DNA of 39,201 nt from a virus. The position numbers and the translations under genes are program-made. The first letter of the stretch is position 1. Every line of letters begins with the position of its first letter. The stretch is from IMG/VR virus record IMGVR_UViG_3300010938_000080, positions 1 to 39,201 of that record. One strand, written 5' to 3'. Shown piece after piece: positions 1 to 39,201 of this stretch. The notes beneath the pieces are model-generated. The model was not told where the DNA came from and ran no database searches. It was given only the letters and a program-made list of their open reading frames with translations.

Positions 1-127
1 AAGAATATCTCAAACCCTTTAAAGAGGCTTGGGAAGAAGAGCAAGCCCTAAGAAAGTTTAGGAAGAGGTATACAGATACATGGGTTCCTGAGGGTGAAGG
101 CTTAAGAAGAATAAAGGCTGAAGAGAT
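1..127. repeat. Left copy of the near-identical terminal sequence
   Basis: Bases 1-127 align without gaps to 39075-39201. I count 10 mismatches (positions 14, 26, 38, 41, 65, 67, 76, 85, 92 and 110), all transitions and mostly at third codon positions. Both copies encode the same part of the same protein, and only two residues differ (R/K and V/A). This supports a circular or circularly permuted genome sampled with strain variation. A tandem gene duplication cut by the window ends is the alternative. Confidence 0.85.
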
Positions 128-2624
128 AAGGGGAAGTATTTGGCCAAAAGTTGTAGGTGCGGGAGTAGGAACTGCAACTTTATTATGGCCTCAAGAGGAG
201 GCAGAAGCCGCTCCTAAGATTGGACCTATCCCATATATTGTAGGCAAAAAACTTCTCAAAGACTTTCCTGCTCAAACTGTTATTCCACGAGCAGAAATTA
301 TAGAACGAGCCGGACCTTTCAAGGCTTCTTTTTATGAGCCATATGCAACTCAAAATGTTGGCCAACATGTAATTGACTCCCTTATAAAACGAGGAGTCCT
401 GGAGAAAGTAGGAAGAGGACAATATAAGATTACAGGAGTGGAACCTCCAAAAGCAGGAGCCTATGCAGTAAAGAAAATGCTGGAGAAAGTAATTCCTGAA
501 CCAGAAAAAGAAAGGAAAATTCTTGAAGAGCTTCGAAACTTAGGTTATACAGAAGAGGAGATTGCTATAGGAGAAAAAAGAAAAACAGAAAGGGAAGCTC
601 TTCTTCAAGTTCGGGAGAAGGCAAAAGAAGCCCCTTCCTTCTTAAGAGGAGGTCTCAAATTGCTTGCTTTTCTTCCTGAAGACCTTATATCCTTCTGGGA
701 AAAAAAACTTGGATACAGAGTATTTAGAAGGGTTGTAACAGAAAAAGTTCCACCTTCCCTCTCTCCCGAAGAGCACCAAACTCTTGGCAAAAAGCTATAT
801 GAACAGATGCTTGAAATCAACCCTTCTTGGAGAGGAGTATTTGCATTTCCCCTGCCAAAAATAAGTTCTAGAAGCGAGTTTCTAAACCTTCCTGGTTCCG
901 ACCTTTCAGAAATAACGAGGGTGGCATCTAGGTATAGAGGAGCTGCAGAAGAAAGATTGGCCCAGGAAATAGAAGATATTGTTCGACCTCTTATACCCAT
1001 AAATGTAGCAGATGCTCCTGCTCTTGAGTCCATAATGGCTGCTGTTAAAGAAGCTCTTAACTACCCTCCACATATGGAATCAAGAGTGCGCACCATGGTG
1101 GGCATTACTGCTTCTCGAATCGCCAGAGAAGCTGCATTAGGAAGAGCAGTAGAAACTGTTCTCAATCCAAAGGTCCCCTTTGAGGACTATTTATCTTCTC
1201 CTATTCAAGATGCCTATATTAGGCTCGCAAAATTGGCAGAATCAAGAGGAGGCACTTTAGAGCTAAAATCTCTCAAAAATACTCCCTTTGAAAGTCTTTA
1301 TAGAAAGTATGGAGAAAAGTTAGGAACCCTAAGCAAAGGAACGGGCAAAGTTACATCAGAACAGCTTTATAAAGCTGCAGAAGCTTCTCCTAAAGAAGAC
1401 TTCTTCCTTTCTCAAACTATGTGGGAGTATCCCTCTCAATCATTAGCAAAGGTTCCTCATGATATCTACCAAATAAACCTCAACCCTTTTAGACTTCCTG
1501 AAAAAGAGAAAGTTGCAAGATTTTACAAATCTGTCGTTCCTTCTACTGCTCACCCAAATCGAGAAGATGCTATGACTGTGGGATGGCTTAGAGTTGATAA
1601 ATCTTCTACTCCAGACACCTGGATAATAGAAGAAGTGCAATCTGACCTTCTGGCTTTCTTAAATAGAGCAAAAAGAGGTGGAACTCTTGGGGGGTTAGTT
1701 TCTGGTCTTTCTCCTGAAACAATAAAAACTCTTTCAAAATGGGCAGAGGTAGGATTAAATAAAGTATTATCAGATGCCAGAGAAGCTGGCATAAAGAGGG
1801 TTGTCCTTCATACCCCCGAAAGTTTAAAGGTGAGAGGAGGAGCAGGTTTTGGAGAAAGAAAGCTCCACGAGCTCTACATTGACTTAGCAAAAAGCTTTGG
1901 ATTCGATGTAGGAGAATTAAAGGCTTCCGATATTAGAGACTTAAATAGGAAGTTTGGAACTCTACCAGTTTATATGCGCGTTCCTTCTATTATTGCAACA
2001 GCAACAGCTGCAGCTACATTATGGCCTCAGGATGAATCAGAAGCATTTCCCAGAAGTTCTAAAGAGGTGAAATCTCTTCTCACCTCTGCTAAAATTACTA
2101 AAGTTCCTAAATCCATCCAAGAAAAATGGATGAAGCTTCCTACTCCTAAACCAGCTTCTCCAGAAATTTTAAAAGCAGAAAGGAGTTCAAGCCTTGAAAC
2201 TCTTTTTGGTATGGAACTTTTAGGTAAAACTATCAAGGATGTCAAAAAGACTTCCCATCCTGGATGGAGACATATTGTTTTTGATGATGGCACTTACGTT
2301 CCCATAACTACAGAAGAACTTCGAACCCTTACAGCGCATGCAGGAGCCCAAGTCTATGCTGAAAAATTTGCTTCTACAAAAGGGAAAAAGGAGCTATACA
2401 ACCAAGCTATTAAAAGTTTGGAAACCAGACTATCTCGTCTCCATCCAGATGATATTGCAGAAGAACTCTTATATGAAGCCAGAAGAGAACAACTAAAGAA
2501 GTGGGGTATCCAGCCTCTCAAAGAAGCTCTTGTTTCTTATGAAGGCACTCGTGTGAGAATGCCTCTTGAAAAAGCAAAGCTTTTAGAGAAGGAGGGAATT
2601 GTAAAGATTATTAAGACTTATTAA
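1..2624 (+). CDS. Large virion-associated, polyvalent-type protein (C-terminal 874 codons, continued from 39041)
   Basis: The frame is open from base 3, so this is the body of a gene that probably starts at ATG 39041; joined over the ends it gives about 885 residues. A GTG at 438 is an internal codon, not a likely start. Residue numbers below are for the joined protein. A hydrophobic stretch followed by LLWPQEEAEAAP lies at about 72-83, and a second copy, LWPQDESEAFP, at about 685-695. A segment ending in LEKVGRGQYKITG resembles a winged-helix fold. A region with IIEEVQSDL resembles the 'EIQSDW' domain seen in large phage polyvalent proteins. It lies between the packaging genes and portal, so a role as an internal or ejected virion protein is inferred. 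No enzyme activity can be assigned safely. Confidence 0.75.
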   Translation, partial: EYLKPFKEAWEEEQALRKFRKRYTDTWVPEGEGLRRIKAEEIRGSIWPKVVGAGVGTATLLWPQEEAEAAPKIGPIPYIVGKKLLKDFPAQTVIPRAEIIERAGPFKASFYEPYATQNVGQHVIDSLIKRGVLEKVGRGQYKITGVEPPKAGAYAVKKMLEKVIPEPEKERKILEELRNLGYTEEEIAIGEKRKTEREALLQVREKAKEAPSFLRGGLKLLAFLPEDLISFWEKKLGYRVFRRVVTEKVPPSLSPEEHQTLGKKLYEQMLEINPSWRGVFAFPLPKISSRSEFLNLPGSDLSEITRVASRYRGAAEERLAQEIEDIVRPLIPINVADAPALESIMAAVKEALNYPPHMESRVRTMVGITASRIAREAALGRAVETVLNPKVPFEDYLSSPIQDAYIRLAKLAESRGGTLELKSLKNTPFESLYRKYGEKLGTLSKGTGKVTSEQLYKAAEASPKEDFFLSQTMWEYPSQSLAKVPHDIYQINLNPFRLPEKEKVARFYKSVVPSTAHPNREDAMTVGWLRVDKSSTPDTWIIEEVQSDLLAFLNRAKRGGTLGGLVSGLSPETIKTLSKWAEVGLNKVLSDAREAGIKRVVLHTPESLKVRGGAGFGERKLHELYIDLAKSFGFDVGELKASDIRDLNRKFGTLPVYMRVPSIIATATAAATLWPQDESEAFPRSSKEVKSLLTSAKITKVPKSIQEKWMKLPTPKPASPEILKAERSSSLETLFGMELLGKTIKDVKKTSHPGWRHIVFDDGTYVPITTEELRTLTAHAGAQVYAEKFASTKGKKELYNQAIKSLETRLSRLHPDDIAEELLYEARREQLKKWGIQPLKEALVSYEGTRVRMPLEKAKLLEKEGIVKIIKTY

Positions 2625-2657
2625 GAAATACACTTTAATTTATATCTTATTCAAAAC

Positions 2658-2686
2658 TTGTCTTTTTCTTTGAAACATTTTAAAAT
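2658..2686 (+). promoter_or_regulatory. Late promoter upstream of portal
   Basis: A -35 box TTGTCT (2658-2663), a 17-base spacer and a -10 box TAAAAT (2681-2686) match sigma70-type signals. Position +1 would be about 2693, directly before the portal ATG at 2694. No Shine-Dalgarno sequence precedes that ATG, so the mRNA would be leaderless. It lies in one of the few real intergenic gaps of the late block (2625-2693). Confidence 0.6.
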
Positions 2687-2693
2687 TTAGAAA

Positions 2694-4394
2694 ATGAGCA
2701 AAGAAGAAAGAAGAAAAAAAGTTCAATATTGGACCAAGCTCCTAAAGGAAGGAGAACTCTATAAAGAAAAATTCTCTTCCAAAAAAATGTGGAAAGACTA
2801 TAGAGAATACTATAGAGGCAATTGGAGTAATGACATCATTCCTGTTAATAGAATCTTTTCTCATGGTAAAGCCCTTATTCCAAGAATCTACTTTAGGACT
2901 CCTGCTGTAACTGTTACAGCTACTCGTCCTGAATATGAATGGCATGCAAGAGTAGTTGAATTTGTGGATAACTATCTCATCAGAGAACTAAATCTCAAAA
3001 AAGCTATGAAACAATGTATTCTCTCAACTTATTTGACAGGAACAGGTGTTATAAAGCTTGGTTATGATTCTGAGTTTGGTTTCATTCCAAGACAAGCAGT
3101 TACAGAAGATACAGAAACTGTTACCCAAGTAGGAAGACAGACAGGTTCAAAAATTGAATACAGAGTTAATGTAAAGCCTGGGATGCCTTGGGCTATAAAT
3201 GTTCTTCCTGATGATATCATCACTCCTTATGGATATAGAGACTTTGAAGCTTTTCCTTGGATAGCTCACAAAATCTTAAGACCTCTTGAAGATGTAAAAG
3301 AGGACCAAAAATATAAAAACACTAAAGACCTAAAAGGAGGATACATCTTCTCTTCTTTAGAAGATAAAGCAAAGATAGAGAGAGGAGAAGAAGCAAAGTT
3401 TGCACTTCTATATGAAATTAGAGATGTCAAAAATCGAAGAATCATAGTTATATGTGAAAACGAAGTGCTTTTAGATGAGGATGATGCTCTTCAAATAGAA
3501 GGGCTTCCTTATGAGTTTTTAATTTTTAATGAAGACCCAGAACACTTTTGGGGCATTTCAGATGTCACCATGGTAAAGGCCCAACAGCTTGAACTCAATG
3601 AAATTAGGACTCAAGCACACAAGCATAGAAAACTTTCTGCTATAAAATTCTTAGTGCAAAAAGGGGTCATCAAACTTACAGAGCTTGACAAGCTTCTCAG
3701 TTCTGATGTTGGTCCTGCAGTAGAAGTTGAAACAGATGCTATTAACCAAGCTGTTCAAGTTCTTCAGCCGCACATTCCACCTGACCTTACAACTGAAGCT
3801 CAAAATGTTCTTGCAGATATAAGAGAAACCTTAGGCCTTTCAAGAAACCAACTTGGAGAAGCAACTCCTCAACATGGTAAGACAGCTTATGAAACTGCAG
3901 TTGTTCAGCAAGCAGTAGAAATGAGAACAGATGAAAAGAGGGATGCTGCAGCAGACCTTCTTGTCAACATTATTCGTAAATGGAATCAATACATTTTTAA
4001 ATATTGGACAGACGAAAGAGTAGCAAGGATAGTAGGTCCAGATGGTAGAGAGGCTTGGATAAAATATACAGGAGAAGAATTGAAGGCAGAATACACTATA
4101 AGGGTAGATGCAGATAGTGGTATACCTGTAACAAAAGACTTAAGACAGCAACAAGCTCTTAAGCTCTTCACGCTTCTCCAAAACCATCCTCTCATTAACC
4201 AAACTCAACTTATTAAGACTTTCTTAAGACAGTTTGAGTGGATTGACCCAACTACTCCTTATCTCCTTGGTAGTCCAGAAGCCGTTGGTAGCCCAGAAGC
4301 TTCTCCTGTTCTTTCTCTTCAAGAGATAGCTAAAAGAGGAGCTCCTCCTTCTTCTGAAGGAGTGAGGACTGATTATGCCCATTTATTTATATAA
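2694..4394 (+). CDS. Portal protein
   Basis: This 566-residue protein would form the dodecameric portal ring through which DNA is packaged and ejected. The N-terminus has the WKDYREYYRGNW...PVNRIFSHGKALIPRIYF pattern typical of portals of short-tailed and related phages. It continues with the ILSTYLTGTGVIKLGYD and INVLPDDIITPYG segments, and a long helical region around residues 290-430 fits the stem and wing. The C-terminal tail holds a short repeat, GSPEAVGSPEASP. It starts at ATG 2694 with no visible ribosome binding site (see the promoter entry) and overlaps the next gene by 20 bases. Its place before scaffold and capsid is the standard order. Confidence 0.88.
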   Translation: MSKEERRKKVQYWTKLLKEGELYKEKFSSKKMWKDYREYYRGNWSNDIIPVNRIFSHGKALIPRIYFRTPAVTVTATRPEYEWHARVVEFVDNYLIRELNLKKAMKQCILSTYLTGTGVIKLGYDSEFGFIPRQAVTEDTETVTQVGRQTGSKIEYRVNVKPGMPWAINVLPDDIITPYGYRDFEAFPWIAHKILRPLEDVKEDQKYKNTKDLKGGYIFSSLEDKAKIERGEEAKFALLYEIRDVKNRRIIVICENEVLLDEDDALQIEGLPYEFLIFNEDPEHFWGISDVTMVKAQQLELNEIRTQAHKHRKLSAIKFLVQKGVIKLTELDKLLSSDVGPAVEVETDAINQAVQVLQPHIPPDLTTEAQNVLADIRETLGLSRNQLGEATPQHGKTAYETAVVQQAVEMRTDEKRDAAADLLVNIIRKWNQYIFKYWTDERVARIVGPDGREAWIKYTGEELKAEYTIRVDADSGIPVTKDLRQQQALKLFTLLQNHPLINQTQLIKTFLRQFEWIDPTTPYLLGSPEAVGSPEASPVLSLQEIAKRGAPPSSEGVRTDYAHLFI

Positions 4395-4647
4395 ATGTCA
4401 AAACTGCAATGCAAAAAAAGAAATTGTCAAGCCTCTTAAAGACTTAGACAAAGAAGAGTTATGTTGCAATCTTCCTATGCAAAGAATTATTCCTCCTCTT
4501 ACTATTAGGGATGACTCCTTAATAAGAGGATGGTGGGAGCATATAGCTCCAGAACCTATTTATATAGAAAGTAGGCAGCACTTAAGAGAAGTATGTAAAA
4601 AGTATGGTGTATATTCAAAATATTTAGAAAGTGGGTATAACAGATGA
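4375..4647 (+). CDS. FmdB-like zinc-ribbon protein
   Basis: This 90-residue protein opens with MPIYLYKCQNC, the start of the FmdB/CxxC zinc-ribbon family (usually MPxYEYxCxxC). The first cysteine pair is C8 and C11; the second is the adjacent pair C30-C31 rather than a normal CxxC, so metal binding may be incomplete. Such ribbons often sit between portal and scaffold in phages, with no proven job. It overlaps the end of portal by 20 bases, and its stop overlaps the next start (ATGA). Confidence 0.75.
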   Translation: MPIYLYKCQNCNAKKEIVKPLKDLDKEELCCNLPMQRIIPPLTIRDDSLIRGWWEHIAPEPIYIESRQHLREVCKKYGVYSKYLESGYNR

Positions 4648-4811
4648 GAACTTCAAAAAATGAAAAGAAGCAAGTTATTATCATTATAAATGAGGATGGC
4701 CCTGAAACCTATTTTGAGGGAGAATGGAGAGGAAGGGATGTTAGAGCAGCAAACCTTGCTCTTCTAAAGGGCTACAAAAAAATGATAAAGGCGAAGAAAA
4801 GGGAGGTATAA
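4644..4811 (+). CDS. Small conserved-position hypothetical protein (55 aa)
   Basis: A 55-codon frame from ATG 4644 to TAA 4811 fills the gap between the zinc ribbon and scaffold. Its ATG overlaps the preceding TGA (ATGA), suggesting coupled translation. The product starts MRTSKNEKKQ, has a short VIIIINEDG strand and a basic C-terminus. Tight packing on both sides supports it as real. Function unknown. Confidence 0.65.
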   Translation: MRTSKNEKKQVIIIINEDGPETYFEGEWRGRDVRAANLALLKGYKKMIKAKKREV

Positions 4812-4814
4812 ACT

Positions 4815-5423
4815 ATGGGCGACAAAGAACCTGAAGTTGACAAGAAAGATGAAGGAACTGGAGAAAAGGGAGAAAAGGACCTTGTTACTCTTTCCAGAAA
4901 GGACTATGAAGAGCTTCTTAATAAACTTTCCAGCATAGAGGCTCAAACTCAATTAGCCCTTTCTAAAAGAGAAGAAGTCTTAGAAGAAGAGAATTTAGAA
5001 AAAGAAAGAGGTGAAGAAGAAGGAGAAATAGACTTCTCTTCAATGTCTCAAAAGGATGTTGTAGACTTTGTAGCAGCTACATTCTTTCAGCCTCTTGCTG
5101 TAGCTCTTGAAACTATGAGAATTAAGAATGAAATTAGAGAAGTAGAAAGAGAGTATAAGGATGCTGAAATAAAGTTTAAGGATGTAAAAGATGAAGTTAA
5201 AGACCTCTGTCTAAAACATCCAAAGATGAGTGTTGAGGAAGCCTATTTACAAGTTGTGGCGACAAAGAAGAAGGATATCTTAAGAGGCGAACAGAAGAAA
5301 ACTCAAGAGCCTCCTAAATCGGAGAAAGGAGGTATTTCTTCAGCAGCTGCAAAAAAGGAAGAGTCCTTTAAAACTATAAAGGAAGCAGCTATGAAGGCTT
5401 ATGAAGAGCTTGTAAAGGAGTAA
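4815..5423 (+). CDS. Capsid scaffolding protein
   Basis: This 202-residue protein is very acidic and highly charged, with no hydrophobic core outside a short segment (about residues 80-100). It has strong coiled-coil character at about 40-70 and 100-160 and a low-complexity K/E/P/S stretch before a short helical C-terminus. That composition and a position directly before the capsid gene are typical of scaffolding proteins, which shape the procapsid and then leave. It has a good ribosome binding site (GGGAGG) before ATG 4815. The sequence itself is not diagnostic; the assignment rests on composition and gene order. Confidence 0.72.
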   Translation: MGDKEPEVDKKDEGTGEKGEKDLVTLSRKDYEELLNKLSSIEAQTQLALSKREEVLEEENLEKERGEEEGEIDFSSMSQKDVVDFVAATFFQPLAVALETMRIKNEIREVEREYKDAEIKFKDVKDEVKDLCLKHPKMSVEEAYLQVVATKKKDILRGEQKKTQEPPKSEKGGISSAAAKKEESFKTIKEAAMKAYEELVKE

Positions 5424-5426
5424 AAA

Positions 5427-6392
5427 ATGCCAGAAACTTGGACCCAAGTAGTTGATGATTTATTTACTACAACCTGGGCCTATAGAAAGAAAGAAGCCAT
5501 TCAGCAAGCTTTCTTAAAAACTCCTTTCTTCTTTTGGTTAAGAGAAAGAGGAAGATTTGAACCTGTATCTGGACATACAAGAATTGAAATTCCTCTTGAG
5601 TATGGTAACAATGATACTGTTAGATGGATTTCCAGAGGTTCTACAGTCCCTATGACAGATGTAGAGCTCTTTACCATGGCTTATGAGGATTGGAAGTATG
5701 TGGCAGTTTCCATTCTTAGGTATGGTGTTGATGACCAAAAGAACAAAGGAAAGGCTCGTATTATCAACTATGTAGATGCTAAACTACATGCAGCAGAAAG
5801 AGCCTTATATGAGGAGTTTGAGAGGGTAGCTTTTGCTGATGGTTCGGGTTCCAACGAACCAAATGGGCTCAGGAACCTTATAGCAAATGACCCGACGACA
5901 GGAGTTGTTCATGGGTTAAATAGAGCAACCTATGAGTGGTGGAGAAACCACTCAAAAGCCATTTCAGGTCCTGCAAGTGTGTATCTTGTATCAGACTTAA
6001 GGAACCTTATGAACACTATTACAAGATACTCTGGTATAGAACTTCAAGACCTCTTCCTCATTACCACTCAAGAAATCTTTGAGCTTTATGAAGAAGAGAC
6101 TCTTGAATACAAACAGATTGTGAACCAGACTCTTGCAGACTTGTCTTTCCAAACTATAAACTTTAAGGGCAGACCCATATTATGGTCTCCATCAGCACCT
6201 GCAGGAAATGTATATGTCATAAATCCTGCCTATCTCAAGTTGGTAGTTGATGAAGACTATTTTATGGAAATGACAGAGTGGAAAGCTATACCTGACCAAG
6301 TAAACGATAGAGTTGCTCAAATTGTATGTGCTATGAATCTTGTTACTACAAGGCCCATAGCAGAAGGTGTATTAACGGGTGTAACTTCTTAA
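5427..6392 (+). CDS. Major capsid protein (HK97-fold)
   Basis: This 321-residue protein would build the icosahedral head. It begins with an N-terminal arm rich in aromatic residues and continues with an EIPLEYGNNDTVRWISRG strand region that resembles the E-loop/P-domain start of HK97-fold capsids. A helical spine follows (VDAKLHAAERALYEEFERVAF), then a segment with NEPNGLRNLI. The late part FKGRPILWSPSAPAGNVYVINPAYLKL is the usual A-domain pattern. It starts 3 bases after scaffold and is followed by a decoration-like gene. The length is normal for this fold. Confidence 0.85.
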   Translation: MPETWTQVVDDLFTTTWAYRKKEAIQQAFLKTPFFFWLRERGRFEPVSGHTRIEIPLEYGNNDTVRWISRGSTVPMTDVELFTMAYEDWKYVAVSILRYGVDDQKNKGKARIINYVDAKLHAAERALYEEFERVAFADGSGSNEPNGLRNLIANDPTTGVVHGLNRATYEWWRNHSKAISGPASVYLVSDLRNLMNTITRYSGIELQDLFLITTQEIFELYEEETLEYKQIVNQTLADLSFQTINFKGRPILWSPSAPAGNVYVINPAYLKLVVDEDYFMEMTEWKAIPDQVNDRVAQIVCAMNLVTTRPIAEGVLTGVTS

Positions 6393-6413
6393 GGAATTAA
6401 GAAGGGAGGACAA

Positions 6414-7154
6414 ATGGGAATAGGAGATTTTGTAGAACAGAAAAAGACCTTATTCAACCAAGGTCTTTACTCTCAAAGTTCTGAAGCTAAAGAAATGCTT
6501 GGAACTCTTAGAGAGCTTGAAGATGGAAGAGTGTTTGTATATGCAAGAGCAGGAGCCACCAACCTTGCAGCAGGAAAGCTGACTCAGTCTCCTGTGCAAG
6601 TAGCTAACCACTTAAACATTTCAGTAGCAGCTGCTGCTTCTGTTGGAAGTAGAAGAGTGTATGTAACTCTTGGAGCAACTGCAGCAGATGCTAATGCATA
6701 CAAGGATGGCTACTTATATGTGAATAGTGGAGATGGAGCTGGTCTTGCATACAAGATTAGAGGACACGCTGCTATTTCTGCTTCGTCAAGTGGATATATA
6801 GAACTATATGATTCCATAAGAAAGGCTTTAACTACTTCTTCTAAATGCACCCTTGTGAAGAATCCTTTTAATGGAACAATAGTTCATCCTTCTCCTCCAA
6901 CTGCTCCTCTTGTGGGAATTCCTCCTATTGATGTTGCAGCTAACTACTACTACTGGAGTCAAGTAAAAGGTTTAGCTGTTTGTCTGATAGATGGGACTCC
7001 TGCAATAGGAGATAATGTTGTTCCTTCCGATTCGGTGGATGGAGCAGTAGAAGCAGCCGTCAATACTGATGTGCGTCAAAGAGTTGGAACAGTTGTAAAC
7101 ACAGGAGTTGACGCAGAGTATAAAATGATAATGCTTGCTCTTCCAGGGTTCTAA
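6414..7154 (+). CDS. Capsid decoration or stabilisation-like structural protein
   Basis: This 246-residue protein has the pattern LGTLRELEDGRVFVYARAGA, then AAGKL, VANHLNISVAAAASVGSRRVYVTLGATAA and DGYLYVNSGDGAGLAYKIRGH. It is a beta-rich, alanine/glycine/valine-rich sequence that I recognise from many phage structural genes placed right after the capsid gene. Its position and low charge suggest it sits on the outer capsid surface. It has its own AAGGGAGG ribosome binding site. Followed by a hairpin at 7170-7209. Confidence 0.6.
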   Translation: MGIGDFVEQKKTLFNQGLYSQSSEAKEMLGTLRELEDGRVFVYARAGATNLAAGKLTQSPVQVANHLNISVAAAASVGSRRVYVTLGATAADANAYKDGYLYVNSGDGAGLAYKIRGHAAISASSSGYIELYDSIRKALTTSSKCTLVKNPFNGTIVHPSPPTAPLVGIPPIDVAANYYYWSQVKGLAVCLIDGTPAIGDNVVPSDSVDGAVEAAVNTDVRQRVGTVVNTGVDAEYKMIMLALPGF

Positions 7155-7169
7155 TTGTGGAAGGGTGAA

Positions 7170-7209
7170 GAGGAGAGGGGTAAACGGTAAAACGGCACCC
7201 TCTCTCCTC
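7170..7209 (+). other. GC-rich RNA hairpin between structural genes
   Basis: Bases 7170-7181 (GAGGAGAGGGGT) pair with 7197-7209 with a single bulged base, giving 12 pairs around a 15-base loop. There is no T-tract after it, so a normal intrinsic terminator is unlikely. A 3' end stabiliser or processing signal that keeps capsid and decoration mRNA abundant is possible. Confidence 0.5.
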
Positions 7210-7229
7210 CTAAAACATAGGAGGATAAA

Positions 7230-7622
7230 ATGGTTGTATCATTAGACTTTCCAAAAGCTCAAAGAATTTCCAGAGACTTTGGCATCCTTTCAGGAACTCT
7301 TGCTTTTAGCTCTTCCTATTCTACAGGAGGAGAAAGTGCTACAGACATTACCAAGTATTTTAAAGAGTGTAACAGAGTAGTTTGTGATGCCAAAGGAGGA
7401 TACATATTTGAGTGGGATAAAACCAACAAGAAAATTAAAGTCTTGTATCCAAGGGCTGCGTCTTCACATACACACACTGAGAATACAGCAGCAACTTATA
7501 CACAAAATGCTACTACTGCAAGTGCAAACATAGCAGCTGCTGCAGGAGCAGAGGTTCCAAATGGAACAGACTTATCTTCTCTAACAGGAGTTTCATTTAT
7601 AGCTATAGGGAGGATAAGATGA
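7230..7622 (+). CDS. Structural protein of unknown role (130 aa)
   Basis: The 130-residue product has an N-terminal beta-rich part with VVCDAKGGYIFEWDKTNKKIKVLYPRAAS, a pattern common in small phage head or tail proteins. A His/Thr/Ala-rich low-complexity stretch (SSHTHTENTAATYTQ) and a short C-terminal strand follow. It has an AGGAGG ribosome binding site after the hairpin. Its place between decoration and adaptor genes suggests a virion component, possibly a head fibre or spike. No firm function. Confidence 0.5.
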   Translation: MVVSLDFPKAQRISRDFGILSGTLAFSSSYSTGGESATDITKYFKECNRVVCDAKGGYIFEWDKTNKKIKVLYPRAASSHTHTENTAATYTQNATTASANIAAAAGAEVPNGTDLSSLTGVSFIAIGRIR

Positions 7623-7783
7623 AAGTTACAGACAAAACCATTGTAGCTCTTTCTATCACAGGGATTGTTATTCTCCAAGCTATTGCTCTAATAAAAGGTG
7701 TTGATGGAACTCTATATGGAATGTCTATTGCTGCCATTGCAGGTCTTGGAGGATATGCTATAAGAACCTTCATTATAAAGTGA
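7619..7783 (+). CDS. Small membrane protein (54 aa, two hydrophobic segments)
   Basis: A 54-codon frame from ATG 7619 overlaps the previous stop (ATGA) and has GGGAGG just upstream. The product has two hydrophobic segments, about residues 8-25 and 35-53, joined by a short DG turn. It could be an extra holin-like or envelope-acting peptide, although the main holin candidate is at 17853. Function unknown. Confidence 0.65.
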   Translation: MKVTDKTIVALSITGIVILQAIALIKGVDGTLYGMSIAAIAGLGGYAIRTFIIK

Positions 7784-7790
7784 GGAAGCT

Positions 7791-7958
7791 ATGCCACTTA
7801 AAAAAGGAAAAAGCCAAAAGGCTTTTCAGGTCAACATAAAAGAGCTTATGCACAAATGGAAGAGAACAGGAAAAATAGGGACCTCTTCCCCTAAAACTTC
7901 TGAAGAAGCAAGAAGACAGGCTGTAGCTATTGCCTTTGCTACAAGGAGGGGAAAGTGA
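7791..7958 (+). CDS. Small basic phage protein of the MPLKKGKSQK type (55 aa)
   Basis: The 55-residue product begins MPLKKGKSQKAFQVNIKELM and ends ARRQAVAIAFATRRGK. This pattern (MPLKKG.SQK...NI.EL......QAVAIA....) is familiar from a widespread family of small phage proteins without known function, often near head and portal genes. It starts 7 bases after the preceding stop (GAGGAAGCT ribosome binding region) and overlaps the next GTG start by 4 bases. Confidence 0.72.
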   Translation: MPLKKGKSQKAFQVNIKELMHKWKRTGKIGTSSPKTSEEARRQAVAIAFATRRGK

Positions 7959-8275
7959 GTAAGAAGCTTTTAGAAGTTACTTTATTGAATGGGGTAACAG
8001 GAACTAATTCTGGAACTTGGGTAGACATAACTTCATGGAATAGACTTTCAGTTCATGTAAAGGGTATAGAAACAGCCACAGTCCAAATCCATGGAAGTTG
8101 TGAGCCTTCCAAGCCTTCAGATGCTACAGATGGTATAGTTTTAAGCTCCTTAACAGCTGATGGTATCTATTCTACAAATGCAAAATTGAAGTGGATAAAA
8201 GCTAAGGTTTCTTCCTATACTTCTGGAACTATATATGCTTATGCTGTAGGAGACTCTACTATATACGGTGTATAA
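7955..8275 (+). CDS. Small beta-rich structural protein (106 aa)
   Basis: The start is GTG 7955, overlapping the preceding TGA and preceded by AAGGAGGGG. The 106-residue product is almost all predicted beta strand (LLEVTLLNGVTGTNSGTWVD, SVHVKGIETATVQIHG, WIKAKVSSYTSGTIYAYAVGD) and looks like a compact sandwich domain, as in small capsid or tail proteins. The start and end fit tightly with both neighbours. Function is inferred from position only. Confidence 0.55.
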   Translation: MSKKLLEVTLLNGVTGTNSGTWVDITSWNRLSVHVKGIETATVQIHGSCEPSKPSDATDGIVLSSLTADGIYSTNAKLKWIKAKVSSYTSGTIYAYAVGDSTIYGV

Positions 8276-8276
8276 T

Positions 8277-8975
8277 ATGACTTTTGGTGAATACAAAACC
8301 CAAATCAAAAGTATCATAGCAAGAGATAGTGCAGAAGCTGAAGAACAAATCAAATTCTTTTTTAACATAGCCCAAAAAATTGTTGCAAAGACTTCAGAAT
8401 GGCAAGACCTTGAAGCTACTGCTACTCCTACTCTTTATGCTGACATTTCTTCTTACGACTTAACAGACCCCAACCTGGGCCTTCAACTTGTTAGACCAAG
8501 AAAGATATACAGTTGGGAGTTGCTTTCTACCTCTACACCCAGACATCTGACTTATATCACCCCCTTAAAGTGGGATACAGCTGTTAGACCTATTCTACAA
8601 TCTGCCTCTACAGGTAAACCTATAGTCTATACCGTCTTCGGAAGAGTGGCTCATGTTTTTAAGGTTCCTGATGCAGATTATCCTACAGAAATCAAATACT
8701 ACCAATATCCTACTCCTGTAGTAGATGATACTTCAGTTGTTCAACTTGAAAACTTTGAAGAGGCTCTTGTTGCTCTTACTTCAGGTCTTCTCTTCATGTC
8801 TTATGAAGAAATTGAAAGTGCATCCACCTGGTTAAAGCTTGCTACTTCAGCTTTGAAGCTTGATGCTATTCATGAAAATACTTTTCTAAACTTTAGACCT
8901 TTTGCCAAGGTGAAAGAAGCTAAAGCAATTAAAGCAGATTATTGGCTTGACCCATTTCAAAAAAGGAGTCCATAA
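8277..8975 (+). CDS. Head-tail adaptor / tail tubular A-like protein
   Basis: The product of about 232 residues begins MTFGEYKTQIKSII, has an N-terminal helical part (EQIKFFFNIAQKIVAKTSEWQDLEA), then strands, and ends in helices (EEALVALTSGLLFMSYEEIESASTWLKLATSAL). This is the layout of T7 gp11/P22 gp4-like adaptors that ring the portal. A GTG at 8268 in the same frame is a possible alternative start; ATG 8277 lies 1 base after the preceding stop and is preferred. Position between head genes and the nozzle-like gene supports the call. Confidence 0.62.
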   Translation: MTFGEYKTQIKSIIARDSAEAEEQIKFFFNIAQKIVAKTSEWQDLEATATPTLYADISSYDLTDPNLGLQLVRPRKIYSWELLSTSTPRHLTYITPLKWDTAVRPILQSASTGKPIVYTVFGRVAHVFKVPDADYPTEIKYYQYPTPVVDDTSVVQLENFEEALVALTSGLLFMSYEEIESASTWLKLATSALKLDAIHENTFLNFRPFAKVKEAKAIKADYWLDPFQKRSP

Positions 8976-9971
8976 ATGGCAGATTGGGATGACACTTGGG
9001 TAAATACTCCAGAGGATACAGAACTAAGAAGATACGGGGCTCAAAGAATAAGAGAGACAAGAAATGCTGTGAGAAATGGTCTCTTAAATATGAAAGGCCC
9101 GTTAGGGTGGGATGAAAGTGGTGATGAGTATTTAAGAGTTCCAAGGCTAACTACAACTCAAAGAACAGCCCTGACAGCTACAAATGGTATGGTTGTATAT
9201 GATACAACCTTGAATCTGTTTTGTAAATACGAAAATGGATTCTGGGCTCCTCTTGGGGTTGGACAGACTACTTCTGTAACTGCTGCATATACTGCTATAC
9301 TTACAGACCATGCCATTGCTTGTAATGCATCTGCAGGAGCCTTTACAATTTCTCTTCCTACGGCAGTAGGAATAAATGGCAAAGAATATATTATCATAAA
9401 AACTGACTCTTCCTCAAATGCTGTTACAGTAGACCCTTCTGGGACGGAAACTATAGATGGTTTGACAGTATGGGTTCTGTATCAGCCTTATGAGTGGGTA
9501 ATGATAAAGTCTAATGGAGCAAACTGGATTATAGTATCTTCTTCCAAACTGTATAATGTTGAGTGTTCGGTAAAGAAATCTGCTGCTCAGAGTATTCCTA
9601 ATACAACATATACTATTATATCATGGGACACTGAAAATTATGACTTAATGAACATGCATGACAATACTACAAACAATTCAAGGATAACAATAACTTCATC
9701 AGTAGGAGCAGGACTATACAAAGTAATAGCAGGCATTAATCTTGCTACAGCTGTAACAAATGGTCAATTTATTATATGTTTATTAAAAAACGGTAAAACA
9801 GTCGCTTCTCACATGAACTATGGATATTCTTCTGCATGGATGGTAATAACTCAGGAGCTGTATCTTGATGTAAATGAATATATTGAAATTTCAGTATATC
9901 AAGGTAGTGGAGCAGCAGTAGATGCTACAACTTCTTCTTATTTTATTGTTAGAAAAGTTGGAGTAGTATGA
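8976..9971 (+). CDS. Tail fibre-like protein with C1q-like C-terminal domain
   Basis: This 331-residue protein has a helical N-terminus. It is followed by RLTTTQRTALTATNGMVVYD and ENGFWAPLG, a short motif seen again and again in phage fibres. A beta region with hydration of TVDPSGTETIDG follows. The C-terminal 130 residues (SIPNTTYTIISWDTENYDL...GLYKVIAGINL...FIICLLKNGKTVASH) match the look of C1q/TNF-like jelly-roll domains used for receptor contact. It begins right after the adaptor and overlaps the next gene by 4 bases. Confidence 0.62.
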   Translation: MADWDDTWVNTPEDTELRRYGAQRIRETRNAVRNGLLNMKGPLGWDESGDEYLRVPRLTTTQRTALTATNGMVVYDTTLNLFCKYENGFWAPLGVGQTTSVTAAYTAILTDHAIACNASAGAFTISLPTAVGINGKEYIIIKTDSSSNAVTVDPSGTETIDGLTVWVLYQPYEWVMIKSNGANWIIVSSSKLYNVECSVKKSAAQSIPNTTYTIISWDTENYDLMNMHDNTTNNSRITITSSVGAGLYKVIAGINLATAVTNGQFIICLLKNGKTVASHMNYGYSSAWMVITQELYLDVNEYIEISVYQGSGAAVDATTSSYFIVRKVGVV

Positions 9972-11620
9972 TGCCTACCTTATTAGCAAATACAAGAAGA
10001 CAAAAAATTCTCTTTCCATCACCTTCAAGAGGTATAGATGTTTCCAAGGATGCAACCCTTTTAGATGCTGAATATGCTCCCTACATTCTTGGCTTTGAAG
10101 CCAGAAGACAAAGGCTTGTAAAGGATAGAGGATATAAGCCTCTTATGAACAAATATGTTAGTATACCTGATGAGGACAATCCTGTTGTAAGTATAGAAGA
10201 TTATCCAAAACTTGATGGAACTGTAAATACTGTAATCTTCAGATGTAAAGATGCTTATAAAGTAAATGAAGCTTTGGGAACATACGAGAAGATAAATGAT
10301 GAACCCTTTACAGGAGATATAGATGATAGATTTTCCAGTGTTGTAATGAATGACCTTCTCATTGCCTCAAATGGCATTGACAAAATTAAGAAGTGGAACG
10401 GAACAGGATTGATGCAAGACCTTGTAGGAGCCACTTCATATAGAGCAAAAAGTCTTGCTGTATTCTATAACTACCTCCTTCTCATCTATACTATAGAAAG
10501 TGGAAACCTCTGTCCTCATAGAATAAGATGGAGTGACACAGGTAATCCAGAGGTTTGGGATTCAGGAAATGCTGGTTTTGTAGATTTAAGTGACAGGCCT
10601 GATTTTCTTGTGACCTCTGAAGTATTAGGAAACTATCTTTACATTTATAAAGAAAGAAACATATATAGAGCTTTTTATGTAGGTTATCCTGCTATATTCA
10701 ACTTTGAGCCTGTTATTGAAGGAGTTGGATTAGCTGCTGCTGCAACTCTTGTCTCTCTTGGAAATACTCATTTGTTTCTTGGATGGGATAATATATATGA
10801 ATTTGATGGAAGAAGCTTATTTCCTATTGGAGACCCTGTAAGAGACATGCTTTATGGTGTAGGAGGTTCTTTGAATACAGCCTATATGCAAAGGTCTTTT
10901 GCTATATATGTTGAAGAGTTTGAAGAGTATTGGTTATTTACCCCTTCTACCACGGACCTTCCTGACCACTGTGTTAAGTTCAATACAAGAGAAAGAAGTT
11001 GGACAAAAAGACCTGCAGTGATAAGCTTTCCTTCTCCAGATACTAAAAGGTGGGTAGATTGGAATGGGTATTGGGCAGATGAAACAGATGATGAAGATTG
11101 GATAGAAAGATTAGGAGATAGAACTCTGGTTACAGCAGGGTATTGGACAAGGCAGCAAGAATCTTTGTGGCAAACCAATATTCAACCTTGGAATGAGGAC
11201 CTTACAAGATGGAATGATAGGTTGACATTTGCAGGGGCTCCTCTAACGCTTTTTGGTTCAGACGATGGACAAGTGTTTGTAGATGATTTTGCTCTTTTCA
11301 CAGACGATGGGTTGCCTGTTATTTCAGAATTCCAGACTAAAGACTTTGCCTTTCCTGGAGAAGCAGGCACTCTTAGCCAAACAAGATATATAAGAATGAG
11401 CTTTGTCTGCTCTGGGGTTAAAGTTCTTGTGTCCCATAGCCTGGATGGAGGACAAACTTGGTCTGAAGAAAAGGAATATGTTTTAACTTCTTTACCTAAA
11501 AGATACTACTACAATGAAATAAATCATACAAGTGAAAGGTGTAGGTTTAGGTTTAGGACTCAAGATAATTTTGAGTTTTATGAAGGAGTAGTGGAAGTTA
11601 TTCCAAGAGTAAGAGCTTAA
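9968..11620 (+). CDS. Tail nozzle / tubular B-like protein
   Basis: This 550-residue protein is beta-rich. It opens with LFPSPSRGIDVSKDATLLDAEYAPYILGFEARRQRLVKDRGYKPL, a pattern seen in phage tail hub and nozzle proteins. Repeated propeller-like blades follow, such as YLYIYKERNIYRAFYVG and HLFLGWDNIYEFDGRSLFPIGDPVRDM. P22 gp10- and T7 gp12-like proteins are built this way and extend the tail below the adaptor. It starts at ATG 9968 (ATGATG, overlapping the preceding TGA) and shares its stop with the next start (TAATG). The family match is by pattern only. Confidence 0.6.
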   Translation: MMPTLLANTRRQKILFPSPSRGIDVSKDATLLDAEYAPYILGFEARRQRLVKDRGYKPLMNKYVSIPDEDNPVVSIEDYPKLDGTVNTVIFRCKDAYKVNEALGTYEKINDEPFTGDIDDRFSSVVMNDLLIASNGIDKIKKWNGTGLMQDLVGATSYRAKSLAVFYNYLLLIYTIESGNLCPHRIRWSDTGNPEVWDSGNAGFVDLSDRPDFLVTSEVLGNYLYIYKERNIYRAFYVGYPAIFNFEPVIEGVGLAAAATLVSLGNTHLFLGWDNIYEFDGRSLFPIGDPVRDMLYGVGGSLNTAYMQRSFAIYVEEFEEYWLFTPSTTDLPDHCVKFNTRERSWTKRPAVISFPSPDTKRWVDWNGYWADETDDEDWIERLGDRTLVTAGYWTRQQESLWQTNIQPWNEDLTRWNDRLTFAGAPLTLFGSDDGQVFVDDFALFTDDGLPVISEFQTKDFAFPGEAGTLSQTRYIRMSFVCSGVKVLVSHSLDGGQTWSEEKEYVLTSLPKRYYYNEINHTSERCRFRFRTQDNFEFYEGVVEVIPRVRA

Positions 11621-12327
11621 TGGCAGAAGAAGAGAAAAAATATCAAGGTGTAGATGTTTTAGGAACATCAGACGAGCCTAACAAGCTTGTGTCTGACAAG
11701 ATGGCGGGCAAATGGGAGAGGCATGTAAATTCCACCTTTAGAGACTTTCCTCACGAGTTGAGACCTGTTAATGTAAGCAGTCAAGACCCTACTATGAATA
11801 AATTGGTGTCTGATTACCTGATTTATCAAATACAGCAAACGAACGTAAATGCCGAAATTGTAGCAGCAAGAGGCAGTAGAGCTGTTCTGAATGATAGACT
11901 TTCAGAGTCTCTTGACTCTTATGGAACTTTAAGGTTGTTTAAGTTTATAAAGTTTCATGAAGCATATTCGTATACAGCTCAATATAAGGCGGATAATAGT
12001 TGGGCAGATTTGGATGGTATGAGTCTTACTATATCTGTTGCAGCAGGAGATACTTTATTAGTATGGACCCACGGTTGGTATGATGGTTTGGGTTTAGATG
12101 GGAAGTTTCCTGAATTTCGACTTCTTGAAGATGGGGCACAAATAGGCTTTCAAGCCTGTGGAGGAGGTCCTGGTATAACCTTGAATGGTTCTTGGAATAT
12201 AGCAAGAATTAAGACTCCTACAGGAGGAAGTCATACATATAAAGTCCAATTTAGAGTTACTGGAAGTGGAGATATAAATGCAATGAATAGAAGTCTTATA
12301 GTTATCCAATTCAAAGGAGCACAATAA
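11620..12327 (+). CDS. Tail fibre / receptor-binding structural protein
   Basis: The 235-residue product has a helical N-terminal part with VNAEIVAARGSRAVLNDRL, a motif often found in the neck of phage fibres and baseplate upper proteins. A C-terminal beta sandwich follows (MSLTISVAAGDTLLVWTHG, FRLLEDGAQIGFQ, HTYKVQFRVTGSGDI). It shares the TAATG junction with both neighbours, so it is co-translated with the nozzle gene. Receptor binding is inferred. Confidence 0.55.
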   Translation: MAEEEKKYQGVDVLGTSDEPNKLVSDKMAGKWERHVNSTFRDFPHELRPVNVSSQDPTMNKLVSDYLIYQIQQTNVNAEIVAARGSRAVLNDRLSESLDSYGTLRLFKFIKFHEAYSYTAQYKADNSWADLDGMSLTISVAAGDTLLVWTHGWYDGLGLDGKFPEFRLLEDGAQIGFQACGGGPGITLNGSWNIARIKTPTGGSHTYKVQFRVTGSGDINAMNRSLIVIQFKGAQ

Positions 12328-13880
12328 TGAACTTTACTTTAATGAATAGCTGGCAACAATACGCACAAAGCCCTCTTCTTATCTCTTTTGATAAAAAGCT
12401 GTTCATTTTAGGAAGTGGTTATGGTGGAGACTTGAAGCTTAAGGTTAGAACTTATGATGAAGAAAAAAACCAATGGGATTATGAGTATGTAGTAGGTGGA
12501 GAAGGTTGGCATGACAAGATTATAGCTATTAACCCTGTAACAGGAGAGTCTTATTTGTGGTTAATGCATGAAAATGTGGGCCCCTATAGAAGAAAAGAAG
12601 GTTCCAAAGATTGGGCCATTGATGCTTATTGGGGTGGTGGAAACTATGGATTAGGACTATTTGGAGGGTATATTGTAGCTCACCATACAACAAACAGTGA
12701 AGAGCAAATATACTTCTATGACAGAAACAACGGAGGGTGGAGTAAAGTATTTGCTATCACTAAAACAGATGGAGGATTTTTTGCTCCTCTTGAAGACTTA
12801 ATGATTTGTGTAGAAACGGATGGGAATATGTATGGGTTCAATAGGGCACATTTAACTACTCTTCATACAAACTTACCCTCAGGATGGAGTCATGCTATTC
12901 ACTTTCAAGGCAGACTTATCTATGGAAAAGGAGGGAAAATATACCAAAAAAGAAAACTTCAGGTGCCTCCTGAATTGTTGACAAGTCCTGGAGGCACAAG
13001 CTTGTTTTTTGGTATAGCAAATGGAATACTTTATGCAGGTCAGGAAGGAGGCTCTTCTCTTTACAGCTGGAAAGGTCCTGGTTACTCTTGGGTAACAGAA
13101 GCTACTTTTGGAGGGGCTAAAGAGACCAGAGGAGTTGCTGAATATAGAGGAAGATTGTGGGTTGCTACTTTTGATGGAACCTATTGGAAAGTCTGGAGGT
13201 CTAATAATTCTGTTTTAAAGAGAAATGGCATTATTCTTAGTGTAGATTGGCCCGGAGATGCTAAACCAAACGATTCTGCATATTTTTGGAGTAGAGAAGT
13301 AGATGGAACACCAGACCACGATGAAATGACGGAGGAAGGGTTATGGATAAGCAATGTAGTCTCACAGGCTTATTGTGTATATAGAAAGAGCATTCAATGG
13401 TATAACGGAGAGGGATGGGTGGTTCAGTTAAAGGTTAAGGTCAATAATTCTGGAGATTTTTATGGTTCTAATAACTTCCAAATAGCTGATGGAAGATATT
13501 TTGAGAACTTCAATATTCTAAAGGATGGCTTTGGATTTGCAGGAGATGGGAATAGGTCCAAAGCTTCTCCTCATTTCTACTTTCATAATATGACAGATGG
13601 ATTTCATGAACTTTGGATAGCAGGAAAAGGAAAAACCTTTAAAGTGTGGTTTAGAGATGCAGGTAGTTATGCATGGATAAAGGCTATAGAGTTTCAGCCA
13701 GATGTTAATAGTAATTTTGATGTATTTGCCGGGCACCAAGACCTTAGTTTTGGAGCGTATGGAAATACAGGCATTACTGACATGATTGTTGCTTATGTAT
13801 CTCTTTCTGGTCCAGGTGTTGGAGCTTCTGAACCAGGAATAGGAGTAGAAACAGTAGGAGGAGGTGAATTTTTAGGATAA
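12327..13880 (+). CDS. Large beta-propeller-like tail protein
   Basis: The 517-residue product is rich in Gly, Trp and Tyr. It has repeats of about 45-50 residues resembling propeller blades over the first 300 residues (KLFILGSGYGGDLKLKVRTYD, GRLIYGKGGKIYQ, YRGRLWVATFDGTYWKVWRS). The last 200 residues look like a LamG/lectin-type sandwich (SIQWYNGEGWVVQLKVKVNN; FHELWIAGKGKTFKVWFRD). Such proteins commonly act as tail spikes or fibre tips that touch surface sugars. The C-terminus is Gly-rich. No catalytic motif is seen. Confidence 0.55.
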   Translation: MNFTLMNSWQQYAQSPLLISFDKKLFILGSGYGGDLKLKVRTYDEEKNQWDYEYVVGGEGWHDKIIAINPVTGESYLWLMHENVGPYRRKEGSKDWAIDAYWGGGNYGLGLFGGYIVAHHTTNSEEQIYFYDRNNGGWSKVFAITKTDGGFFAPLEDLMICVETDGNMYGFNRAHLTTLHTNLPSGWSHAIHFQGRLIYGKGGKIYQKRKLQVPPELLTSPGGTSLFFGIANGILYAGQEGGSSLYSWKGPGYSWVTEATFGGAKETRGVAEYRGRLWVATFDGTYWKVWRSNNSVLKRNGIILSVDWPGDAKPNDSAYFWSREVDGTPDHDEMTEEGLWISNVVSQAYCVYRKSIQWYNGEGWVVQLKVKVNNSGDFYGSNNFQIADGRYFENFNILKDGFGFAGDGNRSKASPHFYFHNMTDGFHELWIAGKGKTFKVWFRDAGSYAWIKAIEFQPDVNSNFDVFAGHQDLSFGAYGNTGITDMIVAYVSLSGPGVGASEPGIGVETVGGGEFLG

Positions 13881-13881
13881 G

Positions 13882-14346
13882 ATGCCTATTGATGAAACAA
13901 AACCTGCAGACACAGATTTAAAAAGTGCTTTACCTGCCCTTCTAAGAGGTATTTGGGCTCAACTTAATGGGTCTTATATTGAAGGACAATTTGTATTTCC
14001 TGTTCCGGGTTCTATCAGTGTAGGGACTGATGCTTCTATTAGAATCCCTGTAAGAGCTTCTAAGGGGCTTACCATTTTAGATGTTAAGGCATATGTAAAA
14101 GTAGCTCCTACAGGTTCGAGTATTATTGTAGATGTTAACAAAAATGACACAACCATATTTACAACACAAGCTAATAGACCAACCATTGCAGTAGGAGCCT
14201 ATAGTAGTAGTGCCACAGTTCCAGATGTTACAGCTTTAAGTGCAGATGATATTTTAACTATAGATATTGACCAAGAAGACTCAGGTAAGGCTGCTATGAA
14301 TCTTACCTTGAGTATAAGGTTTAAACAACTTTTGGTGATACCATGA
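13882..14346 (+). CDS. Small beta-rich tail or capsid-surface protein (154 aa)
   Basis: The product begins MPIDETKPADTDLKSALPALLRGIWAQLNG, a short helix, followed by a beta-sandwich of about 110 residues with TILDVKAYVKVAPTGSSIIVDV and DILTIDIDQEDSGKAAMNLTLSIRF. The layout resembles small fibre-head or carbohydrate-binding modules. It lies 1 base after the propeller gene and overlaps the next gene by 4 bases. Function is inferred from position. Confidence 0.5.
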   Translation: MPIDETKPADTDLKSALPALLRGIWAQLNGSYIEGQFVFPVPGSISVGTDASIRIPVRASKGLTILDVKAYVKVAPTGSSIIVDVNKNDTTIFTTQANRPTIAVGAYSSSATVPDVTALSADDILTIDIDQEDSGKAAMNLTLSIRFKQLLVIP

Positions 14347-15197
14347 ACATAAAAAACTTTTTGAAAAGATTATTAGAACCACTAAATAATGAGAATGGTT
14401 GGTGGTATGCAGTAAGTGCTGCTATCAGTGCTCTTGGTTCCTACCTTAGTGCAAGCAAAGCTTCAAAACAAAAGACTCAAACTCAGCAGGAGTATGGTTG
14501 GCAGCAAACTCAGCTATATGACTATCTTAAGGATATTATGAAGAAATATGGGGGAGGATATGGAGCCCCTACAAAATATCCTGGAAAGTTGGCTATTGGT
14601 TGGACTCCTGAAGAACAGCAGTGGGCTGAATATGTTAAAGGGTATGCAAGGACAACTCCTGCTCATCAAGAAGCCTTGAAGAGGGCTCTTTCAGGGGAAG
14701 CTGTTTCTTTTGAGCAAACAAAGCCGTATTGGGACTATCTATGGAAAGAAGAAGTAGAACCAAGAACAAAAGCTGCTTATGCTGGTCCAGGCTATTGGGG
14801 TTCTGCAAGAGCTGAAGCTATTGCAAAGGCTGCAAGAGCTCAAGCAGCAGAACAAGCCAAGATGAAGTATCAGGCAGAAGAAGCTGCTCAGGAAAGAGCT
14901 CTTAAAGCTATTCCTTATTCTCTTCAAGAAGAGGCAAGAAAACAGGCAGTTGCAAATCTCCTTGGAGAAGTAGGAACAAAATCAAGAGAAATAGAGCAAG
15001 AACAACTTGCAGAAACTCTACAAAGATGGATGTGGGGTGAGGAAGTAGAAGGACAAAGAGCTTTCTGGTATTCGCCTTACTATCAGTGGATTATGCAGAT
15101 GTTAGAGACACCTGCAAAGTTTCAAGAGTATCCAAGCTCGCTTAGGTCTACAATAGAAAGTGAAATTAATGAACTTATAAGCAAGTATGGAGGATAA
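14343..15197 (+). CDS. Internal virion / DNA-ejection-like protein A (284 aa)
   Basis: The start ATG overlaps the preceding TGA. The N-terminus has a hydrophobic segment (WWYAVSAAISALGSYLSASKA, about residues 21-41). The rest is long alpha-helix rich in Ala, Gln and Glu, with ARAEAIAKAARAQAAEQAKMKYQAEEAAQERALKAI near the middle. Podovirus ejection proteins share this pattern of one membrane-seeking segment and a helical body, and lie after the fibre genes. No direct family match can be claimed. Confidence 0.5.
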   Translation: MNIKNFLKRLLEPLNNENGWWYAVSAAISALGSYLSASKASKQKTQTQQEYGWQQTQLYDYLKDIMKKYGGGYGAPTKYPGKLAIGWTPEEQQWAEYVKGYARTTPAHQEALKRALSGEAVSFEQTKPYWDYLWKEEVEPRTKAAYAGPGYWGSARAEAIAKAARAQAAEQAKMKYQAEEAAQERALKAIPYSLQEEARKQAVANLLGEVGTKSREIEQEQLAETLQRWMWGEEVEGQRAFWYSPYYQWIMQMLETPAKFQEYPSSLRSTIESEINELISKYGG

Positions 15198-15199
15198 AA

Positions 15200-15484
15200 A
15201 TGCTTTTTTGGTGGAGAGATTTATTAAAAGAAGATACAAAAGGATGGGGAGAACCTTCCTATGGAGCTTCCTATAGGAAAAGAGGAAGGAGACCAACAAT
15301 GACTCCTACTTTCCAAAGCTCTCGTAGACCTTCCTTCGGATTAGAGACCTGGGGAAGAGGTGTGCAACAAGCTGCTTGGGAAAGGGAATTGCAAGGAGAG
15401 TCTACTCCTTATACTCTTTCTGCACCAAAATATTCAAAAAAGTATAGCTTAACAGGTATAGACTATTCAAAGCTTTTCATGTAA
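15200..15484 (+). CDS. Small basic aromatic protein of unknown function (94 aa)
   Basis: The start ATG 15200 is 2 bases after the preceding stop, with GGAGG upstream. The 94-residue product is rich in Arg, Trp, Tyr and Ser and has no obvious fold. Its place in a run of internal virion genes suggests a minor virion component. I do not recognise it. Confidence 0.5.
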   Translation: MLFWWRDLLKEDTKGWGEPSYGASYRKRGRRPTMTPTFQSSRRPSFGLETWGRGVQQAAWERELQGESTPYTLSAPKYSKKYSLTGIDYSKLFM

Positions 15485-15490
15485 ACAGAA

Positions 15491-16765
15491 ATGCCTTGGT
15501 GGGAAAAAATAAGACCAACTGAATTGTATCAAGCTCATCCAAGAGGAGGTTCTACAACTGTTCATTATACTCCTGGAATTAGTCCTGTTGGAGAAGCCTT
15601 TAAATCTCTTGGAGCAAGTATTGCTGAGTATCCTACATACCAAAGACAAACTCAAGCTGCAGAGCTTTCTAAACTTATTTCTCAAGCCAACCTATCTCAA
15701 GCTATTGAGGAGGCTTTTACAACTGCTCCTGAAGAACATAAACAAATAATGATGTCAAATCCTCATTTTCAAATGCTTGGAAAGACTTTCTATGAAGCAG
15801 GACTTCCTTGGGAACAGATTGAGGATAAAGAAGGAGTAAAGTATAGACCTCTTCCAAGTCAGAAAACTTTACAAACTCTTGAAGAAAAGGCTTGGTTAGC
15901 AAAGAGAAGAGCTCAAGAGGTTGGAATAGGAGAAACAACTCTTGCTAAAGGGAAGCTTGAGCTTCAGGAAGCCCAAAGGGTTGCAGAACTTAAGCAAAAG
16001 CTTTATGACCATATAGGTTCTACTCAAAGTCTTCCAAAACTTTACTATCTTCTTACAGGACATGAACTTCCTGGAGAATTTCTTTCTCCAGAAGATAGAC
16101 AAAAAAGACTTGAGTGGGAAGAACTTGAAGCTCAAGCAAAAAGAACTATGACTCCTGAAGAAAGGGAAGCACATGAGTTAGATTTGGAGCTAAAAAAGGC
16201 TCAGATTCTCCATCATAGGGCTGCAGCAGCAAATTTTGCAGAAGAGAATAGAAGGGCTGCTGCACAGTTCAAGCTGCAGCTTCAAGAAAGGCTTGAGACT
16301 CATATAGATAAAAAAGTTGAAGCATATACCAAGAATTTTGATGATGTATATAAAGCCTATATTAAAGACATTACCAAACTTGGAGTTCAAGGCTCCATGA
16401 GAGCTAAACAGTTTGCTTCTGTAGCAATTGTTGGACATGCTGCTATGACAAATATCATGGCTACAGTTCCAGGAGACCCAAGAGCTGTAGCAATTGGAGC
16501 CCAAATTATAAGAGAAGCATTTGATATGACAGATGCAGGAGCAGATGCTGAACAGAAAAAACAGCTCTTTAAGATGGCTAAAAAGGAAGCTGAATATGTA
16601 GTAAATAGTCTTGTCGCATCTACTCCAAAAGGAAGTGTCGGGGACCAACTACTCTCCAGTCTTGTGAAAGAACTGGAAGCAAGGCTTGCTATACATGACC
16701 ATGGGTTTGCAAAAGACAGGAATGGAAGAGTTACTATTGTTCCAATGGGGAGACAGGAAAGATGA
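15491..16765 (+). CDS. Internal virion / DNA-ejection-like protein B (424 aa)
   Basis: A mostly helical, Glu/Gln/Ala-rich protein of 424 residues with coiled-coil stretches, such as about residues 195-300. After a short proline-containing N-terminus (MPWWEKIRPTELYQAHPRGG) it has GISPVGEAFKSLGASIAEY, common in phage internal proteins that begin with a loosely packed helix. It begins 6 bases after the small gene and overlaps the next by 4 bases. The assignment rests on context and composition. Confidence 0.5.
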   Translation: MPWWEKIRPTELYQAHPRGGSTTVHYTPGISPVGEAFKSLGASIAEYPTYQRQTQAAELSKLISQANLSQAIEEAFTTAPEEHKQIMMSNPHFQMLGKTFYEAGLPWEQIEDKEGVKYRPLPSQKTLQTLEEKAWLAKRRAQEVGIGETTLAKGKLELQEAQRVAELKQKLYDHIGSTQSLPKLYYLLTGHELPGEFLSPEDRQKRLEWEELEAQAKRTMTPEEREAHELDLELKKAQILHHRAAAANFAEENRRAAAQFKLQLQERLETHIDKKVEAYTKNFDDVYKAYIKDITKLGVQGSMRAKQFASVAIVGHAAMTNIMATVPGDPRAVAIGAQIIREAFDMTDAGADAEQKKQLFKMAKKEAEYVVNSLVASTPKGSVGDQLLSSLVKELEARLAIHDHGFAKDRNGRVTIVPMGRQER

Positions 16766-17538
16766 TGAGGAAAATATGGAGAGGAGAAGTTGAGCCTCTC
16801 CTAACTTCTCTTTTAAGAGGGAAGAGACAGTCTGCTCTGAAGAAAGAACCTATTACAAAAGAGCAGTATAAAGCTCTTCTCGAAAGACTGTTAGGAGAGA
16901 AAGAAGAGCTTTCTCCTTCTGCTATTGAAACCATTATGCAGTATTCTCCTCCTGTAGAAAAGGATTACGCTTCTTTGCTATACAAGGACCCTACTAAGGG
17001 CTACAGCATTCCTGTTTTTAAACCTTTGGAAGAAGCCAGAAGGTTAGCTTTTGAGCGTCCTGAAGAGTATACACCTTATAGAGTTAGAAGCCCTATAGAT
17101 AGGTTATACAAAACCCCTGAAGGAGAGTGGGAGTATGAAAGAATGAAGCTTGGTCAGGTTTTTCCTCCAGGAGTGGAAAAGGCAGCTAAGGCTATGGCTG
17201 GAGGAGAACAAACTTATCTTTCTCCTATGTTAGTTCTTGCCTCAGAAGGAGATTGGGTATGGAGAAATGTTATTGGAGGAAGGAAGGGTATAGCAGGAAA
17301 GATATGGAAGAATATTTATGAAGCTTCCAAAACAAGAAAACAGTTTACAGATGAGAAAGATTATTTTGTCTCTACCTATATCAAATTTAAAACCACCCCT
17401 TCTGCAGTAACAGGAAAAGAAAGCAACTTTATGAAAACCTTTGTAGAGCCTGAAAGAACTAAATGGGAAGCTGAGCTCTTACAAAGTGTAAGCAAACCAG
17501 AGCTTCCTTCAACCTTAACAGAGGAGTATTTAAAATGA
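16762..17538 (+). CDS. Unknown protein before the lysis cassette (258 aa)
   Basis: The 258-residue product starts MMRKIWRGEVEPLLTSLLRG and is a soluble, mixed helical sequence with many charged residues and no recognised motif. The ATGATG start overlaps the upstream TGA, and its own stop overlaps the start of the M15 peptidase gene, so all are co-translated. It may be another virion protein. I do not recognise a family. Confidence 0.5.
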   Translation: MMRKIWRGEVEPLLTSLLRGKRQSALKKEPITKEQYKALLERLLGEKEELSPSAIETIMQYSPPVEKDYASLLYKDPTKGYSIPVFKPLEEARRLAFERPEEYTPYRVRSPIDRLYKTPEGEWEYERMKLGQVFPPGVEKAAKAMAGGEQTYLSPMLVLASEGDWVWRNVIGGRKGIAGKIWKNIYEASKTRKQFTDEKDYFVSTYIKFKTTPSAVTGKESNFMKTFVEPERTKWEAELLQSVSKPELPSTLTEEYLK

Positions 17539-17852
17539 GACTTATAGAAGAACAGCAGCTTTTTATGCGTCTCCTCCCAAAGCTTCTAAACAAAGCCTTT
17601 GAGTTAGGATATGAAGTAACAGGAGGAGACTTATGGTCTAAACCAGAATATAATGCTCATAAACAAAACTCTTGTCATTATATAAGACTTGCTATAGACT
17701 TGAATCTGTTCAAAAATGGAATATTTCTTGCTACTTCTGATGCTCACAAACCTTTAGGAGAGTTTTGGGAGAGTCTACATCCTCTTTGTAGATGGGGAGG
17801 TAGATTTGGTGATGGAAACCATTATAGTATGGAATATGAAGGGAGGAAGTAA
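17535..17852 (+). CDS. Endolysin, M15-type peptidoglycan peptidase
   Basis: This 105-residue protein matches the M15 (VanY-like/L-alanyl-D-glutamate peptidase) core. Zinc ligands would be H48 and D55 in SCHYIRLAIDLNLF and H96 in GDGNHYSME, with D93 as the likely catalytic acid, and the typical CRWGGRFGDG just before it. The small length fits single-domain phage endolysins. It cuts peptide cross-links in the cell wall at the end of infection. The holin gene follows with no gap. There is no signal peptide, so release through the holin is expected. Confidence 0.85.
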   Translation: MRLIEEQQLFMRLLPKLLNKAFELGYEVTGGDLWSKPEYNAHKQNSCHYIRLAIDLNLFKNGIFLATSDAHKPLGEFWESLHPLCRWGGRFGDGNHYSMEYEGRK

Positions 17853-18284
17853 ATGAGTATCATTTCTGAAGTCTTGTCTGGAGGAGCAGAAGGTCTTTTG
17901 AAAGGTATTGGGAGCCTTGCAAAGGATATTAGAACAGCTATAACAGGAGAAGACCCTACAAAGAAAGCTGAGATTGAAGCAAAACTTTTAGAGTTGGAGT
18001 TCATGGCTGAAAAGGCTCAAACTGATATTAATCTTGAGGAAGCTAAGCATCCTAACTTATTTGTAGCAGGTTGGAGACCCTTTATAGGATGGGTTTGTGG
18101 TCTTGGAGTCTTCTATCACTTCATCGGCTTCTCTTTGTTAGAGTGGGTTGTTAAAACCTTTCATTTAGATATTGTGCCTCCTACACTTAATACTGAAGGA
18201 CTCATGAGTCTTGTTATAGCTCTTCTTGGGATGGGAGGGCTAAGAACCTTCGAAAAGGTAAAAGGAGTAGAAAGCAAACATTGA
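17853..18284 (+). CDS. Holin (3TM-type)
   Basis: This 143-residue protein has a charged N-terminal half that ends in NLEEAKHPNLFVAGWRPFIGW. Hydrophobic segments follow at about 76-95 and 112-130 (GVFYHFIGFSLLEWVV; LMSLVIALLGMGGL). This looks like the 'holin of 3TMs' family, whose signature is a run ending in WRPFIGW. It would open the inner membrane to let the endolysin reach the wall. It starts directly after the endolysin stop and shares its stop with the next start (TTGA). Confidence 0.75.
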   Translation: MSIISEVLSGGAEGLLKGIGSLAKDIRTAITGEDPTKKAEIEAKLLELEFMAEKAQTDINLEEAKHPNLFVAGWRPFIGWVCGLGVFYHFIGFSLLEWVVKTFHLDIVPPTLNTEGLMSLVIALLGMGGLRTFEKVKGVESKH

Positions 18285-19099
18285 TTATAAGATTTCTTCT
18301 TGTCTATCTCCTGGTCTTTTTCTTTGCTCTTGGCTTTAGAGGAGGATGTGAGTGTAATAACCATACTACTTCTCCAAACCATTTAGAGTCTAAGCCTGAA
18401 AGAGTAAAGGCCATATCTCCCAACTATTGTTTGCTTGCTTCTACAAACTTTAAGAATTTTATTGATATGGTAGCTAAGTATAAGGCTAATGCTTTAAAAA
18501 TCTTTAACTATTGTGGATGGGATATTCAATATTACCCATGGTCGGGGAGCATGGACAATCTTTTATGGGAGAGATTAGAAAATTTAAGGACTTTTATAGA
18601 TTATGCAAACGCTAAGGGTATTTGGGTAATATTAACTATGTTTCAGGATAATGCAGGAGGCGGAACGGAAGATATTCTTTCAAAAGACAAAAACATGTTA
18701 GCAAAGTATATACAAGGAATTGTAGAAGCCACAAAAGGTAGAATGGTTATCTATGAAACTTCCAATGAAATTGCTAATACAGATTTTCAAAAATGGGTTT
18801 TGAATGAACTTAAAAAGTATGAAGTTATAACTGCTTCTTACCAAGAAGATATTGGAGCAGATTATGTAATTTATCATACCCTTAGTCAAGTTTATATAGG
18901 AGGAGGAAGAGTTCATTCAAATGATGTGGCGGGATATCCTTCATATTATACTTTTGAAGGGTATAAGAATATTATAGATAGTGGTGGCAGTTTTGAGTTT
19001 CTTACTTATTGGGATGATAAAGGGAATCAACTAAAGACTCCAGAAGCTCAAGAATCTTTTTATGGAGAAGTGTTGAGGTATTTGCAAAATGTCCCTTGA
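18281..19099 (+). CDS. Lipoprotein-like glycoside hydrolase (clan GH-A-like)
   Basis: It starts at TTG 18281, overlapping the holin stop. Residues 1-22 are a hydrophobic signal-like segment followed by C23, although the lipobox (RGGC) is not classical. The rest looks like a small TIM-barrel hydrolase: NFKNFIDMVAKYKANALKIFNYC, then NAKGIWVILTMFQDN, and YETSNEIAN with N162-E163 as the typical acid/base of GH5-like enzymes. E239 in SFEFLTYWDD is a candidate nucleophile. Placed after endolysin and holin, it may degrade a cell-wall or envelope polysaccharide. The substrate is unknown. Confidence 0.6.
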   Translation: MIIRFLLVYLLVFFFALGFRGGCECNNHTTSPNHLESKPERVKAISPNYCLLASTNFKNFIDMVAKYKANALKIFNYCGWDIQYYPWSGSMDNLLWERLENLRTFIDYANAKGIWVILTMFQDNAGGGTEDILSKDKNMLAKYIQGIVEATKGRMVIYETSNEIANTDFQKWVLNELKKYEVITASYQEDIGADYVIYHTLSQVYIGGGRVHSNDVAGYPSYYTFEGYKNIIDSGGSFEFLTYWDDKGNQLKTPEAQESFYGEVLRYLQNVP

Positions 19100-21764
19100 A
19101 GCATGGTATAGTAATCTGCCTGAAACGGAAGAAGGAACTCCTTCTCCAAAAGGAGCTTTCACTCAAACAGGAGAGTGGTATAGTAATCTTCCTCTTCACA
19201 TGGAGGAGGAGAAGGCAGAAGAACCTCCTCTTCCTTCAAGAAAAAGACCTATACCTTCTTCTTTTATAGGACAGGCTGTTTATCCTATTCAGAGAGCGTG
19301 GGATATTTATTCAAAAGGGGCAGCTGATTGGTGGAAAGCCTTGAAAGGAGCTTATAAAGAACCTTCTATAGGTTCTATAGCAGCAGCTGCATTAGAAACA
19401 GCTTTTGCTCCTTTTCTTCCTTTGGAAGCTGCTGCAAAAGGTATAGTAGCTGAACCAGTTGGAGGACTTTTGAGGCAGGTTGGTCCTGTTGAAGCTCTTG
19501 AACAAGTATATAAGAAGTATGCTGGTCAGGAGAAAAGCCTCACAGAAGATGTTCTTGAAAATCTTACTTATTTTGCCATGCCTGGAGTGAGAACTTTAGG
19601 GAAAATGGCGGGTTTAGTAAAGGAACCCCTAACAAAATTCCCTAAAGGCACTTTTGCTTCTCTTCCAAAACCTGCAGGGCAAACTCTTGGAGAACTTGAC
19701 CCTTTGAGGCAGTCTATAGTAAAGAGTCTTAAATGGCTTGGAGATAGACCTCTTCCTATCCCAGACCATTGGAAAGATGTTTTGAATGCTTCAAACCTTA
19801 GGGAACTTATTATTCCTGCTTCTGAGAGAATGTCATGGACAGATAAGATGGCTTTCTGGAGCACAAAAGTAGCTACATCTACAGCAAGAAAAGATTTAGC
19901 TAAAATGGCAAAGAAAGCACTGGACGAGTTAGGTCCTACAGAAAGATTAGGAGTAGCTGCCTATATAAAGACAGGAGAGCTCCCAAAAGCTATGACTTTA
20001 GAAGCTAAAGAGAAAGTTTTGGAAGCTGTGAAGCCTTGGGAGGATATGATAACAAAAAGAACAGCCAAACTAAAGCCTGCTTATGAAGAGGTGTATAAAG
20101 AAAAGCTTGCACAGGAAGCTTCAAGGCTTTTTCCTGCTTTACAGGATAAGGATGTGGCATTCAGGCAAATTTTGAGAATGCAAGGAAGAGAAATGCTAAC
20201 TGACCCAAAACAGACTAAAGAGTTTCTTACCAAAGCCTTAGAAAATCCTTTGGTTTCAGAAGAAACAAAATCTGTCTTAAGAGACCTTTACAATCTTCCT
20301 GATATGATGGTTGATGAGGTTTGGAACGCTACAAGAAGAGCCAATGAAGCTGTTCTTATAGCAAAGATAAGAGCAAGAAAAGGAGCTGTTTCAACAACTC
20401 CAAAGGAAGGGTATCTACCTTCAAAACATCCTTCTCTTAAAGGCTTGTATGTAGAACATGATATTGAAAGAGGATTAAGAGAGTTGCAAGATGTTTCAAG
20501 ACTCTCAAGAAGTTGGTATCAAAAGTTCTTCTTAACTCCTTGGAAGATTACAAAAGTAGTAGCAAGAGCTCCAACATTGTTTAGAAATATATTTGGTAAT
20601 ATTATTTTAAACGATGTAGGAGGTCCTTATCCTCTTCCATTTTATAGAGTAGATGTATACACAAGGGCCTTGAAGGACTTGACTCAAAGAGGACCTGCTG
20701 CAAGGGCTTTAGAAGAGTTAGCAGGTGTAGATACTACTTTTACACAAGCAGAGCTTCTTCCTTACTTGAAAATGTTAAGATATGGACACAACATGTTTGA
20801 TGTTCTTCTACACGGATTCTATAAGATATCTGAACCATTTATGAGAATGTATCAAGCAAGCGAAGTATGGGCAAAAGCTGCAAAATATCTTTGGAATAAA
20901 GAACATGGAATGTCAGATATAGATGCTGTTTTAGATGCTATAAAAACTACTTTTGATTATGGAGATGTTACAGTTTTTACTAAGAGGGTAAGAGAAACTG
21001 CTTTACCATTCTTTACTTGGCAATCTAAGTCCTTGCCCTTCTGGATAGAATCTACTATAAAACATCCTGTGAGAACTACAAAATGGGCTTTGATACCTGC
21101 ATTAATAACTCATGAAGCTATAAAGAGGTTAGGGTTAACAGAAGAGGAGTGGCAGGATATAAATAAAGCCTTGCCTGATTATATGCAAAAAGGCTGGTTC
21201 ATGTTAATGCCATGGAGAGATGAAAAAGGTCAAATATATTTTATGAACTTGACTTTCATTCTTCCTGGTGTAGGGGACTTTGCAGAAGTGGGAAGTAAGT
21301 TTAGTTTAGACCCTGGAGAGCTTACTAAGAATTTTTGGCAGAATCCTGCATATCAAATGGCAGCTGCTATCCTCTCCAAGAGGAAAGCTTCTGGGGCTCG
21401 TCTATATTTTGATTGGGAGGCCCCAGATGTCAAACTCTCCAAAACCTTGGCATACATTTGGGAGCAGATGGCCTTCCCTTGGTTGCCTGGAGGTGTAGAT
21501 GCAAAAGCTTTGTGGAGAACATATAGAGATGAGCCTAACGCTCCATCTATTGGAGCAGCAATTGCCTCACAGTTTGGCTTCAAAATGATTCCAGCAAATG
21601 TAGAAGAGCTTTTAGCTAATAAAGCTTTAAAGGAGCAGAGGATGAGAAGAGAGGCTATGGAAGAAATGAGGATGGAGTTAAGAAGAGCTGTTTCTGAGGA
21701 AGAAAGAGAAAGCATTATTAATAGATATCAAAAAATCCTTTCTTCTATGGAAGAAGAAGAATAA
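19089..21764 (+). CDS. Large internal virion / polyvalent-type protein (891 aa)
   Basis: This gene is the last of the late block and overlaps the glycosidase gene by 11 bases. Its N-terminus carries the hexapeptide WYSNLP twice, 24 residues apart. A hydrophobic Ala-rich segment follows (about residues 97-121). The middle is helical; near residue 620-660 lies RETALPFFTWQSKSLPFWI, a phrase typical of large phage internal proteins. The C-terminus is a charged coiled helix ending in EEEE. The size suggests a DNA-ejection protein such as those of P22- or T7-like phages. No enzyme motif seen. Confidence 0.6.
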   Translation: MSLEAWYSNLPETEEGTPSPKGAFTQTGEWYSNLPLHMEEEKAEEPPLPSRKRPIPSSFIGQAVYPIQRAWDIYSKGAADWWKALKGAYKEPSIGSIAAAALETAFAPFLPLEAAAKGIVAEPVGGLLRQVGPVEALEQVYKKYAGQEKSLTEDVLENLTYFAMPGVRTLGKMAGLVKEPLTKFPKGTFASLPKPAGQTLGELDPLRQSIVKSLKWLGDRPLPIPDHWKDVLNASNLRELIIPASERMSWTDKMAFWSTKVATSTARKDLAKMAKKALDELGPTERLGVAAYIKTGELPKAMTLEAKEKVLEAVKPWEDMITKRTAKLKPAYEEVYKEKLAQEASRLFPALQDKDVAFRQILRMQGREMLTDPKQTKEFLTKALENPLVSEETKSVLRDLYNLPDMMVDEVWNATRRANEAVLIAKIRARKGAVSTTPKEGYLPSKHPSLKGLYVEHDIERGLRELQDVSRLSRSWYQKFFLTPWKITKVVARAPTLFRNIFGNIILNDVGGPYPLPFYRVDVYTRALKDLTQRGPAARALEELAGVDTTFTQAELLPYLKMLRYGHNMFDVLLHGFYKISEPFMRMYQASEVWAKAAKYLWNKEHGMSDIDAVLDAIKTTFDYGDVTVFTKRVRETALPFFTWQSKSLPFWIESTIKHPVRTTKWALIPALITHEAIKRLGLTEEEWQDINKALPDYMQKGWFMLMPWRDEKGQIYFMNLTFILPGVGDFAEVGSKFSLDPGELTKNFWQNPAYQMAAAILSKRKASGARLYFDWEAPDVKLSKTLAYIWEQMAFPWLPGGVDAKALWRTYRDEPNAPSIGAAIASQFGFKMIPANVEELLANKALKEQRMRREAMEEMRMELRRAVSEEERESIINRYQKILSSMEEEE

Positions 21765-21765
21765 G

Positions 21766-22392
21766 TTATTTGAGATGAAGAACCTTATGAAGCTGAACTT
21801 GCAACCTTATAGGAACTTTTTTCATAAGTCTTAACAACTCTTCTCCAGAAATTTTAGAAGGTAGAACTGGAGATAGCAAAACATAGACACCCTTCTTAGG
21901 AGGATGCTTTTCCAAAAACTCTTCAACAAACTTTAGGTCTGAAGAATTTGCAACTACAAATTTTAAAGTGTCTCCTACCTTCAAAAAGGACAAGTTAGAA
22001 AGAAGAAAAGACTTTTCTTCTCCACTTGAAGGAGGCTTAACATCTACAATATTATAAACTCCATAAGGAACCTTCTCTAAGTTTAAACTTCCATTGGTTT
22101 CTAAAAGAGTAGTATAGTCTCTGCTTAATTCCTCAAGAAGAGGAATAGTAGCTTTTTGTATTAGAGGTTCACCTCCTGTAACTTCTACAATCTTAGGACG
22201 GAATTTTCTCGTCATTTTCAAAAGAGTTTCTAAGGTATAAACCTTATATGAACCATTAATAGCATATCTTGTATCACACCACTTGCACCTTAAATTACAT
22301 CCGTGCAATCTTATAAAAGTGCACAAATAACCTTGGTATGGTCCTTCTCCTTGAACACTTTCAAATACTTCTACAACTCTTAACTTTTCCAT
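21766..22392 (-). CDS. queE: 7-carboxy-7-deazaguanine synthase QueE
   Basis: A radical SAM enzyme of 208 residues that converts 6-carboxytetrahydropterin to 7-carboxy-7-deazaguanine, the third step of the preQ0 pathway. The cluster-binding motif CNLRCKWCD (C32, C36, C39) is intact and spaced CX3CX2C. QGEGPYQG follows the start, and TGGEPL (72-77) matches the SAM-binding region of QueE. Its length is normal for the family. The start overlaps the end region of queC, with AAGGAGG before the ATG. It is the last gene of the early block and ends 1 base from the convergent late block. Confidence 0.93.
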   Translation of the reverse strand: MEKLRVVEVFESVQGEGPYQGYLCTFIRLHGCNLRCKWCDTRYAINGSYKVYTLETLLKMTRKFRPKIVEVTGGEPLIQKATIPLLEELSRDYTTLLETNGSLNLEKVPYGVYNIVDVKPPSSGEEKSFLLSNLSFLKVGDTLKFVVANSSDLKFVEEFLEKHPPKKGVYVLLSPVLPSKISGEELLRLMKKVPIRLQVQLHKVLHLK

Positions 22393-22394
22393 AT

Positions 22395-23066
22395 CTACCT
22401 CCTTAATAGTGGGTCTTCTACCCCGACTTCTCTGAAGCCTTTAGCTCTTAATAAACAAGCATGACATTTTCCGCAGGGAGGATACACCCCTTTGTAACAA
22501 GTATGAGAATATTTCAAAGCTTCCATACAGCCAGGTAGACTCAAAGCAAGTTTTACTGTTTCAGCTTTGGACATGTAGATTAAAGGAGTATGAATATAAA
22601 AGTCAGCCTTTCCAAGACCTGTTCTAAGGGCTTGAGTCATATTGTGTATGAATTCAGGTCTACAATCTGGATATCCTCCATAATCAACGGCACTTACTCC
22701 TATTACAATATGGTCAATTCCTTTTGCAACTGCTCTATTTGCAGCTAACACAAGAAACAATATGTTCCTTCCGGGGATGAAAGTAGGTTCAATCCCTCCT
22801 GGAAGATGCTCTACAGAAGCATAAGTCTTTACCTCTTCCCTAGGGTTTATAAGAGGACTTGTTCCTCTTAAAATTGCACCTATTTTAAGCACTTCATGTG
22901 TTTCAACTTCAGCAAGAGAGGCAATCTTATTGGCTGCTTCTACTTCAAGTGAATGTCTCTGTCCATACAAAATAGTTAGAGAATGCACCTTTTCAAAATT
23001 TTGTTTTGCCCAATATAGAGCAGTTGTAGAATCCTGCCCTCCACTTAAACAAACTAAAGCATCCAT
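22395..23066 (-). CDS. queC: 7-cyano-7-deazaguanine (preQ0) synthase QueC
   Basis: This 223-residue ATP-dependent enzyme makes preQ0 from 7-carboxy-7-deazaguanine and ammonia. The PP-loop SGGQDS (8-13), the FIPGRN segment (97-102) and GVSAVDYGGYPDCRPEF are all typical of QueC. The zinc site is C190, C198, C201 and C204 (CYKGVYPPCGKCHAC). It is a normal stand-alone QueC, not a fusion with an amidotransferase, so no sign of the archaeosine-type G+ route. It lies just upstream of queE, with an AAGGAGG ribosome binding site. Confidence 0.94.
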   Translation of the reverse strand: MDALVCLSGGQDSTTALYWAKQNFEKVHSLTILYGQRHSLEVEAANKIASLAEVETHEVLKIGAILRGTSPLINPREEVKTYASVEHLPGGIEPTFIPGRNILFLVLAANRAVAKGIDHIVIGVSAVDYGGYPDCRPEFIHNMTQALRTGLGKADFYIHTPLIYMSKAETVKLALSLPGCMEALKYSHTCYKGVYPPCGKCHACLLRAKGFREVGVEDPLLRR

Positions 23067-23102
23067 TTCTACCTCCTTATTCCTTATTGATTTCTATTCT
23101 CA

Positions 23103-23285
23103 TCACTTCTTGTGTTTATTATACATGCTCACTACTCTAAAGTAATTATCTCTCCATCTTGCTGCTGCTTTTTGCCATTCTTCTGTTTGTTTAGTCCAAT
23201 CTCCCTCGCTAACATTAGCCAATACCACCCATAACATCTCTGCAGCATCTCTGATTTCTCTATCCAAATCTCTTTCTTCTGACAT
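23103..23285 (-). CDS. Small unknown protein (60 aa)
   Basis: A helical, acidic protein of 60 residues (MSEERDLDREIRDAAEMLWVVLANVSEGDWTK...). AAGGAGG lies before the ATG, 2 bases after the DUF3987-like gene. WVVLANVSEGDW and WQKAAARWRDNYFRV are conserved-looking. Similar short proteins of this type are frequent in phages; the role is not known. Confidence 0.65.
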   Translation of the reverse strand: MSEERDLDREIRDAAEMLWVVLANVSEGDWTKQTEEWQKAAARWRDNYFRVVSMYNKHKK

Positions 23286-23287
23286 TT

Positions 23288-24511
23288 TTACCTCCTTAGT
23301 TTAAATTTTCCTTCTTCCCACACAACCTTCTTAGTTCTTAAGAGAAGTCTAACAACCTCGTCATACTCTGAAGGCCTTGAAAGTTGAGGCCATACAATCT
23401 CGAGAAGTTTTGCATCTTCTATTTCTTCTTCAAATTCTACAATCTCGAGAACCTTTTGAACAATCCTCATCTTTGGCTCCATAGAAATATAGTCAATAAT
23501 TCTTAGAACATCTTCTTCAATAGAGCTGTAGATATCTATAGCATCTTTAAAGGTTTGAGCTTCCATCTCTAAGGAATAGTTGTAAGATAGCTGCAAGATG
23601 ATTGCAAGTCTAAGAATATGGTCTTGCTTTCTTTCTAAATACTCAGCTTTAGGACCTGGAGGCACAGAAGGAAGATTCATATACCAATCTTCATACAACT
23701 TACTACATTCAGAAGTCATTCTCATTTCTCCTTCAACTTTTGCAATCTTAACTATCTCCTCCAACACCTTCTTCCTTAATTCTGGATTGTCAGGGTTAGG
23801 TTTTGTTCTTTTTTCCCATCCTGGAGGAAGAGGAACAAGAAGAAGTCTTGAAAGGAATCCTATTTGGGAAGCATTTCTTGGAAGAATATCATTCATCCAG
23901 TCAGGAGTTGAAGCTGCTAAAAGACTTATACATACATCATATAATCTTTGGTCTCCTCTCAAAATTGTATCACTTTCCCATTCATCTGGACAATCATAAA
24001 TATCAGTCAAAAATATAGGAAGACCTACAAGATACTTCTCTTTACCAAGAAGGGTTCCAAATTCTGAACTGTAGATAAGTCCTTGGGCCTTTTTCCTTAT
24101 AACAGAAATAGTAGTTGGGTCAGTTCCTTTTGTAACTTCTGGAGTAATAAGAGGAGAAGATAAACTTTTTGCTAAAGCTTCAGGAGTAGTCTTGGCTGCT
24201 AAAAACCTTGGCTGAAGGTTCGGAGGAAGCTCAAGAAGAAGCTCTTTAACTCCTCTTAAACAGGAGCTCTTGTTACCCTTTCCTTGTGGTCCTAAAAGAA
24301 CTATCCAAGGATTTGGGAAGAGAAGAGGAATGAGTTTTGGGCTTCCTCTTTGAATCCAAACCTTTCTCTTTATTACAGCTCCAATACCTCCTGCAAGGGC
24401 AAAGAATCCATACCTTGAGCAGTATTGAACATTCACCTCTTTTAGGTAGTTGTAGTAGATTCTAAATACTCCCTTAGAAGGGATGTATTTTTCAATTGCA
24501 TCTTCTATCAT
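23288..24511 (-). CDS. Replicative helicase-like ATPase (DUF3987-type)
   Basis: This 407-residue protein has a P-loop-like GPQGKGNKSS (74-83) in the setting PWIVLLGPQGKGNKSSCL. It is followed by YSSEFGTLL (about 148-156) and an IFLTDIYDC segment (about 166-174) that suits a Walker B position. The pattern resembles the DUF3987 family of phage and plasmid helicase-like ATPases. No DnaB helicase or primase is seen elsewhere in the window, so this may be the replicative helicase. It is translated from ATG 24511 (overlapping the transglycosylase-like gene). Confidence 0.62.
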   Translation of the reverse strand: MIEDAIEKYIPSKGVFRIYYNYLKEVNVQYCSRYGFFALAGGIGAVIKRKVWIQRGSPKLIPLLFPNPWIVLLGPQGKGNKSSCLRGVKELLLELPPNLQPRFLAAKTTPEALAKSLSSPLITPEVTKGTDPTTISVIRKKAQGLIYSSEFGTLLGKEKYLVGLPIFLTDIYDCPDEWESDTILRGDQRLYDVCISLLAASTPDWMNDILPRNASQIGFLSRLLLVPLPPGWEKRTKPNPDNPELRKKVLEEIVKIAKVEGEMRMTSECSKLYEDWYMNLPSVPPGPKAEYLERKQDHILRLAIILQLSYNYSLEMEAQTFKDAIDIYSSIEEDVLRIIDYISMEPKMRIVQKVLEIVEFEEEIEDAKLLEIVWPQLSRPSEYDEVVRLLLRTKKVVWEEGKFKLRR

Positions 24512-25226
24512 TACACACCTTTCGAAGAAGAGCTATGTTTCTGTATACTAAACTCTTTTGGGCTGGAGAGAGTTCCCAGTAAGAAGACCACTTTCCTAAA
24601 CCTCTTGGACACTCTTCAAGTTTATAACCAAAATAAGCAGCTTTTATAGGTTTAACAGTATCAAGAGACAAGAGGTCTTTCATAGGCCAAGTTCTTATCT
24701 CATCTAAATGCCTAAGACCTAACATGTGGTGCCATCTCCTAACAAACTTGTGTCCATAGGTTTTGAGAAAGGTGGGTCTGTCATTTAAAAAAGATAGACC
24801 AATGGGACCATCAAATTTGAAATGATTGACCATAAACTCGTAACATTGCCACCATTCTTCAAGAGTTTGGCCTTGAGGAATAACTCCTACTCTATAAGGA
24901 GTGCCTTTTGAAATCTCAAGAAACTCTTGAGTTAAATCTATAGTTGCATTCATGAAGAAAAGTTGGTCAGGAGCAAATACTACATCTGCTTGGATTTCCA
25001 AAGCTATCTCTTTAAAGGTCTTGCCGTCAAGGGGTCTATTTTCTTCATACATACCATTATCTAATATGATAAGTTTCTTTTCTTGAGTCTTAAGAGTCTT
25101 GTAAAAATTCAGATAGCAAGAGTTCTTTAGACACTCTGTAGCAATTACAAAACTTATATCTGTTAGTTGCTCAACCTCTCGTGCAAAATCCCAGTCTGAA
25201 GTTGGAACTTCCATACTTATTAGCAT
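24492..25226 (-). CDS. dpdA: Short TGT/DpdA-like DNA 7-deazaguanine transglycosylase
   Basis: This 244-residue protein resembles the tRNA-guanine transglycosylase barrel. ILDNGMYEE (D56) matches the DSGG acid position. A base-pocket-like VVFAPDQL has D87, GVIPQG and HHMLGLRHLDE follow, and SLDTVKPIKAAYFG (D189) matches the nucleophile segment FDCVLPT. The C-terminal cysteine zinc site of true TGT enzymes is missing. Phage proteins of this type are proposed to exchange guanine in DNA for preQ0-type bases. Next to preQ0 genes this is the expected final enzyme. The exact subfamily cannot be settled from sequence alone. GGGGAGG before ATG 25226 supports the start. Confidence 0.75.
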   Translation of the reverse strand: MLISMEVPTSDWDFAREVEQLTDISFVIATECLKNSCYLNFYKTLKTQEKKLIILDNGMYEENRPLDGKTFKEIALEIQADVVFAPDQLFFMNATIDLTQEFLEISKGTPYRVGVIPQGQTLEEWWQCYEFMVNHFKFDGPIGLSFLNDRPTFLKTYGHKFVRRWHHMLGLRHLDEIRTWPMKDLLSLDTVKPIKAAYFGYKLEECPRGLGKWSSYWELSPAQKSLVYRNIALLRKVCNDRRCN

Positions 25227-25750
25227 TTCAGAACCTCCCCTATAATTCGGATGTTATGAAAAGCTAACTCCAGTTGGGAAGCTGTAAGAGAAGTATCCCA
25301 GCTTATTGGATACAACTTCTTGGGCCTTCTCTCTCTTTCTTCCAAATCAATACCTAAAATAGCTGCTTGGAAGGGTATAGCTGTTATAAGCGCTTTGGGT
25401 GGAAGTCTTCTTAGTTCGTCCAAATTCTTAAACTCAAAGAAGTAATACTTCTTAGAAGTTTGAGGAGTGAGAAGAAGAGTTCTTAAAGAGTTCCAATGTA
25501 GAGCCACATTAGGAAAGCAAGCTTCTAAAACCTTTAGTCTTGTTTTTCCTTGAACCCATACAGGAATCTCCTCACCTCCTTTGAGAAGGAAGAAAAGGGT
25601 TTTTGGTTTAGATTCTTTTCTCAATTCTTCAGGAATTGTCCATACTTCTGTTTTACCTAAAGGAGGCCAATCAGAATATTTGGCTACTCCTTTTACACCC
25701 TTTATTTCTAAAACTTCATCTACATAAGAATAGGGAGATATTATTATCAT
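25220..25750 (-). CDS. Unknown protein coupled to the transglycosylase gene (176 aa)
   Basis: This 176-residue protein overlaps the DpdA-like gene by 7 bases. It starts MIIISPYSYVDEVLEIKGVKG and has a central LFFLLKGGEEIPVWVQGKTRLKVLEACFP. The C-terminal half has LPPKALITAIPFQAAILGID. It is a mixed alpha/beta sequence with no cysteine cluster and no clear motif. Its tight coupling suggests that it helps in the DNA modification or replication step. I do not recognise a family. Confidence 0.55.
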   Translation of the reverse strand: MIIISPYSYVDEVLEIKGVKGVAKYSDWPPLGKTEVWTIPEELRKESKPKTLFFLLKGGEEIPVWVQGKTRLKVLEACFPNVALHWNSLRTLLLTPQTSKKYYFFEFKNLDELRRLPPKALITAIPFQAAILGIDLEERERRPKKLYPISWDTSLTASQLELAFHNIRIIGEVLKC

Positions 25751-27979
25751 CTAACTTACCTCCTTCCAATTTTTTCCTATCTTTGCTTCTACAGGAAACC
25801 TCTCCATTAGTTCAGGGCTTGAGGTTTCCATGATTTCTTTGAACCTTTCAAACCTTTTCTCGTCCATTTCTTCTTCACAAACCAGTTGGTCATGTGTATT
25901 TATTACAATATGGAACCCTTCTTCTTCGAGTCTAAAAGCCGCATTCCACACAACATCTATAGCTGTTCCTTGAACAGGAGCATTCATAGCTTGAGGAAGT
26001 CTTTCTGCATATCTTTTTCTACCATAAAAAGTTTCTACATATCCACGGTCTTCAAAAAACTTTGGAATAGTTTCTCTAAAATGTTTATGAAGGTTTGTGA
26101 ACCTTTTGAGCACAGCCATTTGCCACTTCTCAGCTATCTCTTTAGAAACCTGAAACTCTTGTGCAATATCTTTGGGACCTCTCCCATAAAAAGTTCCAAA
26201 CACTACAGCCTTTGCTCTTAGTCTGGCCTGAGTTTCTCCATAAAGTTCTGTAAGAGGATATACTTCATCAATCCACTCTCTTACTTCATTGTGAATATCT
26301 TTTCCGCTTTTTAAAATCTTTAACATTCCCTCGTCCTTAGCCAAGAGAGCTGCTATCCACACTTCCAAACTTTTATAGTCTCCTCCAAAGAACACTTTGC
26401 CTTCTTCAGGAATAAAGATATCTCTCATATGTTTAGGAACATTTTGAATATTTGGATTTTTGCATGCCCATCTTCCAGTTTCTGTGCCTGTGGGTTTCCA
26501 GTCTGGATGGACCCTTCCGTCTTCTCCAATTCTTTTATAAACTCCTTCACAATAAGTGCTTGCAAGTTTACTTAGCTCTCTGTAAGAGAGGAGTTGGTTT
26601 AAGGCTTGTTTTTCTGGAAACTCTCCTACACACTTACGAAGAATGTCTGTAAGAACTTCTTCATCTACACTTAACTGCTTTTTTCCTTTTCTTGCACTTA
26701 TAGGAATAGGAAAGTTAAGAGTCTCAAAGAGAAGTTTGGAGACTTGTTTAGGAGAAGAAATGTCTACACCATATTGCTGAGAGAACTGAGTTTCTAAAGT
26801 TTCGATTTGAGGAAGAAGCTGAGCATAATGAAGAGTTAAAACATCCTTATCAACTTTTATGCCTCTTATTTTCATTTTTATAGCTAACTCATCTTCTTTC
26901 AACATTCTTTGCATCAATTCTTTTTTTACATAAGGGAATTGCATAAGAGCACTTCTTAAGGTAACATCAGCATCTTTACAGTTAACTATAGATAGTTGAG
27001 TTGCATACATTTTTTCTGTTTTGTAAGGAGGAAAGTTGGTGTATAGAGTTCTTAAAAAGTTTAAGCGCTTTGGAAGAGAAGAGTCAATAAGATACATACC
27101 ATCAAGAGTATCCCATACAGAAGAAACATCTATGTTCCATTTAACCTTAATAAAGGTTTTATCAAACAAGCCATGATGGAAGATGAAGTTTTTGTGTTGA
27201 CTCAAAAAGGTTTGGATTTGAGAAAGATGATAGCGAAGGTATGACCCACCAAATTGATAAACTTTTCCAGGAGCAACACAAAAAGCTATGCCTATAATAT
27301 CATCCTTCAAAGGGTCTAAACCTCCTCCTCTTTCTTCATCTTCTTCTTCTTTTCTTTTTGTAGTTTCAATATCAACAGCTACAAGAGTTTCTGGGTCTAA
27401 AAAAGAGAAAGGCCACTCAGGGGGGTCAATAATATACTCAACTTCTTCATCTCCACTTTGTGGAATACAAACTTCTCCTTTAGCTTTTAAGAGGTCCCAG
27501 ACTACTACTTGGAACATGTTTCTATTCTGCATCAAATACCTTGGATGGTAGGTTATTAATACTTTTCCTATTTTAAGACCTCTCCAATCTGAGATAGGAT
27601 GCAAGTCTTTACCTGTAAGAGAAGTTGCAGCTGTTTCTCCTAAAGCTATAATAGTTTTAGGTTTGACTTTTTCAATCTCCTCTTCTAAAAAGGGCTTACA
27701 CGCTAAGATTTCATCTTCTTCAGGAGTCCTATTATTAGGAGGCCTACACTTAACTATATTTGTAATATATACATCTTTCCTAAAGAGACCTGCATGATAC
27801 AAAAGAGCATTTAAAATCCTTCCGGAACCTCCTACAAAAGGTTCTCCTTTTTCATCTTCTTCTTGACCAGGAGCTTCACCAACAAACATAAGGTCATTTG
27901 GGTAAGGACCTACTCCTAAGACAATATTCTTCCTATGAAGAGAGAGTCTGCATTTGTGGCAATCAAAGGATGTTTGCAT
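25751..27979 (-). CDS. Uracil-DNA glycosylase fused to family A DNA polymerase
   Basis: Residue numbers count from ATG 27979 (742 aa); a GTG at 28003 would add 8 residues. Residues 1-170 are a family 4-type uracil-DNA glycosylase: Fe-S ligands C7, C10, C78 and C94, motif GEAPGQEED (34-42) and HPRYL (145-149). Residues 195-345 are the 3'-5' exonuclease, with D203/E205 (AVDIET), D273 (HHGLFD) and D336/D338. The polymerase has motif A D534 (GGDYKSLE), motif B R586/K590/F594/Y598 (RLRAKAVVFGTFYG) and motif C HDQ (696-698). Motif C usually reads HDE; the catalytic Asp D697 is kept. It replicates the phage genome. UDG-polymerase fusions are known in some phages, for example SPO1. Confidence 0.9.
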   Translation of the reverse strand: MQTSFDCHKCRLSLHRKNIVLGVGPYPNDLMFVGEAPGQEEDEKGEPFVGGSGRILNALLYHAGLFRKDVYITNIVKCRPPNNRTPEEDEILACKPFLEEEIEKVKPKTIIALGETAATSLTGKDLHPISDWRGLKIGKVLITYHPRYLMQNRNMFQVVVWDLLKAKGEVCIPQSGDEEVEYIIDPPEWPFSFLDPETLVAVDIETTKRKEEEDEERGGGLDPLKDDIIGIAFCVAPGKVYQFGGSYLRYHLSQIQTFLSQHKNFIFHHGLFDKTFIKVKWNIDVSSVWDTLDGMYLIDSSLPKRLNFLRTLYTNFPPYKTEKMYATQLSIVNCKDADVTLRSALMQFPYVKKELMQRMLKEDELAIKMKIRGIKVDKDVLTLHYAQLLPQIETLETQFSQQYGVDISSPKQVSKLLFETLNFPIPISARKGKKQLSVDEEVLTDILRKCVGEFPEKQALNQLLSYRELSKLASTYCEGVYKRIGEDGRVHPDWKPTGTETGRWACKNPNIQNVPKHMRDIFIPEEGKVFFGGDYKSLEVWIAALLAKDEGMLKILKSGKDIHNEVREWIDEVYPLTELYGETQARLRAKAVVFGTFYGRGPKDIAQEFQVSKEIAEKWQMAVLKRFTNLHKHFRETIPKFFEDRGYVETFYGRKRYAERLPQAMNAPVQGTAIDVVWNAAFRLEEEGFHIVINTHDQLVCEEEMDEKRFERFKEIMETSSPELMERFPVEAKIGKNWKEVS

Positions 27980-28193
27980 AATAGGCCCTCTTAAGAATTT
28001 CACAATAATGGATAATTTTCTCCAAGTCTCTTATGGAGAGAGGCTTGTTAAGTTCTCTTCTGTTTCTAAAGGCATATTTCATAATATTGGCAAGAGCAAA
28101 GTCTCTTAACATATCTCCTGCCTCAAAAAGGTCTAAAGGTTCTACACCTTTTTTAGTTTTGTAAGCTTCATTTCCTTTTTCTTCTTTTTTCAT
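27963..28193 (-). CDS. DUF3310-like small protein (76 aa)
   Basis: The product has LFEAGDMLRDFALANIMKYAFRNRRELNKPLSIRDLEKIIHYCEIL, which matches the pattern of the phage DUF3310 family (a helix ending in NAIKYL-R, then a helix starting with DLxKAxxY). It overlaps the start of the UDG-polymerase gene by 17 bases. The family is common in phage replication regions with no proven role. Confidence 0.62.
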   Translation of the reverse strand: MKKEEKGNEAYKTKKGVEPLDLFEAGDMLRDFALANIMKYAFRNRRELNKPLSIRDLEKIIHYCEILKRAYYANIL

Positions 28194-28774
28194 GTTTTTC
28201 CTCCTTTCCCATGAACTAAAGACATAAACTCATTTCTTGCATCCCCTTGTTCTAAGAAGACGCCTTTCAGGCAAGTAGTTACTATAGTAGCTGGGCTTGT
28301 TACACCTCTTGCCCTTAAGCAAAGATGTTCCCCAACAACATGGACTGCAACTCCTTTAGGCTTTAAAGCTTCCCAAAGACCAGATGCAATGGAGTCTGTT
28401 ACTTCCTCTTGTAACATTAAGCCTCTACAAAAGTAGTCTGCTATTCTTGCCAATTTGCTTAGTCCAACAAGTAGACCATTTGGAATGTAGGCTACATCAA
28501 TAGTTAGTTCCACCCTTTCAAGGTGATGGGGACATCTTGTCCATGACTTATGACCTAACATAGTAACCATAGAAGTGTAGTTTGAGGGGAAGACTTTAAA
28601 GAGATTTTTTTCAGCTTTTCCTTTATCTAATTCTTTAATAAGGATTTTTGCTACTCTTTTAGGGGTCTCTTTAAGGTCTTCATTTTTTAAGTCATAGTTG
28701 AGAGTTTGAAGAATTTCTTTAACAGATTTTGTGATAAGTGTAAGCTTTTTTTGTTTAGTCTTGGAGTATGGCAT
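28190..28774 (-). CDS. folE: GTP cyclohydrolase I (FolE)
   Basis: FolE makes dihydroneopterin triphosphate from GTP and feeds QueD. The 194-residue length is normal. Zinc ligands C81 and H84 (RCPHHL, where most homologues have CEHH) and C152 (EHLCLRARGV) are intact. VAYIPNGLLVGLSKLARIADYF and LQEEVTDSIASGLWEAL are the well-known core of the enzyme. It overlaps queD by 20 bases, with an AAGGAGG signal before the ATG, so both are made together. Confidence 0.93.
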   Translation of the reverse strand: MPYSKTKQKKLTLITKSVKEILQTLNYDLKNEDLKETPKRVAKILIKELDKGKAEKNLFKVFPSNYTSMVTMLGHKSWTRCPHHLERVELTIDVAYIPNGLLVGLSKLARIADYFCRGLMLQEEVTDSIASGLWEALKPKGVAVHVVGEHLCLRARGVTSPATIVTTCLKGVFLEQGDARNEFMSLVHGKGGKT

Positions 28775-29111
28775 ATCCTCCTTCTCCTTCTCTTAATTGA
28801 AGAGTAAGTTTGAAAGAAGAAAGAAGTTTGGAATTAGAAAGGGCTTTTCTTATCCATAACAAAATGTTTTCACAAGTAGGTTTATAAATGAAAGTGTTTA
28901 GACTGTTATGGTCTAAAAGACGAATAGCCTCTTCTACTTCCTTAGCAAGAACCGCAAAGTCAAGAACCATACCAGTGTCCTCATTAAGTTCTCCTTCTAC
29001 TTCTACTGTAAGGGTCCAAGTGTGACCGTGCATCCATCTGCATTTTCCTTTGTAATCTGGAAGATAATGTGCTGAGTCGAACTTAAAACATTTGCCTATT
29101 TTCATTTTCAT
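28755..29111 (-). CDS. queD: 6-carboxytetrahydropterin synthase (QueD)
   Basis: This 118-residue member of the PTPS family converts dihydroneopterin triphosphate to 6-carboxytetrahydropterin, the second step to preQ0. Zinc ligands are H15 (FDSAHYLPDY), H28 and H30 (CRWMHGH). The catalytic C24 lies four residues before HGH as in QueD. LLDHNSLN and PTCEN (78-82) are the other active-site motifs. The start is ATG 29111 after TTAAGGAGG. A second ATG lies two codons later. The leader before it contains a hairpin that could mask the ribosome binding site. Confidence 0.92.
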   Translation of the reverse strand: MKMKIGKCFKFDSAHYLPDYKGKCRWMHGHTWTLTVEVEGELNEDTGMVLDFAVLAKEVEEAIRLLDHNSLNTFIYKPTCENILLWIRKALSNSKLLSSFKLTLQLREGEGGYAILQD

Positions 29112-29129
29112 TTTTCCTCCTTAAGAAGG

Positions 29130-29187
29130 AAGGTGAGCAGGAACCTTTGTGGGAGGGTGAAAGGAGGTAGGAGTTCCCACTCACCTT
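29130..29187 (-). promoter_or_regulatory. Hairpin in the queD leader
   Basis: Bases 29130-29144 pair with 29173-29187 (13 of 15 positions match) around a 28-base loop, in the gap between the DUF669-like gene and queD. On the transcribed strand the loop contains CCTCCTT, which is complementary to the AAGGAGG ribosome binding site of queD, so alternative pairing could hide or free that site. It does not match a preQ1 riboswitch consensus that I know. A translational control element is inferred. Confidence 0.4.
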
Positions 29188-29195
29188 TGTTGGGT

Positions 29196-29600
29196 TTATA
29201 CTGCTCGTCTTACTTCTCTAACCTCTGACCTCTTTCTTCCATCAGGTCCTGTCCCTTCTTGTATCCTAACAAGAACTTCACCTTGAAGAAGATGAGAAGT
29301 TAAAAGGTTGATAAGCTCATCAACCTCATATTCACCTTCTGGAATGTCCTTCCCATGAACAGCCCTAAAGAAAGAGTTTGACCACCAAAGACTTTCTTCT
29401 GTCATGGTTAGATTGGTAAAGACTTTCCTTCCTACTGTAGAGACATTTGGGTCAGGGCTTTCAGTTAAAAGAGTTAACTCTAAGCCAATAAGAGGGTGCC
29501 CTTTTTCTGAAGTCCTAACCTTGTAACCTGTTATGCTTGCCCTGTATACTCCATCTGGAATTGGAGAATACCCAAGGTCCTTTGGAACAGCAATTTTCAT
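29196..29600 (-). CDS. DUF669-like single-strand-binding-type protein (134 aa)
   Basis: The 134-residue product begins MKIAVPKDLGYSPIPDGVYRASITGYKVRTSEKGHPLIGLELTL. That is the pattern of the phage DUF669 family, in which a beta strand is followed by a small charged loop. It continues with WWSNSFFRAVHGKDIPEGEYEVDELINLL, ending in GPDGRKRSEVREVRRAV. Proteins of this sort often lie between a Sak4-like ATPase and a polymerase and probably bind single-stranded DNA. Its start is preceded by AAGGAGG (GAAAGGAGGTGAAAAATT). Confidence 0.6.
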   Translation of the reverse strand: MKIAVPKDLGYSPIPDGVYRASITGYKVRTSEKGHPLIGLELTLLTESPDPNVSTVGRKVFTNLTMTEESLWWSNSFFRAVHGKDIPEGEYEVDELINLLTSHLLQGEVLVRIQEGTGPDGRKRSEVREVRRAV

Positions 29601-29620
29601 AATTTTTCACCTCCTTTCTT

Positions 29621-29794
29621 TTAAAGATTATGGTGCATAATGAGGAGTCTTCTCTCCTCTCTTCTCAAAGTGTCTAACTCTTGCTCCTTTTTGAGAATCT
29701 CAGAAGCAAGGTGTTCAAGAATTTGTGCAGATGCATATTTGGCATCCCTTCTAACTTTGAGAAGTCTTTCCATTTCTTTCCTCTCTTTAAACAT
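29621..29794 (-). CDS. Small coiled-coil protein (57 aa)
   Basis: The start chosen is ATG 29794, which has AAAGGAGGTGA before it. An ATG further upstream at 29860 lies inside the Sak4-like gene and is not needed. The product is a single long helix rich in Arg, Glu and Leu (KEMERLLKVRRDAKYASAQILEHLASEILKKEQELDTLRREERRLL). Function unknown; probably accessory to recombination genes on either side. Confidence 0.55.
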   Translation of the reverse strand: MFKERKEMERLLKVRRDAKYASAQILEHLASEILKKEQELDTLRREERRLLIMHHNL

Positions 29795-29798
29795 AAAC

Positions 29799-30518
29799 TC
29801 ACCTCCTTTCTTCTTTAGAATGGAGAAGAGGGTCAAAAACATGGATATCTGTCTCAACATCCTTTGGAAGAAGACCAGACCTATCCTTTCCTATCCATAC
29901 TTCATCAGGAGTAAAGGAGATTCTGTAAACGACAGTCTTTTTCATATTACTATCATATCCTGCTCTTGCATATAACCTCCCTACAACATCACAAGCTTGA
30001 GGGAGTTCTATAGCTAATTTCCCTGGAAGGTTTGGTCCTCCATATATCCTTCCAACGACTTCATCCTTTGTAATACTTTCTGTAGCAGTAAAGATAATGT
30101 GACAGTTTTCTATTTCTCCTATACCCATAACCAAGCTTCTAACTCTTTGAGCATTGAGATTCCAATCATCGAATCTTGGAACTTCTTTTCCTACTACAGT
30201 AAGTATGTCATCCATAACCCATCTTTGCAAATAGGATAGAGAATCAACAACAAGAGTTTTGAATTCTTGACCTGCAAGTTTTCTAAGTTCTGGAAGAAGA
30301 TTAACCATTTGTTTGTAAGAGTTGACTCTAATGACTTTAGGAGAAAATTTGAGAGCACTTAGTGCACCTCCTTCTTTTCCTGGGTCACATGCAAGAATTA
30401 GAGGGTCTGGAAACTGAGCACTTAAATAAGTCTTACCTACTCCAGATGCCCCATAAAAGAGAAATATCCAATATCTTTCCTCTTCCTTAGAGAGGACTTT
30501 CCATGGTTTGGATTCCAT
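29799..30518 (-). CDS. Sak4-like RecA-fold ATPase (recombinase)
   Basis: This 239-residue protein has a Walker A motif GASGVGKT (23-30) and a Walker B-like TLVVDSL with D92. The next region has a QRWVMDDI helix and NLNAQRVRSLVMGI. The overall pattern is that of the AAA_24/Sak4 family of phage single-strand annealing or recombination ATPases (Rad51-like core, no extra domains). It lies between a Cas4-like nuclease and a DUF669-like protein, the usual recombination set. AAAGGAGGTG precedes the ATG. Confidence 0.75.
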   Translation of the reverse strand: MESKPWKVLSKEEERYWIFLFYGASGVGKTYLSAQFPDPLILACDPGKEGGALSALKFSPKVIRVNSYKQMVNLLPELRKLAGQEFKTLVVDSLSYLQRWVMDDILTVVGKEVPRFDDWNLNAQRVRSLVMGIGEIENCHIIFTATESITKDEVVGRIYGGPNLPGKLAIELPQACDVVGRLYARAGYDSNMKKTVVYRISFTPDEVWIGKDRSGLLPKDVETDIHVFDPLLHSKEERR

Positions 30519-30536
30519 TTTTCACCTCCTTTCTTT

Positions 30537-30620
30537 TTATTCATGTATATCAAACCAGAGAATGTAACATACATATGCAACTAAAGCAAAAGCTATAATA
30601 TGTAAAATAGTGTTTGTCAT
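30537..30620 (-). CDS. Tiny membrane peptide (27 aa)
   Basis: A 27-codon frame has a perfect AAGGAGGAG ribosome binding site, 4-6 bases before ATG 30620. The product is one hydrophobic helix (ILHIIAFALVAYVCYILWF) with a charged C-terminus. It lies in the 120-base gap between the Cas4-like and Sak4-like genes, which is otherwise unexplained. It could be a membrane-localised regulator. Function unknown. Confidence 0.6.
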   Translation of the reverse strand: MTNTILHIIAFALVAYVCYILWFDIHE

Positions 30621-30637
30621 GTCTCCTCCTTTTCCTT

Positions 30638-31468
30638 TTAAAGGAATAAGTGTTCATCTGGGTCTTTTTGTATATACCAAGAATTCTTCACCTCTTCTTC
30701 ATACTCTTTTTTAGGAGAAAGAGAATAACAAAGAGGAGTATAGATACATTCCTTTCCCCAAGAGAAACAATTGGTAAGATTTCTTACAAAGAAGTTGTTA
30801 TGCATGATAAAAGCAAGAAATGAGCAAGCTTCTTTTACAAATTTTTCTGCAAGAGTAAGTCTTTCAAGTGAAAGAGGAATCTCTTCTACATACAAATTAG
30901 GTATCTTAGTCTTCGTAAGAATAAAAGCCACAACTCCTTCAGGTTTTTCATTAGTTTGTTTCATGTAAGTTAAAGCATATACAGCTGTTTGTAAGTCTCT
31001 GTGGAAGAGAGTCTGTAAAGAAGGTCCATAGCCACTTGTAGTTTTGGTCTCTCCAATCCATAATTCTTTGTCCTTCTTTAAGAGAATATCAACTTTACTA
31101 TACCAAACATATTCTTCTCTCATTAAGTTTAATGGAGAAAAGGAGTATAGTTGTTCTGTTCCTACAACCTCATAAGTATTTGGGAAGTTGGTGTTAAGTG
31201 TAGAAGCTAAGGAAGATACTAAAGTCTTTTCCTCTTCATTTGGGAGACTGTCTATAGCCTCTTCTACACCAGGAACAAGATAATGGTTGGTTTGATACAT
31301 TTCATTTTCTTTCCTCTTAGGAAGAAGAAGTTGCTGAACTTTGTGCAAAGCTCTTCCTACTCTTAAATAAGATGGTTCTTCTTTAGGAGCAAGAAAATCT
31401 ATGTATTTATACTTGAATAGTCTTGGACATTTATATAAATCATTAACCTTACTTAGATAGAGTTTCAT
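30638..31468 (-). CDS. Cas4/RecB-like exonuclease with Fe-S cluster
   Basis: This 276-residue protein has the PD-(D/E)XK nuclease layout: GRALHK (H42), DILL (D127), GETKT (E140, K142) and DLQTAVYALTY (Q160, Y164). C14 near the N-terminus, with C234, C241 and C247 at the end, can ligate an iron-sulphur cluster as in Cas4 and AddB-type nucleases. Standing next to a Sak4-like ATPase it is likely to process DNA ends for recombination or replication. It is not linked to a CRISPR array; none is visible in the window. Confidence 0.8.
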   Translation of the reverse strand: MKLYLSKVNDLYKCPRLFKYKYIDFLAPKEEPSYLRVGRALHKVQQLLLPKRKENEMYQTNHYLVPGVEEAIDSLPNEEEKTLVSSLASTLNTNFPNTYEVVGTEQLYSFSPLNLMREEYVWYSKVDILLKKDKELWIGETKTTSGYGPSLQTLFHRDLQTAVYALTYMKQTNEKPEGVVAFILTKTKIPNLYVEEIPLSLERLTLAEKFVKEACSFLAFIMHNNFFVRNLTNCFSWGKECIYTPLCYSLSPKKEYEEEVKNSWYIQKDPDEHLFL

Positions 31469-31658
31469 TGTATGCTTTTACCTCCTCATCTGTCCAAATT
31501 TTCAAATGGAACTCTTCCTCTAACCAACTCTTTACAAGAGTATGATTAGGATGATTTACATCTTTAGCAATAGCAAACAATACCTTTCTAATAAGGGAAG
31601 AGTTGTTAAACAAGTTTCTTGTCAATTTAACTCCTTTTATTTTTATGTCTTCTTTCAT
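31449..31658 (-). CDS. Small unknown protein (69 aa)
   Basis: This 69-residue protein overlaps the Cas4-like gene by 20 bases and the 38-residue gene upstream by 32 bases. Sequence IKIKGVKLTRNLFNNSSLIRKVLFAIAKDVNHPNHTLVKSWLEEEF suggests a small helical fold, perhaps DNA-binding. The ribosome binding site is weak (TTAGAAAAAAAG). No family is recognised. Confidence 0.55.
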   Translation of the reverse strand: MKEDIKIKGVKLTRNLFNNSSLIRKVLFAIAKDVNHPNHTLVKSWLEEEFHLKIWTDEEVKAYNETLSK

Positions 31659-31743
31659 CTTTTTTTCTAAAAACTCTAAAGAGTAAACTCAAAGCACAAA
31701 AAGGAAGAAAAAGAGTGAGAATGGTAAGAACCGTGGCCTTCAT
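31627..31743 (-). CDS. Small membrane protein (38 aa)
   Basis: A 38-codon frame starts at ATG 31743, overlapping the preceding TGA (ATGA), with AAGGAG seven bases upstream. The first 25 residues are hydrophobic (MKATVLTILTLFLPFCALSLLF) and the C-terminus is strongly basic (RKKDERRHKNKRS), which would face the cytoplasm. Function unknown. Confidence 0.55.
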   Translation of the reverse strand: MKATVLTILTLFLPFCALSLLFRVFRKKDERRHKNKRS

Positions 31744-32048
31744 TTTATTTCTCCTTCTTTAGGGTTTAAAAACCAAACCTCAAAAGGAGGAGCTGTTTTA
31801 AGAAGAAGAATTGTTTTTCCTTTTTCGTCTACAGCTTGATACTTTGTATAATACTTTCCTTCTTTTACAAAGAAACTTTCTTTGACTTCAGGATAGTTTT
31901 CTTTAATAGGAATAAACAAACCTTTTAAATCTTTATCCTCATTGGGGGATTCATGATACATTCTCCAAGCATATCCAAGAATTAATCCTACAAGAAAGAG
32001 TAAGACAAAAATAACAACTTGTTCATAAAAGTCTAATTCTTTGTGCAT
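31740..32048 (-). CDS. Single-pass membrane protein (102 aa)
   Basis: The 102-residue product has a short N-terminus, a clear transmembrane helix at about 9-28 (EQVVIFVLLFLVGLILGYAW), and a soluble C-terminal domain rich in Lys and Glu with alternating strands (YTKYQAVDEKGKTILLLKTAPPFEVWFLN). It overlaps the upstream gene by 1 base. Function unknown; an early membrane-acting host modulator is possible. Confidence 0.6.
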   Translation of the reverse strand: MHKELDFYEQVVIFVLLFLVGLILGYAWRMYHESPNEDKDLKGLFIPIKENYPEVKESFFVKEGKYYTKYQAVDEKGKTILLLKTAPPFEVWFLNPKEGEIK

Positions 32049-32335
32049 TATTCCTCCCCTATTAGCTTAGTTAAAGAAATACCCATTCCTGTCTTCTTGA
32101 GGTGACTTGGAAGTATTTTTCTGCCTCCAATTACAACCAACTTTTCTACCCATAACGACCCCTTTTTATTGATTGATACTCTTATTGTTGTTACATCTTT
32201 TTGAATCATTACCTCATTAGGGTCTTTAAACCAGATGCTTCCGATAAACCTGTCTCCATCCTTATACTCTACATACACCTCCAAACCCCAATATTCTGTT
32301 TCATCACCCTTTGTAATTATTCCATATACTTTCAT
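32048..32335 (-). CDS. Small paralogous protein, copy C (95 aa)
   Basis: This protein belongs to a three-member family in this window (others at 33765 and 34456). Shared features are an opening VYGI/VYGVV, GLEVY, FIGSIWFKDPNEV, IRV and then LWVEKLVV followed by KILPSHLKKTG. It is a compact beta-rich fold of about 95 residues. Copy C is the most divergent. AGGAG precedes ATG 32335. The family is not known to me. Confidence 0.65.
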   Translation of the reverse strand: MKVYGIITKGDETEYWGLEVYVEYKDGDRFIGSIWFKDPNEVMIQKDVTTIRVSINKKGSLWVEKLVVIGGRKILPSHLKKTGMGISLTKLIGEE

Positions 32336-32356
32336 TTTATTTTTCTCCTAATTTGA

Positions 32357-32388
32357 AGAGGAGAGACACTTTTATGTATCTCTCCTCT
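32357..32388 (-). terminator. Stem-loop between two early genes
   Basis: A perfect 10-base inverted repeat (32357-32366 and 32379-32388, extendable by one A-T pair) surrounds a 12-base loop. On the transcribed strand it follows the gene at 32412-32660 and lies just ahead of the ribosome binding site of the next gene. No T-run follows, so it is a weak terminator or an mRNA processing or stability element rather than a standard terminator. Confidence 0.4.
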
Positions 32389-32411
32389 TATGTCTTTACA
32401 CAAAAACAGTC

Positions 32412-32660
32412 CTAACCTCCATACATCTTCTTGTAGAGAGCATCTACTTCACTATCCGAAACTGTGATTCCAGCAGCTCTTGCCTTTTGGAGCATGAGGA
32501 TGTCTCTCAGCCTTCTCTTCCTCGAGTTGACTTGCTGAGCAGCTTTATGCTTTGGGTCATTCTTCATCTTTTCTCTATATTCCTTTTCTCTTTCCAGTCT
32601 CTTTAAAGCTCTTTCCAACTGCTCTTGTGTAACTCCTTTAGGAATCTTCAGCTCTGCCAT
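32412..32660 (-). CDS. Small helical protein with YGG-ending C-terminus (82 aa)
   Basis: An 82-residue, almost wholly helical and basic protein with AELKIPKGVTQEQLERALKRLEREKEYREK at the start. The end, LQKARAAGITVSDSEVDALYKKMYGG, is matched by the C-terminus of the 67-residue protein at 35184 (IKKARQKGIDVSDKEVEEEYRKRYGGK). AAAGGAGGTG precedes the ATG. Function unknown. Confidence 0.6.
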   Translation of the reverse strand: MAELKIPKGVTQEQLERALKRLEREKEYREKMKNDPKHKAAQQVNSRKRRLRDILMLQKARAAGITVSDSEVDALYKKMYGG

Positions 32661-32666
32661 TTCTTG

Positions 32667-33062
32667 TCACCTCCTTTCTTTTCTTTCTTCTTCAAAAGAA
32701 GAAAGAAGAAGTTTAATGAGACCTTTTATTTCTAAAAGAAGCCTCTTAATATCTTTTAACTCCTGTCCAAAAGATGTAAAGTTTTTTTGCTTTAGAGAAA
32801 GTTCCAACTCCTTAAGCCTCAACCTTCTTTCTTTAAGGTTAAGAGATTCTTCTCCTGTAATCCTTTCCTTAAGAAGTTTTTTTGCAATATATTTAGGATT
32901 GTTTCTATGAGAGAAGAGAGCTTGAAAGTCTCTTCTTTCCTCTAACCTATCTAAAGTTACTCCTTCAGGAAGTTGATTTGTTTCTATAATTTCTTCAAGT
33001 TCATGAAGAGTAAGGTCTAAAATGGATTTCTTTTTTTCTTTTTCTTCTTCAAAATTTTTCAT
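32667..33062 (-). CDS. Charged helical protein of unknown function (131 aa)
   Basis: This 131-residue protein is rich in Glu, Lys, Arg and Leu, with predicted long helices (SLNLKERRLRLKELELSLKQK; RLLLEIKGLIKLLLSSF). The N-terminal part is STLDLTLHELEEIIETNQLPEGVTL-like and may be a small folded unit. It follows the AT-rich gap 33063-33224. No family is recognised. Coiled-coil or DNA-binding roles are possible. Confidence 0.55.
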   Translation of the reverse strand: MKNFEEEKEKKKSILDLTLHELEEIIETNQLPEGVTLDRLEERRDFQALFSHRNNPKYIAKKLLKERITGEESLNLKERRLRLKELELSLKQKNFTSFGQELKDIKRLLLEIKGLIKLLLSSFEEERKERR

Positions 33063-33224
33063 ATTTAGACTTTCAAAAACTATTCAAATTTCCATTTTAA
33101 TTTTGAATAAGTATAAAACTATTCATCTTTAAAAATCTTTAAAATTTTTGTTTTTAAACAATAAAATATTTTAAGAAAATTTTTTTAAAAAATCAAGTTC
33201 AATTTTCTTTTAAAAATCAAATAT
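33063..33224 (-). promoter_or_regulatory. AT-rich intergenic control region
   Basis: This gap contains AAAACTATTCA twice (33076-33086 and 33115-33125) and its core in reverse (TGAATA, 33104-33109), spaced by about two helical turns, which looks like a repeated binding site. A perfect 9-base inverted repeat, 33173-33181 with 33201-33209, lies after the end of the upstream gene. A possible leftward -10 box (TATACT) sits by the second repeat, but no good -35 box is seen. Confidence 0.4.
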
Positions 33225-33524
33225 TTATAATTCAATCTTTTTAAAGAAATCTTTTAAACTTTTATGAATATACAAATGACAAGAATGACATAACCACTTA
33301 ACCTCTACCTTTTTAGCAAGAGGATTAAGAGGATGCATTTCTAACCTCTTAACTTTTTGACATATAAAACATTTTTGCACCTTTTTCAAAGGTGTAAACC
33401 TCTTTTTAAGAGAAACTTCTTCTCTTTGAAGAAAGAGTCTTCCTTTAGGAGAGGAGAAGAGTGCATATGTTTCTTTACACTTTTCTAAAACCCTTCTTCT
33501 CCTCTCCAGTTTTTTCATCTTCAT
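33225..33524 (-). CDS. Zinc-binding HNH-like protein (99 aa)
   Basis: The 99-residue product has a basic N-terminus and a cysteine/histidine module: CFIC (C52, C55), MHPLNPL (H64), WLCHSC (C79, C82) and H87. The pattern, CxxC then LxxHxxxP then WLCxxCHxxxH, is that of many small phage HNH-fold or zinc-finger proteins. The normal second His of HNH is replaced (MHP rather than HHP), so the nuclease activity is doubtful and DNA binding is as likely. It overlaps the upstream gene by 4 bases. Confidence 0.6.
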   Translation of the reverse strand: MKMKKLERRRRVLEKCKETYALFSSPKGRLFLQREEVSLKKRFTPLKKVQKCFICQKVKRLEMHPLNPLAKKVEVKWLCHSCHLYIHKSLKDFFKKIEL

Positions 33525-33760
33525 TTAAGGAAGACAGGAGATACGACCTTCCTCTCTCCACAAATGAAGTCCAACAAGTTGTCACTATGCACGGCTTCTT
33601 CCGCATACATCTCCGCAATATTCAACATGTTTGTCCCTATAAAGAGAAGAGCATTGGAGATGAAGTAGTCTCTTGCTCCCTTTAACTTGTCAACAAGTCT
33701 GGCATTTGGGATAGTTTGTTTTAGTGCCATCCTCCAAAGAGTCTTTCTTTGCATAATCAT
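33521..33760 (-). CDS. Small unknown protein (79 aa)
   Basis: The product is 79 residues, helical and rich in hydrophobic and acidic residues (LKGARDYFISNALLFIGTNMLNIAEMYAEEAVHSDNLLDFICGERKVVSP). AAGGAGGTG precedes ATG 33760. It may be a small antirestriction or regulatory protein by its size and early position, but there is no motif to support that. Confidence 0.55.
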   Translation of the reverse strand: MIMQRKTLWRMALKQTIPNARLVDKLKGARDYFISNALLFIGTNMLNIAEMYAEEAVHSDNLLDFICGERKVVSPVFLK

Positions 33761-33764
33761 TTTT

Positions 33765-34070
33765 TCACCTCCTTCCTTTTAGGAGAGACAAAAGAGCAAG
33801 TTTCTCCCCATATCCAGTCACTTTAAGAAGATGGTCAGGAAGTATTTCTCTTTCTCCTTCTTCAATAACTAACTTATCCAACCAAAGAGCAGCTTTTCCT
33901 GTAACTTGCACTCTTATTTCACTTATATACCCTTCAACTTTTACTTCTTTAAGGTCTTTAAACCAGATAGTCCCAATATACTTGTTAGAAGTTCCTCTTT
34001 CATCCCCTTGATATATTTCTATACCTTGAGTTTTTCTTTCTTCGTCCTTTCTAACTACTCCATATATCAT
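33765..34070 (-). CDS. Small paralogous protein, copy B (101 aa)
   Basis: Copy B of the three-member family. It is closest to copy A (34456): both share MxYGVV, TQGIE/AQGIE, VQV-GKA-LW, and EILPDHLLK. Around that last motif the two genes are nearly identical in DNA over about 20 bases, suggesting a recent duplication. Function unknown; several copies of one small protein in an early region suggest a dose or multi-target role. Confidence 0.65.
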   Translation of the reverse strand: MIYGVVRKDEERKTQGIEIYQGDERGTSNKYIGTIWFKDLKEVKVEGYISEIRVQVTGKAALWLDKLVIEEGEREILPDHLLKVTGYGEKLALLSLLKGRR

Positions 34071-34076
34071 CTTACA

Positions 34077-34358
34077 TTACCTCCTTTCTCTAAAAATATC
34101 AAAGATTTGTTCAAAGAGGTCCTCAAAGTATATATGCAACCTATAACAAGTTTCATTTATACTTTCTTCAACCTCATCACTTAACTCCACCAACTCTTCT
34201 CTTACATGTTCATTTTTTGTCTTTTCAGAAACCTCTTCTATTCCTCCTAATACCTCTTCTTTCAACTCCTTAAACACCTCCTTCAACTTGTCTTCATAAA
34301 CATACCCATATCCAATTAAACAACCATGCAAACAAGCTTTTCCTCCACATTTCTCCAC
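34077..34358 (-). CDS. Small cysteine-rich acidic protein (93 aa)
   Basis: The GTG start (34358) is preceded by AAAGGAGGTGATTTAA. The N-terminus holds a Cys cluster (C4, C9, C13: EKCGGKACLHGCLIG) and the rest is an acidic helix (DKLKEVFKELKEEVLGGIEEVSEKTKNEHVREELVELSDE...). The cysteines might bind a metal. I do not recognise a family. Confidence 0.5.
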   Translation of the reverse strand: MEKCGGKACLHGCLIGYGYVYEDKLKEVFKELKEEVLGGIEEVSEKTKNEHVREELVELSDEVEESINETCYRLHIYFEDLFEQIFDIFRERR

Positions 34359-34455
34359 TTAAATCACCTCCTTTCTTCAAAACCTCCTCAATTTTCTTTA
34401 TTCTTTTTTGTGCCACCTCCTTATTTCATTTTTAGTCTTTTTCAATTTCAAGACT

Positions 34456-34764
34456 CTAACCCAAAAGAGACGAAAGAGAAAGTTTCTTTCCTACTCCAAA
34501 TTTAAGAAGATGGTCAGGAAGTATCTCTCCAACCTCTTCTTCCTTTTCCTCAATAATTAATTTATTCAACCAAAGAGTAGCCTTTCCTACAACTTGCACT
34601 CTTATTCCATTTATATACCCTTGAACTTCTACCTCTTTAGGGTCTTCAAACCAAACAACTCCAATATATTCATCCTCATCTTTTTCATCTCTTTCATCTA
34701 ACTGATATACTTCTATACCTTGAGCCTCTTCTCTTTTACCCCTTTCAACTACTCCATACACCAC
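34456..34764 (-). CDS. Small paralogous protein, copy A (102 aa)
   Basis: Copy A of the three-member family (others at 33765 and 32048). It starts with GTG 34764, after GGGAGGTGATTTAG. An acidic insertion (DERDEKDEDEY) lies before the conserved YIGVVWFEDPKEV. The order of copies A, B and C along the leftward operon with unrelated genes between them points to duplication with later shuffling. Its upstream side is the inverted-repeat region. Confidence 0.65.
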   Translation of the reverse strand: MVYGVVERGKREEAQGIEVYQLDERDEKDEDEYIGVVWFEDPKEVEVQGYINGIRVQVVGKATLWLNKLIIEEKEEEVGEILPDHLLKFGVGKKLSLSSLLG

Positions 34765-34813
34765 CTAAATCACCTCCCTTCTTTGTTATGCACTTCAGTG
34801 TGCACACTTTGGC

Positions 34814-35105
34814 TTGAAAATTTTTTTCTAACAAGTTTTTCTAAAATTATAATTTTAGTTCTTAACTTATTGATTTTATTAAGAAAAACAAAAATTAAAA
34901 ATTCTTCCAAAAATTTTTTCAAAAATTGAGATATATATATTTATTTTTTATGTGATTTTTTAAATGTATATAATATATACATTCAAAACTCAATTTTCAA
35001 AAAAATTTCTTTAAGAATTTTTAATTTTTTGTTTCTTTAATAAAATCAAATACTTATAAAGCCAAAAATTAAACTCTTAATTTTTTGGAAGAAAAAAATT
35101 TTCAA
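34814..35105. repeat. Long imperfect inverted repeat
   Basis: The arms are 34814-34930 and 34989-35105. Outer parts (34814-34829 with 35090-35105) are identical over 16 bases and inner parts (34872-34930 with 34989-35047) agree at about 50 of 59 positions. The two sides have equal spacing (42 bases each) between these blocks, which argues against chance. AT bias makes some of the match cheap. Confidence 0.7.
34963..34983. repeat. Perfect palindrome at the centre of the long inverted repeat
   Basis: AATGTATATA (34963-34972) and TATATACATT (34974-34983) are exact reverse complements about a single A. The palindrome lies within the core, about 20 bases right of its middle, between the two arms. 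It could be the operator of a dimeric protein or part of an origin. Short dyads are common in AT-rich DNA, so this is moderate evidence. Confidence 0.6.
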
Positions 35106-35149
35106 TTGCAACTATGCTCTTGCATTTTTCTATATGTAAAATAACAAGA

Positions 35150-35176
35150 GGGAGGTCTATCTTGCATAAACCTCCC
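35150..35176 (-). terminator. Terminator after the first early gene
   Basis: On the transcribed (minus) strand GGGAGGT and ACCTCCC form a 7-base GC-rich stem with a 13-base loop, followed by CTTGTTATTTT. It lies 8 bases after the stop of the gene at 35184. It would separate that gene from the rest of the early block. The stem is short, so termination may be partial. Confidence 0.5.
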
Positions 35177-35183
35177 CTTCACA

Positions 35184-35387
35184 TTACTTGCCTCCATATC
35201 TCTTTCTATACTCTTCTTCCACTTCCTTATCACTCACATCTATTCCTTTTTGTCTTGCCTTTTTAATCAATAACTCCTCTCTTATTTTTTCTTCTTCTTC
35301 TTTTGTTTCTTCATAATAATGGCAAACATTACATGGCCATCCATTGCAATCTACTACTTCTCTCATTGCACATTCCTTTTTCTTCAT
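35184..35387 (-). CDS. Small first early protein with CxxC motif (67 aa)
   Basis: This is the first gene after the early promoter. The ATG has GAAAGGAGATAAAA before it. The N-terminus contains C6, then DCNGWPCNVCHYY (C14, C19, C22), a possible zinc site. The C-terminus, KKARQKGIDVSDKEVEEEYRKRYGGK, resembles the end of the 82-residue protein at 32412. It could be a host-takeover factor. Function unknown. Confidence 0.6.
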   Translation of the reverse strand: MKKKECAMREVVDCNGWPCNVCHYYEETKEEEEKIREELLIKKARQKGIDVSDKEVEEEYRKRYGGK

Positions 35388-35420
35388 TTTTATCTCCTTT
35401 CTTTCTCATTTTCTACTTAC

Positions 35421-35449
35421 ATTATACCAAAAAAAATTTTCTTTTTCAA
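35421..35449 (-). promoter_or_regulatory. Leftward early promoter
   Basis: On the minus strand, TTGAAA (35449-35444), a 17-base spacer and TATAAT (35426-35421) form a near-consensus sigma70 promoter. The start of transcription would be around 35414, giving a leader of about 27 bases with a ribosome binding site before the ATG at 35387. It diverges from the rightward late promoter. Confidence 0.72.
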
Positions 35450-35471
35450 GAAAAAATTTTCCCCTTTTCAA

Positions 35472-35510
35472 TTCTTTATAAACCTACAATTATCAATAGT
35501 TTATAAAGAA
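35472..35510. repeat. 12-base inverted repeat between divergent promoters
   Basis: TTCTTTATAAAC (35472-35483) and GTTTATAAAGAA (35499-35510) are exact reverse complements 15 bases apart. They lie between the early -35 box and the late promoter, where an operator for control of both is expected. Function unknown. Confidence 0.55.
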
Positions 35511-35614
35511 AATTTTTCAAATCCCCAAAATGGAGATTTTGAAAAGCAGAAGGTCTCCCCTCCCTCTCCCCAAAATTTTTCAACATAATGTTTGATTTGA
35601 ACCTTATTCTCCTC

Positions 35615-35643
35615 TTGTCATCTAAAGATAACTTTGTTATAAT
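35615..35643 (+). promoter_or_regulatory. Rightward late promoter before terS
   Basis: TTGTCA (35615-35620), a 17-base spacer and TATAAT (35638-35643) match sigma70 consensus very well. Position +1 would be about 35650, at the ATG at 35648 or the next one at 35654, so the terS mRNA would be leaderless or nearly so. An upstream ATG at 35588 in the same frame would start before the promoter and is rejected. Confidence 0.75.
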
Positions 35644-35647
35644 CAAA

Positions 35648-36088
35648 ATGAAGATGAAAGATGAAATAGAAAAAGTCCCCAAACTATCTTCCAAGACTCA
35701 ACTTGCTCTTAGGTTGTATGCAATAGGTGTAGAAGGTAAAGAGGCCGCAAGAAGGGCGAATATTCACCCACAAACTTTATATAAGGCTGTTTCAACTCCT
35801 TCTGGGAAGAAGTATTTGGAAGAAGTTGACAGGCTTATAGAAGAAGAATTTATGAGGCTACATAACAAAGTTGTAACAACCTTAAGAGAAGGATTAGACC
35901 ATCCAGACCCTTCTACAAAATTAGCTTCTGCAAATCTTTGGCTTAAATATTCTGGGAGGTATACTCAAAAAGCTAAAATACAAGTAAGTGCTGAAGATGT
36001 AGTTAAGCAGCTTATTTCTTCTTCCAACAAAGTTGAAGGTAGGAACGAAATTGTAGTTCAAAGCAGTTCTGTTGAAGAAGATGAATAA
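35648..36088 (+). CDS. terS: Terminase small subunit
   Basis: With start ATG 35648 the product has 146 residues. Its N-terminal part, LSSKTQLALRLYAIGVEGKEAARRANIHPQTLYKAVSTPSGKKYL, is a helix-turn-helix that would recognise the packaging site. Helices for oligomerisation and a Ser/Glu-rich tail follow. It lies just before the large terminase gene and overlaps its start. The start is set by the promoter at 35615-35643. Confidence 0.78.
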   Translation: MKMKDEIEKVPKLSSKTQLALRLYAIGVEGKEAARRANIHPQTLYKAVSTPSGKKYLEEVDRLIEEEFMRLHNKVVTTLREGLDHPDPSTKLASANLWLKYSGRYTQKAKIQVSAEDVVKQLISSSNKVEGRNEIVVQSSSVEEDE

Positions 36089-37658
36089 TGAAGACGAAAA
36101 AATTAGGCAAGTTATTGAGACTCTTTTTGTTATTCAAAACAAAAGAGGAGAATTTGTCCCATTCATTCTCAACAATATCCAAAAAATTGTTCTCTCCTCC
36201 ATTTGTTCTTTTCCAAGAACCACCATCCTAAAATTTCGACAAGGAGGAGTTACAAGCATTGTTATGGCCTATTTTCTTGTAAAATGTCTTAGTTCAAGTG
36301 TAAGATGTGTTATGCTTGCTCATGACAAAGACCATACAGAAAAACTTCTCTTTAGGGCACAACTTATGTTAAAACATTTAAGAGGTCCAAAAGCTATGGT
36401 CTCAAGGTTAAATGAGGAAGAAATCGTCTTCCCTAAAACAGATTCAACCTTCTATATAGGAACTGCAGGTTCTAAACAATTTGGAAGGTCTGATACTATA
36501 ACCCACTTGCATTGTTCTGAACTTGCTTTCTGGAAAGACCCTCAAGAACTTGTTTCTGGATTATATCAAGCTGTTCCACATGATAGTGGAAAAGTTGTAG
36601 AGGAAACTACAGGAAATGGATGGGGCTCTTGGCATCATAGAAGGTGGGTAAATGCTAAACAAGGAAAAGGAAGGTTGCATACTCTTTTTCTTCCTTGGAA
36701 CCTTAACCAAGAATATAGGTCAAAAAATCCTCTTCTCTATCCTCTTACAGAAGAAGAAACCTTCCTTCAAATCCAACATAATCTTGATGAAGAACAAATT
36801 CAATGGAGAAGAGAAAAGATTGAAGAATTTGAAGGAGACGAAACAAGATTCAAACAAGAATATCCTCTTACAGAAGATGAAGCCTTTAGACTTACAGGAG
36901 GTTCCATATTCCCCAATCTTCAAGTTGTTGCAGACCCAAGATGGAAGCAAAATAGGTTAGAAGGTCATCCTTCTTCAAAATACACTTATATAATAGGAGC
37001 AGATGTTTCAGGAGGAACAGGTAATGACTATTCCTCTATCCAAGTTCTTTGTTTGGAACATCTTGAGCAAGTATATGTCTACAAAACCAATACCCTTGAC
37101 CCTCTTTCTTTTGCAGAACTTCTTGTTAAAGTAGGTAAAGAATTTCATGAAGCCTACATAAATGTAGAATCTAACCAACATGGACTTTCAGTTCTTGCTT
37201 TTCTAAAAAGGGTGTATCCTCCTCACAAACTCTACAGAAGAAAGCTCTCCTCTTCTCTCTTTTCCATTCCAGGACAGGAATATGGATTCAGAACTCTAAA
37301 AACTACCAAGCCCTATCTTGTCAATATTGCTCAGAACCTTATAAAACAAGGACTTATTATCCATGACTTAGAAACCTGTGAAGAGTTAAAAGGTTTTGTA
37401 GAAAGTGAAGAAGGAAGGCTGGAAGGGACAACAAAACATGACGACAATGCCATTGCTCTTATGCTTGCTTGCTTGTGGGTGGTTAGGTTAAGTCCTTTTC
37501 ATGCATCTTCTTCTATTTCATCTTCTTTGGACGATAGTTCAAAGGAAAAAAAGTTTGTCATAAAATTTGAAGATATTTTCAAAGAAAAAAAGAAAGGTCT
37601 CCTTGGCGACCAACTAAATAAAGGAGAAAGATATGGCGAGTATTCTCTTCGTATCTAA
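36081..37658 (+). CDS. terL: Terminase large subunit
   Basis: The packaging motor and nuclease, 525 residues from ATG 36081 (a TTG at 36072 gives three more, and residue numbers below count from that TTG). The ATPase has a degenerate Walker A-like KFRQGGVTS (54-62) and a Walker B-like HLHCSE with E150, in the usual KQFGRSDTITHLHCSELAFW context. The RNase H-like nuclease has D311 (GADVSGGTGND), E366 (NVESN) and D457/D458 (HDDNAIALM). It overlaps terS and, at the end, the ATP-grasp gene. Confidence 0.93.
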   Translation: MNNEDEKIRQVIETLFVIQNKRGEFVPFILNNIQKIVLSSICSFPRTTILKFRQGGVTSIVMAYFLVKCLSSSVRCVMLAHDKDHTEKLLFRAQLMLKHLRGPKAMVSRLNEEEIVFPKTDSTFYIGTAGSKQFGRSDTITHLHCSELAFWKDPQELVSGLYQAVPHDSGKVVEETTGNGWGSWHHRRWVNAKQGKGRLHTLFLPWNLNQEYRSKNPLLYPLTEEETFLQIQHNLDEEQIQWRREKIEEFEGDETRFKQEYPLTEDEAFRLTGGSIFPNLQVVADPRWKQNRLEGHPSSKYTYIIGADVSGGTGNDYSSIQVLCLEHLEQVYVYKTNTLDPLSFAELLVKVGKEFHEAYINVESNQHGLSVLAFLKRVYPPHKLYRRKLSSSLFSIPGQEYGFRTLKTTKPYLVNIAQNLIKQGLIIHDLETCEELKGFVESEEGRLEGTTKHDDNAIALMLACLWVVRLSPFHASSSISSSLDDSSKEKKFVIKFEDIFKEKKKGLLGDQLNKGERYGEYSLRI

Positions 37659-38907
37659 AGGAGGAGATGGTTATGGGCTTGCAACAAGACTTGCACAAGA
37701 AGGACATCTTGTTAGGTTCTACATCTATGATAAAGAGATTAAAGGTGCAGGAGAGGGGTTCAAGAATCCCAGGCTCATTTCCTCTCTTACAGGAGCCTCT
37801 TTGGATGGAATCGACCTTATTGTTTTCGACATGGTTGGACTTGGACACATTGCAGAAGTCTTGGCAAAGAGAGGAAAATTGGTTCTTGGTGGAGGGAGGT
37901 TCATGGACCTTATAGAATTGGATAGGAGTTATGGGCAGAAGGTTGCTGCTCTTTCTTCTCTTAAAATTCCTCCTACACATAAATTCCAAACTTCTGAAGA
38001 AGGCTTGAGATTCCTTGAAAAAGTTCAAAAACCTTATGTCCTTAAACCTCTTGGTAACAAGCCTACCAACCTAACACTTGTCTCCAAAACTTCTGGAAAT
38101 GAACTCCTTAAAGACTTTCTCTCTTCTAAAGAAGAGGCTAAAGAGATTGGTAGTTTTCTTCTTCAAGAAAAAATTGAAGGCATAGAAATCTCTACAGAAG
38201 GTTGGTTTAATGGTAAAAACTTTATAGCCTTCAACCATACTATTGAAAGAAAGAGATTTATGGAAGGAAATAAAGGACCAAATACAGGTTGTATGGGCAA
38301 TATTGTTTGGACCTGCGAAGAAGATAAACTTGTCAAGTATGCACTTCTTCCTCTTACCTCTTTCTTAAAAAGGCAAAATTACATAGGTCCTCTTGATGTC
38401 AATTGCATTGTTACTCCTCAAGAGGCCTATTTTCTTGAATTTACAGCCAGATTTGGATATGATGCCATTTATGCCCTTTTAGAGCTCTTGAAAGGTTCCC
38501 TTTTTGACCTCCTTTTTGGATGTGCCACAGGAACCTCTCTTCCTTCTTTTAAACCCTATTATGGTATAGGAGTTCGTCTATCTCTTGCACCTTACCCTCT
38601 TGGAGAAGTTGAAGATTTCAAACCTTTTAAAGGTTTGAGAGTTGTAGAGATTCCTGAAGAAGCTAAAAAGCATGTATGGCTACATGATGTTATGCTAAAA
38701 GATAATGAAGTAGTTCTTTCAGGAACAGGAGGTGCTTTTGCTTGTGTAACAGCATGGGGAGAGAATATAAGAGAGTGTAGGAGAAGAGTGTATAGAACCA
38801 TTTCCAATATTTCTTTAACAAATGATATTCAATATAGAGAAGACATTGGAGCTGATAAAGAGGAAGAACAAATTGAAGAACTTAGAGGCTTAGGATGGAT
38901 ATCTTGA
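37633..38907 (+). CDS. PurD-like ATP-grasp ligase
   Basis: This 424-residue protein has the length and layout of glycinamide ribonucleotide synthetase. The N-terminal domain starts SILFVSKGGDGYGLATRLA. The ATP-grasp core has YVLKPLGNKPT (K138), IEISTEGWF, GPNTGCMG (215-222; PurD has GPNTGGMG) and FLEFTARFGYDAIYALL, where PurD has LEFNVRFGDPE. Loss of the DPE and of the Asn metal ligand suggests a changed substrate. It overlaps terL by 26 bases. A role in making a modified nucleotide or an amide bond during infection is possible. Confidence 0.72.
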   Translation: MASILFVSKGGDGYGLATRLAQEGHLVRFYIYDKEIKGAGEGFKNPRLISSLTGASLDGIDLIVFDMVGLGHIAEVLAKRGKLVLGGGRFMDLIELDRSYGQKVAALSSLKIPPTHKFQTSEEGLRFLEKVQKPYVLKPLGNKPTNLTLVSKTSGNELLKDFLSSKEEAKEIGSFLLQEKIEGIEISTEGWFNGKNFIAFNHTIERKRFMEGNKGPNTGCMGNIVWTCEEDKLVKYALLPLTSFLKRQNYIGPLDVNCIVTPQEAYFLEFTARFGYDAIYALLELLKGSLFDLLFGCATGTSLPSFKPYYGIGVRLSLAPYPLGEVEDFKPFKGLRVVEIPEEAKKHVWLHDVMLKDNEVVLSGTGGAFACVTAWGENIRECRRRVYRTISNISLTNDIQYREDIGADKEEEQIEELRGLGWIS

Positions 38908-39035
38908 GTTTAAGACAAAGACTTTTACAAGACCTTCTTCATTTATTTGTTGTCAAACTCATTCATGAAGAAGAATATAACAAAAGACTTATCCAAGCAA
39001 AAATGCGCTCTATAGGCTGGAAAATTTACAACTAA
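38895..39035 (+). CDS. Small unknown protein (46 aa)
   Basis: A 46-codon frame from ATG 38895 overlaps the end of the ATP-grasp gene and stops 5 bases before ATG 39041. The product is helical (MDILSLRQRLLQDLLHLFVVKLIHEEEYNKRLIQAKMRSIGWKIYN in outline: leucine-rich then basic). Tight packing supports it; the sequence alone does not. TTAGGATGG is a weak ribosome binding context. Confidence 0.45.
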   Translation: MDILSLRQRLLQDLLHLFVVKLIHEEEYNKRLIQAKMRSIGWKIYN

Positions 39036-39040
39036 CTAAA

Positions 39041-39201
39041 ATGCCTCTAAAACCTTATATAGAAGACTTTGTAGAAGAATATCTCAAGCCCTTTAAAGAA
39101 GCTTGGGAAGAGGAACAAGCCCTAAGAAAGTTTAGGAAAAAGTATACAGACACATGGGCTCCTGAAGGTGAAGGCTTAAGAAGGATAAAGGCTGAAGAGA
39201 T
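39041..39201 (+). CDS. Start of the large virion-associated protein (continued at base 1)
   Basis: ATG 39041 opens a frame that runs off the window end, encoding MPLKPYIEDFVEEYLKPFKE onward. From its twelfth codon it matches the protein read from base 1, so both are the same gene cut by the ends (or two near-identical copies). No Shine-Dalgarno sequence is seen before this ATG. The likely full gene has 885 residues. Confidence 0.75.
   Translation, partial: MPLKPYIEDFVEEYLKPFKEAWEEEQALRKFRKKYTDTWAPEGEGLRRIKAEE
39075..39201. repeat. Right copy of the near-identical terminal sequence
   Basis: Aligned to bases 1-127 without gaps and with 10 transitions. The match reaches the very last base. It is the other end of the overlap described at position 1. 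Confidence 0.85.

Follow-up and report, generated by a model that had tools for sequence, protein, structure and literature searches.

The IMG/VR virus record IMGVR_UViG_3300010938_000080, which represents an uncultured phage known from its metagenomic record only, was analysed over its full 39,201 bases, referred to here as the window. Between 29111 and 21766 its minus strand carries a co-directional block of genes in the order QueD, FolE, DUF3310, UDG-PolA, a 176-aa protein, a 244-aa protein, DUF3987, a 60-aa ORF, QueC and QueE, with neighbouring genes spaced by -41 to +36 nt and, for most of them, a good ribosome-binding site. The replication proteins of the block are a 750-aa family A DNA polymerase (PolA) whose N-terminal part is a family-4 UDG domain (25751..28003; PF00476 3e-66, PF03167 1.9e-35, TIGR00758 above cut-off) and a 407-aa DUF3987 primase/helicase-like protein (23288..24511; PF13148 1e-10, phrog_14296 'DNA primase' 9.5e-17); a small DUF3310 protein of 76 aa (27963..28193; PF11753 7.3e-9) is encoded upstream of the polymerase. 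An earlier note on this DNA had described the modification genes as interleaved with polymerase and helicase genes, and both UDG-PolA and the DUF3987 primase/helicase indeed lie inside the same block. Gene order, the sole basis for the idea, suggests that modification may be tied to replication.

The genes folE, queD, queE and queC are all present with intact active-site motifs, as the earlier note had proposed, judged by Pfam, NCBIfam, PHROG and PDB matches together with residues read from the sequence. QueD, a 6-carboxytetrahydropterin synthase of 118 aa (28755..29111, minus strand), matches PF01242 (PTPS) at 1.3e-24, TIGR03367 at 1.6e-24 and PDB 4ntm at 9.3e-12, and retains the catalytic residues C24 and H15/H28/H30. 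The 194-aa GTP cyclohydrolase I, FolE (28190..28774, minus; PF01227 8.1e-44, PDB matches 1.6e-29), keeps its catalytic CPHH and QE. QueE, a radical-SAM 7-carboxy-7-deazaguanine synthase of 208 aa (21766..22392, minus), is recognised by Radical_SAM (4.9e-12), by phrog_2076 'QueE-like' (1.2e-39), by TIGR04349 (9.7e-53, below cut-off) and by similarity to PDB QueE 6nhl (1.8e-11), and carries the motifs CNLRCKWC and GGEP. The 7-cyano-7-deazaguanine synthase QueC (223 aa; 22395..23066, minus; PF06508 6.7e-62) scores 195 bits with TIGR00364, where the cut-off is 150, matches PDB 3bl5 at 2.8e-45, and has SGGQDS, YGQRHSLE, IPGRN, YPDC, CYKG and four Zn cysteines. For synthesis of preQ0, QueC needs SGGxDS, YxQxHxxE, xPxRN, YPDC, a tyrosine in the Zn region and four cysteines (PMC13329287); the window QueC reproduces this canonical signature save for a Cx7C spacing in place of Cx8C. 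Among phage QueCs of about 50% identity, many have lost the Zn cysteines.

Neither QueF, nor a QueC fused to an amidotransferase, nor any other tailoring gene had been recognised at first reading, and Pfam models run over the scanned ORFs agree: no QueF, QueF-L, ArcS or Gat-QueC (the dG+/dPreQ1 branch) was found among them, and QueC has no amidotransferase domain. FolE does give weak QueF matches, which fit the T-fold that FolE and QueF share.

Amid these genes is the 244-aa protein (24492..25226, minus), previously described as a short TGT/DpdA-like protein and here predicted, from its model, structural matches and invariant residues, to be a short DpdA-type DNA guanine transglycosylase. Pfam and NCBIfam hold no family for it, its only matches being PHROG 19058/20335 ('unknown function'), and the classical TGT model (PF01702), run at E 1, matched all control genomes but neither the window nor any of five relatives. 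An AlphaFold2 model built with 46 homologues (pLDDT 93.1, pTM 0.89) is predicted to adopt the TGT fold. The structure search on which the earlier note had staked its idea matched TGT and DpdA along the full length of the protein: Foldseek against the PDB gave TGT at E 3e-7 and the DNA preQ0 insertase DpdA (7ui4) at E 5e-7, and VIA-align gave Z 18.8 to preQ0-bound TGT (2.7 A over 222 residues) and Z 18.5 to 7ui4 (2.9 A over 230 residues). Eight columns are invariant among the 46 aligned homologues, D56, D87, T95, Q118, R150, H167, G170 and D189, and the window protein keeps every one. D189 is the predicted nucleophile, D56 the predicted general base, and D87 and Q118 are predicted to bind the base. 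When the profiles of the family and of phage DpdA1 are aligned (P 9.8e-5), D56, D87, H167 and D189 correspond to D72, D114, H196 and D215 of 9g DpdA; at the position of Gln118, DpdA1 carries His.

By sequence the protein belongs to a short-DpdA family present in 119 other viral loci, among whose members are proteins of CP220, Cellulophaga phiST and Flavobacterium immuto (tblastn E 1e-5; phmmer 1.5e-9 to 1.4e-6; family HMM 2.3e-53, the window sequence itself being in the profile). We take this family to correspond to the subfamily that Cui et al. 2023 (NAR 51:9214) named DpdA3 and that reportedly allows complete replacement of guanines. Its members are short single-barrel enzymes encoded beside preQ0 genes, and the window contributes the most divergent of all, with about 16-27% identity to the others, the shortest protein of those compared and the longest branch of the tree (4.45 changes per column). 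Given that branch, its specificity may have changed and its placement in the tree is unsure. Single-protein scans of IMG/VR with the 244-aa protein, PolA and TerL confirmed no close relative.

The association of this family with preQ0 synthesis is strong. Family loci were gathered using pairs of close homologues as scan queries, and at least one preQ0 gene was found at 79 of the 80 loci of at least 12 kb, the exception being CP220, whose QueC is encoded elsewhere in the genome; after thinning to 50 representatives the count was 29 of 30. Of the 80, three (L005, L075 and L085) had been reached via QueC or a que-linked record, and the other 77 were fetched without using que genes. PolA occurs at 74 of the 80 loci and QueC at 26, and in family A3 loci the que genes are often followed by the short DpdA and then by UDG-PolA. 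In phages phiST and MA9V-3 the short enzyme is retained and QueC is absent genome-wide, so the choice of base can depend on which genes are present; a CDG-based product is predicted for these two phages.

In Campylobacter phage CP220, 100% of G is replaced by dADG (PMC8306585). A 2019 survey placed Campylobacter phages of the CP220 type among que-bearing phages without DpdA (PMC6884629); CP220 is, in our analysis, a member of the short-DpdA family, and has no Pfam-detectable TGT. The same survey raised, for que phages lacking a recognised DpdA, an RNA-directed role (PMC6884629), by which the que genes and transglycosylase would supply more queuosine-type modification of host tRNA for phage translation, leaving DNA unmodified. 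The pathway is common to tRNA Q and G+ synthesis, and the 244-aa model is structurally as close to TGT as to DpdA. Yet the protein spans only the barrel core of the roughly 370-aa TGT and is undetected by PF01702, its relative CP220 has fully modified DNA, and the gene lies in a DNA replication block and adjoins the DNA polymerase in many relatives, all of which makes action on RNA very unlikely.

Modification could also enter with the nucleotides: starting from free preQ0, the short transglycosylase would make a modified dGMP or dGTP that the phage polymerase incorporates, which would lead to complete replacement. The gene stands beside PolA in the window and in a third of the representatives, adjoins nucleotide kinase-like or MazG-like genes in several relatives, and encodes a barrel without the extra C-terminal regions of the longer DpdA and TGT enzymes. 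That said, the window block contains no recognised kinase gene, known TGT chemistry acts on polymers, and Crippen et al. 2019 reportedly saw no pool of dADG nucleotides during infection by phages of the CP220 type; exchange at the level of nucleotides appears most unlikely.

Insertion into the DNA polymer is the reading we prefer, and with good confidence: preQ0 would be made by FolE, QueD, QueE and QueC and inserted into phage DNA by the 244-aa enzyme, so that the guanines of this DNA are probably chemically disguised. In the infected cell the four enzymes would convert GTP to the free base preQ0, and the transglycosylase, perhaps aided by the 176-aa protein as a non-catalytic subunit, would swap guanine in phage DNA for it. 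Attack of D189 on C1' would yield a covalent sugar-enzyme intermediate with departure of guanine, and preQ0, held by D56, D87 and Q118, would then fill its place. The modified G would be expected to block host restriction enzymes. As to the product, the CP220 QueC departs from the canonical signature (YxSxH, FPDC), in line with its ADG product; because the window QueC keeps the preQ0-making signature, dPreQ0 is favoured, and we consider it somewhat likelier than dADG, itself a possible product, or another derivative. The window thus adds a further member to a known class, phages predicted to carry 7-deazaguanine DNA, and is unusual within it for a duplicated enzyme gene and a loss of restriction sites. 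With its compact gene set and 244-residue enzyme, it would be an appealing minimal system for writing 7-deazaguanine into DNA.

Comparison with longer DpdA enzymes places the window system more precisely. Bacterial DpdA 7ui4 has the same fold, but shares only 13% identity with the window enzyme, and is 436 rather than 244 aa long; no dpdB-K island is present in the window. Phage DpdA1, of the Enterobacteria phage 9g type, aligns with the window enzyme at the catalytic Asp positions and the HG.G motif and is encoded in a similar gene block beside replication genes, yet it forms a separate family by sequence, and this classical DpdA was found alongside the short-DpdA family in none of the 119 loci. 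The DpdA2 of Vibrio phage nt-1 is TGT-related and its HMLG motif and QG/HG region match the window enzyme weakly, but it is 464 aa long and the similarity is marginal (E 0.026). A single phage contig (L015:5930-6568 and L015:9695-10627) encodes a DpdA1-like protein plus a second, 212-aa TGT-like protein.

Directly upstream of the 244-aa gene sits the gene for the 176-aa protein (25220..25750, minus), whose C-terminal part appears to be a degenerate paralogue of the transglycosylase, a relationship overlooked in the earlier note. The last 75 residues of this protein can be aligned with residues 166-237 of the transglycosylase (Smith-Waterman score 77, reached in 0 of 5000 shuffles, Z 9.8; Z 12.9 for the C-terminal part alone), and the other 38 window proteins tested in the same way gave Z of at most 1.7. 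The phmmer comparison of the two proteins gives E 0.0034. No similarity to the 244-aa protein is detectable in the N-terminal 100 aa. The family profile matches the 176-aa protein weakly (E 0.05), so the case for paralogy is built on direct comparison with its neighbour. The SLD segment that holds the predicted nucleophile D189 is deleted. A single-sequence AlphaFold2 model of the protein reached pLDDT 33, too low to be informative. We found no homologue in phages (best E about 7) and none in the fetched loci except the 244-aa protein; nor was a second short-DpdA family member seen near the enzyme in other loci, and the adjacent degenerate paralogue was seen in none of the other loci. The 176-aa gene was rejected as the missing half of a split gene, since the C-terminal ends of the two proteins match each other. 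The sequence comparison gives good support to a probable origin by tandem duplication, after which the copy lost the nucleophile; that the product is a non-catalytic partner subunit is a guess.

A further feature missed by the earlier note is the near-total loss of certain tetranucleotides. Over the entire genome (1-39201) there are 0 GATC (75 expected), 0 GTAC (79), 3 CTAG (113) and 2 ACGT (15), with AGCT, TGCA, TTAA and others at normal frequency; the minima in 100 second-order Markov simulations were 55 GATC, 56 GTAC and 87 CTAG. Triple loss of GATC, GTAC and CTAG is absent from all 241 other loci of at least 9 kb compared, and a contig scan with QueC found no genome sharing the loss of the three sites. 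Restriction systems for exactly CTAG, GATC and GTAC are found in Methanocaldococcus jannaschii, which is mentioned for comparison only and not as a host assignment. Comparable purging of sites has been described in haloviruses under restriction (PMC7230728). CP220 (L004) avoids only CATG (6 against 125 expected), despite all its G being reported modified.

Were every G protected, loss on this scale would be surprising; modification can therefore not be taken to be complete or sufficient, and we put near-complete replacement of G at slightly under an even chance. The site loss also weakens the idea of modification as the sole protection of the phage, and raises the question of whether 7-deazaguanine guards against all restriction enzymes, as is usually assumed. 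One account is that the system was acquired by a lineage already made restriction-proof by site loss, with modification being partial or serving instead in evasion of nucleases or CRISPR, in packaging or in protection from depurination. The extent of the purge and its singularity among the compared loci fit such a history, as does the lack of site avoidance in phiST, Youna2, immuto, MA9V-3 and most IMG/VR loci with the enzyme. However, purging has gone just as far in the que block as elsewhere in the genome (GATC 0 of 13 expected, GTAC 0 of 13, CTAG 1 of 26), which means either that the block has had a long residence or that its donor genome was purged in a similar way. Moreover, L206, a metagenomic phage whose transglycosylase is of this family, also has 0 GATC, 0 CTAG and 0 CATG (72, 20 and 38 expected), so both strategies can coexist. 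Prior site loss is, on balance, possible though on the unlikely side.

The duplicated gene and the missing sites might instead be joined in a single, tentative scheme that we hold to be rather doubtful. The copy without its nucleophile would have become a dedicated 176-aa subunit, joining the 244-aa enzyme in a heterodimer and positioning DNA or choosing guanines, and GATC, GTAC and CTAG would have been lost since modification leaves these sites unprotected. The eukaryotic QTRT1/QTRT2 tRNA-guanine transglycosylase likewise pairs a catalytic subunit with a non-catalytic homologue. In the window, by contrast, homology can be demonstrated only for the C-terminal third of the 176-aa protein, a complex of the two proteins is hypothetical, and DNA is the expected substrate. 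If true, the scheme would provide a phage DNA counterpart of QTRT1/QTRT2, and the degenerate paralogue offers a testable case of a homodimeric transglycosylase turning into a two-part machine.

Several features elsewhere in the window deserve mention. A PurD-like ATP-grasp ligase (37633-38907, plus strand; GARS_A 2.4e-14; TIGR00877 over its full length, below cut-off) directly follows the terminase and has distant homologues in other uncultured phages; a role as a tailoring enzyme is not supported, the gene being on the opposite strand, beside the terminase, and having homologues also in phages without an annotated que gene, such as MW202796. A thermophilic host was likewise considered and set aside, the signals from amino-acid composition being mixed. 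A cellulase (GH5)-like protein (18281-19099, plus strand; PF00150 8.3e-6) is encoded amid virion genes, and three proteins of about 100 aa (32048-32335, 33765-34070 and 34456-34764, minus strand) appear by eye to be mutual paralogues (YGVVxxGxxxxxxGIEVY..., WLxKLVI...). Finally, an imperfect repeat of the encoded stretch EYLKPFKEAWEEEQALRKFRKxYTDTW... occurs at both ends of the record (38908-39201 and 1-150), suggesting that the genome is near-complete and circularly permuted, and was broken inside a repeat gene.
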